A stretch of 64,000 nucleotides of DNA, taken from positions 1-64,000 of the forward strand of contig PLBK01000007.1 of the NCBI GenBank assembly GCA_003134505.1, written 5' to 3'. The position numbers and the translations under genes were made by a program. Positions 1-64,000 of the stretch are shown in pieces. The notes under the pieces were generated by a model that was not told the DNA's origin, ran no database searches, and saw only the letters and a list, made by a program, of their open reading frames with translations. Every line of letters begins with the position of its first letter. The stretch's first letter is position 1. The DNA comes from Actinomycetota bacterium. GTDB taxonomy: Bacteria; Actinomycetota; Thermoleophilia; Gaiellales; Gaiellaceae.

Positions 1-570
1 ATGGCCGCGTTCATCCCCTCGCGACGCGACGCCGCAGTCAACGAGGCCGCGCTCGAGAAGGTGGCCGACGACAAGATCCGCGAGGCGAACGACGGCTTCG
101 ACGGCACCTGGGTCGCCCACCCCGATCTCGTCCCGACGGCGAAAGCCGAGTTCGACCGCGTGCTCCGCGACCGGCCGAACCAGGTCTCGAGGCTCCGCGA
201 CGACGTCTCGGTGGGCACCGCCGACCTGCTCGCCGTCTCGGAGACGCCGGGGTTCGTCAGCGAGGACGGCGTCCGGTTGAACGTGTCCGTCGGAATCCAG
301 TACATCGCCTCGTGGCTGGCGGGCGTCGGTGCGGCAGCGATCAACAACCTGATGGAGGACGCGGCGACGGCCGAAATCTCCCGCTCGCAGGTCTGGCAAT
401 GGGTGCGGCACGGCCGCGTCGAGCGGAGCCACGTCGAGCAGGTGATCGCCGACGAGCTGGAGCAGCTCGGGGAGGCCTACGCGCCCGCGGCCGACCTGTT
501 CCAGCGCGTGGCCCTCGATCCGGACTTCGTCGAGTTTCTGACACTGCCCGCGTACGAGCTGCTGCCCTGA
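1..570 (+). CDS. aceB: Malate synthase, C-terminal part (5' end outside window)
   Basis: [21 protein letters not shown]...[13 protein letters not shown] motif typical of malate synthase A; ORF open from base 1. Confidence 0.9.
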
Positions 571-1985
571 GCGTCCGGCTCACGCGCCGGGAGCTGCTGG
601 CCGGCGGGGCCGGAGCAGCCCTGTCGCTGCGGACGGTCGGGGCATTCGCAGCCGCGCCGAAGCGCGTCGACGTCGTCGTGATCGGCGCGGGGCTCGCCGG
701 GCTCGCCTGCGCGGACGAGCTGCAACGGGCTGGCCGCAGCGTGACAGTGCTCGAGGCGAGGAACCGGCCGGGTGGGCGCGTCTACACGGTGCGCAAGGGC
801 TTCGTCTCGGGCCAGCACGCGGAGGGAGGCGGCGAGTTCATCGATACCGGGCACACGGTCATGCGCTCCTACGTGCAGCGCTTCGGTCTCGGGCTCGAAG
901 ACCTGCGCGCGGAGCCGGACGCACACCTCGACGGCGTCGTCTACCTGGGCCAGCGGCGGCGCCTCTCGTCCGCGGTCTTCGCCGGCGCCGTCCAGACGGA
1001 GATCGACCGCTTCTGGAGCCGTGTCGCCGCTCTCGCCGCCCCGCTCGACCCGCTCGACCCGATCGCCGCCGGAGCGAAGCTCGACAACCACTCGGCGGTG
1101 TGGTTGCTCGATTCGATGCGAATCGAGGGGACGGCGCGCACGCTGCTCGAGCACCAGCTTCGCGACCGCTTCACGGTCGAGGCGGAGAACCTGTCGCTCC
1201 TCTTCCTCTGCCAGTCCGCGAAGCGCGACGCGAAGCAGCCGCCGGCCGGCGTGGCGGCGCTCCGCATCCGCGGTGGCAACGACCAGCTCCCGGCCGCGCT
1301 CTCCCATCTGATCCACGACCTCCGTCTCGTCACCCCGGCGCAGCGCATCGAGCTGCGTGCCGGCGGCGTCCGGGTCGCCGTCGACGGCGGCGAGGTCGTC
1401 GCCCGCTTCTGCGTCCTGGCGGCTCCGCTCCCTGCCGTTCGGACGCTGATCGAGTTCTCCCCCGCGTTGCCGGGGCCTCTGGGCAACGCCGTCGCGCACG
1501 TGCGCTACGGGGTGGCGACGAAGGTCATGCTGCAGTATTCGAGCCGGTTCTGGCGCAGGCGAGGAGACAGCGGCCGGATCCTGACCGACCTGACCTTCCA
1601 GACCGCCTGGGAGGCGACCAGCGGGGAGGCCGGCTCGCATGGGATTCTCACCGCGTACCCGACCGGCCGGAACGGGGTGCTCTACGCAGCCCGCTTCCCG
1701 ACGACCCGCAAGCTGCTCGCCGCGGACGAGATCGACGACGTCTATCCCGGCTCCCGCGTTCTGTTTGCACACGGCGAGGCGGCGGCCTGGCAGAACGAGG
1801 CGCCGAGCCTCGGCTCGATCGCCGCCTACGCGCCCGGGGACGTGAACCTCTACTGGAGAGCGCTGCGGCGACCGTACGGCAGGCTGTTCCTCGCGGGCGA
1901 GCACACCGACTCGTACTCGGGGACGATGGAGGGCGCCGTGCGATCGGGCCGACGGGCGGCCGCGGCCATCGGCGCGCTGCTGTGA
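567..1985 (+). CDS. Tat-exported flavin monoamine oxidase family protein
   Basis: [16 protein letters not shown] Tat-like signal, then [21 protein letters not shown]...[11 protein letters not shown] (GMGG/Rossmann FAD motif) and C-terminal [21 protein letters not shown]; start assigned to CTG overlapping the upstream stop (CTGA). Confidence 0.85.
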
Positions 1986-2007
1986 GCTCACCTCGGCGCC
2001 GAGCCGG

Positions 2008-2736
2008 TCAGACGGGGTGGCGCATCCAGACGTTCGGCTCCACGTAGCGGCCGAGGTCTCGCTCGCGGTCGACCTCGACGGGGACGAGAGCGCCCTCGAC
2101 AACGTACGGACCGCTGTCCGGAAACGTCATGCCGGTCCACGCCTCCCACTCGGCGACGGAGCCGTAGACGACCAGCGAGCTCGGGCAGACGCCGACGATC
2201 TCCGCACCGAGCCGCTCGTGGAGGCGAAGCCACGGATCGAACAGCTCACCGTCGTCGCGGCGCCAGGTCAGGTAGCGCTCGATCGGCGTCAGCGGATAGA
2301 GGGGCTTGAGCGTCGGCCGCACCGGCGCGACGAGCGCGTCGAGCCCGTGGCGCCCCGCGACGTCCCGCATGCCCTCGATGATCAACCTGCTGAGGCCGCG
2401 TCCCTGGGCGGACGGAGCGACGACGGCGACGAGCGCCGAGAGAGTCGTCACCTCACCCCCCTCCTCGTAGGCGCGGCGAAGGACCCCGTCGACCCCGTCG
2501 GGCAGGTCCGCGGGCGATCCGTCCCAGCGGAACGGGGTCGTCTGCCCCTTGCCGAGGATCGTGTCGGCCGCTTCGTCGTAGAGAACGAGCTGGTACTCGG
2601 GGAAGCGGCCGCTCGCGAACGTGGGCCAGTAACGCGTCGTGACGTCTCCGTGCTGCATGAACTCCGGAAAGGCGTCCTCGAGCTCACCCAGCCGGGCCGC
2701 GAGGTCGGGCCGTTCGGCGAAGGTCGCGACGAGCAT
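2008..2736 (-). CDS. GNAT family N-acetyltransferase
   Basis: ALVAVVAPSAQGRGLSRLIIEGM acetyl-CoA binding motif. Confidence 0.7.
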   Translation of the reverse strand: MLVATFAERPDLAARLGELEDAFPEFMQHGDVTTRYWPTFASGRFPEYQLVLYDEAADTILGKGQTTPFRWDGSPADLPDGVDGVLRRAYEEGGEVTTLSALVAVVAPSAQGRGLSRLIIEGMRDVAGRHGLDALVAPVRPTLKPLYPLTPIERYLTWRRDDGELFDPWLRLHERLGAEIVGVCPSSLVVYGSVAEWEAWTGMTFPDSGPYVVEGALVPVEVDRERDLGRYVEPNVWMRHPV

Positions 2737-2850
2737 CGCCGAAGCCTAGAGCGCGTGCCCGGTGGCGACCGCCGGAGGGGTAGGAGATACTCCCTCGAAC
2801 GAGAACACGCGGCAGGCATGGCGGGAACGAAGGAACGAGAGGAGTTCGAG

Positions 2851-4347
2851 ATGCTGGTCGGCCGGTCGGTGCGTGGAGCGCCGCTGTTGCTGTTGGCGGG
2901 CTTGGTTTCGGTAATGGTGCTGGCGTTCGGGTCGGGAGCGGCTTCGGCATCGACGACGGTGAACTGTGACTTGCCGGGTGGTGCCGCGGCGTTCCAGGCG
3001 GCGCTGACGGTGCCGGGCACGGTGTTCGTAAGTGGCACGTGCGACGGCACGTTCACGGTGTCGGCGAGCGTGACGGTTACGGGCTCACCGAGTGCGACGT
3101 TGGACGGCCAGGGGGCAGGCAGCACGCTCAAGATCTTCCCGGGCCACACAGTGACGCTGAACAACCTGACGGTGACGGGCGGCAACTCGCCCGACGTGGG
3201 CGGGGGGATCGGGAGCATCAAGAGCACGCTCACGTTGAACAACTGTCTGGTGACGGGAAACACGGCCGCGGACGCCGGTGGCGGGATCGTCAGCGGGGCC
3301 CCTCCGGGTCCTCCCGGCGGGATGCTGACCCTGAACTCGACCCGGGTGACGGATAACGTCGTTCTTGCCGTCCCCGGCAACGGCGGTGGTGGCGGCATCC
3401 TCAACCACAACGGCACGGCGGTGCTGAACAACAGCGTCGTGAGCGGCAATTCTGCCCAGGGCGGGGGCGGGATCGCGAACGGCAACGGGGGTAGCGCCGG
3501 TGCAGGCGGCACGATGACGATCACGGGCAGCGCTGTGTCGGGCAACGTCGCGACAGGTGGGCCGCCCGGGGGTGCAGGCGGGATCGCGAACGGTGGCACG
3601 CTGACATTGACGAACAGCACGGTGTCGGGGAATCAGGCCGTGGGCGGGCCTGGCGGCGGCATCCTCAATCATGGTGTGGCGACGATCAGCAGCAGCCTGG
3701 TGAGCGGCAACGCGGCCCCGGACGACAACCTCGGTGACCAGGGCATCGGAGGAGGGATCGTCAACCTGAATTTCGGGGTCAACGGCACCGGTGTGATGTC
3801 GATCATCAACAGTCAGGTGACGAGGAACCAGGCCGGAGCTGGCGGCGGGATCGCCACCGGCGACGCCGGAGGCGACAGCTCTCTGACGGTGTCCGGATCA
3901 ACCGTGTCGTTTAACAGCGTCAGCGGCCCGCAGTCGTTCGGTGGAGGCATCGGCCAAATAGCCTCGGCGGACACCGCCAACATCACCATCACCGGATCGA
4001 TCCTGGTCGGCAACCTGGCCCGGCAGGGGCTCGGTGGCGCAATCGGCAACCTCAGCACAGGTGGGTCGGCGAACGTCTCGATCGCCTCGACCACGATCGG
4101 ATCGACCAGGTTGAGCCCCCCGTACACGCTCAACCCCAACCAGGCGCAGTTCGGAGGCGGCATCTTCAACGGGGCTTTCGCCGGGCCGGCCAGCGTCTCC
4201 CTGAGTACGGGCACGGTTGTCGTCGGAAACAAGGCGTCGGCCGACGGCGGCGGCATCTTCAACGCCGACGGGGCCACGCTGCTCAGCTCGGGCGCACTGG
4301 TGCTCCTCAACCACCCGGACAACATCGTCAACGACCCCACCTTCTAG
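2851..4347 (+). CDS. Secreted right-handed beta-helix / polymorphic-repeat protein
   Basis: Signal peptide followed by repeated LTLNNCLVTGNTA..GGGI / NSTVSGNQA..GGGI units; AGGAG about 8 nt upstream of ATG 2851. Confidence 0.8.
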   Translation: MLVGRSVRGAPLLLLAGLVSVMVLAFGSGAASASTTVNCDLPGGAAAFQAALTVPGTVFVSGTCDGTFTVSASVTVTGSPSATLDGQGAGSTLKIFPGHTVTLNNLTVTGGNSPDVGGGIGSIKSTLTLNNCLVTGNTAADAGGGIVSGAPPGPPGGMLTLNSTRVTDNVVLAVPGNGGGGGILNHNGTAVLNNSVVSGNSAQGGGGIANGNGGSAGAGGTMTITGSAVSGNVATGGPPGGAGGIANGGTLTLTNSTVSGNQAVGGPGGGILNHGVATISSSLVSGNAAPDDNLGDQGIGGGIVNLNFGVNGTGVMSIINSQVTRNQAGAGGGIATGDAGGDSSLTVSGSTVSFNSVSGPQSFGGGIGQIASADTANITITGSILVGNLARQGLGGAIGNLSTGGSANVSIASTTIGSTRLSPPYTLNPNQAQFGGGIFNGAFAGPASVSLSTGTVVVGNKASADGGGIFNADGATLLSSGALVLLNHPDNIVNDPTF

Positions 4348-4421
4348 ACCGCGACGCAGCAAACTCGCCTCGGGCCGGCCCTGGTCGCCGGCCCGAGGTG
4401 GCGACCGCGTACGATCCACCC

Positions 4422-4922
4422 GTGGACACCTTCCTCGCCGTCACGAGCAAGCGCGACACGCGGAGCTATGCGGATCGGTCGATCCCCAACGACGTGATCG
4501 AACGCATTCTCGATGCCGGTCGCGTCGCGGGCAGTGCCCGCAACCGCCAGCCCTGGCGCTTCCTCGTCGTCGAGACCCCCGAGCGGCGTGAGCGGCTCGC
4601 CGAGGCGGTCTACGCGCCCGACAACGTGCTCGGGGCGCGGCTCGTCGTCGCGATCCAGTCGTCGTCGGCGATGGACGTCGGTCGCTGCATGCAGAACATG
4701 ATGCTGGCGGCCTGGAACGACGGCGTCGCCTCCTGCCCGAACGGGATCTCGGACGCCGAGCAAGCCCTCGCGGCCCTGGGCCTCGGCGAGGACGAGCCCG
4801 TCGCCACGGTGCTGACGTTCGGCTACCCGGCCCGCGAGCGAGATCCTGAAAGCCGCCCGCCCGAGGAGTGGAGCGCCCGCGCCGATCGTAAGCCCCTCGA
4901 CGAGCTCGTCGAGCGCATTTAG
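4422..4922 (+). CDS. Nitroreductase family protein
   Basis: DTFLAVTSKRDTRSYADRSIPNDVIERILDAGRVAGSARNRQPWRFLVV; leaderless-type GTG 6 nt after TACGAT. Confidence 0.85.
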   Translation: MDTFLAVTSKRDTRSYADRSIPNDVIERILDAGRVAGSARNRQPWRFLVVETPERRERLAEAVYAPDNVLGARLVVAIQSSSAMDVGRCMQNMMLAAWNDGVASCPNGISDAEQALAALGLGEDEPVATVLTFGYPARERDPESRPPEEWSARADRKPLDELVERI

Positions 4923-5887
4923 CCGATCGCGAGCAGGACCTTGCCGAAGTGGTCCGCGGTGAGCCGCTCGTACCCTGACTCGGCCTCGGCCAGCGGGCGC
5001 ACGCTGTCGATCACCGGGCCCCACGACCCTTGCTGCACCGTCTCCAGAAAGGCACCGAACTGGCGCGGCGAGGCGCCCGTCGTGCCCAGGATCGACAGGT
5101 AGTTGAGATAGACGAAGCGCACGTCGAGCTCGACCATTGCGCCGCCTGTTCCGCCGAAGACGACGAGCCGGCCGCCTCGGCGGAGGGCGCGCAGGGAGTC
5201 CGGCCAGGTCGAGCCGACCGAGTCGACGACGAGGTCGACGCCGTCCGGTACCAGCTCGCGCACGGCTGCCGCCCAGTCGCCCTCGGTGTAGAGGACGCCG
5301 CCGTCGGCGCCGAGCTCGCGCGAGCGCTCGATCTTCTCCTCGCTCGAGGACGTGACCAGCACGCGGGCTCCGGCCTGCGCGGCGAGCGCGATCGCGAACG
5401 TGGACGCGCCGCTGCCGGCGCCGAGCACGAGCACCGTCTCGCCGGCGGCGAGCCGGCCGACCGGAAAGAGCGCCCGGAAGGCCGTCATCCCCGCCACGGG
5501 TAACGATGCGGCCTCCTCGAAGGAGAGCCGCGCCGGCTTCGGAAAGACGTTCTCCTCGGGGACGGCGACCAGCTCGGCGAAGGTGCCGTCGAGCGGCCCG
5601 CCGAGCCAGCGAAGCGCGGCGGGAAGATCGTCGCTCGGCCCCCAGCCGACACCGGGATAGAGGACGACGTCCTCGCCCGTGTCGCGGCGCACGCCGGCGC
5701 CGTCGTGACCGGCGACGAACGGCTTGGGGAAGTCGTACGCCGGGCCGGGCGGGTTGCGGACGAGGATGTCTCGCCGGTTCAGCGCGGCGGCCCGGAGCTC
5801 GACGAGGACGTCGCCCGGGCCGGCAACGGGGTCGGGCGCCTCCTCGTAGCGCCCTTCACCGCCTTCGTGGATCCGAAACGCCTGCAT
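4919..5887 (-). CDS. Zinc-binding dehydrogenase / quinone oxidoreductase (MDR family)
   Basis: MQAFRIHEGGEGRYEEAPDPVAGPGDVLVELRAAALNRRDILVR...VLVLGAGSGASTFAIALAAQAGARV. Confidence 0.85.
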   Translation of the reverse strand: MQAFRIHEGGEGRYEEAPDPVAGPGDVLVELRAAALNRRDILVRNPPGPAYDFPKPFVAGHDGAGVRRDTGEDVVLYPGVGWGPSDDLPAALRWLGGPLDGTFAELVAVPEENVFPKPARLSFEEAASLPVAGMTAFRALFPVGRLAAGETVLVLGAGSGASTFAIALAAQAGARVLVTSSSEEKIERSRELGADGGVLYTEGDWAAAVRELVPDGVDLVVDSVGSTWPDSLRALRRGGRLVVFGGTGGAMVELDVRFVYLNYLSILGTTGASPRQFGAFLETVQQGSWGPVIDSVRPLAEAESGYERLTADHFGKVLLAIG

Positions 5888-6291
5888 CAGGAACCTCCTC
5901 GCAGCGACCGCCAGGGCTCCTCGCCGGCAACGTCCTCCACCTCGTAGCCCGCCTCGCCGACGCAGGGCGAGAGGACGGCGACGATCTTCGCCGGCTCCTC
6001 GCCCACGTTGAAGGAAGCGTGTACGACGGCGGCCGGGATCACGACGGCGTCGCCGGGGCCGAGCATGCGTTGCTCGCGCTCGACCCACTGCTCGATCTGC
6101 CCTTCGAGCACGTAGATCACCTCTTCCTGGTTCGGATGCCGGTGGAAGTCGTGGAACTTGCCGGGGAGGAAGATGGCCTCGACACCCATGATCCGCTCGG
6201 CCCCGTCCGCCGGGGACGAGAACGGCGCGAACACGCCCCAGTCGTGCTGCTGCCGCTCGATCTCGCCCGCCGGCTTGAAGACCCCGGCCAT
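5887..6291 (-). CDS. Cupin domain protein
   Basis: FHRHPNQEEVIYVLEGQIEQWVEREQRMLGPGDAVVIPAAVVHASFN cupin motifs. Confidence 0.85.
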   Translation of the reverse strand: MAGVFKPAGEIERQQHDWGVFAPFSSPADGAERIMGVEAIFLPGKFHDFHRHPNQEEVIYVLEGQIEQWVEREQRMLGPGDAVVIPAAVVHASFNVGEEPAKIVAVLSPCVGEAGYEVEDVAGEEPWRSLRGGS

Positions 6292-7118
6292 CACACGCCC
6301 ACCGGGATCGCCTTGAACCGCTTCATGTTCTCGGTCATCGCCACCTCCGTCGGGAGCCGCTCCATCGACGACGCTCCGAAGAAGCCGACCACGCCGGTCG
6401 TCCGCTCGAGCACGTAGGCCGCGTCCTCGGGACCTGCGATCGGGCCGCCGTGGCAGAGGACGAGGATCTCCGGGTTGACCTCCCTGGCCGCGTCGTGCAT
6501 GGCCTGGACGAGCTCGACCGACTGGTCGAGGGTCTTCGCCGACTGCGCCCCGATCGTGCCCTTCGTCGTCAGGCCCATGTGCGGGACGATCACGTCCGCG
6601 CCGGCCCCGGCCATCGCCCGGGCCTCCTCCGGGGTGAACACGTACGGGCAGGTGAGCAGGTCGAGCCCATGTCCGACCCGGATCATCTCGACCTCGAGCC
6701 CGTAGCCCATGCCGGTCTCCTCGAATCCCTGCCGGATCGTCCCGTCGAAGAGCCCCACGGTGGGGAAGTTCTGCACGCCGGAGAAGCCGATCCGCTTGAG
6801 CTCCTCGAGGAAGACGGGCATCAGCCTGAACGGGTCGGTGCCGCACACGCCGGCGAGCACGGGCGTCTCGCGGACGATCGGCAGCACCTCGCGGGCCATG
6901 TCGACGACGATCGCGTTCGCGTCGCCGTAGGGCATCAGCCCCGCCAGCGAGCCGCGGCCCGCCATCCGGTAGCGGCCAGAGTTGTAGATGATGATCAGGT
7001 CGCCGCCGCCGGCCTCGGCGCACTTCGCCGACAGGCCCGTGCCCGCGCCGGCGCCGATGATCGGCCTGCCCGCGGCGACCTGCGCCCGCAGCCGGGCGAG
7101 CGCCTCGTCGCGTGTCAT
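6291..7118 (-). CDS. Phosphoenolpyruvate hydrolase family TIM-barrel protein
   Basis: [51 protein letters not shown] family signature. Confidence 0.8.
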
Positions 7119-8341
7119 CTCCCCTCCCTAATCATCTCGTCGAGCCTGTCCGCCATCGCCAGCGCGAACCGCTCGTCGTTCACGTCCATGTCCAGCTCGT
7201 GCACCTCGACGTTCGGCCCGAGCGTCTCGTGCAGGCCCTCGAGCAGCGCCGCGTCGGCATCGGCGTCATGGAACGGCTGGCCCTCGACGGCGATCATCGA
7301 GACGCCGCGGAGCGGGATATAGAGCGCCGTCGGCCCCGTCGCGCCCGAGAGCTTGCGCCCGACCCGCCGGCCGAGCTCACGACACTCGTCCGGCGTCGTG
7401 CGCATGAGCGTGATCGTCGGGTTGTGCACGTACAGGTTCCGGTCGTGGAAGCGCTCGGGCACCGATTCCTTCGGCCCGAAGTTGACCATGTCGAGCGCGC
7501 CGAGCGAGACGACCTGCGGCAGGCCGAGCGTCCCTGCCGCCTGGAGCCGCCCCGGATACGCAGCCAGCACGCCGCCGACCAGCTCGTCGGCGAGCTCGGT
7601 CGTGGTCGCGTCGAGCGATCCGGTGATGAAGCCGGCGCGCATGAGCTCCTCCATCGACTCGCCGCCGGTGCCGGTCTGGTGGAAGACGAGCACCTCGTAG
7701 CCGAGCTCCTCGAGCCGCCCCCGCGCACGCGTCACGCACGGCGTCGTCACGCCGAACATCGAGGCCGTGATCAGCGGCTTCGCCTCCGCGAGCGGCGGCA
7801 TCTGCGCCTTGACCATTCCGACGATCGCCCCGGCGGCGTTGGTGAGGATCCGCGCCGAGATCTGGTTGATGCCGGCGATGTCGACGACCGAGTAGGTCAT
7901 CGTCACGTCCGAGGCGCCCATGTACGGCCGCGTGTCCCCGGAGGCCACGGTCGAGACGATCAGCTTGGGCACGCCGACCGGCAGGCCGCGCATCGCGATG
8001 CCGGCGATCGAGGAGTTCCCGGAGCCGCCGACCGAGACGATCCCGTCGAGCCGCCCCTCGTCGTGCAGCCGCTTCACGACCGCGGCCGCACCCTCCGCCA
8101 TCGCCGAGACGGCCACGCCACGATCGCCCGCTGCGGCGAGCGCGTCCGCGTCCGCCCCGGCCGCGGCGGCCACCTCCTGCCTCGACACGTCCGGCTCGAG
8201 CCCTTCCGGTCCGATTTGGGGCTCGAACACGCCGGCGTCGACGAGCAGGCAGTCGACGCCCTGCTCGCGCACGCGGTCCCGCAGGTACGCGTACTCGTGG
8301 CCCTTCGTGTCCAGCGTGCCGAGCAGGACGACGGTCGGCAT
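7115..8341 (-). CDS. Tm-1-like ATP-binding domain protein (UPF0261)
   Basis: [39 protein letters not shown]...[11 protein letters not shown]. Confidence 0.85.
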
Positions 8342-9273
8342 CAGTACCCCTTCGCCTTCGACTTAACCGGCGCGCGGACGGGATTCCAGACCGGACTGGA
8401 GTCGTTGTCCTTGCCGTTCGTGACCACCTTCTCGGAGCCTCCCACGGTGGCGATGACGATGGCGCCGTTCCTGTCGAAGGCGATCATCTTCCCGTCGGGC
8501 GACCAGGCGGGAGAGAACGCGTCGACGGAGGCGCCGCTGATCAACCGCAGGCCGATCCCGCTCACCCCGATGGAGTAGATCGCGAATGTCCCGCCGCGCG
8601 CGTCGCTCGAGAACGCCAGCCGCGTGCTGTCCGGCGACCAGGCCGGCCCGCCGACGGAGGCCCCGAGCGCGGTGATCTCGTGGGCGCCCGAGCCGTCGGG
8701 ATGGACGAGCCAGAGCTCACGCGTGGGGGTGTTGAGCGTGACGCGCACGAAGGCGATCCAGCGTCCGTCCGGCGACCAGGCGGGATCGCTCTCGGCGGCC
8801 GTCCCGTGTGTGATCCGGTGCGGGTTCCTGCCGTCGGCGCCCATCACGAAGATCGCCCCGGTCTTCCCGCGCACGAACGCGATGCGTCTCCCGTCGGGCG
8901 ACCAGGTCGGGTGCGAGTCCTCGGATGTGCCGACGGTCAGGTCCCGGACGTTCTTGCCGTCGGCGTCCATGACGAAGATCTGGAGGCTTCCGTTGCGGGC
9001 GCTCGCGAACGCGATCGACCGTCCGTCGCGCGACCACGCCGGATCCTGCTCGTAGTCGAGCCCCTGCGGCGCCGACGCGTTGCCACTCGAGCCGTTCGTG
9101 AGCCGCTGCTGGCGGCTGCCGTCGGCGTTCATCGCGTAGATGTCGTACACCCCGCTGCGGGTCGAGACGAAGATCAGGTCGGGACGGGGCTTCCCGGAGC
9201 CGCCGCCGCACCCCGCGACGGCGAGCGCCGCGCACGCGGCGAGCACCGCGACGGACGTGAAGCGGGACGCCAT
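8341..9273 (-). CDS. TolB-like WD40/PD40 beta-propeller lipoprotein
   Basis: Lipobox-like AVAGCGGG; repeated DPAWSPDGRWIAFVR units. Confidence 0.85.
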   Translation of the reverse strand: MASRFTSVAVLAACAALAVAGCGGGSGKPRPDLIFVSTRSGVYDIYAMNADGSRQQRLTNGSSGNASAPQGLDYEQDPAWSRDGRSIAFASARNGSLQIFVMDADGKNVRDLTVGTSEDSHPTWSPDGRRIAFVRGKTGAIFVMGADGRNPHRITHGTAAESDPAWSPDGRWIAFVRVTLNTPTRELWLVHPDGSGAHEITALGASVGGPAWSPDSTRLAFSSDARGGTFAIYSIGVSGIGLRLISGASVDAFSPAWSPDGKMIAFDRNGAIVIATVGGSEKVVTNGKDNDSSPVWNPVRAPVKSKAKGY

Positions 9274-9276
9274 GAC

Positions 9277-10010
<734 letters not shown>

Positions 10011-10011
<1 letters not shown>

Positions 10012-10802
10012 CAGCCCTCCGCCGTTCGGTGGCCGCTGCCGAGGTAGAGGTCGTGCACGAGCTGGTTCGCCCGGATCTCGTCCGGCGTGCCTTCGACGAT
10101 GACGCGGCCGTCGTGCATCATCGTCACCTGCTCCGCGACGCGCAACGCCACGTCCATGTCGTGCTCGATCAGGATCAGCGTGATCTCGCGGTCGAGATTG
10201 AGCAGGAGCTCCGTGAGCAAGGTCCGTTCGCCGCGCGAAAGCCCCGAGCAGGGCTCGTCGAGCATCAGCATCCGCGGCCGAGCTGCAAGCGCCATGGCCA
10301 GTGCGACCTGGCGGTGCTCGCCGTGGGAGAGCGAGCCGACGAGCTCGCCGAGCTTGCCCGCGATCGCCGCGCGACCCGCCGCCGCCCGCGCGCGTTCCCG
10401 GATCTCGGCGTCCCGCCTCCGGAGCTTCACCGGCCGGAGATGCCCGCCCTCCACGCCGACGATGGAGAGATAGATGTTGTCCTCGACGGACAGCCCGAGG
10501 AAGAGCCGGCTCTGCTGATAGGTCCGGGCGAGGCCGAGCTTGGCGCGATGGCGGGCCGGGAGGACGGTCACGTCCCGCCCGAGCAGCTCGACCGTGCCCG
10601 ACGTGGCCTGGAAGTCGCCCGCGATGACGTTGAAGAGCGTGGTCTTCCCGGCCCCGTTCGGGCCGAGGATGGCGCGGCGCTCGCCGTGCGCGACGTCGAG
10701 ATCGACCTCGCGCACGGCGTGGAGCCCGCCGAAGCGCCGGCCGACCCCTCGTAGCGAGAGGGCCGGCCGGGCGCTTTCAGGTTGCGGTGCTGCTTCGGTT
10801 AC
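10011..10802 (-). CDS. livG: Branched-chain amino acid ABC transporter ATP-binding protein LivG; probable non-canonical GTA start (first GTG is at 10715)
   Basis: ILGPNGAGKTTLFNVIAGD Walker A; in-frame upstream residues VTEAAPQPESARPALSLRGVGRRFGGLHAV match the conserved LivG N-terminus but contain no ATG/GTG/TTG/CTG. Confidence 0.8.
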
Positions 10803-10814
10803 TTGCTTCCGTCC

Positions 10815-12224
10815 CTACTTGATGACGCCGTTGACGACCGGCTTCTCCTTGCCCACCCACGGCAGGCTCCGCTTCGTGCACGGCGGCTGCGTGCGTCCGG
10901 GCGGAGGTGACGTGTGCTTGAAGGTTCCGCCGAACGACTGGTCGACGTTCGGGATGTACTGCACGGTCGAGACCTGGGTCTTGCCCGGCTGGGCGAAGAC
11001 CTGGTACGACCACTCACCCTCGATCGCCTGACGGTTCTTGTCCAGCTTGACCGTGCCGAACGGCGTGTTCAGGACGACCTTGCCGAGCGCCTGCTGCAAC
11101 GGCACCTGGCTGGGCGTGATGCTGCCCTTGACCGCCGTGAGGCCCTTCACGAGCGCCCACGCGGCCTTGTAGTAGTTGAAGTAGAACCCGTTGTACGCGT
11201 TCGCGGTGTTCATCGCCCCGAGCTGCGGGAGCGACTTCCAGATCTTCTCCTGCTGGGCCACGTACGCCAGCGCAGCGGGAGCCTTGTAGTCGGTGCCGGG
11301 CGTGCCGAAGCCGCCGGTGTAGGCACCGCTGATCAGGGGTGCGACCTGCTGGAAGTTGCCCGTGACCTCGAGGAACAGGTTGCCGGAGATCTTCGTCTTC
11401 GACACCGATCCCGGATAGGCCTGCTGCATCGCCTTCAGCGATGCGACAGTCCCCGTTCCGCCGACCACCCAGAAGTAGCCGTCCACCTTGTTCGGAGCCG
11501 GCAACTGGCGGACGTATGACGAGTAGTCCGTCGTGTTCAGCGGCGGGAACACTCGCTTGACGATCTGGCCGCCGACGGCACAGAAGTCGGCGATGATGCC
11601 CGCGGCGGACGTCCAGCCGAAGCTGTAGTCGTCCATGATGATCGCGGCCTTCCGCCAGTGGAGCTTGTGGTACAGGAGGTCGCCGATGCCGGCGTTCCAC
11701 TGGGCTCCGTCACCGTTGTAGCGGAAGAAGTTCTTCGGTGCGATCTGGAGCGTCGGGTCCTGCGACCCGGCGGTTCCGTTGATGAACGTCTTCTTGGGAT
11801 GCTGCTGCGCGTAGTGCGCAACGGCAACCGCCTCGTCGCCCGAGAGCGGTCCGATCAGGATGTCCGCTCCGAGCTGCTCGACGAGACGCTTCGTCTCGTT
11901 GATCGCCCGCTGGGCGTTGTCGTTCGAGCAGCCGAAGCCGACGATCTGGAGCGGATGCCCCGCGACCGCGCCTCCGGTCATGCCCTTCGACGGGTCGGTC
12001 GCGTCCTTCGCCTTCGCCCCGGCGTACTGGACGAACGCTGCGATCGCACCGCCGAGATCGGCGTCGTACTGGGCGCCGAAGGCGCCCTGGCAGTCGGACA
12101 GGATGCCGATCTTGATCGGGCTGGCCGCACTGTTGCCGCTGCTGGACGCCATCGCGACCGTGGCAGCAGCAAGCACAGCCATCACGACTGCGATCAGCAG
12201 TCCGAGCCGCACTCGATGACTCAT
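10815..12224 (-). CDS. ABC transporter substrate-binding protein (branched-chain amino acid type)
   Basis: MSHRVRLGLLIAVVMAVLAAATVAMA signal; PIKIGILSDCQGAFGAQYDADLGGAIAAF; SD AGGGGAGGG upstream of ATG. Confidence 0.9.
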   Translation of the reverse strand: MSHRVRLGLLIAVVMAVLAAATVAMASSSGNSAASPIKIGILSDCQGAFGAQYDADLGGAIAAFVQYAGAKAKDATDPSKGMTGGAVAGHPLQIVGFGCSNDNAQRAINETKRLVEQLGADILIGPLSGDEAVAVAHYAQQHPKKTFINGTAGSQDPTLQIAPKNFFRYNGDGAQWNAGIGDLLYHKLHWRKAAIIMDDYSFGWTSAAGIIADFCAVGGQIVKRVFPPLNTTDYSSYVRQLPAPNKVDGYFWVVGGTGTVASLKAMQQAYPGSVSKTKISGNLFLEVTGNFQQVAPLISGAYTGGFGTPGTDYKAPAALAYVAQQEKIWKSLPQLGAMNTANAYNGFYFNYYKAAWALVKGLTAVKGSITPSQVPLQQALGKVVLNTPFGTVKLDKNRQAIEGEWSYQVFAQPGKTQVSTVQYIPNVDQSFGGTFKHTSPPPGRTQPPCTKRSLPWVGKEKPVVNGVIK

Positions 12225-12334
12225 TTGCCCTCCCCTTTCTGTTGCCCTACTTCGTGGTTCGGTGTCTAGTGTGATCCTTCGAGTGGCGACGTACAAGTGC
12301 GATCAGACCGAGCGCCTCCTTTCCGTGAGCTTGA

Positions 12335-13420
12335 CTAGGCCCCTGCACCCCCTGCGGATCCGGTCTGGGCCACCGGCGGCTCCACCGGTGACGGGCTGCC
12401 GCTGCCGGGCAGGAAGCCCTTGATCCAGTCCCAGATCCCGAGCAGGCCGCCGGGGTTGAGGAGCACGATGACGAGGAAGATGACGCCGATCAACGTGTCG
12501 AAGCGCTGGTCGCTGATGCCGACGTAGTGGACGAGCGGGATGTTGCGCGCGTAGTCCTGGAGCACGACGAACACGAGCGCTCCGAGCCACGCGCCTTCGA
12601 TCTTGAAGAGGCTGCCGGTGACGGCGATGATGAGCAGGAAGATCACCTGCTCGAGGTTGATCGACCCCGGGTCGACGTGGCCGAACTGCCACCCGTAGAT
12701 GAGCCCGGCGATCGACGCGACGAACGCCCCGAAGCCCATCGCCAGCGTCCGGTGGAGCGGGACGTTGTAGCCGAGCGACGCCATCCGCACGGGGTCGTCG
12801 CGAATCCCCTGCAGTGCGATGCCGAACGGCGTCCTGATCAGGTAACGGATCAGGAAGTAGACGAGCAGCGAGGCGACGAGCCCGACGTAGTACAGCCGGT
12901 CGGGATGGGCGACGCTGTTGCCGAGAACGCTCGGCGTCGTCGCCTCGAGCCCGCTGATGCCGCTGAACCCGGAGAGCAGGGTGACCGACCCGAAGAAGGT
13001 ATTCGCGAGCACCCCGAACGCGAGCGTGATCATCAGGAAGTAGATGCCGGCGCTGCGGCTGGCCACGGCCCCGAGCAGCAGGCCGAGCGCGGTCGTGATC
13101 ACGATCGCGAGCACGATCCCGACCCAGGGGTCGTAGCCGAGGTGGAGCCCCTTCACGGAGCCGGTCGTGACCGCGTTGCCGATCACGAAGGCCGAGATCC
13201 CGTAGAACGCGACCTGCGCGAGCGAGACCATCCCACCGTAGGCGGAGAGGAAGATCAGGCTCGACGCGGCGATCCCGTACCAGAAGACGCTCGTCAGCAG
13301 GTTGTGCGCGAACGAGTCGCCCACCGCATGCGCGCCGAGTGCCGCGACGATCAGGGCTGCGGCGACCACGACCGTCTCGACGCCCTGCGCCACGGTCAGC
13401 TCCTCGATCCGCCTTCTCAC
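12335..13420 (-). CDS. livM: Branched-chain amino acid ABC transporter permease LivM
   Basis: Multi-TM; FLSAYGGMVSLAQVAFYGISAFVIGNAVT; GTG overlaps livH stop. Confidence 0.9.
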   Translation of the reverse strand: MRRRIEELTVAQGVETVVVAAALIVAALGAHAVGDSFAHNLLTSVFWYGIAASSLIFLSAYGGMVSLAQVAFYGISAFVIGNAVTTGSVKGLHLGYDPWVGIVLAIVITTALGLLLGAVASRSAGIYFLMITLAFGVLANTFFGSVTLLSGFSGISGLEATTPSVLGNSVAHPDRLYYVGLVASLLVYFLIRYLIRTPFGIALQGIRDDPVRMASLGYNVPLHRTLAMGFGAFVASIAGLIYGWQFGHVDPGSINLEQVIFLLIIAVTGSLFKIEGAWLGALVFVVLQDYARNIPLVHYVGISDQRFDTLIGVIFLVIVLLNPGGLLGIWDWIKGFLPGSGSPSPVEPPVAQTGSAGGAGA

Positions 13421-14535
13421 GCCGGCCTCCCGAACAGGCCGAGCGGCCGGAGCGCCAGCACCGCGATCAGCAGCACGAAGGTGAAGATCGGCGAGTACTC
13501 GGTGCAGCAGTCGAGCCCGCTTGTCGGCAGGTATGCGGCCGAGAAGGTGAAGACGAAGGCGTAGAGGAACGCACCCGCGGCGGCACCGCCGAGCGAGCCC
13601 ATGCCGCCGATGATCACGACCACGAGCGAGTTCAGCAGCCACTGGCCGTCGACCCCCGGCGCGAGCGAGGAGAAGGCGCCGCCCATCGCGCCGCCGAACC
13701 CGGCGAGCGCCGACCCGACGACGAAGGCGATCGCGAAGGTGCGCTGGATGTTGACGCCGAGCGCCGAGACCATGTTCCGGTCGTCGACGCCCGCGCGGAT
13801 GACCATGCCGGTGCGCGTCCTCTGGAGCCACAGATAGAGGGCGATCCCGATCACGATCGCGACACCGAGGATGAACAGGCGGCTCCAGGCGTACTCGACG
13901 CCGCCGATGTGGGCGAAGTTGTTCGGGCCGATGAAGCTCGGCCAGGCGAGGCTGTCCTGCAGCGGCCAGTGCTGGATCATCTGGTCGGCGAGGATGATCG
14001 AGACCGCGATCGTGATCAGCGCCTGCCTGAGTTCCTGCCCCTGTGTCCAGCGCAGGAACAGCTGCTGCATCAGCAGGCCGACGCCCGCGACAGCGACCGC
14101 GGCGACGATCGCCGGCACGAACCACTCCCAGGCATCGACCTGCTCGAGGCCGAATCCGCCCGCGTTCGTGAAGTACTGCTGGAGGTCGAAGGCGATATAG
14201 CCGCCGAGCAGGAAGAGCGAGCCGTGGGCCATGTTGACCGCTCGCATCAGCCCGAAGATGAGCGTGAACCCGCTCGCGACCACGAACAGCAGGCCCGCGA
14301 ACGTGATGGCGTCGAGGAAGGTTTTCGCGAAATCGACGGGATCGTCGATCGCCGACCCGAAGGTCGTCGTGCGCCAGCTGCCGTTGCCGCTGAGCGGCAG
14401 CGGGGTCGTCACGAAAAGGATGTAGATCCCGGCAACCAGGAGGCCGAGCAGCGTGAGCACAAGCGGCAGCCGCCGCAGCACGTCGTACGCGGAGAGCCTT
14501 CTCACGGCCGGACGTGGAAGCGCGGTCGGCACCAC
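13417..14535 (-). CDS. livH: Branched-chain amino acid ABC transporter permease LivH
   Basis: SGFTLIFGLMRAVNMAHGSLFLLGGYIAF; VIIGGMGSLGGAAAGAFL. Confidence 0.9.
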   Translation of the reverse strand: MVPTALPRPAVRRLSAYDVLRRLPLVLTLLGLLVAGIYILFVTTPLPLSGNGSWRTTTFGSAIDDPVDFAKTFLDAITFAGLLFVVASGFTLIFGLMRAVNMAHGSLFLLGGYIAFDLQQYFTNAGGFGLEQVDAWEWFVPAIVAAVAVAGVGLLMQQLFLRWTQGQELRQALITIAVSIILADQMIQHWPLQDSLAWPSFIGPNNFAHIGGVEYAWSRLFILGVAIVIGIALYLWLQRTRTGMVIRAGVDDRNMVSALGVNIQRTFAIAFVVGSALAGFGGAMGGAFSSLAPGVDGQWLLNSLVVVIIGGMGSLGGAAAGAFLYAFVFTFSAAYLPTSGLDCCTEYSPIFTFVLLIAVLALRPLGLFGRPA

Positions 14536-14537
14536 GG

Positions 14538-15014
14538 CTAGCGAGCCACCCCGGCGGTGTAAAGCGTCGCGGCGACGGAGTCGCCCGTTTGCCGCACGTC
14601 GTCGTCGAGTGAGCGGATGTCGGTCACGACCGAGCGGTCGAGGGTCGTCACGTCGGGCCAGTCGACCTCGACCAGATTCCCCGCGGGGTCGCGGAGGTAC
14701 ATCTGCACCCAGCCGGACGGGTGCTCGTAGATGTGCGAGTACCAGGAGCCCGGGTCGAACAGGCCGAGCTCCTTGGCCCGCAGGTACACGGCCTCGAAGT
14801 CGTCCACGTCGAGCCCGAGGTGGTGGTACGGCGGCGCCTCGGCGTCCCGCTGGAACAGGTGCAGCTGCTGGTCGCCCAGGCGCAGCCAGATCACCGGATG
14901 CCGGAACTTCGGAGCCGGGATCCGCTCCATCCCGAACACCTCTTCGTAGAACCGAGCGGAGACCTCCAGATCGGTCGCGTTGACCGAGACGTGGTTGATC
15001 CGCGTCGCTCTCAC
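14538..15014 (-). CDS. VOC/glyoxalase-fold family protein
   Basis: INHVSVNATDLEVSARFYEEVFGMERIPAP...YLRDPAGNLVEVDWP. Confidence 0.85.
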   Translation of the reverse strand: MRATRINHVSVNATDLEVSARFYEEVFGMERIPAPKFRHPVIWLRLGDQQLHLFQRDAEAPPYHHLGLDVDDFEAVYLRAKELGLFDPGSWYSHIYEHPSGWVQMYLRDPAGNLVEVDWPDVTTLDRSVVTDIRSLDDDVRQTGDSVAATLYTAGVAR

Positions 15015-15089
15015 CCCGAGGATGATCTTAGGACCGCGTGAGCCAGAGCGCAACGAGGGTCGAACCTCTCGGAGCGATAGGCTCTGCCT

Positions 15090-15971
15090 ATGGACTTTCG
15101 TCGCCTGTCCTCGTTCCTGGCCGTCGTCGAGGAGGGCTCGTTCACGCGCGGGGCCCGGCGGCTCGGCATCACGCAGCCGTCGCTGTCGCAGCAGATCCGG
15201 ACACTCGAGGCCGAGCTCGGCGGTCCGCTGCTCGAGCGGCTGCCGCGGGGCGTTCGCCTGACGCCCGCCGGCCGCGCCCTGCTGCCGGAAGCGCAGACCG
15301 CCGTCCGGGCGGCCGAGCGTGCCGGCAACGCGGCCCGCATGGCGTTCGGGCTCGAGGCCGGCGAGCTCGAGGTGGCGACCCTGCTCTCGATGGCGGTCGG
15401 GATCCTCCCCCGCGCGATCGCGCGCTGGATCGAGCGCTATCCGGGGATCGGCATCCGCATGCGGGAGTACACCCACCGCAGCCTGCTCGAGGAGGACGTG
15501 CGCTCGGGCGTCGGCGACATCGCGCTCGGCCCGACGCCGGGGGACTGGAGCGGACCGCTCGAGCGGCTCGGGTCCGAGGAGCTCGTCGTCGTCCTGCCGG
15601 CGTCCGATCCGCTCGCCGGCGAGGAGACCGTGGCACTCGAGGCGCTCGCCGACCGCAGCTGGATCCTGTTCCAGCCCGGGCACGGCCTGACCGACGTGGT
15701 GGACGCGGCGTGCCGCCGGGCGGGCTTCCAGCCGCGGGTGGCCGTGCGCACGACACAGGTTGAGGCGGCCACACGGCTCGCGGCTGCGGGCCTCGGCCCG
15801 GCGATGGTGCCGGACAATGTCCTCTCGCCGGGCCTCGGCCCGACGGTGGTCCGCCTCGACCCGCCCGTGCTGCGCGAGCTGGCCGCCTATACCCGCAGCG
15901 AGTGGTCGCCGCTCGCGGCCGCGTTCCTCGAGGCGCTGAAGGGGAGCGACTGGTTGCGGCGCGAGCCCTAG
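15090..15971 (+). CDS. LysR family transcriptional regulator
   Basis: MDFRRLSSFLAVVEEGSFTRGARRLGITQPSLSQQIRTLEAELG. Confidence 0.95.
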   Translation: MDFRRLSSFLAVVEEGSFTRGARRLGITQPSLSQQIRTLEAELGGPLLERLPRGVRLTPAGRALLPEAQTAVRAAERAGNAARMAFGLEAGELEVATLLSMAVGILPRAIARWIERYPGIGIRMREYTHRSLLEEDVRSGVGDIALGPTPGDWSGPLERLGSEELVVVLPASDPLAGEETVALEALADRSWILFQPGHGLTDVVDAACRRAGFQPRVAVRTTQVEAATRLAAAGLGPAMVPDNVLSPGLGPTVVRLDPPVLRELAAYTRSEWSPLAAAFLEALKGSDWLRREP

Positions 15972-16010
15972 AATCGTCCGCAGCCGTTCCGTTCGAGACA
16001 GGGGGAGCCG

Positions 16011-17414
16011 ATGGCCACGCTGACGATCCCGTACGAGTCGCTCGACCCGCTGACGATCGGGGCCTCGGACGACGAGAGCAAGATATCGCGGGAGAGCCTC
16101 GAGCTCGACGTCCCGGACGAGAACCTGCTTGCGGCGATCTACCCCGAGGAGCCTGCGCCGGTCGGCAACGTGACCGAGACGGCGCGCACCGCGCTCGAGG
16201 CGCCCGTCTCCGGCCCGCGCTTCTCGGAGCTGCTCGCGTCCGCGTCGAAGGTCGCGATCGTGATCGACAACCAGTTCCGCCCGACCCCGGCGTCGAAGCT
16301 GCTGCCGGCCGTGCTCGACGCGGTCGAGGCGGCGGGGAAGCCGGCCGTCCTCGCCTGCGCGAACGGCAAGGTGTTCCCGATGTCCGAGTCGGACATCGAG
16401 CAGAAGATCGGCAAGGACAACCTGGCGCGGCTCGAGCGGCTCGGCATCCCGTTCCACCAGAACGAGCCCCGCAACGCCGACGCGTACACGTACATCGGCG
16501 TCTCCTCGCGCGGCACGCCCGTCTGGCTCCTGACGGTGGTCGCCGAGTGCGACCTGAAGATCACGATCGGCCAGGCGCAGGCGAACCACTGGGGCGCGGG
16601 CGGCGGCGGCAAGCTGATCCTCCCGGGCGTCGTCTCCGACGAGACGGTGGAGTCGAACCACTGCGCCTTCGTCCCCTCGCCGCAGACGCACTACGGCGCC
16701 TACGGAGGCCCGATGCGATCGGACATCGACGAGGTGGCGACGATGTGCGGCCTGCAGTGCACGATGAACGTGCTGCTCGACACCCGCGGCCGCGTGATCG
16801 ACTGCATCTTCGGCGCCCATCCGCACGCGCACCGGCTCGCGATCGAGCGGTTCAACGAGATCTACGCGTACGAGCACCCGGGCGAGCAGGCCGACATCGC
16901 CGTCTGCGGCGTGTTCGCGCCCACCGACCACCTGTTCTTCCACACCGGCTGGGGCTGCATGTCGGCGGATTTCGTCCTCCGGGACGGTGGGACGCTGATC
17001 TACACGTCGCCGTCGCCGGGAGTGTCGACGGCGGTCGGGGACTTTCCGGGCCTGGCGCTGATGGACCTGATGAAGCCGTACATGCCCCCGACGCCGGCGA
17101 ACTACGAGCGCGTGCTCAAGGACATCCACGGCCGGGTGATCCAGATGTGGGCGGGCTGCATCTGGGTGCCGATCTACGAGGTGATGACGCGCAAGCACCT
17201 GAAGCTGGTCACGCTGGAGGAGAACCTGGAGATGGCGGCGGACATCGGGATCGACGCGACGACGTCGCTGGACGAGGCGTTCGCGGAGGCGATGGAGCGC
17301 CACGGCCCCAAAGCGAAGGTGATCGTCCTGCCGTACGCGCGCTACCAGCTCCCCGCCAACATGGTGCGGATGGACGCGGAGCCGCTCCGGTTCCCGCACG
17401 AGGCGCTGACCTGA
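16011..17414 (+). CDS. LarA/DUF2088-like lactate racemase domain protein
   Basis: VAIVIDNQFRPTPASKLLPAVLDAVEAAG; GQAQANHWGAGGGGKLILPGVVS; HPHAHRLA. Confidence 0.75.
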   Translation: MATLTIPYESLDPLTIGASDDESKISRESLELDVPDENLLAAIYPEEPAPVGNVTETARTALEAPVSGPRFSELLASASKVAIVIDNQFRPTPASKLLPAVLDAVEAAGKPAVLACANGKVFPMSESDIEQKIGKDNLARLERLGIPFHQNEPRNADAYTYIGVSSRGTPVWLLTVVAECDLKITIGQAQANHWGAGGGGKLILPGVVSDETVESNHCAFVPSPQTHYGAYGGPMRSDIDEVATMCGLQCTMNVLLDTRGRVIDCIFGAHPHAHRLAIERFNEIYAYEHPGEQADIAVCGVFAPTDHLFFHTGWGCMSADFVLRDGGTLIYTSPSPGVSTAVGDFPGLALMDLMKPYMPPTPANYERVLKDIHGRVIQMWAGCIWVPIYEVMTRKHLKLVTLEENLEMAADIGIDATTSLDEAFAEAMERHGPKAKVIVLPYARYQLPANMVRMDAEPLRFPHEALT

Positions 17415-17560
17415 CTCGAGTCGAGAATCGTCACGAAATCGGTACGGACACGCGCGGATTTCGTGGTTACGCTCTCCGCGTGGGCGGAGGGACGAGGCCC
17501 CACCCTTGGGCGGGGGACCGAAAGGGCCTCGGCCGGAACGGTTGTGCCTAGACTGGCCGC

Positions 17561-17872
17561 ATGACGCAGCAGCGCGTCCCCGGCTTGCTCGCGCCCGGGG
17601 TCGAGGCCGAGCCGGCTACCCGAGGTATCAAGGGATCGACCACGATCGTCGAGCTCCTGCGCATGTTCCCGGAGGGTGAGGCCGGTCGGTTGATGGCACG
17701 GCTCTCCCTCCCGTGCGCGCATTGCGGCGGCGCCTTCCACGAGCCTCTGACGATGGCTGCGAAGCGCCACCGGCGCGACCCGCGAGCGGTGATCGAGGCG
17801 TTTCGCGCGCTTGGCGCCGACGGGCCGAGCGACGAGCAGATCGAGGCCGCGGCGAGGCGCGTCGCGTCTTGA
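17561..17872 (+). CDS. DUF1858-like small protein with CxxC motif
   Basis: TTIVELLRMFPEGEAGRLMARLSLPCAHCGGAFHEPLTMAAKRHRRD resembles DUF1858 (Cys motif); ATG 6 nt after TAGACT. Confidence 0.55.
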   Translation: MTQQRVPGLLAPGVEAEPATRGIKGSTTIVELLRMFPEGEAGRLMARLSLPCAHCGGAFHEPLTMAAKRHRRDPRAVIEAFRALGADGPSDEQIEAAARRVAS

Positions 17873-17979
17873 CACCCGGCTAGACGAACATCGACGCCGG
17901 CTTTGCCCGCCGCCCGGCCCGTCGCGAAGAGCGCCGCGACCCGGCACTAGACTTGCCGGGCGATGGCCAGCCGCGATTG

Positions 17980-18816
17980 ATGAGCGTCTCGCAGGTCCGC
18001 TTCCTCGCAGTCGGCGACCTGATGATCGACGTCGTCGTCTCCGGACGCGGGCACGACGCGGTGGCGCGGTTCGGACCGGGAGGCACCGCGGCGAACGCGG
18101 CCGCCTGGGCGGCGGCTCTCGGAGCCCGGACCGCTGCCGTCGGAGCGGTCGGCGACGATGCGGGCGGACGCTTCCTGCGGGCCGAGCTCGAGCGGCGCGG
18201 CATCGAGCCCCTCCTCGCCGTCGACCCGGCGGAGCGGACCGGCACGTTCGTCCTGGCAGACGGCGGGCTCCACGTCGACCGCGGCGCCAACGCCAGGCTC
18301 GAGCCCGCAGCGCTGCCGCCGCTGCCGGACTCCGACGCGGTGCTCGTCTCGGGCTATCTGCCGTCGGAGACGCTCGGCGCCGCGCTCGCGCGGGCGCGGG
18401 GTGACTGGGTGATGCTGGACGCCGCCGCACGCGACGAGCTTCCGGCCGGCGGCAACGCTGTCGTCGCGAACGAGAGGCAGGCCCGAGCGCTGACCGGCGA
18501 AGACGCGGATCGCGCAGTGCGCCTGCTCGGCGAGCGGTACCGCCTGGCTTGCGTAACGCTCGGCGCCCGCGGCGCGCTGGCGCTCCTGGACGGGAAGCTC
18601 GAACGGGCCGAGCCACCCCGGCAGGTCCTGCAGGAGGTTCCGGGCGCAGGTGACGCCTTCGCAGCGGCGCTGCTCGTGACGCTGGCCGGCGGCGGCTCCC
18701 TCGCAGACGCGCTGGCCGAAGGCTGCCGTTGCGGCGCGGCCGCCACGCGCTCCCCCGGCTGGCCTTCGGTGAGAGAATCCCCCGAGCGAGAGGAGCTTCG
18801 AAAGGAGGAGTCGTGA
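17980..18816 (+). CDS. PfkB family carbohydrate/nucleoside kinase
   Basis: FGPGGTAANAAAWAAALGARTAAVGAVGDDAGG and PGAGDAFAAALL PfkB signatures; exact start uncertain. Confidence 0.85.
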   Translation: MSVSQVRFLAVGDLMIDVVVSGRGHDAVARFGPGGTAANAAAWAAALGARTAAVGAVGDDAGGRFLRAELERRGIEPLLAVDPAERTGTFVLADGGLHVDRGANARLEPAALPPLPDSDAVLVSGYLPSETLGAALARARGDWVMLDAAARDELPAGGNAVVANERQARALTGEDADRAVRLLGERYRLACVTLGARGALALLDGKLERAEPPRQVLQEVPGAGDAFAAALLVTLAGGGSLADALAEGCRCGAAATRSPGWPSVRESPEREELRKEES

Positions 18817-20030
18817 AGATCATCGTCGTCGGCGCTGGTCTGTCGGGGTTGGTTTCCGGCATGCGTCTGCAGGAAGAGGGACACGACGTCGTCGTCCTCG
18901 AGGCGCGAAGCCGCGTCGGCGGCCGGGTCTTCACCGTCCGCGACGGGTTCGAGGACGGCCAGTACGCCGACGTCGGGGCGATGATCCTCTACGAGGGCCA
19001 GCCGAACATCCTGGAGCTCTGCGACCGTTTCGAGCTCGATCTGACGCCCAAGGTGACCTTCGGTGCCGAACTTCCGGCGCTGCTCTTCGGCGGCAGCCTC
19101 CTCGACGCAGACGAGGTCGGCGCGGCGTTCCAGGAGCTCGGAGGAGCACACGAGCAGGTCCCGCCGGTGCCGTTCGAAACGGTCGCCGCCTGGGGCCGGC
19201 GCGCCCGGCTGTCCGCGGCGCCGTACGCCTTCCTCGAGGCCCTGCTTCAGATCCAGCCCTCGATTCCGCTCCGCTACGTCGACGCCCACACGCTTCACCT
19301 CGGGCCCGAGGTCTTCATGCAGATCGCCGGCGGCAACGACCAGCTCCCGCGCCGGATCGCGGAGGGGCTCGACATCCGTCTCAGGCAGCCTGTGCGAACG
19401 ATCGGCTGGTCGGGCCCCGGCGTGACCGTCGAGACCGAGACCGAGACGCTGAGCGGAGACCTCGTCGTCGTCGCCGTCCCGGGGCCGCTGACGACGGAGC
19501 TCGGCTGGGATCCGCCGCTTCCGCCGGAGAAGGTCGGCGCGCTCGTGTCGCTGCGCTACGGCACCGGCGCCGGGGTCGGGATCCAGTACGCCGAGACCGA
19601 CACGATCCGGAACGCGATCCGGACGGGGATCTTCACCGACCGGCTTCCGAACTGGTTCCTCGACGTCTCGGCTGATCAGCCCGGGCAGCCGATCGTCGTG
19701 GTGACGATCCTCAGCGCGGAGCGCCAGCCGCGAGGCCTCGACGACGGCGCCGTGCTCGAGGAGGCCGACCGGACGATGGCGATGACGACGGGCAGCCCCG
19801 TCACGCGCACCTTCGGCACGATCGCGAACTGGACCGACGATCCGTACTCCCGCTGCATCGCCCGCGCTCCGATCGGCGATCAGCGTGAGACGCTCATCCC
19901 GTTGATCAGCGCTCCGCTGGGGCGGAGCGTCTTCTTCGCCGGCGAGCACACCGACGACCGGCCCGGGCCAGGCGGGATGGAGGGAGCGATCAAGTCCGCA
20001 TACCGGGTCGTCGGCGAGATCCTCGGGTAG
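18813..20030 (+). CDS. Flavin monoamine oxidase / FAD-dependent oxidoreductase
   Basis: VKIIVVGAGLSGLVSGMRLQEEGHDVVVLEARSRVGGRVF; C-terminal FFAGEHTDDRPGPGGMEGAIKSAYR; SD AAAGGAGG. Confidence 0.9.
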   Translation: MKIIVVGAGLSGLVSGMRLQEEGHDVVVLEARSRVGGRVFTVRDGFEDGQYADVGAMILYEGQPNILELCDRFELDLTPKVTFGAELPALLFGGSLLDADEVGAAFQELGGAHEQVPPVPFETVAAWGRRARLSAAPYAFLEALLQIQPSIPLRYVDAHTLHLGPEVFMQIAGGNDQLPRRIAEGLDIRLRQPVRTIGWSGPGVTVETETETLSGDLVVVAVPGPLTTELGWDPPLPPEKVGALVSLRYGTGAGVGIQYAETDTIRNAIRTGIFTDRLPNWFLDVSADQPGQPIVVVTILSAERQPRGLDDGAVLEEADRTMAMTTGSPVTRTFGTIANWTDDPYSRCIARAPIGDQRETLIPLISAPLGRSVFFAGEHTDDRPGPGGMEGAIKSAYRVVGEILG

Positions 20031-22331
20031 GTGGCCGTCGCGACCGATCGCGAGACGTGGGTCGGCAAGGCCGTCCCGCGCCTCGAGGACGAGGTGCTGC
20101 TGCGCGGCGAGGGTCGCTTCATGGACGACATCGACCCGGCGCGGAATGCCGGGCACGCCGCGATCCTCCGCTCGCCGTTCGCGCACGCGCGCATCCTGCG
20201 CCTCGACGCGTCCGCCGCACTCGAGCACCCCGGCGTCATCGGCGTCCTCACCGGGGAGGACGTCGCAGCGATGTCGAGCCCGTTCCCGGTCGGCGTCGAG
20301 AACGCCCCGCCGTACCGCGCCGCCGCCCACGAGGTTGCCCGCTACGTGGGAGAGCCGCTCGCGGTCGTCGTCGCGCGCGACCGCTACACGGCCGAGGACG
20401 CGCTCGAGCTGATCGACGTGGAGTACGAGCCGCTCGAGCCGGTGCTCGACCCCGAGGCCGGCGAGATCGTCTCCGACCGCTCCTTCTCCTACGGCGACCC
20501 GGAAGCGGCGTTCGCGGCCGCAGACCTCGTCGTCGAGGGGCGGTACGCCTTCCCGCGCTGGACCGCGTGTCCCATCGAGTGCTACGGCGTCGTGGCGGAC
20601 TGGAACGAGGCGAGCGGCGTGCTGACCGCCTGGGCGAACTTCCAGGGCCCGTTTACGTTGCACTCGGTCGCCGCGGCATCGCTCGGCCTCAAGGGCTCGA
20701 AGCTGCGGCTGATCACGCCGCCGAACTCGGGCGGCAGCTTCGGGATCAAGGCCACCGTCTACGTCTACGTCGTGCTGATCGGCCTCGCCTCGCGCAAGCT
20801 CGGCGTGCCCGTGCGCTGGACCGAGGACAGGCTCGAGCACCTCGTGGGCAGCTCGGCTTCGACCGCGCGGATCACCGGCCTCGAGGCCGCGTTCACCGCC
20901 GACGGCGAGCTGCTCGCACTGCGCTACGACGCGCTCGAGGACGTCGGCGCGTACATCCGCGCGCCCGAGCCGGCGAGCCTCTACCGGATGCACGGCGCGC
21001 TGACGGGTGCCTACCGGGTTGGGCACGTGGCCGTCCGCAACCGGGTCGCGTTGACGAACCGCTGCCCGACCGGCCTCAACCGGGGCTTCGGCGGTCCGCA
21101 GCTCTACATGGCGCTCGAGCGGACGATGGCGATCGCAGCCGAACGGCTGGGTCTCGACCCGGCCGAGCTCGCGCGCCGCAACCTGATCGGAGCGGACGAG
21201 TTCCCCTACCGCACCCCGTCGGGCGGGCTCTACGACTCGGGGGACTACGAAGGCTGTCTCGACGACGCGCTCGAGCTCGTCGGCTACGAGGAGCGGCGCG
21301 AGGAACAGCGTACGGCGCGCAGGGAGGGCCGCCTCTACGGGATCGGCCTCGCCTGCTGCGTCGAACCCTCGATCTCGAACATGGGCTACGTCACGCTGGC
21401 GCTCACGGCCGCAGAGCGCGCCGCCGGCCTGCCCAAGTCCGGGAACGCCGAAGGCGCGACCGTGGCGATCTCCCCGCTCGGCGGCATCACCGTGCTGATC
21501 GGGACGACGCCGCAAGGGCAGGGGCATGCGACGGTCGCCGCGCAGGTCGTCGCCGACGCGCTGGGCGTCACTCCCGCTGAGATCGAGGTGCTCACGGCGG
21601 TCGACACGTCGACGAGCGCGTGGACGGTCTCTTCGGGCAACTACTCGTCGCGGTTCTCGGGCGTCGGGGCGGGCGCCGTCCATCTGGCCGCGCAGAAGCT
21701 GGCGGCGAAGATCGCCGCGATCCGCGACCACGTCGGCGACGAGTCGATCTCGCTGCGCCGGGTCGCCGGGATCGCTCACTGGCACACGGAGGCGCTGCCG
21801 CCCGGGATGGAGCCGGGGCTGCACGAGACCGCCTTCTGTGCCGCGCCCAACCTCGCCGCCCCGGACGAGGACGACCGCGTCACTGCGTCGGCCGCTCACG
21901 GGTTCATCGCCGACGTCGCGGTCGTCGAGGTCGACCGCGCGACCGGCCAGGTGACGGTCCTCGACTACGCGACCGTCCACGATGCGGGCCGGCTGCTCAA
22001 CCCGTTGATCGCGGACGGCCAGGTGCGCGGCGACTTCGCACACGGCGCCGGCGCCGCGTTGTTCGAGCGCGTCGTCTACGACGAGGACGGGAACCTGCTC
22101 ACGGGCACGTTCATGGATTACCTGTGCCCGACGGCGCCCGACCTGCCGGCGCTGAAGATCGGCCACCGCGAGACGCCCTCGCCGTTCACTCCGCTGGGCG
22201 CGAAGGGCCTCGGCGAGGGAGGCACGATGAGCGTCCCGGCTGCGATCGCGAACGCCGTCGCGGATGCCCTCGGAATCGAGGACGTCGAGGTGCCGCTGAC
22301 GCCTGGACGGGTCTGGGAGCTCTTGCAGTGA
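20031..22331 (+). CDS. Xanthine dehydrogenase family molybdopterin-binding (large) subunit
   Basis: VGKAVPRLEDEVLLRGEGRFMDDI; LNRGFGGPQLYMALER; TPLGAKGLGEGG catalytic Glu region. Confidence 0.95.
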   Translation: MAVATDRETWVGKAVPRLEDEVLLRGEGRFMDDIDPARNAGHAAILRSPFAHARILRLDASAALEHPGVIGVLTGEDVAAMSSPFPVGVENAPPYRAAAHEVARYVGEPLAVVVARDRYTAEDALELIDVEYEPLEPVLDPEAGEIVSDRSFSYGDPEAAFAAADLVVEGRYAFPRWTACPIECYGVVADWNEASGVLTAWANFQGPFTLHSVAAASLGLKGSKLRLITPPNSGGSFGIKATVYVYVVLIGLASRKLGVPVRWTEDRLEHLVGSSASTARITGLEAAFTADGELLALRYDALEDVGAYIRAPEPASLYRMHGALTGAYRVGHVAVRNRVALTNRCPTGLNRGFGGPQLYMALERTMAIAAERLGLDPAELARRNLIGADEFPYRTPSGGLYDSGDYEGCLDDALELVGYEERREEQRTARREGRLYGIGLACCVEPSISNMGYVTLALTAAERAAGLPKSGNAEGATVAISPLGGITVLIGTTPQGQGHATVAAQVVADALGVTPAEIEVLTAVDTSTSAWTVSSGNYSSRFSGVGAGAVHLAAQKLAAKIAAIRDHVGDESISLRRVAGIAHWHTEALPPGMEPGLHETAFCAAPNLAAPDEDDRVTASAAHGFIADVAVVEVDRATGQVTVLDYATVHDAGRLLNPLIADGQVRGDFAHGAGAALFERVVYDEDGNLLTGTFMDYLCPTAPDLPALKIGHRETPSPFTPLGAKGLGEGGTMSVPAAIANAVADALGIEDVEVPLTPGRVWELLQ

Positions 22332-23098
22332 AACCTGTTCCGTTCCGGTACGAGCGGCCCGAGTCGGTCGAGGATGCGGCCGCGCTCCTTCGCGAGCACG
22401 GCGATGAGGCCAAGGTGCTCGCCGGAGGCCAGAGCCTCGTGCCAATGCTGAACATGCGGCTCGCCCGCCCGTCCGTCATCGTCGACATCAACCGGCTGCC
22501 CCTCGGCGAGCTCGCACGTGAGAACGGCTCCTGGCGTGTCGGCGCGACCGTGCGCCAGGCCGACCCGCGCCTGGCCGAGATCCCGCTCCTGGCCGAGTGC
22601 CTGCCGTATGTCGGCCATTTCGTCACACGCAACCGCGGCACGGTCGGCGGCTCGATCGTCCACGCGGACGCCGCCGCCGAGCTGCCACTTGCGCTCACGG
22701 CCCTCGGCGGCTCCGTCGTCACGAGCGCGGGCCGGACGATTCCCGCCGGGGAGTTCTTCGTCACCCACTTCACGACCGCGCTCGAGCCGGGGGAACTCCT
22801 CGTCGAGACGGTCTGGCCGGCGGCGCAGCCGGGGTGCCGCTACGCCTTCGAGGAGTTCGCCCTCCGCCGCGGCGACTTCGCGCTCTGCATGACGGCTGCG
22901 GTCGCCGGGCCTGACGGACTGCGCGTCGTGCTCGGCTCGGTCGTGGACCGGCCGACGGCGATCGAGGTCGACCCGGCCCGCCCGGGTGCCTCCGCCGCAG
23001 AACAGATCGAGCCGTGGGGCACGTTGCACGCCTCCCCGGACTACCAGCGCCAGCTCGTCCGCGTGCTCGTCGACCGCGCCGTGGGGCGTGTCACGTGA
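22328..23098 (+). CDS. FAD-binding (medium) subunit of molybdenum hydroxylase
   Basis: EDAAALLREHGDEAKVLAGGQSLVPMLNMRLARPSVIVDINRL. Confidence 0.95.
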   Translation: MKPVPFRYERPESVEDAAALLREHGDEAKVLAGGQSLVPMLNMRLARPSVIVDINRLPLGELARENGSWRVGATVRQADPRLAEIPLLAECLPYVGHFVTRNRGTVGGSIVHADAAAELPLALTALGGSVVTSAGRTIPAGEFFVTHFTTALEPGELLVETVWPAAQPGCRYAFEEFALRRGDFALCMTAAVAGPDGLRVVLGSVVDRPTAIEVDPARPGASAAEQIEPWGTLHASPDYQRQLVRVLVDRAVGRVT

Positions 23099-23538
23099 TC
23101 GAGGTGACAGTCAACGGGCGACGCTACCGCGAGGAGGTCGAGCCACGGCTGCTCCTCTCCGACTTCCTGCGCCACACGCTCGGCCTGACGGGAACGCACG
23201 TCGGCTGCGAACACGGGGTCTGCGGCGCCTGCACGGTCCGGCTCGACGGCGTGGCCGTCCGCTCGTGCCTCATGCTCGCGGTGCAGGTGGACGGCGCCGA
23301 GATCCAGACCGTCGAGGGGCTTGCCTGGGGCCCACTGCAGGAAGCCTTCCGCGCAAACCATGCCCTCCAGTGCGGCTTCTGCACGCCCGGGATCCTGCTG
23401 GCGGCCTCCGATCTGCTCGAGCGCGGCGGCCCGCCCACGCGCGAGGAGATCGTGGACATGCTCTCCGGACACCTTTGCCGGTGCACGGGGTACGAGCCGA
23501 TCGTCGAGGCGATCGCGCAGGCGGCCGAGGCGCAGTGA
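23095..23538 (+). CDS. [2Fe-2S] (small) subunit of molybdenum hydroxylase
   Basis: HVGCEHGVCGACTVRLDG and CGFCTPGI...HLCRCTGYEPI. Confidence 0.97.
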   Translation: MIEVTVNGRRYREEVEPRLLLSDFLRHTLGLTGTHVGCEHGVCGACTVRLDGVAVRSCLMLAVQVDGAEIQTVEGLAWGPLQEAFRANHALQCGFCTPGILLAASDLLERGGPPTREEIVDMLSGHLCRCTGYEPIVEAIAQAAEAQ

Positions 23539-24899
23539 ATCTCGCGCTCTCCCTCTTCGGTGCGGCCGAGCGGCAGCCACACGCGGAGGCGCTGCCCGGT
23601 ATCAGCTACGCGGAGCTCCGTGAGCGGGCGGCACGGATCGCGGGCGGACTCGGGCTCGAGCCGGGCGAGCGGCTCGCCACGGTGCTCGACAACCGCGTCG
23701 AGACGGCGCTCCTCTACTGGGCGGCGCAGTGGTCGGGCGCGATCTTCGTGCCGCTCTCGTGGCGGGCCTCGCGGGCCGACCTCGACTACTGCATCGAGGA
23801 CTGCGGCGCTCGGGTCGTGATCCGCGAGGACTCGCCGCTCCCGGACGGGCCCGAGCACCCGGGCGCGCTCGACAGGGACGAGCGCGAGCCGAGCCTGATG
23901 CTCTACACCTCCGGCACGACCGGACGGCCGAAGGGCGTTCCCCGCTCGCACGCCGCCGACTACTACGGCTCACTCTTCCAGGTCGTCCAGCAGGGCTACC
24001 GCTACGGCGACCGGACGCTCGGCGTGATGCCCCTCTACCACACGATGGGCATCCATTCGCTGATCTCCATGCACCTGATCGGTGGCTGCTTCCTCTCGCA
24101 GGCGCGCTGGGACCCGGAGGAGGCGCTGCGGCTGATCCAGGAGGAGCGGATCACCTCGCTCTACCTCGCCCCCACGCTCTTCTACGACCTCGTGCACCAT
24201 CCGCGCGTCGGCGAGTACGACCTCTCATCCGTCGAGACGCTTTGCTACGCGGGCGCAGCGATGACGAGCGCCCTCGTCGAGCGCTGCACCGAGGTGTTCC
24301 ATCCGCGCCTGTTCGTCAACTACTACGGCTCGACCGAGATCTACACGTTCTCGATCCATCGCGACCAGGCGGCGAAGCCGGGCTGCGCCGGCCGGCCCTC
24401 CCTGGGAGCCAGGCTGCGCCTCGACGAGAGCGGCGAGATCCTCTGCCACATGGACGCGGACGCCGCGTTCACGGGCTACTGGCAGCGGCCCGACGCCGAC
24501 GAGCGCGCGATTCGCAACGGCTGGTACCACACCGGCGACGTCGGCCGGATGGACGACGACGGCGACCTCTGGGTCCTCGGCCGCGTGGACGACATGATCA
24601 TCTCCGCGGGCGAGAACATCCATCCGCTCGAGGTCGAGGACGTGCTCGCCCGCCATCCGAAGGTGGCGGAGGTGGCGATCGTGGCCGCGCCGGACGACCG
24701 GCTCGGGCAGCGCGTGGTCGCCGTCGTCGTCGCCGACGGGGAGCTCACCGCCGAGGAGCTCGACGCCTTCTGTCTCTCCTCGGAGGCCCTCGCACGCTTC
24801 AAGCGACCGCGCGAGTACCGCTTCGTGGAGTCGCTTCCCAAGAGCCCCTCTGGGAAGATCCTGCGACGGCTGCTACGAGAGGAGACACCGGCGAGATGA
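23535..24899 (+). CDS. AMP-binding acyl-CoA synthetase/ligase
   Basis: LMLYTSGTTGRPKGVPRSH; NGWYHTGDVGRMDDDGDLWVLGRVDDMI; PKSPSGKILRR. Confidence 0.95.
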   Translation: MNLALSLFGAAERQPHAEALPGISYAELRERAARIAGGLGLEPGERLATVLDNRVETALLYWAAQWSGAIFVPLSWRASRADLDYCIEDCGARVVIREDSPLPDGPEHPGALDRDEREPSLMLYTSGTTGRPKGVPRSHAADYYGSLFQVVQQGYRYGDRTLGVMPLYHTMGIHSLISMHLIGGCFLSQARWDPEEALRLIQEERITSLYLAPTLFYDLVHHPRVGEYDLSSVETLCYAGAAMTSALVERCTEVFHPRLFVNYYGSTEIYTFSIHRDQAAKPGCAGRPSLGARLRLDESGEILCHMDADAAFTGYWQRPDADERAIRNGWYHTGDVGRMDDDGDLWVLGRVDDMIISAGENIHPLEVEDVLARHPKVAEVAIVAAPDDRLGQRVVAVVVADGELTAEELDAFCLSSEALARFKRPREYRFVESLPKSPSGKILRRLLREETPAR

Positions 24900-25672
24900 C
24901 GGAACACGACGGGTTCAGGGTCGAGCGGGACGAGGCACGTGGCGTCGCCACGATCACGCTCGACGTGCCCGGCAAGCTCAACCGCGTCACGCTCGCCGCC
25001 CGGAGCCTGCTCGCTGCGACGTTCGGTGAGCTCGGCGGAGACGACGCCGTGCGTGCCGTGGTGCTGACGGGAGCCGGCGGGACGTTCACGGCCGGCGGCG
25101 ACATCGCCTCGTTCCTCACCGCCCCGGTCGACGAGATGTCCAGCCTCGCCTTCAACGTGGCGGCCCCCGAGCGCTGCCCGAAGCCGGTGATCGCGCGAAT
25201 CGAGGGGTTCTGCCTCGGCGTCGGGTTCGAGCTCTCGCTGGCCTGCGACTTCCGTATCTGCTCGGACGACGCGCAGCTCGGCCTGCCGGAGATCGGGCTC
25301 GGGATGATCCCCGGCTCGGGCGGAACCCAGCGTCTGGCGAGACTGGTCGGTCTCGGCCGCGCGAAGGACGTGATCATGCGCCGGAAGCGCATCTCGCCCG
25401 AGGACGCGCTCGCCTGGGGGCTCGTGTCGGAGGTCGTGCCCGCGGCCGAGCTGGACGCCGCAGTCGAGCGCGTGGTCGCCGACCTGAGCGCGCTGTCGCC
25501 GATCGCCCTGGCGATGGCCAAGCGCGTGCTCAACCAGGTCTACGACAGCCCGCTCCACGTCGGCCTCGAGCTCGAGGGTCTCGCCTACGGCGTGCTCAAG
25601 TCGACCGAGGACTTCCGCGAGGGCATCGAGGCCTTCGTCGAGAAACGCAAGCCGAACTTCGAAGGCCGCTAG
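24896..25672 (+). CDS. Enoyl-CoA hydratase/isomerase family protein
   Basis: AVVLTGAGGTFTAGGDIASF; ACDFRICSDDAQLGLPEIGLGMIPGSGGTQRL. Confidence 0.95.
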   Translation: MTEHDGFRVERDEARGVATITLDVPGKLNRVTLAARSLLAATFGELGGDDAVRAVVLTGAGGTFTAGGDIASFLTAPVDEMSSLAFNVAAPERCPKPVIARIEGFCLGVGFELSLACDFRICSDDAQLGLPEIGLGMIPGSGGTQRLARLVGLGRAKDVIMRRKRISPEDALAWGLVSEVVPAAELDAAVERVVADLSALSPIALAMAKRVLNQVYDSPLHVGLELEGLAYGVLKSTEDFREGIEAFVEKRKPNFEGR

Positions 25673-26781
25673 CCGCGCTCCCAGGCGAGGCCGGCGGCGA
25701 GGACGGTCTCGTCGTGCGGGGCGATCAGCTGCAGGTTCCCGATCGCGAGCCCGGCCCAGCCGATCAGGTTCACCCAGCGCAGGAACTCCGAGAAGCGGAG
25801 GCGCACCTCGAGCTCGTCGGCGTCCTCGGGCGGCAGCTCGCTCGTGTAGCACGGCGCGACGTAGAGATCGACCTCTGGCGCGTAGCTCCGCCACTCCTCG
25901 AGCGCCCGGTACGCATCCGCCACCTCATCCGGTGTCGTGCGCAGCGCGATCTCGAGCTTGGTCCGGCACACGTCGGAGTACTCGTCGGCGCGCGACGGGA
26001 AGGTCGCCCGGTGCGAGTGGAGCGCCTCGTGGTTGAAGAGCGGCCACGTGTTCGCGGACGGCTCCGGCACGAGCGCCTCCACGACCTGCGCCCCGAGCCG
26101 CTCGAGCTCGGCCACCCACTGCTCGGCCAGGTCGCTCGCCTCGGTCTCGCGCCCGTCGCCGACCATGGGCGGCCGGCGCAGCAGGCCCACCGTCACGCCC
26201 GCGAGCCGCGGCTCCGGCACCGGCTGCTCCTTCAGGAGCGACCAGACGAGCGCCACGTCCTCGACGCTCCGCGCCATCGGCCCGAGCGTGTCCAGCGTCG
26301 GGCACAGCGGAAACACGCCCTCCATGCCGATCGAGCCCCAGCGAGGCTTCAGCCCGACGGTCTCGCAGCACGCCGACGGCAGACGGATCGAGCAGCCCGT
26401 GTCGGTGCCGAGCGCGAGGTCGCACATGTCGGCCGCCAGCGCCGCGGCGTTGCCCGAGCTCGAGCCGCCCGTCGTCTTGCCCGGCGCGGCCGGGTTGTGG
26501 ACGGTGCCGTAGAACGGGTTCTGGCCCATCACCGCCCACGCGAACTCGGGCAGGTTCGACTTGCCGACGAGCACGGCGCCCGCGTCGAGCAGCCGCTGCA
26601 CGGACGGCGCCGTCCGCTCCGGCACGTGGTCGCCGTAGATCTGCGAGCCGTAGGTCGTCCGGATCCCGGCCGTGTCGATCAGGTCCTTGACGAGCAGCCG
26701 CCGGCCGGAAAGTGGACCGGATCGCGGCTCCGGATCCGGCTCGACGGCGGTGATCAGCGCGTTGTACGGATCGAGGCTCAC
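25669..26781 (-). CDS. Amidase (amidase signature family)
   Basis: LVKDLIDTAGIRTTYGS; GGSSSGNAAALAADMCDLALGTDTGCSIRLPSACC. Confidence 0.95.
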   Translation of the reverse strand: MSLDPYNALITAVEPDPEPRSGPLSGRRLLVKDLIDTAGIRTTYGSQIYGDHVPERTAPSVQRLLDAGAVLVGKSNLPEFAWAVMGQNPFYGTVHNPAAPGKTTGGSSSGNAAALAADMCDLALGTDTGCSIRLPSACCETVGLKPRWGSIGMEGVFPLCPTLDTLGPMARSVEDVALVWSLLKEQPVPEPRLAGVTVGLLRRPPMVGDGRETEASDLAEQWVAELERLGAQVVEALVPEPSANTWPLFNHEALHSHRATFPSRADEYSDVCRTKLEIALRTTPDEVADAYRALEEWRSYAPEVDLYVAPCYTSELPPEDADELEVRLRFSEFLRWVNLIGWAGLAIGNLQLIAPHDETVLAAGLAWERG

Positions 26782-27167
26782 GGAAGGACGGCCACCGCCT
26801 CGACCTCGATCAGGAACTCGGGGAGCACGAGCGCGCTCACCTCGACGAGCGTGCTGGCCGGCCGGGCCTCGCCGAAGAACTCCTGCCGCACGGGATTGAT
26901 GCGCGCCCGGTCGTCGATGTCCGTGAGAAACGTCGTCACCTTGACCACGTCGGCGAACGAGGCTCCGGCCGCGGCCAGGACGAGCCCGATGTTCGCGAAC
27001 ACCTGCCGCGCCTGCGCGACGACGTCGCCTTCGCCGACGACCTGCCCGTGCTCGTCGATCGACACGCAGCCCGACACGAAGAGCAGGTCGCCTGCCCGCA
27101 CGGCGTCCGTGTAGTGCGAGAACGGCTCGGGCAGGCCCTCGACCCGATACTCCTGCCGCGCGGTCAC
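26778..27167 (-). CDS. RidA family protein
   Basis: FSHYTDAVRAGDLLFVSGCVSIDEHGQVVGEGDVVAQARQVFANIGLVL; RPASTLVEVSAL. Confidence 0.9.
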   Translation of the reverse strand: MTARQEYRVEGLPEPFSHYTDAVRAGDLLFVSGCVSIDEHGQVVGEGDVVAQARQVFANIGLVLAAAGASFADVVKVTTFLTDIDDRARINPVRQEFFGEARPASTLVEVSALVLPEFLIEVEAVAVLP

Positions 27168-27607
27168 GTCGCCGCGAAGTGCGCCTTCAGCGCGTCGAAG
27201 CCTCCCTGGAAGACCTCCGTCGCGAAGAAGTTCTCCCAGTAGCCGATCTTGTCGCGGTCGCAGTCGAAGGACGTCCACCACTCGACGAAGCTCGTGTTCC
27301 CGTCCGTGACCGGCGTCACCCGGATCGTCGCCAGATAGTTGTCGACGTCGAACGGATCCTTCTGGAAGTCGTAGGTGTACGAGCGCTCGTGGTCGGAGTG
27401 GCCGACCAGCTTCTCGCGCAGGTGCGCGTCGTTCGTGAGCGTGAAGCTGCGGACGCCGCCGACCTGGTCGCCGGCCTTGCCGTCCTCGATCTCGCTGGTC
27501 GCCACCATGCCGCCGTGCCAGACCGGGAGCCCGTTGAAGTCGCGAATCCGCGCCCAGACCTCGTCCGCGGGCGCGTCGATCACCGTCGATGCGTAGGACT
27601 TCGCCAT
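27164..27607 (-). CDS. SRPBCC (polyketide cyclase/START-like) family protein
   Basis: STVIDAPADEVWARIRDFNGLPVWHGGM...SFVEWWTSFDCD. Confidence 0.85.
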   Translation of the reverse strand: MAKSYASTVIDAPADEVWARIRDFNGLPVWHGGMVATSEIEDGKAGDQVGGVRSFTLTNDAHLREKLVGHSDHERSYTYDFQKDPFDVDNYLATIRVTPVTDGNTSFVEWWTSFDCDRDKIGYWENFFATEVFQGGFDALKAHFAAT

Positions 27608-27634
27608 CTGCCTTCCTTTCGCGGGAGGAACAGC

Positions 27635-29296
27635 TTATTCGGACGCCGCCGCCCGGATCTCGGAGATCGTCTGCCGCGGGTGGATCGCCTCGGGGTCGAC
27701 GCGCAGGTCGAGGACCGCCGGCTTGCCCGACGCGACCGCGCGCTCGAAGGCGGCTTCCACGTCCGTGGTGCGCTCGACCGCCTCGGCGTGGCAGCCGAAG
27801 CTGCGCGCGAACTCAACGAAGTCCGGGTTGACGAGGTCGGTGCCGACGACGCGGCCGGGGAAGAGGCGCTCCTGGTGCATGCGGATCGTCCCGTACATGC
27901 CGTTGTTGACGACGAGCACGATCACGCCGAGGCCGTACTGGACGGCCGTGGCCAGTTCCGCCGCGCTCATCATGAAGTCGCCGTCGCCGGCCAGGCAGAC
28001 GGCCGTGCGCTCCGGGTCGAGCACCTTCGCGGTCAGCGCGGCCGGCAGCCCGTACCCCATCGCACCGGCCCGCGGCGCCAGCTGCGTTGGATAGCGCGAG
28101 AACTCGTAGAAGCGATGCACCCAGACGGTGAAGTTGCCGGCGCCGCAGGCGAGCACGGCGTCGTCCGGCAGGCGGGCGCCCAGGAACGCCATCACCTCGC
28201 CCAGGTCGAGGTCTCCCGGGAGCGGCCGGCGCGCGAGACTGCCGAGGTAGTCGGCGCGGGCGGTCTCGGCCCAGCCGGCCCGGCGCGACGAGTCGCCCGG
28301 CTCGAGCCGGGCGAGCGCCGCCGCGAGCTCCGGCAGCGCCGAGACGATCGGCAGCTCGGGCTCGTAGACACGGCCGAGCTCGTCCGGGTCGGGATGCGCA
28401 TGCACGAGCGTCTGGCGCGGCCGCGGCGCCTCGAGCAGCGAGTAGCCGCGCGTCGTCACCTCGCCGAGCCGCCCGCCGAGGGCGAGGATGAGATCGGCCT
28501 GCTCGACGTGCCGGGCCAGGTTCGGGTCCATCCCGAGCGTCAGGTGGCCAGCGTAGGCCCGGGAGTGGTTGTCGACGTAGTCCTGGCAGCGGAACGAGGC
28601 GGCGACGGGGACCCGGTTGGCCTCGCAGAACGCGAGGGCGTCGTCCGCGGCCTGCGCGCTCCAGCCGCCCTCGCCGACGATCGCGAGCGGCCGCTCGGAT
28701 CGGTCGAGCAGCTCGCGCAGCCGGCGCAGGTCCTCGCCGCTCGGCTCGGGCCGCGCGACGTGGGCCGGCGCGCCGTCGGGCGCGTCCGTCTCCTCCATGA
28801 GCACGTCCTCGGGGAGCGCGAGCACGACAGGGCCAGGTCGCCCGCTCGTCGAGACCGCGAACGCACGGGCGACGAGCTCGGGCAGTCGCTCGGCCGTCTC
28901 CGCCTCGGAGACCCACTTGGCCAGGCCGAGCCCGCCGAACGCGTGCGGGTAGTCGAGCTCCTGGAACGCGTCGCGGCCGAGGAACGCACGCGGCGCCTGT
29001 CCGACGAGCAGGATCATCGGCGTCGAGTCCTGGGAGGCGATGTGGACGCCGACGCTCGCGTGCGTGGCGCCCGGCCCGCGCGTGACGAGGCAGATGCCGG
29101 GCCGGCCGGTCAGCTTGCCGTACGCCTCGGCCATGTTCGCCGCGGCCGCCTCGTGGCGGCAGGAGATCAGCCGGATGTCCGCGTCGTGCAGCGCGTCGAG
29201 GATCGCGAGATAGCTCTCGCCCGGCACGCAGAAGGCGTGCTCGACCCCGTGCAGCTCCAGCTGGTCGACCAGGACCTGTCCGCCGGTGCGGGCCAC
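27635..29296 (-). CDS. Thiamine pyrophosphate-dependent enzyme (acetolactate synthase-like)
   Basis: VEHAFCVPGESYLAILDALHDA...RHEAAAANMAEAYGKLTGRPG; AVCLAGDGDFMMSAAELATAVQYGLGVIVLVVNN. Confidence 0.9.
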   Translation of the reverse strand: MARTGGQVLVDQLELHGVEHAFCVPGESYLAILDALHDADIRLISCRHEAAAANMAEAYGKLTGRPGICLVTRGPGATHASVGVHIASQDSTPMILLVGQAPRAFLGRDAFQELDYPHAFGGLGLAKWVSEAETAERLPELVARAFAVSTSGRPGPVVLALPEDVLMEETDAPDGAPAHVARPEPSGEDLRRLRELLDRSERPLAIVGEGGWSAQAADDALAFCEANRVPVAASFRCQDYVDNHSRAYAGHLTLGMDPNLARHVEQADLILALGGRLGEVTTRGYSLLEAPRPRQTLVHAHPDPDELGRVYEPELPIVSALPELAAALARLEPGDSSRRAGWAETARADYLGSLARRPLPGDLDLGEVMAFLGARLPDDAVLACGAGNFTVWVHRFYEFSRYPTQLAPRAGAMGYGLPAALTAKVLDPERTAVCLAGDGDFMMSAAELATAVQYGLGVIVLVVNNGMYGTIRMHQERLFPGRVVGTDLVNPDFVEFARSFGCHAEAVERTTDVEAAFERAVASGKPAVLDLRVDPEAIHPRQTISEIRAAASE

Positions 29297-29297
29297 C

Positions 29298-29783
29298 CTA
29301 GAGCGGCTGCTCGAAGTAGATCCGGGCCTGCTGCAGCTTCGGCTTCTCGTCGTCGGCGGGATCGACGTAGCGGATCGTCCGCTTCCCCTCCAGCTCGCGC
29401 GGCACGAGCATCACGCGCACGAACGCGGTCTCCTCGTCCGGCGACGCGGCAGCGAAGACGGGCTCCGGCCCGCTCTCGTACCACCATTCGAGCGGACCGT
29501 GCTCGTGCGACTCCTCGGCCGAGTCGATCCTGATCCGGCCTTTCAGGAGCATGCGGATCCCCGGGCCGGGATGCGTGTGCCGGTGGGCGACGCCGCCGGG
29601 CGGGAAGTCGACCCGGTCGCAGCGGATCAGCCAGTCGCCCTGCGGCCGCTCGTCGACCTCCCAGACGATCGCCAGGCCGTCGACGTGCGCCGCGCCGAAG
29701 TGCGCCTCGTCACGCTCGACGTCGTAGACGACGCGCGGGCCGGCCTGCGTCTCGACCCCGTCCGGGCAGAGCGTGACCCTCAA
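29298..29783 (-). CDS. Cupin domain protein (TTG start)
   Basis: PPGGVAHRHTHPGPGIRMLLKGRIRIDS; overlaps SDR stop. Confidence 0.75.
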   Translation of the reverse strand: MRVTLCPDGVETQAGPRVVYDVERDEAHFGAAHVDGLAIVWEVDERPQGDWLIRCDRVDFPPGGVAHRHTHPGPGIRMLLKGRIRIDSAEESHEHGPLEWWYESGPEPVFAAASPDEETAFVRVMLVPRELEGKRTIRYVDPADDEKPKLQQARIYFEQPL

Positions 29784-30520
29784 TGGAAGTACTGGCCGCC
29801 GTCGATGACCATCGTCTGGCCGGTGATGAAGTCGGCTCCGGGGCCGCACAGGAACACGACCGCGCCGACCACGTCCTCGGGCACCTGGTCGCGCTGGAGC
29901 GTCCGCGCCGCGACCGACGCGTCGCGCAGCTTCTCGACCACCTCCGGATTGGCCATGACCCCATCGGACATGGTGAAGCCCGGCGCGACGCAGTTGACGT
30001 GGATCTCGTCCTTGCCGAGCTCCTTCGCGAGCGCGCGCGTGAACGCCACGATCGCGCCCTTGCTCGTCACGTAGTGGAGCAGGTAGGGCACGCCCCGAAA
30101 CGGCGTCCCGGACGAGATGTTGACTATCTTGCCGCCGCCCCGGCCGCGCATGACCGGCACGACCGCGCGGCAGGTCAGGAACATCGACGCGACGTTGACG
30201 TCCATCACCTGCCGCCACTCGTCGGGCGGGATCTCGGTGAACGGCCGCATGGCCAGCGACGCGTAGAGCCCGGCGTTGTTGACGAGGATGTCGAGCCCGC
30301 CGTGACGGTCGACCGTCTCGCGGACCATGGCCTCGACGTCGGCCTCGCTGGACACGTCCGCGCGGATGCCGCCCTCCGGCGGGTTCAGGTCGGCGATCAC
30401 CACGGTCGCCCCCTCGCGCCCGAGCCCGTCGGCGATCGCGCGGCCGATGCCCTGCGCGCCCCCGGTGACGAGCGCGATCTTGCCGTCGAGCCGTGCTGTC
30501 ACAGAAGCTGGGCCGCTCAT
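29780..30520 (-). CDS. SDR family oxidoreductase
   Basis: IALVTGGAQGIGRAIADGLG; NNAGLY; YVTSKGAIVAFTRALAKELG. Confidence 0.95.
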   Translation of the reverse strand: MSGPASVTARLDGKIALVTGGAQGIGRAIADGLGREGATVVIADLNPPEGGIRADVSSEADVEAMVRETVDRHGGLDILVNNAGLYASLAMRPFTEIPPDEWRQVMDVNVASMFLTCRAVVPVMRGRGGGKIVNISSGTPFRGVPYLLHYVTSKGAIVAFTRALAKELGKDEIHVNCVAPGFTMSDGVMANPEVVEKLRDASVAARTLQRDQVPEDVVGAVVFLCGPGADFITGQTMVIDGGQYFH

Positions 30521-30834
30521 CAGCGGATCGGCGAGAACGAGGTCGGCACCAGGATCCGGTTCCACTGCGTGTGCAGGAGCGGCTGCAGCCGGGCCAGGAA
30601 GGACTTCCAGCGCTCGTCGGCCTGCAGCTCGGCCCGGCGCCGCTCGCGCTCGCCGTAGCTCTCGTACCCCCACAGGCTGACGACCGAGGAGAGCTCGCCG
30701 ACGTCGACCGTGAACCAGCCGAGCAGGTTGCCGAGATGCGCCTGCTGGAGGGCGATTCCCTCCTCGTCGTACAGCTTCACGACCTCGGGCAGCTTGCCCG
30801 TGATCACGTGGTAGGTGCGCTCCTCGACGATCAC
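30520..30834 (-). CDS. NIPSNAP family protein
   Basis: VIVEERTYHVITGKLPEVVKLYDEEGIALQQAHLGNLLGWFTVDVGELSSVVSLWGYESYGERERRRAEL; GTG 7 nt after TAGAAT. Confidence 0.8.
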   Translation of the reverse strand: MIVEERTYHVITGKLPEVVKLYDEEGIALQQAHLGNLLGWFTVDVGELSSVVSLWGYESYGERERRRAELQADERWKSFLARLQPLLHTQWNRILVPTSFSPIR

Positions 30835-30869
30835 CCGACCGATTCTATGAATGAGCCATACTGCCGCGC

Positions 30870-30962
30870 GTGGGCCTCGGCGACCGCATCGAACCGTTCC
30901 TCTTCGAGCACCCCGGCCGCTCCGTCGAGAAGAAGCCGTTGATCGTGGACGCGCGGCGCTGA
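30870..30962 (+). CDS. Candidate 30-aa small ORF (MGLGDRIEPFLFEHPGRSVEKKPLIVDARR)
   Basis: GTG 7 nt downstream of CATACT, divergent from the NIPSNAP gene; below the ORF-track length cutoff; no homology claim. Confidence 0.2.
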   Translation: MGLGDRIEPFLFEHPGRSVEKKPLIVDARR

Positions 30963-30972
30963 CGCCGGCGGC

Positions 30973-31734
30973 ATGCGACAGGCAGAGCGAATCCAGGGGT
31001 ACATGCGAGACACCGCGCGCGGGTTCTACGACGCTGTCTCCGTGCCGCCGTTCACGGCCTTCTTCAGCCCGCGCGATCCGCTCCGCTACCTCAACTACGC
31101 GATCCCGGACGAGCCCGCGGGCGGCGACCTCCGAGCGACGCTCGAGCGGCTCCGCGCCGAGTTCCGCGAGCGGGAGCGGCTGCCTCGCCTCGAGTACGTC
31201 GAGGGGTTCGCCCCCGGGCTCGGCGCCGCGCTGGAACGAGCGGGGTTCGAGCTCGAGCTGCGGGCGCCGCTGATGACCTGCTCCGCCGCGGCGATCGCCG
31301 AGCTGTCCGCCGTCCCGAGACTCGAGATCGTCCCGGCGGGCCACGACGTCCGTGCCTATGTGACCATCGGCCGACGCGGCTTCGGGTCAGGCGACGAGCC
31401 GGAGGCCACGGACGAGCAGGTCGAGGCATGGCGCGCCCGACGTCGACCCGAAGGGTTGTCGCTGCTCGGCCTGCTCGACGGCGAGCCGGTCGCCGTCGGC
31501 GCCGCGACACCCCCGCTCGACGGCCTCTCCGAAGTCGCAGGCATCGCCGTGCTCGAGCATGCACGCGGCCGGGGCATCGGCGCCGCGATGACGGCGGCCG
31601 CGGCCGGGGCGGGCGTGGCCCACGGAGCGGAGCTCGCCTTCCTCTCACCCGGCTCGGACGGCGCGCAGTCCGTCTACGAGCGGGTCGGATTCCGCCCGGC
31701 CGAGACGTCGCTGTACTACGCCGATCCCGAGTGA
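30973..31734 (+). CDS. GNAT family N-acetyltransferase
   Basis: VAGIAVLEHARGRGIGAAMTAAAAGAG...VYERVGFRPAETSLYYAD. Confidence 0.8.
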   Translation: MRQAERIQGYMRDTARGFYDAVSVPPFTAFFSPRDPLRYLNYAIPDEPAGGDLRATLERLRAEFRERERLPRLEYVEGFAPGLGAALERAGFELELRAPLMTCSAAAIAELSAVPRLEIVPAGHDVRAYVTIGRRGFGSGDEPEATDEQVEAWRARRRPEGLSLLGLLDGEPVAVGAATPPLDGLSEVAGIAVLEHARGRGIGAAMTAAAAGAGVAHGAELAFLSPGSDGAQSVYERVGFRPAETSLYYADPE

Positions 31735-31792
31735 TGTCGATTTCCGTCTCCTCGTTCGTCCTCGAGACGTAACCGACCTGAAGGAGGAAGTC

Positions 31793-32161
31793 ATGCAGTA
31801 CATGCTGCTCATCTACAGCTCCGAGGAGGCGTGGGCCTCGATGACCGAGGACGAGCGCAACGCCGTCTACGGCGACTACTTCACGTTCACCAACGCCATC
31901 CGCGAGAGCGGCAACTTCGTCGACGGCGCCCCACTCCAGCCGATCAGCACCGCGACCGCCGTGCGCGTGCGAGACGGCGAGCAGCTCGTCACCGACGGGC
32001 CCTTCGCCGAGACCAAGGAGCAGCTCGGCGGCTTCTACCTCGTCGAGGCTGAGAACGTGGACGAGGCGATCGAGATCGCGGCACGGATCCCGGGTGCCCG
32101 CTACGGCACGATCGAGGTGCGTCCCGTGCTTCCGATGGGCGCGGAGGCCGCCTCCGCTTGA
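31793..32161 (+). CDS. YCII/DGPF-domain protein
   Basis: [14 protein letters not shown]...[60 protein letters not shown]. Confidence 0.95.
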
Positions 32162-33369
32162 GCGCCGTCGCAGACGTCTTCCATGAGCACTGGGGGCGGG
32201 CCGTCGCCGCGCTCGTCAGGGCCACGGGAGACGTCGATCTCGCCGAGGACGCCGTCCAGGAAGCGTTCGCGATCGCCGTCGAGCGCTGGCCGCGGGACGG
32301 CGTCCCGGCGAGCCCGCTCGGGTGGATCGTGACCACGGCGCGCAACCGGGCCATCGACCGCCTCCGGCGCGAGCGGACGCTGGTGGCGAAGCTGCCGGAG
32401 GTGGAGCGGCTCGCCGCTGCGGGCGACGGAGAGGAGCCGGAGGAGGACGACGTGGAGAGCACGATCCCCGACGAGCGGCTGGAGCTGATCTTCACGTGCT
32501 GCCACCCGGCGCTCTCGCGCGAGGCGCAGGTCGCGCTCACGCTCCGGCTGCTCGGCGGGCTCACGACCGACGAGATCGCACGGGCCTTTCTGACCGGTGA
32601 GCAGACGATGGCCCAGCGGCTCGTGCGGGCCAAGCAGAAGATCCGCGCCGCGGGCATCCCGTTCCGGGTCCCGCCCGACCACCTGCTGCCCGATCGGCTG
32701 GCGGCGGTGCTCGCGGTCGTCTACCTGATCTTCAACGAGGGCTACTCGCGCGTCCGGCACGACCTCTGCGCCGAGGCGATCCGGCTCGGGAGGATGCTGG
32801 TCGCGCTGATGCCGGACGAGCCCGAGGCGCTCGGCCTCTCGGCGCTGATGCTGCTGCACGACTCGCGGCGCGCCACGCGTGTGGGCGCGGACGGCGCGCT
32901 CGTGCTGCTGGAGGATCAGGACCGGTCGCTCTGGGACACGGCTGCGATCGCCGAGGGGCGCGAGCTCGTCGAGCGGGCGCTGCGGCTGCGGCGCGTCGGC
33001 CCGTACCAGCTGCAGGCGGCGATCGCCGCGCTCCACGCCGAGCCCGAACGCGAGGCGGACTGGCCGCAGATCGTCGCGCTGTACGGCGAGCTCGAGCGGC
33101 TCGCACCCTCGCCCGTCGTCGAGCTGAACCGCGCTGCCGCAGTGGCCATGGCTGACGGGCCCGAGCTGGGCCTGGCGCTGATCGACCGGATCGATGGGCT
33201 CGACGGCTACGTGTCCTTCCACGCCGCGCGCGCCGACCTCCTGCGCCGTCTGGGGCGCGGGGCCGACGCGGCGGCGGCCTACGAGCGCGCCCTGGCCCTG
33301 GCCCCGGACGGCCCGGAACGCCGCTACCTGGCGCGTCGCCTCGCCGAGCTCGGCGGCGATCACCGATAA
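32158..33369 (+). CDS. ECF RNA polymerase sigma factor with C-terminal TPR-like extension (ECF42-type)
   Basis: [48 protein letters not shown]; long helical C-terminus; overlap with DGPF gene. Confidence 0.9.
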
Positions 33370-33376
33370 TCCCCGC

Positions 33377-33736
33377 GTGGGAGACGACCGGCTGCAGTTC
33401 GTCCACTTCGACGATGTCAAGGCGTTCGAGCTCGCCGCCGGGGTCACGGGGCGACCGCTCTTCGGCGCCGGCGCGATGATCAACCTGATCGAGCTGCAGC
33501 CCGGCTCGATCGTCCCGCTCCACAGCCATCCGCACGAGCAGCTCGGCATAGTCCTGCGCGGAATGCAGGCGCTGGTGATCGACGGCGAGGCGCACGAGCT
33601 CGGCCCGATGGAGGGCTACGTCCTGCCCGGAGGCGTCGAGCACTCGGCCTATTGCGGCCCCGAGGGCGCGCTCGTGGTCGACATCTTCCAGCCGGTGCGC
33701 GAGGACTACCGCGACCGCTGGCACGCGCTTCCGTAG
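33377..33736 (+). CDS. Cupin domain protein
   Basis: PLHSHPHEQLGIVLRGMQALVIDGEAHELGPMEGYVLPGGVEHSAY; GTG 6 nt after GATAAT. Confidence 0.9.
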   Translation: MGDDRLQFVHFDDVKAFELAAGVTGRPLFGAGAMINLIELQPGSIVPLHSHPHEQLGIVLRGMQALVIDGEAHELGPMEGYVLPGGVEHSAYCGPEGALVVDIFQPVREDYRDRWHALP

Positions 33737-33745
33737 GCGGGAGAG

Positions 33746-34366
33746 CTAGAGCACGCCGAACCGCTCGTACGCCTCGGCCGCCGGCATGCCCGCGGCGACA
33801 GCGGCGCGGAACTCGCTCTCGCGTGATTCCTTCTCCCGCGCGGCGCCGATGACCTCGCCCTCGACTTCGGGCGGGACGACGACCACGCCGTCCTCGTCCG
33901 CCACCACGAGCGCACCGGGCTCGACGAGCACGCCGTCGATCTCGACCGGCTCGCCGTGCGCTATGACCTCGAACCGGCCGTCGATGTCGTACGGCACCGT
34001 TCCGCAGCCGAAGAGCGCGAATCCCGAGGCGCGCACCTCGGGCAGGTCGCGGACGTAGCCCTCGCACACCGCTCCGGCCGCTCCGCGTGCCATGCACGCC
34101 GTCGCCATCAGCTCACCGAAGAGCGCTGCATCCTTGGCGCGGCCGCCGGGAATCACGACGACAGCGCCGGCCGGCACCGCGTCGAGCGCCCGCAGGAGCC
34201 CGCGATATGGCGGGTCGGACGGCGCATCGACCCGCTCGAGCACGAACGGGAAGGCGCGGCCCTCGAGCCGGCCGCCGCTCAGCGGGACGATGTCGGGCGC
34301 CAGGCACTGCCGGCGCCGGCCGGCGTGGTCGAGCGCATCCGAGAGCAATGACGTCCGCAGAGACAC
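33746..34366 (-). CDS. RraA family protein (demethylmenaquinone methyltransferase-like/aldolase fold)
   Basis: LLRALDAVPAGAVVVIPGGRAKDAALFGELMATACMARGAAGAVCEGYVRDLPEVRASGFALFGCGTVP. Confidence 0.9.
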   Translation of the reverse strand: MSLRTSLLSDALDHAGRRRQCLAPDIVPLSGGRLEGRAFPFVLERVDAPSDPPYRGLLRALDAVPAGAVVVIPGGRAKDAALFGELMATACMARGAAGAVCEGYVRDLPEVRASGFALFGCGTVPYDIDGRFEVIAHGEPVEIDGVLVEPGALVVADEDGVVVVPPEVEGEVIGAAREKESRESEFRAAVAAGMPAAEAYERFGVL

Positions 34367-34387
34367 GATCTGCCATCATCGCGCACC

Positions 34388-35929
34388 ATGGCGTTCTGGA
34401 ACGTCCCCGAGCGCTTCAACTTCGCCCGCGACGTCGTCGAGCGCCTGAGCGGCCCGGCGATGACGTTCCTCGGACGCGAGGGCGAGCCCCGCGAGCTGAC
34501 CTTCGCCGAGGTCGGTGCCCGGACCGCCCAGTGGACGAACCGGCTCGCGGGCGCCGGCGTCGCGCCGGGCGACCGCGTGCTCGTCCTCGTCGGCAAGACA
34601 CCGGAGTGGCACCCGGTGATGCTGGCGCTGATGCGGCTCGGCGCCGTCTCGATTCCCTGCTCGGAGATGCTCCGGCACAAGGATCTCGCGTTTCGCGTCG
34701 AGCACTCGGGCGCCCGGCTCGTCGTCGCCGACCGGCCTGCGGAGGCCGAGCTGGCGGGACTCGATGCCGACCTCGTCTTCACCGACGCGGCCGGGCTGGA
34801 CACGGAGCCGCAGAGCGCACCCTGCGCGGACACGGCGGCAACGGACACGGCCTTCATCCTCTACACCTCCGGGACGACGAAGGACCCGAAGGGCGCCGTG
34901 CACACGCACGGCTACTGCTTCGCGAAGCGGATGCAGGCCGAGCGGTGGCTGGACGCGCGGCCCGGCGACCTCGTCTGGTGCACGGCCGGCACCGGCTGGG
35001 CGAAGTCGATCTGGAACGTCCTGCTCGGCCCGTGGAGCGCCGGCGCCTCGATCGTGCTGCACGAAGGCGGGTTCGACCCCGAGGAGCGCTTCCGCCTCCT
35101 CGCCGATCTGGGCGTGACCGTCCTCTGTCAGGCGCCGACGGAGTACCGCCTGATGGCCAAGCAGGACGCGATCGACCGCTTCGACCTGTCGCGCGTCAGA
35201 CACATGGTCTCGGCAGGCGAGCCGCTCAACCCGGAGGTGATCAAGACCTTCCGGGACACGTTCGGGCTGACGATCCACGACGGCTACGGGCAGACGGAGA
35301 ACACGCTGCTCGTCGGCAACATGCCGGGCGCGGAGATCCGGCCAGGCTCGATGGGGCTTCCCTCTCCCGGCCATGAGATCGCCGTGATCGACGAGGACGG
35401 CGACGTCGTGCCGACCGGCGAGGAGGGCGACATCGCGCTGGCGGGCCGCCCGCCGACCCTGTTCCGCGAGTACTACCGGGCGCCGGACGAGACCGCGGCC
35501 GTCTTCCGCGGCGAGTGGTACGTGACCGGCGACCGCGCCACCCGCGACGCGGACGGTTACCTCTGGTTCACGGGGCGCGCCGACGACGTGATCCTCTCGG
35601 CGGCGTACCGGATCGGACCGTTCGAGGTCGAGAGCGCGCTGCTCGAGCACGCGGGAGTGGCCGAGAGCGCCGTCATCGGCAAGGCGGATCCCGACCGCGG
35701 CCAGATCGTCAAGGCCTTCGTCGTGCTCCGCCCGGGCGCGACCGGCTCGGACGAGCTCGTCCGCGAGCTGCAGGACCACTGCAAGCGGGTGACGGCACCG
35801 TACAAGTACCCGCGCGAGATCGAGTTCGTCGACGAGTTGCCGAAGACGCGGAGCGGGAAGATCCGCCGTGTCGAGCTGCGCCGTCGTGAGGAGGAGCGCA
35901 CCGCGCACGGATCCGTGCCGAGTTCGTAA
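34388..35929 (+). CDS. AMP-binding acyl-CoA synthetase (medium-chain type)
   Basis: AFILYTSGTTKDPKGAVHTHG; YGQTENTLLVGN; GRADDVILSAAYRIGPFEVE; PKTRSGKIRR. Confidence 0.95.
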   Translation: MAFWNVPERFNFARDVVERLSGPAMTFLGREGEPRELTFAEVGARTAQWTNRLAGAGVAPGDRVLVLVGKTPEWHPVMLALMRLGAVSIPCSEMLRHKDLAFRVEHSGARLVVADRPAEAELAGLDADLVFTDAAGLDTEPQSAPCADTAATDTAFILYTSGTTKDPKGAVHTHGYCFAKRMQAERWLDARPGDLVWCTAGTGWAKSIWNVLLGPWSAGASIVLHEGGFDPEERFRLLADLGVTVLCQAPTEYRLMAKQDAIDRFDLSRVRHMVSAGEPLNPEVIKTFRDTFGLTIHDGYGQTENTLLVGNMPGAEIRPGSMGLPSPGHEIAVIDEDGDVVPTGEEGDIALAGRPPTLFREYYRAPDETAAVFRGEWYVTGDRATRDADGYLWFTGRADDVILSAAYRIGPFEVESALLEHAGVAESAVIGKADPDRGQIVKAFVVLRPGATGSDELVRELQDHCKRVTAPYKYPREIEFVDELPKTRSGKIRRVELRRREEERTAHGSVPSS

Positions 35930-35983
35930 CGATTCTCCGCGGGACATTGCGGCGCCCGGGCGTTGGCGTCTACAAGCTTCGGG

Positions 35984-36472
35984 ATGCGAGAGTCGCGCGG
36001 CATCCCCACCGTCCTGCTCGTCCTGCTGGCGGCGGTCGTCGCCGTCGTGCTGCTCGTTCACGCGTTGCATCGCGGGTCGAGTGGCCCGGTTCCGTACGCG
36101 GCCCGGCCGGCGCTCACCCCGGGAGCGCTGAACCCTGACGTGACGCCGGCGACGATCCGGCAGACGATCTGCTCGCGCGGCTGGACGGCGACGGTGCGGC
36201 CTCCGACCTCGTTCACGTCGGCGCTGAAGCTCGTACAGATGCGCCAGTACGGGTTCACGGGCGGCCTGTCCGACTACCAGGAGGACCACTTCATCTCGCT
36301 CGAGCTCGGCGGTGCCCCGAACGACCCGAAGAACCTCTGGCCCGAGCGGCGACCGCGGGCGGACCACGTCGACACGATCGAGAACGACCTGAACCAGCAG
36401 GTCTGCTCGGGCTCGATCAGCCTGGCGGAGGGCCAGCGCCGCGAGGCGGAGCTCAAGTGGACCGACGGCTGA
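35984..36472 (+). CDS. Secreted/anchored small protein with degenerate HNH-like motif
   Basis: N-terminal hydrophobic segment; GLSDYQEDHFISLELGGAPNDPKNLWPE. Confidence 0.6.
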   Translation: MRESRGIPTVLLVLLAAVVAVVLLVHALHRGSSGPVPYAARPALTPGALNPDVTPATIRQTICSRGWTATVRPPTSFTSALKLVQMRQYGFTGGLSDYQEDHFISLELGGAPNDPKNLWPERRPRADHVDTIENDLNQQVCSGSISLAEGQRREAELKWTDG

Positions 36473-36475
36473 CGC

Positions 36476-36856
36476 TCAGCCCGAAAGTGCTGCGCGCTCG
36501 TTCGAGCTGAGCGGCGACGGGCGGCCCTCGTCGTCCACGTGCACGACGACGAGCGTGCCCCGGACGCACACGTCGCCGTCGCGCGTGATCTCGAACGCCC
36601 ACGTGATCGACGTCTCGCCGAGGCGCTCCACGCGGATCCGCACCTCGATCTCGTCCTCGAAGACGAGCACCTTCAGGAACTCGGCCTCGACGCGGCGGCG
36701 CGGATAGTTCCCCCAGCCGTGGACGAGTCCGAGCTTGCGCCGCAGCCCGACCTCGGCGATCTCGGCCCAGCGAAACGCGGCGGTGAAGTGGATCCGCCCG
36801 CCCGCGTCGGTGTCGACCCAGGCGACGCGCGTCCGCTCGACGTGCTCGACGGTCAA
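36476..36856 (-). CDS. Acyl-CoA thioesterase (hotdog, 4HBT-like; TTG start)
   Basis: VAWVDTDAGGRIHFTAAFRWAEIAEVGLRRKLG hotdog signature. Confidence 0.85.
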   Translation of the reverse strand: MTVEHVERTRVAWVDTDAGGRIHFTAAFRWAEIAEVGLRRKLGLVHGWGNYPRRRVEAEFLKVLVFEDEIEVRIRVERLGETSITWAFEITRDGDVCVRGTLVVVHVDDEGRPSPLSSNERAALSG

Positions 36857-37947
36857 GGCCGCACGAGGACACGCCCGGGGACGCCTGACAGCGCGGCCTC
36901 GATCGCGTCGTTGATCCGGTCGAGGGGGAACGACGGCCCGAGTTGGGAGGCGAGATCGAGCCGGCCGGCCTGCACGTGCTCGAGCAGTACGGGCAGCGCA
37001 ACGGCCGGGTCGGCCGAGCCGTAGATCGTCCCGGTCAGGATGCGCTCGCGGCGCACGAAGTCGACCGGGTCGAGGTCGAGCCGCTTCCCCGCCGCCGGCA
37101 GGCCGACGATCACGCAGACGCCTCCGTTCCGCGTCCACCGGAACGCCGTCTCGGTCGTCGCCGGGTCGCCCACCGCATCGAACGCGTAATCCACGCCGTC
37201 GGGAAGCTCCGCCTTCATCAGGCTCGTCAGCCCGTCCGGCTCCGCGACCTTGGTCGCACCGAGCCGCACCGCCTGCTCGCGCCGCGCCTCGAGCGGATCG
37301 ACGCAGACGATCTCCGCAGCGCCGGCGATCCGCGCGCCCTGGACGACGAACTGCCCGACACCGCCGGCTCCGACGACCAGCACCGACGAGCCCGGCTCGA
37401 CCCGGGCGGCGAACAGCACCGCGCCGACTCCCGTCAGCGCCGCGCAGCCGAGCAGCGCGGCCTGCTCGAGCGGCACGCCGTCGCCGACCGGCAGCGCGAC
37501 CCGCTCCGAGACGACGACCCGCTCGGCCAGCGCGCCCGTCGCCGTTCCGCGGTAAACCGTCTCGCCGTCCAGCGACAGCCCCGTCGTCGCGTCGGGGAGC
37601 GTGCTGGCGGCGATCGCCCGGTTCAGCGTCACGCAACGGGCGGGCCGGCCGCGGCGGCAGTCCTCGCAGTCCCCGCAGGACGGCGCCCACGACAGGACGA
37701 CTGCATCACCCGGACGCAGCGAAGCGACTCCCTCTCCCACCGCCTCGACGACGCCGGCGCCCTCGTGCCCGAGCACCGTCGGCGTCGGCCGTGTCCACTC
37801 ACCCTTGACGGAGTGCAGATCGGTGCCGCAGATCCCGACCGCGGCCATCCGGACGAGCACCTCGCCGACACGCGGCTCCTCGAGGTCGAGCTCGTGGACC
37901 TCGAACGGCCGTCCCGCCTCGTAGAAGACGGCCGCCTTCGTCTTCAC
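36853..37947 (-). CDS. Zn-dependent alcohol dehydrogenase (MDR)
   Basis: VGICGTDLHSVKGEWTRPTPTVLGHEGAGVVEAVGEGV; CGDCEDCRRGRPARC. Confidence 0.95.
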   Translation of the reverse strand: MKTKAAVFYEAGRPFEVHELDLEEPRVGEVLVRMAAVGICGTDLHSVKGEWTRPTPTVLGHEGAGVVEAVGEGVASLRPGDAVVLSWAPSCGDCEDCRRGRPARCVTLNRAIAASTLPDATTGLSLDGETVYRGTATGALAERVVVSERVALPVGDGVPLEQAALLGCAALTGVGAVLFAARVEPGSSVLVVGAGGVGQFVVQGARIAGAAEIVCVDPLEARREQAVRLGATKVAEPDGLTSLMKAELPDGVDYAFDAVGDPATTETAFRWTRNGGVCVIVGLPAAGKRLDLDPVDFVRRERILTGTIYGSADPAVALPVLLEHVQAGRLDLASQLGPSFPLDRINDAIEAALSGVPGRVLVRP

Positions 37948-38558
37948 GCGCGCAGGGCCTCGATGACGTCACCCGAGCTGGTCACCGTGGAGACGTTCTG
38001 GAGCGCGTAGTTGATCGAGGCGTTGTGCCAGTCGGCGTTCATCGTCGAGCAGCAGTCCTCCGGGACGATCATGTTGTAGCCCTTGTCCGCGCCGGTGCGC
38101 GCCGTGTGCTCGATCGACATGTTCGTCCACGCGCCGGTGACGACGACCGTGTCGATGCCGAGGCCGACCAGCAGCTGCTCGAGCTTCGTGCCCTCCCAGC
38201 CGCTCATCCGCATCTTCTCGACGACGTGGTCGCCCGGCTTCGGCTCGAGACCCTCTGCCGGCGCGGCGCCCCAGGAGCCGCGAACCATCGCGCCTGCCTC
38301 CTTCAGCCCCTGGAAGAGCGGCGCGTTCAGCTTCAGGCCCGGTGCGCCCTCCTCGACGATGTAGTGCACGTGGATCACGGGGACGCCCTTGGCACGGCAC
38401 GCGTCCGCGAGCTTCATCGAGTTGGCGACCACGTTCTGCTCCTCCGCGTGCCCGGGCGACCCCGACTCCGCGAAGGCGCCGCCCTCGATGATCACGTCGT
38501 TCTGCATGTCCTGGATGATCAGCGCGGTGCGCTGCGGATCCAGCGTGAAGTCAGCCAT
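37944..38558 (-). CDS. Isochorismatase/cysteine hydrolase superfamily protein with Ser at nucleophile position
   Basis: TALIIQDMQNDVI; VVEKMRMSGWEGTKLEQLL; VVVTGAWTNMSIEHTARTGAD. Confidence 0.9.
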   Translation of the reverse strand: MADFTLDPQRTALIIQDMQNDVIIEGGAFAESGSPGHAEEQNVVANSMKLADACRAKGVPVIHVHYIVEEGAPGLKLNAPLFQGLKEAGAMVRGSWGAAPAEGLEPKPGDHVVEKMRMSGWEGTKLEQLLVGLGIDTVVVTGAWTNMSIEHTARTGADKGYNMIVPEDCCSTMNADWHNASINYALQNVSTVTSSGDVIEALRA

Positions 38559-38566
38559 CTGTCCTC

Positions 38567-39490
38567 CTACCGCATGAACGGCTCACGCCGCCCAGCGACC
38601 TTGGTTTGGAAGCGGTAGAGCGACGTCGAGGCCGGCACGAACATCCACTTCCAGTCCGGGCCGCCCCAGTGGATGTTGCCGACGCTCTCGGAAATCTCGA
38701 CCACGCCGAGGTGCTCGCCCTCGGGTGAGAAGACCCAGACGCCGCCCGGGCCGGTGACCCAGATCGAGCCGCGCTCGTCGCACTTCATGCCGTCGACGAG
38801 ACCGCCCTTGGCGAGATCGCCGTCGCCGATCCCCTCGGCGAACATGCGGCTGTTCGCGATCGTCCCGTCGGCGGCGACGTCGAAGACGCGGATGTGCGCG
38901 TTCGGCGTGTCGTTGATGTAGAGCAGCGACTCGTCGGGCGAGAAGCAGAGGCCGTTCGGCTCGCCGAAGTCGTCCACGAGCAGCTCCGGATCGCCACCGG
39001 CTCCGTTGGCTTGTTCGGGCGCGAGCCGGTAGACGCCCTGGAAGTCGAGGTCCTGGTCGCGCTCGATGCCGAAGCCCGGCCAGCGCCCGTAGGTCGGGTC
39101 GCTGAAGTAGATCGCGCCGCTCGAGTGGACGATGATGTCGTTCGGGCTGTTCAGCTCCTTGCCCTTGTAGTGCGTGGCCAGTGTCTCGCGGGTCCCGTCG
39201 GGCCGCTCCCGCACGACCGAGCTCGTCGTGTGCTCGCACACGAGCAGGTTCAGGTCGGCGTCGTAGGTCATGCCGTTGCACTTGTTGCTCGGCCTCATGA
39301 CTTCGACGACGCCGCCGTCCGCCGACCACTTGCGCCGGACGTCGCCGGGCATGTCGCTGAACAGGAGGAACTCGTCGTGAGGGTGCCAGATCGGGCCCTC
39401 GGTGAACGTGAAGCCTGCGCCGAGCTGCTCGATCTGGACGTTCTCGTCGACGAGCTGCATGAGCTTGTCGGATCTGACCTCTACGGGCAC
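38567..39490 (-). CDS. SMP-30/gluconolactonase/LRE family protein
   Basis: LGAGFTFTEGPIWHPHDEFLLFSDMPGDVRR; EPNGLCFSPDESLLYINDTPNAHIRVFDV. Confidence 0.9.
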   Translation of the reverse strand: MPVEVRSDKLMQLVDENVQIEQLGAGFTFTEGPIWHPHDEFLLFSDMPGDVRRKWSADGGVVEVMRPSNKCNGMTYDADLNLLVCEHTTSSVVRERPDGTRETLATHYKGKELNSPNDIIVHSSGAIYFSDPTYGRWPGFGIERDQDLDFQGVYRLAPEQANGAGGDPELLVDDFGEPNGLCFSPDESLLYINDTPNAHIRVFDVAADGTIANSRMFAEGIGDGDLAKGGLVDGMKCDERGSIWVTGPGGVWVFSPEGEHLGVVEISESVGNIHWGGPDWKWMFVPASTSLYRFQTKVAGRREPFMR

Positions 39491-39614
39491 GTCTTGCTCC
39501 TTTCTCGGTGCCGAAAGCGGGCTCGAACCTAACAGACCCGAGCGCGGTCGCGAGGACCTCCGCGGCGGTGGGCCGCGTAGTCGGGGGAACAGTCACTTCG
39601 TCAGGAGGCGAGAG

Positions 39615-40625
39615 ATGAAGCGTCCGAATCCCTGCGTCGCGTTCGTCTGCACCGTGGCGACGGCAGCCGTCCTCGGAGCGGCCGGCGCCCGCGCCGACGG
39701 CCTGCCCGTGCTCGGCGTGGACGTCGGCGGCACCGGCGTGGCCTCGAGCTCCGGCAACGCGCGCTACGTCACCATGCCCGCCGGGAACGACACCGTCCTC
39801 GCCCGCGTGAGCCCGAGCGGAGGCCGGGTGCTCGCCTCGACGTTCCTGCGCGGGACGTTCACGATTCCGGCCGTCGCCTACGACTCGTCGGCCGGCGGGC
39901 TCTCCCACGACGGCAGGACGCTCGTCCTGATCGAGCCGCGGGTCGGCTTCCCGCGCGCCCGCACGGCGCTGATGGTCGTCGACACGCGGCGGCCGTTCCT
40001 GACCCCGGGCAAGGTCATCGACCTGAAGGGCGACTTCAGCTTCGACGCCGTCTCGCCACACGGCTCGCTGCTCTACCTGATCCAGTACGTCAACCCCACC
40101 GACCCGACCAGGTACCTCGTCCGCGCCTACGACCTGCGCAGCGGGAGCCTGCTGGCTCGCCCGGTCGTCGATCCGCGCGAGCGGAGCGACAAGATGCGGG
40201 GCTCGCCACTCACGCGCGCGACCAGCCCGGACGGGCGCTGGGACTACACGCTCTACGACGGCGCCGGCGGAACGCCGTTCGTCCACGCCCTCGACACGAG
40301 CACGCGCAGCGCACGCTGCATCGACCTGCCCTCGCTCGCCGGGACGAACGTCTGGCAGCTGCGCTTCCGCCTCGACAGGACCGGCCGCACGCTCACGCTG
40401 GCCAACGGGCGGCACCCGATGCTCGCCGTCGACACGGTCAGCTTCGCGACGAGCGTCCCGAGCGTGCCGGCTGTGCCCACCGCGGCGCCCACCGGGTTCC
40501 CGTGGACGCTCGTCCTGCTCGCGGCTCTCGGTGCGGTTCTGGCAGCGGCGGCGCTGGCGGTCGTCGTTCGCCGGCGCGGCGCCGGGCTCATTCGTCCGGA
40601 TCGAAGTCCAGCGCGAGCGAATTGA
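39615..40625 (+). CDS. Secreted, C-terminally membrane-anchored beta-propeller-like hypothetical protein
   Basis: Signal peptide, C-terminal TM PWTLVLLAALGAVLAAAALAVVVRRR; SD AGGAGG. Confidence 0.7.
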   Translation: MKRPNPCVAFVCTVATAAVLGAAGARADGLPVLGVDVGGTGVASSSGNARYVTMPAGNDTVLARVSPSGGRVLASTFLRGTFTIPAVAYDSSAGGLSHDGRTLVLIEPRVGFPRARTALMVVDTRRPFLTPGKVIDLKGDFSFDAVSPHGSLLYLIQYVNPTDPTRYLVRAYDLRSGSLLARPVVDPRERSDKMRGSPLTRATSPDGRWDYTLYDGAGGTPFVHALDTSTRSARCIDLPSLAGTNVWQLRFRLDRTGRTLTLANGRHPMLAVDTVSFATSVPSVPAVPTAAPTGFPWTLVLLAALGAVLAAAALAVVVRRRGAGLIRPDRSPARAN

Positions 40626-40986
40626 TGCAGTAGCGCAGGCCGGTCGGCTTCGGGCCGTCCGGGAAGACGTGGCCGAGGTGCGAGTCGCAGAGCGCGCAGC
40701 GCACCTCGGTGCGGCGCATGCCGTGGGCGCGGTCCTCCTCGAGCTCGACCGCCTCTTCGCCGAGCGGCGCGAAGAAGCTGGGCCACCCGGAGCCCGACTC
40801 GAACTTCGTGTCGGAGCGGAACAGCTCGGCGCCGCAGGCACCGCAGCGGTAGATCCCGTCCTCGTGGTTGACGAGCAGCTCGCCCGACCACGGCGCCTCC
40901 GTGGCCCCGCAGCGCAGCACCTGGTAGCGATCCGGATCGAGCGCTGCCTGCCACTCCGCGTCCGACTTCGTCACCTTCTCGGTCAC
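40588..40986 (-). CDS. msrB: Peptide-methionine (R)-S-oxide reductase MsrB
   Basis: YRCGACGAELFRSDTKFESGSGWPSFF; VRCALCDSHLGHVFPDGPKPTGLRYCINS. Confidence 0.95.
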   Translation of the reverse strand: MTEKVTKSDAEWQAALDPDRYQVLRCGATEAPWSGELLVNHEDGIYRCGACGAELFRSDTKFESGSGWPSFFAPLGEEAVELEEDRAHGMRRTEVRCALCDSHLGHVFPDGPKPTGLRYCINSLALDFDPDE

Positions 40987-41738
40987 TCCGCCACCTCCAC
41001 GTGGATGCGTTGCTTCGAGCGCTGCAGCTTCCCGCCTTCGCGGCCGTTCCGGACGGCAACGATCTCCGACAGCATCGAGAGCGCGGTCTCCGGCTGTGAC
41101 TCGGCGCCGAGGTCGAGCCCGCACGGCCCCGAGATGCGCTCGAGCGACGCCTCGTCCACGCCGGCCTCGAGCAGCCGCTCGCGGCGGCGCTCCTGGTTGC
41201 GCCGCGAGCCGAGCGCGCCGACGTAGAACGCCTCCGTCGCCAGCGCCGCCTTGAGGGCCGGCACGTCGAACTTGTCGTCGTGGGTGAGGACGACGACCGC
41301 CGTCGCGTGATCGGGCGCGACCTGTGCGAGCGCCTCCTCCGGCCAGGCGACGATCAGCTCGTCCGCGCTCGGGATCCGCTCGCGCGTCGCGAACTTCGGC
41401 CGCGCGTCCGCGACGATCGCCTGCCAGCCGAGCTGGCGCGCCAGCTTGGCGAGCGCCTCGGCCGTGTCGACGGCGCCGTAGACGAACAACCGCGGCGGCG
41501 GCGCGTACACCTCGGCGAACACCTTCGCGCCGTCCAGCTCGAGGATCTGGTTCGCGTGCCCGCGGATCAGCTCGTCCGCCTGCGCGGCGAGCGCGTCGGG
41601 CAGCGGATCGCCGAGCCGCTCGCCGCCCTCGAGCACGAGCATGTGCGCGCCGAGCGGCTCGCCCTCGATCACCGTGAACAGGACGGCGCGCTCGTCCCGC
41701 TCGAGGATCTCGTGGATCCGGTCGAGAACCTCGCTCAC
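40983..41738 (-). CDS. XdhC/CoxI family maturation protein (Rossmann domain form)
   Basis: RLFVYGAVDTAEALAKLARQLGWQAIVADARPKFATRERIPSADELIV; FYVGALGSRRNQERRRERL. Confidence 0.85.
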   Translation of the reverse strand: MSEVLDRIHEILERDERAVLFTVIEGEPLGAHMLVLEGGERLGDPLPDALAAQADELIRGHANQILELDGAKVFAEVYAPPPRLFVYGAVDTAEALAKLARQLGWQAIVADARPKFATRERIPSADELIVAWPEEALAQVAPDHATAVVVLTHDDKFDVPALKAALATEAFYVGALGSRRNQERRRERLLEAGVDEASLERISGPCGLDLGAESQPETALSMLSEIVAVRNGREGGKLQRSKQRIHVEVAE

Positions 41739-42049
41739 TTGTCCAGCTTTTCGACGAAGACGTCGATCTCGCCGCCGCAGGGGAGTCCGACCGCCCAGCC
41801 TTCCTCGTCCGAGATGCCGTAGGAGAGCAGCTTCGGCTCGCCGGTCTCGAGGACGCGGCGCGCGCACTCGTAGACGTCCGACTCGACGCAACCGCCCGAG
41901 ACGGAGCCCGCCAGCTCACCCGCGTTCGAGACGGCCAGCTTCGAGCCGACCGGCCGCGGCGCCGACTTGCGCGTCGCCACGACGGTCGCGATCGCCACCT
42001 GCTTTCCCTCCGACCGCCAGCGCTCGACGTCGTCCAGGATCTCCTTCAC
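41735..42049 (-). CDS. XdhC/CoxI family N-terminal domain protein (short)
   Basis: VAIATVVATRKSAPRPVGSKLAVSNAGELAGSVSGGCVESDVYECARRVLETGEPKLLSYG. Confidence 0.9.
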   Translation of the reverse strand: MKEILDDVERWRSEGKQVAIATVVATRKSAPRPVGSKLAVSNAGELAGSVSGGCVESDVYECARRVLETGEPKLLSYGISDEEGWAVGLPCGGEIDVFVEKLDK

Positions 42050-43170
42050 GCTGCGTGCCTCCTTTCGATGCCGCTCAGGATCTGGGCGAGCTCTTCGAGA
42101 CTCGCCAGGTTGTGTCCTGCGAGAAAACGATCGATCGACGGCAAAGCTGCCCGCATCCCCGCCGCGAGCGGCTGGTAGTCGGGATGGCCCTTGAGCGGGT
42201 TGACCCAGACGACCGCGTAGGCCTGGCGGGCGAGCCGGGCCATCTCGGTGCCGACGAGCGACGCGTCCTCGCGCTCCCAGCCGTCCGAGACGATCAGCAC
42301 GACGGCGCCGCGGGTCAGGGCCCGCCGGCCCCACTCGTCGTTGAACGCCTTCAGCGACGCGCCGATCCGGGTGCCGCCCGACCAGTCGACGACGCGCGCA
42401 GCCGCCTCGGCGAGAGCGCGCTCGGGGTCGCGGCCGCGGAGATCCGCCGTCAGCCGGGTCAGGCGCGTGCCGAAGGCGAACGCCTCGACACCGCGGCCCG
42501 AGCCGACGAGCGCGTGCAGGAAGAGGACGAGCGCCCGCGAGTACGCCTCCATCGAGCCGGACACGTCGCAGATCACGACCAGCTTGCGCGGGACGCGGAT
42601 CCGATCGCGGGCCGACCGCTCGACGGCGTCGCCGCCCGTGGCCAGCGAGGCGCGGACGAGCCGGCGCATGTCCAGCTGGCGGCCCCGGCTGTCGCGGCGC
42701 AGCCGCCGCGAGCGCCGCCGCGGCCGGGAGGCGGCGAGCTCGACCATCAGCTTCGAGACGAGCCCGAACTCGTCGGAGGAGAGCGTGGCGAAGTCCTTGT
42801 CGCGCAGCAGCTCGTCCGGGCTGTAGCCGAGCGCCTTCTCGTCTCCCTCGCCGCCGCGGTCGTCGGGCGGACGCTGGTCCCCCGCACCCCGCCGGACGAG
42901 GCGCACCGTCTCGCCGGCGGCGTCCCGCCGGAGCGGAGCGGTGGGCGCCCGCAGGAACCAGGCCCGGAAGGCCCGGTCGAACGCGTCGATGTCCTCGTGC
43001 CGGGCGACGAGCGTCTGCCGCAGCGTCCAGTAGACGTCGTCCTGACGGGTCAGGTCGACGTTGTCGAGGCCGGTCAGTGCGTCGCCGAGCCGGCCCGGCC
43101 CGACCTCGAGCCCCGCCTCCCGGAGAACACGGCCGAACGTGACGACGTGCCGGACGACGGCGTCAGCCAT
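42046..43170 (-). CDS. VWA domain protein, CoxE-like
   Basis: LVVICDVSGSMEAYSRALVLFLHALVGSGRGVEAFAFGTRLTRLT MIDAS DxSxS; coupled to MoxR. Confidence 0.9.
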   Translation of the reverse strand: MADAVVRHVVTFGRVLREAGLEVGPGRLGDALTGLDNVDLTRQDDVYWTLRQTLVARHEDIDAFDRAFRAWFLRAPTAPLRRDAAGETVRLVRRGAGDQRPPDDRGGEGDEKALGYSPDELLRDKDFATLSSDEFGLVSKLMVELAASRPRRRSRRLRRDSRGRQLDMRRLVRASLATGGDAVERSARDRIRVPRKLVVICDVSGSMEAYSRALVLFLHALVGSGRGVEAFAFGTRLTRLTADLRGRDPERALAEAAARVVDWSGGTRIGASLKAFNDEWGRRALTRGAVVLIVSDGWEREDASLVGTEMARLARQAYAVVWVNPLKGHPDYQPLAAGMRAALPSIDRFLAGHNLASLEELAQILSGIERRHAA

Positions 43171-43173
43171 GCC

Positions 43174-44052
43174 TCAGCGAGCAGCCCGCGCCTCGTCGAC
43201 GAGCTCCTGGAGCGCGACATCGCGGACGGCGAGCAGGTCCTCGTGGTACTTCAGCACCGAGCCGAGCGTCTGCTCCACGACCTCCGCGTCGAGCTCCTGC
43301 CGGCCCAGGGCCGTCAGCGCGCGCACCCAGTCGATCGTCTCGGCGACGCCGGGGGGCTTGGCCAGGTCGAGGCGCCGCAGCCCGCGCACGAACGCGGCCG
43401 CCTGCGCCGCCAGGCGCTCGGGCACGCCGGGGACGCGCACCTTGACGATGTCGATCTCCCGCTCGAGCGACGGATGACCGATCCAGTGGTACAGACACCG
43501 GCGCTTGAGCGCGTCGTGGAGCTCGCGGGTCCGGTTCGAGGTGAGGACGACGGCCGGCTTGTGCGCCGCCGCGCTGATCGTCCCGATCTCGGGGATGGTG
43601 ATCTGGAAGTCCGACAGCACCTCGAGCAGGAAGGCCTCGAACTCCTCGTCGGCGCGATCGATCTCGTCGATCAGCAGCACGACCTGCTCCGGGCTCTCAA
43701 CCGCCTCGAGCAGCGGCCGCCGGATCAGGAACTCCGGCCCGAACAGCTCCTCCTCGCTGACCGTGCCCTCCTGCGCCGCGCGGATGTGCAGCAGCTGGCG
43801 CGAGTAGTTCCACTCGTAGACCGCGTGCGCGACGTCGAGGCCCTCGTAGCACTGCAGCCGGATCAGCCGCGCGCCGAGCACGCGGGCGAGCGCCTTCGCG
43901 GCCTCGGTCTTCCCCACGCCCGCCTCGCCCTCGAGCAGCACGGGCTTCTCGAGCTTGAGCGAGAGGAAGAGCGCGGTCGCGAGCCCGCGGTCGGGCAGGT
44001 AGTCGGCGCCCGCGAGCGCGGATTCCAGCTCGTCGATCGTCGAGAGCGGCAC
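43174..44052 (-). CDS. MoxR/CoxD-like AAA+ ATPase
   Basis: VLLEGEAGVGKTEAAKALARVLG; VLLIDEIDRADEEFEAFLLEVL; GTG 6 nt after TACACT on minus strand. Confidence 0.93.
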   Translation of the reverse strand: MPLSTIDELESALAGADYLPDRGLATALFLSLKLEKPVLLEGEAGVGKTEAAKALARVLGARLIRLQCYEGLDVAHAVYEWNYSRQLLHIRAAQEGTVSEEELFGPEFLIRRPLLEAVESPEQVVLLIDEIDRADEEFEAFLLEVLSDFQITIPEIGTISAAAHKPAVVLTSNRTRELHDALKRRCLYHWIGHPSLEREIDIVKVRVPGVPERLAAQAAAFVRGLRRLDLAKPPGVAETIDWVRALTALGRQELDAEVVEQTLGSVLKYHEDLLAVRDVALQELVDEARAAR

Positions 44053-44245
44053 GAACGCAGTGTAGATGGGCACCGCTCGCAGGCCGTCGGGGCCGGTTGC
44101 CGTCACGCCTCCCTCGAACAGGGGAAATCGAGCTCGTCACCCCCACGAGGGATGGCAGAGCGCCCGAAACGGACAAATGCTGAATCTAACGGCGAACGAC
44201 GAGCCAACCCCCCGACCCGATGATCCCAGCGAGAAACGAGCCCGA

Positions 44246-46030
44246 ATGACGCGAACGACACTGTGCAGCTCCAGGCTCCGCCGGGTTGCCACCCTCATGT
44301 TGCTGACAGCACTCTGCCTGACAGGGCTGGCGACGTCGGCGGCAGGCTCCCGCTCGACGCGAGCACCCGCTGCTCCGGCCGCGAAGGCCGGCGGCCTGAT
44401 CGTGCGTGCGCGCCCCGGTCGCGAGGCGCAGGCCGAGGCGCTCGTGCAGCGGCTCGGCGGCACCGTCCGCCTGCGCCTGCGGATCATCAACGGCTTCTCC
44501 GCCTCGCTGCCGGCTCGCGCGCTCGCGCAACTGCGGTCGAGCGCCGACATCCTTTCCGTGACCCGTAACCGTTCGCTGCAACCGCAGAGCTCGAGCTACA
44601 GCGCCGCCTACGACCCGAGCTCCGACCCCTACTCGATGAGCTCGATCACGCAGCTGACGGGCGCCCGCGCCTGGTGGAACGCCGGCTACACGGGCCAGGG
44701 CGTCGACGTCGCACTGATCGACTCCGGCGTCTCGCCCGTGCAGGGGCTCAGCGGCGCCGGCAAGGTGATCAACGGCGCCGACCTGTCACTCGAGTCGCAG
44801 GCGCCGAACCTCCGCTACCTCGACACGTACGGGCACGGCACGTTCATGGCCGGGCTGATCGCGGGGCGTGACGCGGCTCCCAACAGCCAGGCGCCCGCCT
44901 CGACCTACCTGGGCATGGCTCCCGACGCACGGATCGTCTCGCTGAAGGTCGCGACGGCGGATGGCGGCGCCGACATCTCGCAGGTGATCGCCGCCGTCGA
45001 CTGGGTCGTGCAGCACCGCACGGACAACGGGCTGAACATCCGCGTGATCAACCTCTCCTACGGCACGAACAGCCTGCAGGATTACAAGAGCGACCCGCTC
45101 GCCTTCGCCGTCGAGCAGGCCTGGAAGAAAGGAATCGTGGTCGTGGCGGCCTCGGGCAACACCGGCTTCCAGAAGGGCAAGGGAGCACCGGGCCTGGCCG
45201 ACCCCGCCTTCGACCCGTACGTGATCGGCGTCGCGGCGGCGGACACGATGGGCACCACCGACCTGAAGGACGACGTGGTCGCCTCCTACTCGGCCAGCTC
45301 CTGCGGCGGGGGCGCGTGCAAGAACCCCGACTACACGGCCCCCGGCTCGCACATGCAGGGCCTGCGCGACCCCAACTCGTTCATCGACGCGAACCATCCC
45401 GAGGGCTTCCTCTCGAGCCGGTACTTCCGCGGCAGCGGTACGTCCGAGGCGACGGCGATCGCAAGCGGAGCGATCGCGCTCGTACTGCAGAAGTACCCGA
45501 ACCTCACGCCGGACCAGGTCAAGCGACTCTTCCAGCAGTCTGCTCGCAACATGGACAAGCAGCCGCCCGAGGCGCAGGGCGCCGGCGAGATCCAGCTGGG
45601 CCCGATGCTCGGCAAGCCGCCGCCAGGGCCTTTCAACCAGAACTTCCCGAACTCGAACGGAAAGGGCTCGATCGAGGGCGCCCGCGGCCAGGATCATCTG
45701 ACCCGCAACAACGTGACGCTGAGCGGCGAGAAGGACATTTTCGGAGTTGCGATCGCGACCGGGTCGCTCGCCAGCGCCGAGGCAGCCGGCACCTCCTGGT
45801 CGGGCGGCTCCTGGAACGGCACCTCGTGGTCCGGGACCAGCTGGTCGGGGACCACGTGGTCGGGGACCACGTGGTCCGGCAACTCCTGGTCCGGGAGCTC
45901 CTGGTCCTCGAGCACGTGGACGGGGAACTCCTGGTCTGGAACCTCCTGGTCGTCGGCGAACTGGTCTGGCGCCTCCTGGTCCGGAAACTCGTGGACGGGC
46001 GGTAGCTGGGCCGGCGCGTTCTGGGGCTAG
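44246..46030 (+). CDS. S8 (subtilisin) family serine peptidase with C-terminal Trp-rich pentapeptide repeat
   Basis: VDVALIDSGVSP (D), DTYGHGTFMAGLIAG (H), GSGTSEATAIASGAIAL (S); tail SWSGTSWSGTTWSG...; start could be ATG 44180. Confidence 0.9.
   Translation: MTRTTLCSSRLRRVATLMLLTALCLTGLATSAAGSRSTRAPAAPAAKAGGLIVRARPGREAQAEALVQRLGGTVRLRLRIINGFSASLPARALAQLRSSADILSVTRNRSLQPQSSSYSAAYDPSSDPYSMSSITQLTGARAWWNAGYTGQGVDVALIDSGVSPVQGLSGAGKVINGADLSLESQAPNLRYLDTYGHGTFMAGLIAGRDAAPNSQAPASTYLGMAPDARIVSLKVATADGGADISQVIAAVDWVVQHRTDNGLNIRVINLSYGTNSLQDYKSDPLAFAVEQAWKKGIVVVAASGNTGFQKGKGAPGLADPAFDPYVIGVAAADTMGTTDLKDDVVASYSASSCGGGACKNPDYTAPGSHMQGLRDPNSFIDANHPEGFLSSRYFRGSGTSEATAIASGAIALVLQKYPNLTPDQVKRLFQQSARNMDKQPPEAQGAGEIQLGPMLGKPPPGPFNQNFPNSNGKGSIEGARGQDHLTRNNVTLSGEKDIFGVAIATGSLASAEAAGTSWSGGSWNGTSWSGTSWSGTTWSGTTWSGNSWSGSSWSSSTWTGNSWSGTSWSSANWSGASWSGNSWTGGSWAGAFWG
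45794..46027 (+). repeat. 15-bp-period coding repeat: 16 units of (S/T)W(S/T/N)Gx
   Basis: SWSGG SWNGT SWSGT SWSGT TWSGT TWSGN SWSGS SWSSS TWTGN SWSGT SWSSA NWSGA SWSGN SWTGG SWAGA FWG. Confidence 0.95.
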
Positions 46031-46056
46031 GAGGCCGCGGCTTCCCGGGCCAGACG

Positions 46057-48645
46057 ATGTCCACACAGACGTCAACAGAGCGCGCCCCGAGGTCCCTCAC
46101 GGGCCGCGCGCTCGGAATCTGGCTGCTCTCCGGGGCGGCGGCAGGCGTCGCCGCCCTGACGCTCGCCTCGAGCCGCCACCTGCCGGCGCCGCTGCACGTC
46201 CTCGGCATCCCGTGGTGGGCGCTGCTGATCGGCTTCTACCTCGCCGAGTGCGCCGTCGTCCACCTCCACTTCCGCCGCGAGACGCAGACCCTCTCGCTGA
46301 ACGAGGTGCCGCTCGTGCTCGGGCTGTTCGCGGTCTCGCCGCTCGCGCTGATCGCCGCGCAGCTCCTCGGGATGGGCGCGGCGCTGATCTTCTACCGGCG
46401 CCAGCGGCCGCTCAAGGTCGTGTTCAACCTCGCGCAGACGGCCCTGGGCACGGCGTTCGCGACCGCGGTCTTCCGCGGCATCGTCAACGGGCACGAACCG
46501 TTCCGACCCTCAGGCTGGCTCGCGGGGCTCACGGCGGCGGCGGTCGCAGCTGCCACCGGGCTCGTGCTCGTCGCCGTGGCCGTCTCGCTCGCCGAGGAGC
46601 GCCCGGCGCTCGGTCGCGTCCTGACGACGGCGGCCGTCTCCTTCCTCGGAACCTTGACCGCAGCGAGCCTCGCTCTCGCCGCGGCCACGCTCGCGGAGAA
46701 GCAGCCGTATGCAGTCGTGCTCCTGCTCCTTCCCGCCGGCGCCTGCGCGCTCGCACTACGCGCGTACGCGACGCAGCGGCGCCGGCACGACCACGTCCAG
46801 TCGCTGTACGAGTCGATTCCGCGGCGGGAGGACACGGCCGAGCTCGGCTCCGGGGTCCGCCAGCTCCTGCTCTCGGCCCGACGCCTGCTGCGTGCCGAGT
46901 ACGCGGAGATCATGATCCTGCCGATCGACCCACGTGAGCGGCCCCTGCGCAGCTCGATCGGCCCCGACGGCGAGATGCTCCTGGAGCCCACCGAGCTCTC
47001 GGCCGCGGAGCGAATCGCGCTGGAGGCGGTTCGTGCGCGGGGAGGCCTGGTCACGCTCGCCAAGGACAAGCACCTCGACAGCCTCGATCCGTACACCGCC
47101 GAGCGCCGGTTGAAGGACGTGATCGTGACGACGCTCGAGGGCGAGAACGGCCTGCTCGGGCTGCTGCTCGTCGGCGACCGCGCCGACGATGTCTCCACCT
47201 TCGGGCAGGAGGACGAGAAGCTCCTGCGGACCTTCGCCGGCCACGCGGCGCTGCTGCTCGAGAACGAGCAGCTCGAGCAGTCTCTCGCCAAGCTGACCGA
47301 TCTCGAGGCGAAGCTCCGCCACCAGGCTCTCCATGACGCGCTGACGGGCCTCCCGAACCGGCGGCTCTTCCACGCCCGCGTCGACGAGGCGCTCCAGCGG
47401 GCAGCAGGCGATGGCTCCGAGCCGGTCGTCCTCTTCCTCGACCTGGACGGGTTCAAGGCGATCAACGACGACCTCGGCCACGCGGCGGGCGACGAGCTCC
47501 TGGTCGCCTTCGCCGCCCGGTTGCGCGGGAACGTACGGCCCGAGGAGCTGCCGGCCCGGCTCGGCGGCGACGAGTTCGCCGTCCTGATCGAGTCCGGCGG
47601 CGAGGAGGTCGCCGAGGACGTGGCGCAGCGGCTCGTGCTCGCCGTCCGCAACCCGTTCTCGATCCAGGGCCGCCGTCTCTCCATCCAGCTCAGCATCGGG
47701 ATCGCCGCGTCGAGCAGCGCCGACGGCGCAGAGGAGCTCCTCGCCAATGCCGACCTCGCCATGTACGCGGCCAAGGGCGACGACTCGTCGAGCTACGCCC
47801 GCTACTCGGAGCGCATGCGGGGCTCGGCCCAGGCGCGCAAGAAGCTCGGCGAGGCACTCGAGGATGCGCTCGACCGCGACCAGATCGCCGTCCACTATCA
47901 GCCGATCGTCGACCTCCGCACCGGCGCGACCGTCGCCTTCGAGGCGCTCGCCCGCTGGCGCCGAGGCCACTCCGACACGGTCGCGGCGGCGGACTTCCTC
48001 CCGGCCGCCGAGGAAGGCGAGCTGATCGAGCGGATCGGCCAGGTCGTGATGCGTGCGGCCTGCGTGCAGACGCAGGAGTGGCGGGTGCAGTCAGATCCCC
48101 CACGCGAGCTGTCGATCTGCGTCAACCTCTCGCCGGTCGAGTTCTCCAACCCGCGCCTCGGTGTCGACATCGCCTCTGCCCTGCTCGAGACCGGGCTCGA
48201 CGCCAGCCGGCTGATCCTGGAGATCACCGAGCACGTCGCGACCGACGACGCGCAGGCGACGCTGGCGACGATGTCCGAGCTGCGCCGGCTCGGCGTCCGC
48301 TTCGCGCTCGACAAGTTCGGCACGGGACGGTCCTCGCTCGAGCAGCTCTGTCAGCTGCCCTTCGACGTCGTCAAGATCGCACGTCCCCTCGTCGAGCGGA
48401 TCGGGGCCGGACAGTCGGACGACCGCGTTACCCGGGCCATCGTGGGGCTGGCCAAGTCGCTCGGCCTGAAGGTCGTCGCCGAGGGGATCGAGTCGAGAGA
48501 GCAGGCCGAGCGCCTGAAGCAACTCGGCTGTCATCTCGGCCAGGGCTTCTACTTCGACCGCGCGCTCGCGGCGGCGCAGGCCACGCGGCGGCTCCGCACC
48601 CCGCCGGCCGGGCACCTGCGCCTGGTCGCCGGCGACTCGGCCTGA
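46057..48645 (+). CDS. Membrane GGDEF-EAL protein (GAF-like middle region)
   Basis: N-terminal multi-TM; HDALTGLPNRRLF..LGGDEFAVL; FEALARWRRG..LEITEHVA..DKFGTGRSSL..VVAEGIES..QGFYF. Confidence 0.93.
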   Translation: MSTQTSTERAPRSLTGRALGIWLLSGAAAGVAALTLASSRHLPAPLHVLGIPWWALLIGFYLAECAVVHLHFRRETQTLSLNEVPLVLGLFAVSPLALIAAQLLGMGAALIFYRRQRPLKVVFNLAQTALGTAFATAVFRGIVNGHEPFRPSGWLAGLTAAAVAAATGLVLVAVAVSLAEERPALGRVLTTAAVSFLGTLTAASLALAAATLAEKQPYAVVLLLLPAGACALALRAYATQRRRHDHVQSLYESIPRREDTAELGSGVRQLLLSARRLLRAEYAEIMILPIDPRERPLRSSIGPDGEMLLEPTELSAAERIALEAVRARGGLVTLAKDKHLDSLDPYTAERRLKDVIVTTLEGENGLLGLLLVGDRADDVSTFGQEDEKLLRTFAGHAALLLENEQLEQSLAKLTDLEAKLRHQALHDALTGLPNRRLFHARVDEALQRAAGDGSEPVVLFLDLDGFKAINDDLGHAAGDELLVAFAARLRGNVRPEELPARLGGDEFAVLIESGGEEVAEDVAQRLVLAVRNPFSIQGRRLSIQLSIGIAASSSADGAEELLANADLAMYAAKGDDSSSYARYSERMRGSAQARKKLGEALEDALDRDQIAVHYQPIVDLRTGATVAFEALARWRRGHSDTVAAADFLPAAEEGELIERIGQVVMRAACVQTQEWRVQSDPPRELSICVNLSPVEFSNPRLGVDIASALLETGLDASRLILEITEHVATDDAQATLATMSELRRLGVRFALDKFGTGRSSLEQLCQLPFDVVKIARPLVERIGAGQSDDRVTRAIVGLAKSLGLKVVAEGIESREQAERLKQLGCHLGQGFYFDRALAAAQATRRLRTPPAGHLRLVAGDSA

Positions 48646-48658
48646 GAGTTGCCACAGC

Positions 48659-48744
48659 GAGGAGAGAGTTGACGCGGGCCAGGCTTTTTCCCGCGGCGAC
48701 GTCTCCGACGCCGCCGGGGAGGAGAGAGTTGACGCGGGCCAGGC
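48659..48744. repeat. Two exact 26-nt direct repeats GAGGAGAGAGTTGACGCGGGCCAGGC, 60 bp apart (48659-48684, 48719-48744)
   Basis: Read directly from sequence. Confidence 0.95.
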
Positions 48745-48757
48745 CGTGGCCCGCGTC
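48731..48757. terminator. Perfect 10-bp stem hairpin GACGCGGGCC-AGGCCGT-GGCCCGCGTC followed by AGCATTTT
   Basis: Inverted repeat downstream of the GGDEF-EAL gene. Confidence 0.55.
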
Positions 48758-48844
48758 AGCATTTTCGGAGCCGAGGGGCCGGAACGCCAGCGCGCCACTC
48801 TGCTCGCTTGCGATTGAATAGCTCTCCCGCGACAAGGAGGAGAC

Positions 48845-49246
48845 ATGGCCGAGCTTCCCGAGGTAGCCCGCAAGGCGCTCGAGGGCAAGAACTTCTGGCA
48901 CCTGGCGACCGTCAACCCCGACGGCTCGCCGCAGTCGACGACGGTCTGGATCGACGCGCGAGACGGCAAGATCATCGTCAACACCGCGCTCGGCCGGAAG
49001 AAGCCGCGGAACCTCGCGAACGATCCCCGCGTCGCGCTCTCGTGGCACGAGACCACCGACGGCGGCTACCACTCGATCAGCATCCAGGGGCGCGTCGTCG
49101 ACACGATCACCGGCCCCGACGCCGAGAAAGACATCGACGACCTGGCCCAGAAGTACATCGGCCAGTCGCCCTACCCGTGGCGCTCGCCCGGCGAGCAGCG
49201 CGTGACCTACGTGATCGAGCCGACGAGCGTGGCGGTCATGGGGTAG
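48845..49246 (+). CDS. PPOX-class (pyridoxamine 5'-phosphate oxidase-like) F420/FMN-dependent protein
   Basis: FWHLATVNPDGSPQSTTVWIDARDGKIIVNTALGRKKPRNLANDPRVALS; SD AAGGAGGAG. Confidence 0.9.
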   Translation: MAELPEVARKALEGKNFWHLATVNPDGSPQSTTVWIDARDGKIIVNTALGRKKPRNLANDPRVALSWHETTDGGYHSISIQGRVVDTITGPDAEKDIDDLAQKYIGQSPYPWRSPGEQRVTYVIEPTSVAVMG

Positions 49247-49278
49247 ACACCGGCGGCCTGGGTTAGACTCGCCGCTCG

Positions 49279-50064
49279 ATGCCTGCGGTCACCGACGTCC
49301 TGCTCCCGGCCTCGCCCGACGAGGCGGTCGCCGCGTTCGGCGACGGTTCCGGCGTGACCGTGATCGGGGGCGGCACGATCGTGATGCCGGACATCACGGC
49401 CGGGCGGATCAGGCCGGCGAGGACGTTGCTCCTGGCGCGGGCGGGGCTCGCCGGCATCACGCACGAAGGCTCGACCGTGACGCTCGGCGCGATGGCGCCG
49501 CTGCAGGGCCTCGTCGATCTGCCGGCCCCGGTCGGGCCCTGCGCCGGGAACGTCGCCGACCTCGAGATCCGCCTGCAGGCGACCGTCGGCGGCAACCTGT
49601 GCTCCGGCGAGGGCGCCGAGGCCCCGCGCGGCGACCTGCAAGGGCCGTTGCTCGCGGTCGGGGCGCAGATCCGTTCGGCTGGCTCCGGCGGGATCACCAC
49701 GGAGCCGCTCGAGGACTTCCTCGGCCACCGGCGCGGACGGCTCGTGCTCGATCTGACCTACGAGGAGCCGGCGGCCGGCGCCTTCGCCGCGGTCGACCGT
49801 CCGCACACGCACGCGTACACCACGCTCGCGGTCTCCGCCGCCAGGACCTCCGACGGCACGATCAGGCTCGCCGCCACCGGAGCCGGCTGGTGGGGAATCC
49901 GTCTGCCCTCGGCCGAGGCCGCGGCGGCCGACCCCGCTGCCGCCGGAGCCGCGGCCCTGAAGGACGTGAAGCTTCACGACGACGCGCTCGCGTCGGCCTG
50001 GTACCGGGAGCAGGCGCTGCCGGTGCTCGTCCGGCGGGCGCTCGCCCGACTCGAGGAGAGCTGA
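49279..50064 (+). CDS. FAD-binding (medium) subunit of second molybdenum hydroxylase
   Basis: LLPASPDEAVAAFGDGSGVTVIGGGTIVMPDI...ATVGGNLCSGEGAE. Confidence 0.9.
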   Translation: MPAVTDVLLPASPDEAVAAFGDGSGVTVIGGGTIVMPDITAGRIRPARTLLLARAGLAGITHEGSTVTLGAMAPLQGLVDLPAPVGPCAGNVADLEIRLQATVGGNLCSGEGAEAPRGDLQGPLLAVGAQIRSAGSGGITTEPLEDFLGHRRGRLVLDLTYEEPAAGAFAAVDRPHTHAYTTLAVSAARTSDGTIRLAATGAGWWGIRLPSAEAAAADPAAAGAAALKDVKLHDDALASAWYREQALPVLVRRALARLEES

Positions 50065-50579
50065 TGAACCTGAACGTCAACGGCAGGACGCACGAGATCG
50101 AGAGCCCGCCCCTGACGACGCTGCTCGACGTCCTGCGCGAGGAGCTCGGCGTCCACAGCCCGAAGGTGGGGTGCGAGCAGGGCGGCTGCGGCGCCTGCAC
50201 GGTGCTCGTCGACGGCGCGCCCAGGCGCTCGTGCCTGCTGCCGGTGGCCGCGCTCGACGGGGCCGAGATCACGACCGTCGAAGGCCTCGGCGCAGCCGAG
50301 CACCTCGAGCCGGTCCAGGCGGCATTCGTCCACCATTACGCGGCGCAGTGCGGCTTCTGCACCTCCGGTCTGCTCATGGCTGCGACGGCGTACATCGCGA
50401 ACGGCGGCACGGACGACCGCGAGGCGATCGCCGAGGCCCTCGGCGGCCACGTCTGCCGCTGCACCGGCTACGTCAAGATCGTCGACGCGGTCGCCGCCGC
50501 GGCGCGAGGCGATGAGTTCGACCTGTCCGTCACGGCGGCGGGCCTGTTCACGACGACGATGTCGGGCGGCGCGGCATGA
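50064..50579 (+). CDS. [2Fe-2S] (small) subunit of second molybdenum hydroxylase
   Basis: KVGCEQGGCGACTVLVDG; CGFCTSGLLMAATAYI...GGHVCRCTGYVKI. Confidence 0.97.
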   Translation: MNLNVNGRTHEIESPPLTTLLDVLREELGVHSPKVGCEQGGCGACTVLVDGAPRRSCLLPVAALDGAEITTVEGLGAAEHLEPVQAAFVHHYAAQCGFCTSGLLMAATAYIANGGTDDREAIAEALGGHVCRCTGYVKIVDAVAAAARGDEFDLSVTAAGLFTTTMSGGAA

Positions 50580-51946
50580 AGGCCGTCGGCGCACGCGTGC
50601 CCCGCTACGACGGGGTGGCGCATGTCACCGGGCGGACGGTGTTCGTCGAGGACGTCGAGATCCCCGGCGTCGCGTGGGTCAAGGCGCTCCGCTCACCGCA
50701 TCACCACGCCACGATCACGAAGCTCGACACGCGCCCGGCCGAGCAGATGAAGGGCGTCCGCGCGGTCGTCACCGCGGCCGACGTCCCGCTCAACGTCTAC
50801 GGCCACCTGTCCGCGCTCGGCATCCCCGGCGACGAGCCACTGCTCGCCGACGCCGAGGTCCGCTACCTCGGCCAGCCGATCGCGGTCGTCGCCGCCGACG
50901 ACGAGCAGACGGCCCAGGCCGCGGTCGACGCAATCGAGATCGAGTTCGAGGAGCGCCCGGCGCTGTTCGACGTCCGCAAGGCCTTCGACCCGGACGCACC
51001 GCAGATCCACCAGTGGGGCAACTGGTACCCCCACTTCGAAGCCGGAATGGACCGCCGTCAGATCAGGAAAGGGGACATCGACGCTGCCTTCGCGCAGGCG
51101 GACGTGATCGTCCAGGGCGTCTACAGGCCGGCGGCGATCGAGCAGCTCCCGCTCGAGACCCAGGTCTGCCAGGTCGTGCCCGAGGCGAACGGCCGGCTGA
51201 CCATCTACTCCTGCACGCAGGCCCTCTACTTCTCGATGGGCGTGGTCGCCGCCCACCTGCAGCAGCCGCTGAACAAGTTCAAGTTCGTCGGCGGCACGGT
51301 CGGCGGCGGGTTCGGAGGCAAGGTCGACACGGCCACCGAGACGCTGTGCTCCCTGCTCGCGCTCAAGTCCGGCCGGCCGACCAAATGGCGCTGGACCCGC
51401 GAGGAGGAGTTCCTCTGCTCCTCGACCCGCGCGCCGTGGCACATGGAGATGGCAGATGCGGTGACGAAGGACGGCTGGATCCTCGGCCGCAGGATGATCA
51501 CGCTGCACGACTCGGGGGCCTACGCCCGCTTCTCGCCCTACGGCGTGACGAAGCACGCGTTCCACCACACCGGCGCATACACCATCCCGAATCTCCATTT
51601 CGACGGCTGGTGCGTGTTCACGAATCGCACGCCGACGAGTGCCATGCGCGGCTTCGGCGTCACCTCGGTCTCGTTCGCGACCGAGACGCACCTGAGCCGG
51701 ATCGCGGAGGAGCTCGGCATCGACCCGTTCGAGCTCCGGCTGAAGAACGCGAACCGGATCGGCGACACCTCACCGAACGGGGTCGTCTACACGGACCCGT
51801 CGACGGTGCCGACGATCCTGGCGATCGCCGACCACCTCGGCCACGAGCTACCGGCCGACTACCGCACGATGACCAGCGAGCCGCGCTCGGACGGGCTGCT
51901 CCCCGAGCACCTCGTCGCCCAGGTCGGAAATCCGGAGGATCACTAG
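50576..51946 (+). CDS. Molybdopterin-binding subunit, N-terminal half (split large subunit)
   Basis: VGARVPRYDGVAHVTGRTVFVEDVEIPG; FVGGTVGGGFGGKVD; SAMRGFGVTS; ends with TAG at 51944. Confidence 0.9.
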   Translation: MKAVGARVPRYDGVAHVTGRTVFVEDVEIPGVAWVKALRSPHHHATITKLDTRPAEQMKGVRAVVTAADVPLNVYGHLSALGIPGDEPLLADAEVRYLGQPIAVVAADDEQTAQAAVDAIEIEFEERPALFDVRKAFDPDAPQIHQWGNWYPHFEAGMDRRQIRKGDIDAAFAQADVIVQGVYRPAAIEQLPLETQVCQVVPEANGRLTIYSCTQALYFSMGVVAAHLQQPLNKFKFVGGTVGGGFGGKVDTATETLCSLLALKSGRPTKWRWTREEEFLCSSTRAPWHMEMADAVTKDGWILGRRMITLHDSGAYARFSPYGVTKHAFHHTGAYTIPNLHFDGWCVFTNRTPTSAMRGFGVTSVSFATETHLSRIAEELGIDPFELRLKNANRIGDTSPNGVVYTDPSTVPTILAIADHLGHELPADYRTMTSEPRSDGLLPEHLVAQVGNPEDH

Positions 51947-51948
51947 CC

Positions 51949-53064
51949 ATGACAGTCCACAAGGGCCGCGGCATCGCGGCAATCGAGTACCCGACGGGGA
52001 TGAACCAGAACGGCGACCCGTCGCAGGCGTGGATCAAGGTCAAGCCGGACGGCCGCATCGACGTCTTCGCGGGCACGTCCGACATCGGCAACGGCTCGAA
52101 GACGATCCAGTCGCAGATCGTGGCCGAGACGATCGGCGTCCCGTACGAGTGGATCACGTACGACAACTCGAACACCGACTCGTCGCCCGTCTGCACCGGC
52201 ACCTTCGCCTCGCGGGCCACGTTCGTCGCCGGCATGGCCGTGAAGAAGGCGGCCGAGCGCGTGCGCGAGCGGATCCTCGACATCGCCGGCAAGGAGCTCG
52301 AGATCGACCCGGCCGACCTGGACATCGTCGACGGGGAGGTGATCGCGAAGGGCTCGCCGCAGACGAAGATCTCCGTTCCGGACGTGGCCGCAGCAGCTAC
52401 CTGGGGTCACGGGGAGCTGATCACGGGCGCCGGTGCACAGCTCAAGCCGTACGCGGCGATCGTCGAGCCGGAGACCGGGAAGGTCGACCTGCCGCCGCAC
52501 TCGGCGATCTCCTACGCGTCCTGCGCCGCCGAGGTCGAAGTGGATGACGAGACCGGCGAGGTGCGCGTAACGCGGCTCGTGCAGTGCTTCGACGTCGGGC
52601 GCGCGATCAACCCGACGCTGGTCGAGGGGCAGATCGAGGGCGGCGCGATCCAGGGGCTCGGGCTCGGCGTGCTCGAGACGAGCTACCCGTACTACCCGGG
52701 CATGGAGCATCGCGGCGGCCAGTTCGGGTCGTATCTGGCCCCGGGCATGGAGGACCTGCCGGTCATGGACACGGTGCTGATCGAGAACCCGTCCGTGGAC
52801 GGGCCTTACGGCGCCAAGGGCATCGGCGAGATGGCGAACAATCCACAGCCGCCGGCGATCGCCACCGCCGTCCACGACGCGGTCGGCGTCTGGGTGACGG
52901 AGCTGCCGATCACTCCCGAGCGGGTGCTGCGCGCGCTCCAGCGCAAGGCGGCGGGCGAGGGTGAGCCGACGCGCAAGGGCAAGCTCATCGTGTACGACGA
53001 GGAGCTCTCGCTCGCCGCGGTCGCCCATCCCGACGCGCCGGTCAGGCTCGTCGTCGACGCTTGA
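51949..53064 (+). CDS. Molybdopterin-binding subunit, C-terminal half (split large subunit)
   Basis: GRIDVFAGTSDIGNGSKTIQSQIVAETIG; CAAEVEVDDETGEVRVTRLVQCFDVGRAINPTLVEGQIEGG; GPYGAKGIGEM. Confidence 0.9.
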   Translation: MTVHKGRGIAAIEYPTGMNQNGDPSQAWIKVKPDGRIDVFAGTSDIGNGSKTIQSQIVAETIGVPYEWITYDNSNTDSSPVCTGTFASRATFVAGMAVKKAAERVRERILDIAGKELEIDPADLDIVDGEVIAKGSPQTKISVPDVAAAATWGHGELITGAGAQLKPYAAIVEPETGKVDLPPHSAISYASCAAEVEVDDETGEVRVTRLVQCFDVGRAINPTLVEGQIEGGAIQGLGLGVLETSYPYYPGMEHRGGQFGSYLAPGMEDLPVMDTVLIENPSVDGPYGAKGIGEMANNPQPPAIATAVHDAVGVWVTELPITPERVLRALQRKAAGEGEPTRKGKLIVYDEELSLAAVAHPDAPVRLVVDA

Positions 53065-53456
53065 GCAGCTCGCCGTTCGGAAGCTGGAACGGGGTCGAGC
53101 TCCACGAGTTCGTCCCCGGGGTGCACATCCACGCAGTCGGGGGCGAGCAGGCGCTCGTCTGCCGCGTGAACTACGACCCGGGCTTCGGCGTGCCGACGCA
53201 CGCACATGAGCACACGGAGCAGATCATGGTCGTGACGCAGGGCGAGCTGGAGCTGACCGTGGCAGGCGCCGGGACGCGCACACTCGGGGTCGGCGACTGG
53301 GCGGTGATCAACCGCGGCGTCGAGCACTCGGTGCGGACGGAGGGCGGCGCGCAGTTCATCGAGGCGCTCGCCCCGGTCCCGCTCGACCACGTGCCGGACC
53401 GCGAGCGCGACCTCGTGCTCGGCCCGGACGGCGGCTCCGGGCACGTCTTGCGCTGA
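53061..53456 (+). CDS. Cupin domain protein (TTG start)
   Basis: THAHEHTEQIMVVTQGELELTVAGAGTRTLGVGDWAVINRGVEHSV. Confidence 0.9.
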   Translation: MSSSPFGSWNGVELHEFVPGVHIHAVGGEQALVCRVNYDPGFGVPTHAHEHTEQIMVVTQGELELTVAGAGTRTLGVGDWAVINRGVEHSVRTEGGAQFIEALAPVPLDHVPDRERDLVLGPDGGSGHVLR

Positions 53457-53457
53457 C

Positions 53458-54123
53458 ATGGCCACGCGTGTCGCCCTCGTCACGGGCGCGAGCCGCGGGA
53501 TCGGGCACGGGATCGCGGAGCGGCTCCGCGCCGACGGCTGGCAGGTGGAGACGGCCGAGCGCTCGACCGGCGTCGACCTCGCCGACCCCGAGCAGGCCCG
53601 CGCAGCCGTCGAGCGGCTCGAGCGGCTCGACGCGCTCGTCGCCAACGCCGGCACGATCGTCCGCAAGCCGGTGCTCGAGCACACGGTCGAGGACTGGCGG
53701 CACGTGCTCGACGTCAATCTCGTCTCCGTCGCAGTGCTGGCCCAGACCGCCGCCCGGCGGATGGTCGACTCCGGCGGCGGAGCCATCGTCCTGATGGCCT
53801 CGCAGCTCTCCTACTTCGGCGGCATGAACGCGGCCGCGTACGCAGCCTCCAAGGGCGGTGTGGCCCAGCTGACGAAGGCGCTCTCGAACGAGCTCGCCGG
53901 CCGCGGCGTGCGAGTCAACGCCGTCGCCCCGGGGTTCATCGAGACGGACATGACCGGCGACATCGAGGACTGGAAGCGACGCGAGATCGACGCACGCATC
54001 CCGATCGGCCGCTGGGGCACGCCCGAGGACGTCGCGGGCGCCGTCGCGTGGCTGCTCTCGGACGACGCGCGCTACGTGACGGGGGCGATCGTGCCGGTCG
54101 ACGGCGGCTACCTGGCCCGGTAA
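53458..54123 (+). CDS. SDR family oxidoreductase
   Basis: VALVTGASRGIGHGIAERL; ANAGT; YAASKGGVAQLTKALSNELAGRG. Confidence 0.95.
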   Translation: MATRVALVTGASRGIGHGIAERLRADGWQVETAERSTGVDLADPEQARAAVERLERLDALVANAGTIVRKPVLEHTVEDWRHVLDVNLVSVAVLAQTAARRMVDSGGGAIVLMASQLSYFGGMNAAAYAASKGGVAQLTKALSNELAGRGVRVNAVAPGFIETDMTGDIEDWKRREIDARIPIGRWGTPEDVAGAVAWLLSDDARYVTGAIVPVDGGYLAR

Positions 54124-54139
54124 GGACTAGGCTCCGCGC

Positions 54140-54541
54140 GTGATCGTCGCAATGCACGTGGCAACGGGTGCCGCCGCAGGGGCTGTCCTGGGCTCGAACG
54201 CCGAGGCGGCGCTCGCAGGGCTGGCGCTGCACGCCGCGGGCGACGCGATCCCGCACGAGGACTTCGACTCGCTGCGCGTCGAGACGATCACGGGGCTCGG
54301 GCTGCTCGCCGTCCTCGCGCTCCGTCGAGGCCTCTTCGACCCGGCCGTGATCGGCGCCGCGTTCTCGGCTGCACCCGACCTCGAGCACGTCATTCCCCAC
54401 CCCGACCACGAGGGGCCGAAGCTCTTCCCGTCCCATCGGCTGGAGGGCTGGCACCGGGGAGGCGGCATCTCCGCGCCGCTGCAGCTCCTCGTCTCGGTCG
54501 TTATCGTCGCCGTTCTCGTCCTACGGAAGAAGGAGCGCTGA
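54140..54541 (+). CDS. Small hypothetical protein with C-terminal TM helix and His/Asp-rich motif
   Basis: LHAAGDAIPHEDFD...PDLEHVIPHPDHEGPKLFPSHRLEGWHRGGG; GTG 6 nt after TAGGCT. Confidence 0.6.
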   Translation: MIVAMHVATGAAAGAVLGSNAEAALAGLALHAAGDAIPHEDFDSLRVETITGLGLLAVLALRRGLFDPAVIGAAFSAAPDLEHVIPHPDHEGPKLFPSHRLEGWHRGGGISAPLQLLVSVVIVAVLVLRKKER

Positions 54542-54542
54542 G

Positions 54543-54725
54543 ATGCCCTGGATCGACGTCAAGCTCTACGACACGCGCGTGACGGAGGAGTCGGTGCCGA
54601 AGATCATCGAGAGCCTGACGAAGGCCCTCGCCGAGTCGAGCGGCGCCGCGCCCGAGCACATTCAGGTCGTCGTGCAGGGTGTCTCCCCGAAGCACTGGGG
54701 AATCGCCGGCAAGCCCGGCGCCTGA
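54543..54725 (+). CDS. 4-oxalocrotonate tautomerase family protein
   Basis: MPWIDVKLYDTRVTEESVPKIIESLTKALAESSGAAPEHIQVVVQGVSPKHWGIAG; Pro after initiator Met. Confidence 0.85.
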   Translation: MPWIDVKLYDTRVTEESVPKIIESLTKALAESSGAAPEHIQVVVQGVSPKHWGIAGKPGA

Positions 54726-54731
54726 GCATCG

Positions 54732-54763
54732 GTGGGGCCTCGCCCGCTCGGGCGAGGCCCCAC
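54732..54763. terminator. 15-bp perfect-stem hairpin between convergent genes (bidirectional terminator-like)
   Basis: GTGGGGCCTCGCCCG-CT-CGGGCGAGGCCCCAC. Confidence 0.8.
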
Positions 54764-54775
54764 TCGTGCGTTCCC

Positions 54776-55249
54776 TCAGGTCGCCGTGATCGTGCAGCCG
54801 AAGTCGGCCGGCAGGAGCGCGCCCGGGCCGACCTTGAAATGCTGGCCGGTGTCGGGGTCCTTGCCCTCGGAGACGACGTGGGCGAGGTTGACCTGGAAGT
54901 GCACCGTGACCGAGTCGCCGGGGTTCGTCAGCGTGCCGGCGAAAGCACGCCACGTGCTGGCGGCGTCCTGGATCGGTCCCCAGAGGCCACTGGCTCCCGC
55001 GATCGGCGTGCCGTTGACGTCCGCCGTCGTCGTCTGGGCGTTCAGGAAGTCCTGCACGCGTCCGCGGTTGCTCTCTCCCCAGGTGAACCGCACGGTGACG
55101 TCGCTGCCGGCCGGAACGGTCGCCTGACCGCCGCCGAGGAAGTAGCACCCGACCAGGCCGACCGTGACGGGAGACGAGGCGCCGGCCGTCGAGGCGCCGA
55201 GAGCGGCGGCCGTGCAGATCCCGATGATGAAGAACATCGTTCGCTTCAT
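54776..55249 (-). CDS. Small secreted protein with two mature-region Cys, divergent from BTAD/SBP regulator
   Basis: MKRTMFFIIGICTAAALGASTAGASS signal peptide; SD AAAGGAGGTGG upstream of ATG. Confidence 0.8.
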   Translation of the reverse strand: MKRTMFFIIGICTAAALGASTAGASSPVTVGLVGCYFLGGGQATVPAGSDVTVRFTWGESNRGRVQDFLNAQTTTADVNGTPIAGASGLWGPIQDAASTWRAFAGTLTNPGDSVTVHFQVNLAHVVSEGKDPDTGQHFKVGPGALLPADFGCTITAT

Positions 55250-55314
55250 GTGATTGACCACCTCCTTTCGGCCGCTTTTCTCGCAGGCGCGCCCAAAGAT
55301 CGGGTCAAGGCGGC

Positions 55315-55343
55315 CAAACGGGCGGTAAATCACCTGCAAACGG
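55315..55343 (+). promoter_or_regulatory. Direct heptamer repeats CAAACGG-N15-CAAACGG (22-bp period), candidate operator abutting -35
   Basis: CAAACGG at 55315-55321 and 55337-55343, then GTGACT (55343-55348), 17 nt, TACGGT (55366-55371), GTG 55380. Confidence 0.6.
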
Positions 55344-55379
55344 TGACTTCCGCATCGATCCGTGGTACGGTCGCCCGCG

Positions 55380-58300
55380 GTGGAGTTCCGGATTCTTGGA
55401 CCGCTCGAGGTCGCCCGGAACGGAGCGGTCATCACGATCGGCGGCGGCAAGCAGAGAGCCCTGCTGGCCCTCCTCCTGCTCCGGCGCAACCAGATCGTCC
55501 CGACCGACGCCCTGATCGAGGAGCTCTGGCACGGCAGCCCGCCGGCGACCGCCGGCAAGATCGTCCAGCTCTACGTGTCGCGGCTGCGTAAGGCGCTCGG
55601 CGACGACGTCCTCGTCACGCGCTCACCGGGCTACACCCTTCGGGTCGAGCCGGAGGAGGTCGACGCCGATCGCGCCGAGCGACTGCTCGCCGAGGGCCGC
55701 CGCGCGCTCGCGGAGGGAGTGCCGGCTGCGGCGGCGTCGAGCCTGCGGGAGGCACTCGGCCTGTGGCGCGGACCGCCGTTCGCGGACTTCGCCTACGAGG
55801 ACTTCGCCCAGCAGGAGATCGGCCGCCTCGAAGAGGTTCGGCTGGCGGCGCTCGAGGAGCGGATCGAGGCCGACCTGGCCCTGGGCCGGCACGCAGAGGT
55901 CGCCGTCGAGGTCGAGACCCTCGTCAACCGGCACCCGCTGCGGGAGCGCCTTCGCGCCCAGCTTGCGCTCGCGCTCTACCGGTGCGGCCGCCAGGCGGAA
56001 GCGCTCGACACGCTGCGTGAAGGACGCCGCGCCCTCGACCAAGAGCTCGGCCTCGAGCCCGCGCCGGCGCTGCAGGAACTCGAGCGCCGGATCCTCCGGC
56101 ACGATGCCGGGCTCGAAGCGCCGCCGCGGATCGAGCCGCCCGCGGAGAGCAGGATCTCGACGCTCGTGCCTCCGACGCTGCGCCGCCGCGGGCCTGCCTT
56201 CGTCCTCGCCGGCGCGGTGCTGCTGGGAGCCGCGATCTCGGCGCTCGCCTTCGAGCTGGCGAGCGGGGGCGGCTCGCACACGCTGCAGACCTCGAACGCG
56301 CTCGGCCTGATCGTGCCGGGGAAGCGCCGGCTCGTCGACTCCGTCCCACTGGGGCTGTCTCCGGGCCCGGTCGCGTTTGCCGGGGATGCGCTCTGGGTTG
56401 CGGACACCGACAGCGCGACCCTGGTCCGCGTCGATCCGACGTCGCGCCGCGTCGTCGCGACGGTCACGATGCCCCGGGTCGTGGACGGGCTCGCGGGCGA
56501 CGGCGACGTGCTTTGGGCCGTCGGGGAGGCACCGGCGGATCCGTTCATCCGGGCCAGCCGTGTCGACACGCAGTTCAACGACGTCGCCCAGAGCGTCGAC
56601 GTGCCGAGCCCGGCCGGAGGGTGGTCCCGCGTCGCGAGCGGAGGCGGAGCCCTGTGGGTCGCGCCCGCGTTCAGCCTCGCCACGCGCCTCGAGCCGTCGT
56701 CGGGACGGACCGTTGCCCGGATCGACCCTCGGAGCACGCCGACCGCCGTCGCTGCCGGAGCGGGCGCGTTGTGGCTCGGCAACGGGGCCGCGGGCACGTT
56801 GACGAGAATCGACGCGCACGGGGTGGTGACGACGATTCCGGTGGGCAACGGCCCGTCAGGGATCGCTGTAGGCGCCGGAGCTGTCTGGGTCGCCGACAGC
56901 CTCGACGACCTCCTGGTGCGGATCGACCCGTCCACGCTCGCGGTCAGAGCGACGATCCGGGTGGGTGACGGGCCGGTCGCCGTCGTGATCGCAGCGGGCT
57001 CGGTCTGGGTCGCGAATCAGCACGACCGCACGGTGGCGAGGGTCGATCCTGCGACTGATCACGTCGTCGAACGGATCGCCGTGGGCGGGAGTCCCGAGGC
57101 GCTCACGGCTGCCGGGCGGAATGTCTGGGTCACGCTCCAGCAGCCGCCGGCCGTGAGCGCGCAGGCATCGGGGCGCGGGGTCGTCCGCGTCAACGCCCAG
57201 GACGACTTCGGCTCCCTCGACCCCGCGATCGCGTACACCAACATCAGCTGGCAACTGGAGTACGCGACCTGCGCGAAGCTCCTCAACTACCCGGACGCAC
57301 GCGGCTCGGCCGGCTCGCACCTCGGGCCCGAGGTCGCCGAAGCGCTCCCGACCGTCTCGGCCGACGGCAAGACCTACACCTTCACGGTCCGGACGGGGTT
57401 CCGGTTCTCGCCTCCGTCCAACGAACCGGTCACCGCCCAGACGTTCAAAGACACGATCGAGCGGACACTCGATCCTCGTGCACACAGCCCTGCCCAGCAG
57501 TATGCCGGCGACATCGTCGGCGAGCGGGCCTACGCCGCCGGCAAGGCCCGGCACATCAGCGGCGTCGTCGTCCACAGGAACACGCTCGCGATCCGGCTGA
57601 CCGGGCGTGCGCCCGACCTCCCGATCCGGATGTCTCTTCCCTTCTTCTGTGCGGTGCCCTCGGGCACCCCCGTCGACCCACGCGGTCTGCGACTGATTCC
57701 CTCGGCGGGCCCGTACTACCTCGCCGCCTACTCCCCGAACCAGGCTGCCGTGCTCCGGCGAAACCCGAATTACACGGGTGGCCGGCCGAGACGCGTGGCC
57801 GAGATCGACGTGACGGTCGGCGTGAGCAAGGCCGACAGCGTCCGCGAGATCGAGGTCGGGAAGGCGGACTACGCCATCGATGGGATCGCCCCCGAGCAGG
57901 CGGCGAGGCTGGCCGCGACGTACGGGGCGGGCAGTCGCAGGGCGAAGGCAGGCGAGCAGCAGTACTTCACCAGCGCGGGAACGGGCGTCTACTACCTCAT
58001 GCTCAACACGAGCCGGCCGCTCTTCGCGGACGCACAGATGCGTCAGGCGGTGAGTTACGCGATCGACCGGCAGGCCCTGGCGAGGCTCGCCTCGAGAGGA
58101 ACGGGCCTGCCGAGCATCCCGACGGATCAGTACCTGCCTCCGGGAATGCCCGGCTACCGCGACCTCTCGATCTACCCGCTGACGCCCGATCTGGCGAAGG
58201 CGAGACAGCTCGCGGCAGGTCGCCACGGGACCGCAGTGCTCTACACGTGCGAGTCGGCTACCTGCGCGCAGGCGGCCGCGATCATCAAGCACGACCTGGC

Positions 58301-58742
58301 GATGATCGGCATCGACGTCCAGGTCGAGGTTTTTTCGTACGGCGTGCGCTTCGCCAGGATCCAGACGAAGGGAGAGCCGTTCGACATCGCCGAGGTCGGC
58401 TGGTTCTCCGACTACCTCGATCCCGCCAACTTCCTCAACCAGCTTCTGGACGGGCAGCAGATCAAGCCGCACGGCGGCACCGACTTCTCCTACTTCGACG
58501 ACCCCTCGTACAACCGCAAGCTGCGGGCCGCGGCGCAGCTGTCGCCGCCCGAGCGCTACCGCGTCTACGCTGAACTGGACGAGGATCTGACCCGAAACGC
58601 CGCCCCGATGGTCGCTTACGGGATCTCCACCAACGGCGACTTCTTCTCCGCCCGCATCGGCTGCCACGTCTACCAGCCGATCTACGGCTTCGACCTCGGC
58701 GCGCTCTGCTTCCGCCCTAGCGCCGCCGGTGGAGGAGGATGA
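55380..58742 (+). CDS. One-component regulator candidate: OmpR-type wHTH + BTAD domain, TM helix, YVTN-like beta-propeller, SBP_bac_5-like domain
   Basis: FRILGPLEVARNGAVITIGGGKQRALLALLLL..LYVSRLRKALGDDVLVTRSPGY; BTAD LREALGLWRGPPFADF..REGRRALDQELGLEPAPALQELE; TM GPAFVLAGAVLLGAAISALAF; propeller GAVWVADSLDDLLVRIDPSTLAV; SBP YLMLNTSRPLFADAQMRQAVSYAIDRQAL. Confidence 0.9.
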   Translation: MEFRILGPLEVARNGAVITIGGGKQRALLALLLLRRNQIVPTDALIEELWHGSPPATAGKIVQLYVSRLRKALGDDVLVTRSPGYTLRVEPEEVDADRAERLLAEGRRALAEGVPAAAASSLREALGLWRGPPFADFAYEDFAQQEIGRLEEVRLAALEERIEADLALGRHAEVAVEVETLVNRHPLRERLRAQLALALYRCGRQAEALDTLREGRRALDQELGLEPAPALQELERRILRHDAGLEAPPRIEPPAESRISTLVPPTLRRRGPAFVLAGAVLLGAAISALAFELASGGGSHTLQTSNALGLIVPGKRRLVDSVPLGLSPGPVAFAGDALWVADTDSATLVRVDPTSRRVVATVTMPRVVDGLAGDGDVLWAVGEAPADPFIRASRVDTQFNDVAQSVDVPSPAGGWSRVASGGGALWVAPAFSLATRLEPSSGRTVARIDPRSTPTAVAAGAGALWLGNGAAGTLTRIDAHGVVTTIPVGNGPSGIAVGAGAVWVADSLDDLLVRIDPSTLAVRATIRVGDGPVAVVIAAGSVWVANQHDRTVARVDPATDHVVERIAVGGSPEALTAAGRNVWVTLQQPPAVSAQASGRGVVRVNAQDDFGSLDPAIAYTNISWQLEYATCAKLLNYPDARGSAGSHLGPEVAEALPTVSADGKTYTFTVRTGFRFSPPSNEPVTAQTFKDTIERTLDPRAHSPAQQYAGDIVGERAYAAGKARHISGVVVHRNTLAIRLTGRAPDLPIRMSLPFFCAVPSGTPVDPRGLRLIPSAGPYYLAAYSPNQAAVLRRNPNYTGGRPRRVAEIDVTVGVSKADSVREIEVGKADYAIDGIAPEQAARLAATYGAGSRRAKAGEQQYFTSAGTGVYYLMLNTSRPLFADAQMRQAVSYAIDRQALARLASRGTGLPSIPTDQYLPPGMPGYRDLSIYPLTPDLAKARQLAAGRHGTAVLYTCESATCAQAAAIIKHDLAMIGIDVQVEVFSYGVRFARIQTKGEPFDIAEVGWFSDYLDPANFLNQLLDGQQIKPHGGTDFSYFDDPSYNRKLRAAAQLSPPERYRVYAELDEDLTRNAAPMVAYGISTNGDFFSARIGCHVYQPIYGFDLGALCFRPSAAGGGG

Positions 58743-58857
58743 GGAGCAACCCGAGCGCAACCAGCACGCCGCCGGCGCCGCCGACGATGCCGATCGCCAC
58801 GTTTCCCCAGCTGACGGCCTGGCCGAGCACGCTCGGACGTTCGCGAACGGTGGTCAA
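58717..58857 (-). CDS. Candidate 46-aa single-TM small protein (not in supplied ORF track)
   Basis: TTG start, MTTVRERPSVLGQAVSWGNVAIGIVGGAGGVLVALGLLLILLHRRR*; 3' end overlaps regulator gene by 26 bp. Confidence 0.35.
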   Translation of the reverse strand: MTTVRERPSVLGQAVSWGNVAIGIVGGAGGVLVALGLLLILLHRRR

Positions 58858-58899
58858 GCCCCGGTCGAGTGCACCCCAACGACCAGTAAAGAGCTCGCT

Positions 58900-61137
58900 C
58901 TAGCCGGTCAGCCGGAGCTCGACGGCGGGCGCGCCCGGCACGATCGCGGCCGTCTCTCGCGCGTGGAGGAGTGTCGTCTTCACGATCAGCTTTGCGCGCG
59001 CGTAGTTGTCCATCATCGTCGGCACCGGGCCGACGGCGTGCCCGAGCGCGTAGCCGGCCGCGTTCTGTCCCATCGCGCGGTAGGAGTCGAGCGAGTAGAG
59101 CGGTGACATGCCGAACAGCTCGAGGTTGTCGAGCGTCTGCAGGTCGGAGCGGTGGATGACGGCGGTGCCCTTCGACTGGAGGCCGAGCGCGATCCCCGAG
59201 CCGGAGAGGAGCGCGCCGTCATGCCCGACGAAGGCGACGTCCGACGAGCGGCGGACGCGCACGAGCCGCGGCTCGGCCCCGCCCGCCCGTATGCCGTCGC
59301 AGAGCGCCGCCAGCACGTCGGCATGTGAGAGCCCGTTGATCGTGGCACGCAGTGCGTCGCCGAACGCCGGCCCGACCGCGACGACCACTTCGTCCGCGCG
59401 CTCGCTCACCGCAGCCTCCCCCGCCTCGACAACGACCGGCTCGCCGGCGGCGGCCTCCTCGAGCAGCTTGCGCGGGTCGACGACGTACGGTAGCGACTGC
59501 AAGAGCTCCCAGCGCGCACCGTCCAGCCGATAGCCCGTCCCCGGGCCGGCGTAGAGGTTCGGGTCGTTGACCGCCGAGTGGACGGTCCCCTCGGCGTCGA
59601 TCACGGCCGCCGTCTGCAGGTAGTCGGCCGAGACCCGCTGGCGCTGCATGCCGACGATCGCCTCCGCCACCTCGGTAAAGCCGCGCTCGTCGAGCGCCCG
59701 GACGACGTCGGCGCTCGTCGTTCCCGCCGCCAGCAGCCCGTCGGCGGCCTCGGCGTCGGCGCCGCGGTCCCGATCCGGGAGATCCCGGCTCGTGGAGCCG
59801 TACGTCGCCGCCTCGATCTCGGCGTCGGTGACAGCCGGCAAGCCCAGCCCCTCGAAAACGGCCTGGATCGCCCGCGCGGCCCGCTCGCGCACGGCGACCA
59901 CGTCCGCCTCCGCGGCGGGCTCGATCCCGGCGTCGACCTGCCAGTCGCGCTGGACGGTCATCCATTCCTCGAGGTCGTCCGCGTCGTAGTTGCCGCCGCC
60001 GAACATGTTGTCGTAGCGGGGCATGACCGAATAGCCCGAGGTGACGAAGTCCGTCCCGGGCAAGAATTGCCCCATCAGCTTCGCCGTCTTGCGGATCTCC
60101 GAGTGCGAGGCGATCGCGTCGTTGCCGGACGCCACCTCGAGGTCGAGCCAGGCGGCGATCATGTTCTCCGCCAGGATCTCGCGTGTGCCGCCGGGCACGG
60201 CCAGCGCGAGCGCGACGCACGAGATCGAGCCGTTCTGGACCCCCTGCGAGCCGGCGGCACGCACGGCTGCGAGGCAGCGCGCCTCGAGGTAGAGCATCGA
60301 GTAGCCGAGCGAGCGGCCCATCAGCGCCTCCGAGCCGCCGCCCGACGTGAAGCGGATCTTGACGCCGCGCGACGCGTAGGCGGAACCGAGGAACGCCTTC
60401 GACCAGGGCGTGTCGTCGCCGTCCACGAAGACCGGCTCGGTGCCGTACACCGACAGCGTCTCCGCGTAGGTGACGAGCCCGCGGATCGCCAGGTCGAGGT
60501 TCCGTCGCTCCTCGACCGCGCACTGGGTCATCACGCCCGGGCGGCCGGTCTGCGCGCCGACGAGGATCGCGATCGCGTTCAACGGCGCGTAGCGGGACAC
60601 GCCCACCGTCGTCTCGACCTCGGCGAAGCCGCGCGCCGCGGCCTCGGCGGCGTCGGCGGCGAGCAGAGCCGGGTTGTCCTTCAGGTTCGTGACGTGCGCC
60701 TGGTTCGCCGGCGCACGCCGCGCCCGCAGCTTCTTGAGCGCGAACATCGTCTCGACGGGATCGAGCCGGGAGGCAACGCGGGCCAGCCGGGCCGGGGTCA
60801 GGCCCCTCGAGAGGCGGACGAGCTGGTCGCGCGGGCAGTCCACGTCCACGAGCCGGCGGGCGATCTCCTCGTCCGTCAGCACCTCGGCCTCGGCGGCCGC
60901 GTCCACGTCGATCCCGTACCGGGCGATGAAGTGGTCGATCACGTCGAAGTCCGGCTCGCGGCGCCCGTCGATCTCGACGACACGGCCGTCCTCGACGACG
61001 AGGCTCGGATCCGGATCGTTCGGCCCGTCCATGGCGACGAGCCCGAGCTCGGGGTACGGCGAGACGAGCAGCTCGCGCCGGAGCTCGCGCTGCTCGCGCG
61101 AGACGAAGCGCTCAGACCTGCGCGCGTTCTGCGGCAA
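58900..61137 (-). CDS. B12-dependent diol/glycerol dehydratase, fused large + medium subunits (TTG start)
   Basis: RSERFVSREQ..ELGLVAMDGPNDPDPSL..FDVIDHFIARYGIDV..MFALKKLRARRAPANQAHVTNLKDNPA..SVYGTEPVFVDGDDTPWSKAFLGSAYASRGVKIRFTSGGGSEALMG (PduC-like), then PduD-like C-terminal part. Confidence 0.9.
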   Translation of the reverse strand: MPQNARRSERFVSREQRELRRELLVSPYPELGLVAMDGPNDPDPSLVVEDGRVVEIDGRREPDFDVIDHFIARYGIDVDAAAEAEVLTDEEIARRLVDVDCPRDQLVRLSRGLTPARLARVASRLDPVETMFALKKLRARRAPANQAHVTNLKDNPALLAADAAEAAARGFAEVETTVGVSRYAPLNAIAILVGAQTGRPGVMTQCAVEERRNLDLAIRGLVTYAETLSVYGTEPVFVDGDDTPWSKAFLGSAYASRGVKIRFTSGGGSEALMGRSLGYSMLYLEARCLAAVRAAGSQGVQNGSISCVALALAVPGGTREILAENMIAAWLDLEVASGNDAIASHSEIRKTAKLMGQFLPGTDFVTSGYSVMPRYDNMFGGGNYDADDLEEWMTVQRDWQVDAGIEPAAEADVVAVRERAARAIQAVFEGLGLPAVTDAEIEAATYGSTSRDLPDRDRGADAEAADGLLAAGTTSADVVRALDERGFTEVAEAIVGMQRQRVSADYLQTAAVIDAEGTVHSAVNDPNLYAGPGTGYRLDGARWELLQSLPYVVDPRKLLEEAAAGEPVVVEAGEAAVSERADEVVVAVGPAFGDALRATINGLSHADVLAALCDGIRAGGAEPRLVRVRRSSDVAFVGHDGALLSGSGIALGLQSKGTAVIHRSDLQTLDNLELFGMSPLYSLDSYRAMGQNAAGYALGHAVGPVPTMMDNYARAKLIVKTTLLHARETAAIVPGAPAVELRLTG

Positions 61138-61540
61138 GCAGCCCCCGCTTCGCGTAGACGTCCCGGGCCTCGCGCACGAATGCGGCGGTGAGCGGCGCCG
61201 CCCACTCGGTCTCGAGCCGCCGCGCCCACTCCTCGAGCTCCTCCGCCGAGGAGCGATGCGGGCGTAGCGCCGTGTAGATCTCGAGGATCGAGTCCGCCGG
61301 AACGCTCGCCAGCTCGGCCGCCCGCGCGAGGTTCTCCGCCAGCGGACGGCGCCCTGCGGCGAGCGCGATCGCCGACTGGCGCCGGAGCGTCTCCGGTGTG
61401 GCGCGCAGGTCGTCTGGCCCGATCCGGCCGTCGCGAACCGCCTCGAGCGTCACCTCGCCGAGGGAGTGGCCGCCCGGCGTCGAGACGAGATCGGGCCGCT
61501 TCTGCCCGAGCGGGTAGTCGGTGTTGGGGTCGAATCTCAT
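61112..61540 (-). CDS. Diol/glycerol dehydratase small (gamma) subunit
   Basis: [82 protein letters not shown]. Confidence 0.88.
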   Translation of the reverse strand: MRFDPNTDYPLGQKRPDLVSTPGGHSLGEVTLEAVRDGRIGPDDLRATPETLRRQSAIALAAGRRPLAENLARAAELASVPADSILEIYTALRPHRSSAEELEEWARRLETEWAAPLTAAFVREARDVYAKRGLLAAERAQV

Positions 61541-61548
61541 CGCGTCAG

Positions 61549-61558
61549 AGCTTAAGGT
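61549..61558. promoter_or_regulatory. Overlapping divergent -10 elements AGCTTAAGGT (minus TAAGCT / plus TAAGGT)
   Basis: Plus: TAAGGT 61553-61558, 6 nt, ATG 61565; minus: TAAGCT 61554-61549, 8 nt, ATG 61540. Confidence 0.6.
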
Positions 61559-61564
61559 AGGCCG

Positions 61565-62287
61565 ATGGGCGTGACCTACGACTTCTCCGGCCGCTGTGCG
61601 CTCGTCACGGGCGGGGCCAGCGGGATCGGCAAGGCCACGGCCGAGCGGCTGCGCGCGGCCGGGGCGCAGGTCGCCGTCTTCGACCGGCAGGCCGCCGAGG
61701 GTGACTGGCTCGCGCTCGAGGGCGACATCTCGCGCTCGGCCGACGTCGAGGCGGCCGTCCGGAGGGCGGAGACAGAACTCGGGAAGATCGACATCCTCGT
61801 CAACTCGGCCGGCGTCCCGGGTGAGTCGCTCCGCACGGTCGACATGCCCGACGAGGAGTGGCGCCACGTGATGGCGGTGAACGCCGACGGAACCTTCTTC
61901 GCCTGCCGCGCGGTGGTGCCCGGCATGGTCGAGCGGGGCTACGGCCGCATCGTCCTCGTCTCCTCGATCGCGGGCAAGGAGGGCAATCCGATGGCGCCCG
62001 CGTACTCGGCCTCCAAGGCGGCCGTGATCGCGCTCACCAAGGCGCTCGGGAAGGATCTCGCCCGCACGGGCGTGCTCGTCAACTGCGTCGCGCCGGCCGT
62101 GATCGAGACGCCGATCCTCGAGGGGCTGACGTCAGAGCACGTCGACTACATGGTCGAGCGGATCCCGATCGGCCGCATGGGCACGTCCGAGGAGGTGGCG
62201 GCGCTGATCTGCTGGCTGGCGAGCGACGAGTGCTCGTTCTCGACCGGCGCCACGTACGACATCTCCGGCGGCCGCGCCGTCTATTAG
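61565..62287 (+). CDS. SDR family oxidoreductase
   Basis: CALVTGGASGIGKATAERLRAAG; NSAGV; YSASKAAVIALTKALGKDLARTG. Confidence 0.95.
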   Translation: MGVTYDFSGRCALVTGGASGIGKATAERLRAAGAQVAVFDRQAAEGDWLALEGDISRSADVEAAVRRAETELGKIDILVNSAGVPGESLRTVDMPDEEWRHVMAVNADGTFFACRAVVPGMVERGYGRIVLVSSIAGKEGNPMAPAYSASKAAVIALTKALGKDLARTGVLVNCVAPAVIETPILEGLTSEHVDYMVERIPIGRMGTSEEVAALICWLASDECSFSTGATYDISGGRAVY

Positions 62288-63164
62288 CACGAGGGAAACG
62301 GCCGGTTTCCCCGTGAGCCCCCTTCCCTTCGTGGTCGCGTATCCGGCGGCCCGAGCTACGCCCGAGCAAAGCCCGGGCTCCGCGGAGGCTGGCATGCGAC
62401 CAATGTGTTGCTAGCTCTAGGTCGGTAAGTCGGCGCGAGCGGAGCAGTTCCGCGATCCGGGCGTGGCCCGTCTCGAGGTCGGAGCCCATCGCGCGGCCGT
62501 CAGGGAACGAGACTTGCACCGAGACCAGCTCGGTGCCGTCCGAAAGCGGCGTCCGTTCGATCGCGATCTCAGCCCCCTTCTGACCGTGCTCGAGCGTCCC
62601 GACGATGAGATCGACACGCGTCACCAGCTCGGCCTCGACGTCCTTCCCGGCCCATTCCTCGGCGATCTCGAGCGCGGTACGGCCTTCGGGGTCGATTCCG
62701 AACGGGTTGGCGCCGTGCTCGAGCAGCACCCGGGCGACACCGAGCGAGCCGCGACGCGCAGCCTCGGCGAGCGGCGAGGCAAGATCCGGGTCGGCGCCCG
62801 CGGCCAGCAGCATTCGCGCGACGTCCTCGTGGCCGTGGCTCGCCGCCCAGCGCAACGGTGTCCACCACTCGTCCTCGCGCAGGTTCGGATCGGCGCCGCG
62901 CGCCAGCAACGCGCGGACGATCCCCGCGTGGCCGTAGCAGGCTGCAGCGCAGAGCGGCGTTCCCTCCAGCTCGCCCCCGCTGATCAGATCGGGATCGGCA
63001 CCGGCCTTCAGGAGCACCCGCGCAAGCTCGATCTCTCCCTGCACCGCCGCCACGTAGAGCGGCGTGCTCCCGTCGAAGCGGCTGTCCGGAGAGGCGCCCC
63101 GCTCGAGCAGCGCGGCGACCGACTCCGCGTCACCTGCGAGCACGGCTTCGACCAGCGTCTCCAC
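62079..63164 (-). CDS. Ankyrin repeat protein; ORF runs antisense into the SDR gene (recognisable ankyrin part ends near 62430)
   Basis: DGSTPLYVAAVQGEIELARVLLKAGADPDL; TPLCAAACYGHAGIVRALLARGADPNL; TPLRWAASHGHEDVARMLLAAGADPDL; start GTG 63164 (10 nt after TATGCT) or ATG 63179. Confidence 0.8.
   Translation of the reverse strand: METLVEAVLAGDAESVAALLERGASPDSRFDGSTPLYVAAVQGEIELARVLLKAGADPDLISGGELEGTPLCAAACYGHAGIVRALLARGADPNLREDEWWTPLRWAASHGHEDVARMLLAAGADPDLASPLAEAARRGSLGVARVLLEHGANPFGIDPEGRTALEIAEEWAGKDVEAELVTRVDLIVGTLEHGQKGAEIAIERTPLSDGTELVSVQVSFPDGRAMGSDLETGHARIAELLRSRRLTDLELATHWSHASLRGARALLGRSSGRRIRDHEGKGAHGETGRFPRANRRRGRRRCRTWRRSRTSTRRSPASRSAPPPPRTCPCGRSGSARPCSRRALTSAPRGSASRSRPARRS
62293..62311. 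terminator. Hairpin GGGAAAC-GGCCG-GTTTCCC downstream of SDR
   Basis: 7-bp perfect inverted repeat directly after stop. Confidence 0.45.
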
Positions 63165-63174
63165 GGTGCCCGCC

Positions 63175-63184
63175 AGCATACGAT
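63175..63184. promoter_or_regulatory. Overlapping divergent -10 elements AGCATACGAT (minus TATGCT / plus TACGAT)
   Basis: Plus: TACGAT 63179-63184, 6 nt, GTG 63191; minus: TATGCT 63180-63175, 10 nt, GTG 63164. Confidence 0.55.
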
Positions 63185-63190
63185 TGGCTC

Positions 63191-63988
63191 GTGACGAGAC
63201 GCGTGCGTTTTCGCGGGCCGGACGGCGTGCACGAGGCCGCCGTCGAGCAGCTGCCGGTCGAGCCGCTCGATCCGGAGACGCTCGAGCTCCCCGAGCCGTA
63301 CGAGCTGCTCATGCCCGTCGAGCCGCCCGAGGTCTGGTGCGCCGGCGTCACGTACGAGCGGAGCCGCGACGCGCGCGTCGACGAGAGCACGATCAAGGAC
63401 GTCTACACGCTCGTCTACGACGCCGAGCGGCCGGAGCTGTTCCTGAAGGATGCGGCCTGCCGGCGGACGGTCGGGCCCGGCCGGCCGATCGGCGTGCGCT
63501 CGGACTCGTCGTGGGACGTACCCGAGCCCGAGATCGGGCTGGTGCTGGGCGAGGGCGGAGCGATCGCCGGCTACACGATCGGAAACGACGTGTCCTCGCG
63601 CGCCATCGAGGGCGAGAACCCGCTCTACCTGCCGCAGGCGAAGCTGTTCGCGGGAGCGTGCGCGATCGGGCCCGCCGTGCTCGTGGCCGACGGCGCCGGA
63701 GCCGTCTTCGACATCCACCTGCGGATCCTCGGGCCGGGCGGTGAGGAGCTGTTCGCCGGCGAGACGTCGACCGCGAGGATGCAGCGGAGCTTCGAGGAGC
63801 TCGTCTCGTGGCTCCGTCGCGACAATCCCGTCCCCGCGGGTAGCGTGCTGCTGACGGGTACCGGGCTCGTCCCGCCGGACGACTTCACGCTCGAGCCGGG
63901 CCAGCGGGTCGAGATCCACGTCCCCGGGATCGGCACGCTGGTGAACCCCGTCGGCCGCGCCGCCGACCTGATCGCAGAGGAGCGCTGA
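63191..63988 (+). CDS. Fumarylacetoacetate hydrolase family protein
   Basis: VWCAGVTYERSRDAR; PEPEIGLVLGEGGAIAGYTIGNDVSSRAIEGENPLYLPQAKLF; GTGLVPPDDFTLEPGQRVEIHVPGIGTLVNPV. Confidence 0.95.
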   Translation: MTRRVRFRGPDGVHEAAVEQLPVEPLDPETLELPEPYELLMPVEPPEVWCAGVTYERSRDARVDESTIKDVYTLVYDAERPELFLKDAACRRTVGPGRPIGVRSDSSWDVPEPEIGLVLGEGGAIAGYTIGNDVSSRAIEGENPLYLPQAKLFAGACAIGPAVLVADGAGAVFDIHLRILGPGGEELFAGETSTARMQRSFEELVSWLRRDNPVPAGSVLLTGTGLVPPDDFTLEPGQRVEIHVPGIGTLVNPVGRAADLIAEER

Positions 63989-64000
63989 CACCGATGACCG

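What the first reader, a model, noticed from the sequence alone, without database searches (positions are those of the whole stretch)
55380..58742. BTAD DNA-binding domain fused across a membrane to a beta-propeller and an ABC-type solute-binding domain
A single 1120-aa ORF reads: OmpR-type winged helix, BTAD, one hydrophobic helix (LRRRGPAFVLAGAVLLGAAISALAFELASG, Arg-rich on the cytoplasmic side), YVTN-like propeller repeats, then a SBP_bac_5 (Opp/Dpp-like) domain with YLMLNTSRPLFADAQMRQAVSYAIDRQAL. This predicts a CadC/ToxR-like one-component receptor that uses a captured transporter-binding protein as the extracellular ligand sensor. No cognate Opp/Dpp permease or ATPase genes lie next to it, so the SBP half probably works in sensing rather than transport. 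Domain calls are from motif recognition; the sensor role is inference.
Basis: partly seen in the sequence, partly recalled or inferred. Interest (0 to 1): 0.72.

Follow-up and report, generated by a model that had tools for sequence, protein, structure and literature searches.

The report
Membrane gene switch with transporter-derived sensor
This bacterial protein joins a gene-switching domain inside the cell to a nutrient-catching domain (recruited from an uptake system) outside the cell, and it belongs to a widespread, apparently undescribed family in which the same outside sensor is plugged into different inside outputs.

Summary
A single 1120-aa gene (55380-58742, +) encodes a SARP-type winged helix plus BTAD, one membrane helix (N-terminus in), a YVTN beta-propeller and a family-5 solute-binding domain (SBP). 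AlphaFold2 models every domain confidently (mean pLDDT 91).

It is not a one-off. I found 45 genes with the same propeller-SBP ectodomain in one open frame. The cytoplasmic output is BTAD in 23, a class III cyclase in 16, a Ser/Thr kinase in 3, and cut off in 3. One relative also uses a different binding protein (Peripla_BP_6 type). In four loci the SBP is instead a separate secreted protein, encoded tail-to-tail with an output-TM-propeller gene. The SBP tree places sensor SBPs in at least two clades interleaved with transporter SBPs, with output swaps between them. None of the fused genes lies beside Dpp/Opp permeases; nearly all related stand-alone SBPs do.

BTAD versions sit head-to-head with secreted-protein genes and have SARP-type heptamer repeats at 11-bp pitch upstream; cyclase and kinase versions do not.

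Best reading: a membrane-anchored, ligand-sensing SARP controlling its own and the divergent promoter. Ligand, DNA binding and signalling are untested. New variant of a known kind.

The parts
55380..58742 (+). Whole receptor gene, 1120 aa: SARP winged helix - BTAD - TM - YVTN propeller - SBP_bac_5
   Evidence: GTG start aligns with the [MV]EFRILGPLEV start of relatives
55380..55643 (+). Winged-helix DNA-binding domain, residues 1-88 (Trans_reg_C 23-86)
   Evidence: Pfam E 1.1e-9; AfsR structures 8hvr, 8k60 and 8jke align from residue 2
55659..56096 (+). BTAD, residues 94-239
   Evidence: Pfam E 9e-45
56196..56252 (+). Single transmembrane helix, about residues 273-291, RRR on the cytoplasmic side
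   Evidence: hydropathy and positive-inside bias, 48 of 52 relatives; low-pLDDT linker/TM 256-299 in the model
56295..57149 (+). YVTN-type beta-propeller, residues 306-590
   Evidence: NCBIfam TIGR02276 above cut-off; all-beta blades with high pLDDT
57168..58709 (+). Family-5 solute-binding domain, residues 597-1110
   Evidence: Pfam E 6.5e-57; Foldseek best matches 8upi, 2wop, OppA, DppA, MppA
58410..58412 (+). Asp1011 in GWFSDYLDP, at the place of DppA Asp408, the residue that holds the peptide amino end
   Evidence: 1dpp 49-421 aligns with 651-1024; kept in 94% of transporter and 67% of sensor SBPs; the ligand role of DppA Asp408 is from own knowledge
55315..55343 (+). Two identical heptamers CAAACGG, 22 bp apart, at -65 and -43 from the start codon; candidate SARP-type operator
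   Evidence: only match in the window; chance about 1.2% in shuffles of the 127-bp gap
55366..55371 (+). TACGGT, -10-like hexamer 8 bp before the GTG; suggests a leaderless transcript
   Evidence: sequence; inference
54776..55249 (-). Head-to-head gene for a 157-aa secreted protein without known domain; start ATG with Shine-Dalgarno AAAGGAGGT (55260-55268); predicted target

Best explanation
It is a membrane-anchored one-component transcription activator of the SARP (BTAD) type with an extracellular sensor built from a beta-propeller and a solute-binding protein recruited from a Dpp/Opp-type ABC transporter. Proposed working: (1) the SBP cleft outside the membrane binds a small, probably peptide-like solute and closes; (2) the closed SBP, tethered in cis, docks on or reorients the propeller, the part that relatives keep even when the SBP is a separate protein; (3) this changes the arrangement of the receptors through the single TM helix; (4) the paired winged-helix/BTAD domains on the inner face bind heptamer direct repeats between this gene and the divergent secreted-protein gene and recruit RNA polymerase, so that the receptor regulates itself and that neighbour. 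The ectodomain is a module: relatives join it to class III cyclases or Ser/Thr kinases instead. Shown here: domains, topology prediction, recurrence, output swapping, split pairs, transporter ancestry of the SBP, absence of neighbouring permeases, enriched head-to-head secreted genes, and enriched 11-bp-pitch repeats. Inferred: ligand class, docking, signalling, DNA binding and target.
For: Domains and fold. Forty-five junction-spanning genes; in the class search a clean gap separates fused matches (203 bits or more) from SBP-only matches (178 or less). Output types BTAD 23, cyclase 16, kinase 3, unresolved 3. Split pairs tail-to-tail: BTAD-TM-propeller + SBP (L054) and cyclase-TM-propeller + SBP (L055, L056, L057). 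Output swap: BTAD protein L125 and cyclase protein L124 are sisters (98/93), with propellers 60% and SBPs 59% identical, while the L124 cyclase is 68-69% identical to cyclases whose SBPs are only 31% like its own. Sensor SBPs form at least two clades interleaved with SBPs of DppBCDF operons. No Dpp/Opp permease beside any fused gene, against at least 34 of 37 related stand-alone SBPs. Head-to-head gene for a secreted product: 16 of 28 BTAD genes, 0 of 19 cyclase/kinase genes, Fisher p = 2e-5; further set: all 16 BTAD-first genes divergent. Exact 7-mer repeats at 11-bp period upstream: 13 of 49 BTAD genes against 10 of 220 background genes, p = 1.6e-5, with almost no other period raised. SARP sites are heptameric direct repeats in 11-bp units (PMC10972967).
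Against: No experiment. The window's own repeat pair is spaced 22 bp with only a weak unit between, so its operator is less sure than the group statistic. Head-to-head secreted genes also flank soluble BTAD regulators, so that pattern speaks for BTAD function, not for the SBP. Pocket residues conserved in transporter SBPs are often lost in sensor SBPs, so some may not bind the same ligands or any. A single TM and a monomer model leave the transmission step open. Many of the genomes are fragmented and incomplete, and several loci are cut at contig ends.
Confidence: 0.74

Rival explanations
1. The SBP half still serves uptake: it is tethered to the membrane and hands solute to an unlinked Dpp/Opp permease; regulation is secondary (a dual transporter-sensor protein).
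For: The genome has other dpp-type loci (L070, L071). The window SBP keeps the transporter-like pocket residues Y619, W624 and D1011.
Against: No permease near any of the fused genes, against nearly all related stand-alone SBPs. Fusion to cyclases and kinases, and use of an unrelated binding-protein fold in L044 and L058, fit sensing better.
Confidence: 0.12
2. Signalling is by release: a protease cuts near the membrane after ligand binding and frees the SARP half, rather than the whole receptor acting at the membrane.
For: A long disordered linker (256-272) lies before the TM. Soluble BTAD proteins in the same genomes work without a membrane anchor. Release is a known solution for membrane-held transcription factors (own knowledge).
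Against: No conserved cleavage motif or linked protease gene was seen, though neither was searched for systematically. The same TM-propeller-SBP module drives cyclases and kinases, which are not usually released.
Confidence: 0.17
3. The SBP is a structural or protein-protein contact module that no longer binds solute; the propeller senses cell-wall or secreted-protein partners.
For: Pocket positions conserved in transporter SBPs are often lost in sensor SBPs, and the Asp is lost in split L054-L057. Head-to-head genes encode secreted proteins that could be partners.
Against: The window SBP keeps the pocket Asp and aromatic residues, and all lobes fold confidently.
Confidence: 0.15
4. Artefact: two genes joined by a sequencing or assembly error.
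For: The genome is a fragmented, 82% complete assembly, and split versions exist elsewhere.
Against: Forty-five fused loci, with junctions in frame and without stops, in different families and classes. The split versions are convergent, so a frame error cannot make the fusion from them.
Confidence: 0.01

Closest known systems
SARP/AfsR-EmbR family regulators (AfsR, EmbR, DnrI, ActII-ORF4)
   Same: Winged helix plus BTAD; AfsR is the best solved match. Heptamer direct repeats at 11-bp pitch lie upstream of the family's genes here (PMC10972967).
   Different: Known small, medium, large and LAL SARPs are soluble, with ATPase/TPR/LuxR or FHA parts; no membrane anchor, propeller or SBP. No biosynthetic cluster was seen at this locus.
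AfsK-AfsR and PknH-EmbR pairs; Ser/Thr kinases with fused solute-binding or PQQ-propeller domains (PMC1262709)
   Same: Membrane sensor with a propeller or binding protein outside, and a BTAD protein as the transcription output. Kinase-TM-propeller-SBP genes lie tail-to-tail with soluble BTAD genes in L111 and L154.
   Different: Here the sensor and the BTAD are one polypeptide without a kinase.
SgrR / DsvR (HTH + SBP_bac_5; PMC13060122)
   Same: DNA-binding domain fused to a family-5 SBP domain as presumed ligand sensor; SgrR regulates itself.
   Different: No TM or propeller is described; a different HTH; the SBP domain is cytoplasmic (own knowledge).
CadC / ToxR membrane-bound one-component regulators
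   Same: N-terminal OmpR-type winged helix inside, one TM helix, sensor outside.
   Different: CadC and ToxR lack BTAD, propeller and SBP; recruitment by BTAD and heptamer repeats is not theirs (own knowledge).
SBP-stimulated transmembrane receptors (for example BctC-BctE; reviewed in PMC9602780)
   Same: A solute-loaded SBP acts on a receptor's extracellular domain; the split pairs L054-L057 fit this.
   Different: Here the SBP is fused to the receptor, and the receptor's partner domain appears to be a YVTN propeller.

Membership tests
SARP (BTAD) regulators | Winged-helix DBD directly followed by BTAD | tested here: met
SARP (BTAD) regulators | Heptameric direct repeats (11-bp units) at target promoters | tested here: inconclusive
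   Enriched in the group (13/49 against 10/220). In the window two exact heptamers 22 bp apart. Binding not testable here.
SARP (BTAD) regulators | Soluble; small/medium/large/LAL architecture; cluster-linked in secondary metabolism | tested here: not met
   TM helix, propeller and SBP instead; no biosynthetic cluster noticed next to the gene
CadC/ToxR-like membrane regulators | Cytoplasmic winged helix - one TM - extracytoplasmic sensor | tested here: met
   (prediction of topology, not measurement)
CadC/ToxR-like membrane regulators | Winged helix joined to the TM without BTAD | tested here: not met
   BTAD E 9e-45 lies between them
ABC-transporter family-5 SBP (Opp/Dpp) | SBP_bac_5 fold | tested here: met
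ABC-transporter family-5 SBP (Opp/Dpp) | Cognate permease and ATPase genes adjacent | tested here: not met
   None within the window or in the next 19 kb of contig (only unrelated ABC ATPases at 9-11 kb); none beside fused relatives
ABC-transporter family-5 SBP (Opp/Dpp) | Separate secreted protein or lipoprotein | tested here: not met
   Internal to a 1120-aa TM protein
ABC-transporter family-5 SBP (Opp/Dpp) | Ligand binding | not testable with these tools
   Pocket Asp1011 kept; needs purified protein

The most novel reading that the evidence does not exclude
An undescribed, phylum-wide class of modular receptors whose extracellular sensor is a beta-propeller plus a transporter-derived binding protein (in cis, or in trans as a convergent gene) and whose cytoplasmic output is interchangeable: SARP transcription factor, nucleotide cyclase or Ser/Thr kinase. 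The SARP version forms a one-polypeptide route from extracellular solute to promoter at the membrane, controlling a head-to-head secreted protein.
Probability: 0.6. Interest if true: 0.72.

Novelty: new variant of a known kind. Interest (0 to 1): 0.63.

Why it matters
SARPs are among the best known activators of antibiotic clusters, but they are treated as soluble proteins that receive their signal from kinases or small cytoplasmic ligands. A SARP wired through the membrane to a transporter-type binding protein would be a direct solute-to-promoter switch. The swapping of the same ectodomain between a SARP, a cyclase and a kinase gives natural chimeras that show where the modules join, which is useful for building biosensors. 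The predicted operator and the head-to-head gene make the idea directly testable in a laboratory host.

Tried and rejected
Frame-error or assembly fusion: rejected (45 fused loci). Taking the ORF extensions of L048 and L049 (879-1030 aa) as further fusions: rejected; the N-terminal parts are wrong-frame readings of upstream sequence, and those SBPs lie in permease operons (transporter type). L042 (SBP beside a cyclase gene): first counted as a split pair (and still labelled so in the tree), then set apart, because that cyclase continues into an NB-ARC-like ATPase without a propeller. Genome-contig scan with P0001: only two weak propeller matches, no named organism obtained. Plasmid tblastn: no record covers 80% of the protein. 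Full-text searches for BTAD with SBP_bac_5, YVTN, solute-binding protein, membrane-anchored SARP or Thermoleophilia found no description; the library holds only open-licence papers, so prior description elsewhere is possible. Searching all 129 held genomes of the order gave no new fused genes.

Full report
WHAT IS THERE. The ORF at 55380-58742 (+) reads 1120 codons without interruption. Pfam gives Trans_reg_C (23-86), BTAD (94-239) and SBP_bac_5 (649-1027), each above its curated cut-off; NCBIfam gives YVTN propeller repeats. Solved relatives are AfsR for residues 2-296 and peptide-binding proteins for about 595-1057. The TM helix at about 273-291 has 4 K/R before it and none after, and 48 of 52 relatives have the same bias. 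The AlphaFold2 model, made with 51 related sequences, has mean pLDDT 91.2 and is unsure only at 256-299 and 591-596. Foldseek places the C-terminal half with peptide-binding SBPs (8upi, clavulanate OppA2, DppA, MppA, OppA). So the cytoplasmic DNA-binding half, one membrane crossing and a two-domain ectodomain are well supported as a prediction.

IT RECURS. A profile across the propeller-SBP junction (alignment A1) was searched through 399 genomes of the window's class. Thirty-two matches in 22 genomes span the junction in one open frame (203-367 bits); the next matches are SBP-only (178 bits or less). Further searches added 13. Domain scans of the fetched loci show the same order, output - TM - propeller - SBP, with BTAD in 23, class III cyclase in 16, Ser/Thr kinase in 3 (one of them kinase plus cyclase) and 3 cut off before the output. 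All BTAD-fused cases lie in the window's class; the cases found in other classes of the phylum have cyclase or kinase outputs, except one cut off before its output. Several BTAD genes are cut by contig ends or look frame-shifted (L112, L127, L128, L131, L136). One relative, L044, carries a Peripla_BP_6-type binding protein in place of the family-5 SBP (homologous to the separate gene in L058).

MODULES. In four loci the ectodomain is split: an output-TM-propeller gene lies tail-to-tail with a secreted SBP gene (L054 with BTAD; L055, L056, L057 with cyclase; stops 1-99 bp apart or overlapping). In L111 and L154, from different families and classes, a kinase-TM-propeller-SBP gene lies tail-to-tail with a soluble BTAD gene, the two-protein counterpart of the window's one-protein design and reminiscent of AfsK-AfsR (PMC1262709). 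The SBP tree of 79 sequences puts sensor SBPs in at least two groups interleaved with SBPs of DppBCDF operons. The BTAD label needs at least 6 changes on supported branches. The clearest swap is L125 (BTAD) with L124 (cyclase): propellers 60% and SBPs 59% identical, while the L124 cyclase is 68-69% identical to cyclases attached to SBPs that are only 31% like its own.

NOT A TRANSPORT LOCUS. None of the fused genes has a DppB/DppC-type permease in its locus, while 34 of 37 related stand-alone SBPs do. These stand-alone loci were chosen by similarity of the SBP, not by their neighbours. In the window and the next 19 kb of contig there is no such permease. Flank lengths vary, and some loci are cut by contig ends.

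WHAT IT PROBABLY CONTROLS. Among BTAD-output genes 16 of 28 lie head-to-head with a gene for a secreted protein, against 0 of 19 cyclase/kinase genes (Fisher p = 2e-5) and 27 of 232 genes of these loci in general, the BTAD genes included. That pattern was noticed first and then tested on the same data, so I examined a further set: all 16 BTAD-first genes have a divergent neighbour, 9 with a signal peptide by a crude filter, and no cyclase- or kinase-first gene without BTAD has one. It also holds for soluble BTAD regulators, so it concerns the BTAD output. Known SARP sites are heptameric direct repeats in 11-bp units overlapping -35 (PMC10972967). Exact 7-mer repeats at period 11 occur upstream of 13 of 49 BTAD genes, against 10 of 220 background genes (p = 1.6e-5) and 2 of 37 cyclase/kinase genes; other periods are near background. 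The period tested came from the literature on the family, not from these data. Related genes are not independent, so the p-values are indicative. In the window CAAACGG occurs at 55315 and 55337, 22 bp apart, at -65 and -43 from the GTG, with TACGGT at 55366-55371 as a possible -10. The divergent gene 54776-55249 (157 aa, signal peptide, strong Shine-Dalgarno, no Pfam match) is the first predicted target.

HOW IT WORKS. The simplest scheme: a solute closes the SBP, the SBP acts on the propeller, the TM helix passes on a change of arrangement, and the SARP half activates the shared intergenic region. The split pairs suggest that the propeller, not the SBP, is the fixed receptor part, in line with SBP-stimulated receptors in general (PMC9602780). 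The pocket Asp of family-5 SBPs (DppA Asp408 by own knowledge; window Asp1011) is kept here, in 94% of transporter SBPs and in 67% of sensor SBPs. That allows a peptide-like ligand for the window protein but warns against assuming it for the family. Release by proteolysis and dual transport-sensing remain possible.

KNOWN OR NEW. Parts are known: SARPs, SgrR/DsvR (HTH + SBP_bac_5; PMC13060122), kinases with SBP or propeller, CadC/ToxR topology, and SBP-stimulated receptors. I found no paper with the combination. I therefore rate it a new variant of a known kind, within a modular family that deserves description.

Noticed in passing
L045, L058, L110, L127, L131, L137, L172, L177, L179, L184 (genes head-to-head with BTAD genes): A recurring small protein: signal peptide, short variable stretch, a motif like GFDWGDAGIGA, a C-terminal TM helix and basic end, divergent from BTAD regulators with different sensors. 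Function unknown; a likely shared target or partner of these regulators.
   Followed up: partly
window 50576-51946 and 51949-53064 (+): The molybdopterin subunit of a xanthine-dehydrogenase-type enzyme is encoded by two adjacent genes (Ald_Xan_dh_C + MoCoBD_1, then MoCoBD_2), beside FAD and 2Fe-2S subunit genes. Natural split or frame break was not tested in relatives.
   Followed up: partly
window 58900-61137 (-): Diol/glycerol dehydratase large and medium subunits (Dehydratase_LU + Dehydratase_MU) in one ORF, convergent with the receptor gene.
   Followed up: no
L111:2544-7534, L154:2-4305, L178, L182, L184: Ser/Thr kinase genes (some with propeller or propeller-SBP outside) lie tail-to-tail with soluble BTAD genes, often overlapping by 4 bp: a recurrent kinase-SARP pair.
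   Followed up: partly
L126:6956-13337, L150:5597-11685, L152:6267-12678: Two propeller-SBP receptor genes in tandem, with cyclase outputs where the output is visible.
   Followed up: no
L174, L175, L176, L180, L183, L185: Soluble BTAD gene (L183: cyclase-BTAD) overlapping by 4 bp a following ~1080-1170-aa gene with an N-terminal ATPase-like stretch (GVGKTS/GVGKSS), and (except L180, no signal peptide) head-to-head with a secreted-protein gene.
   Followed up: no
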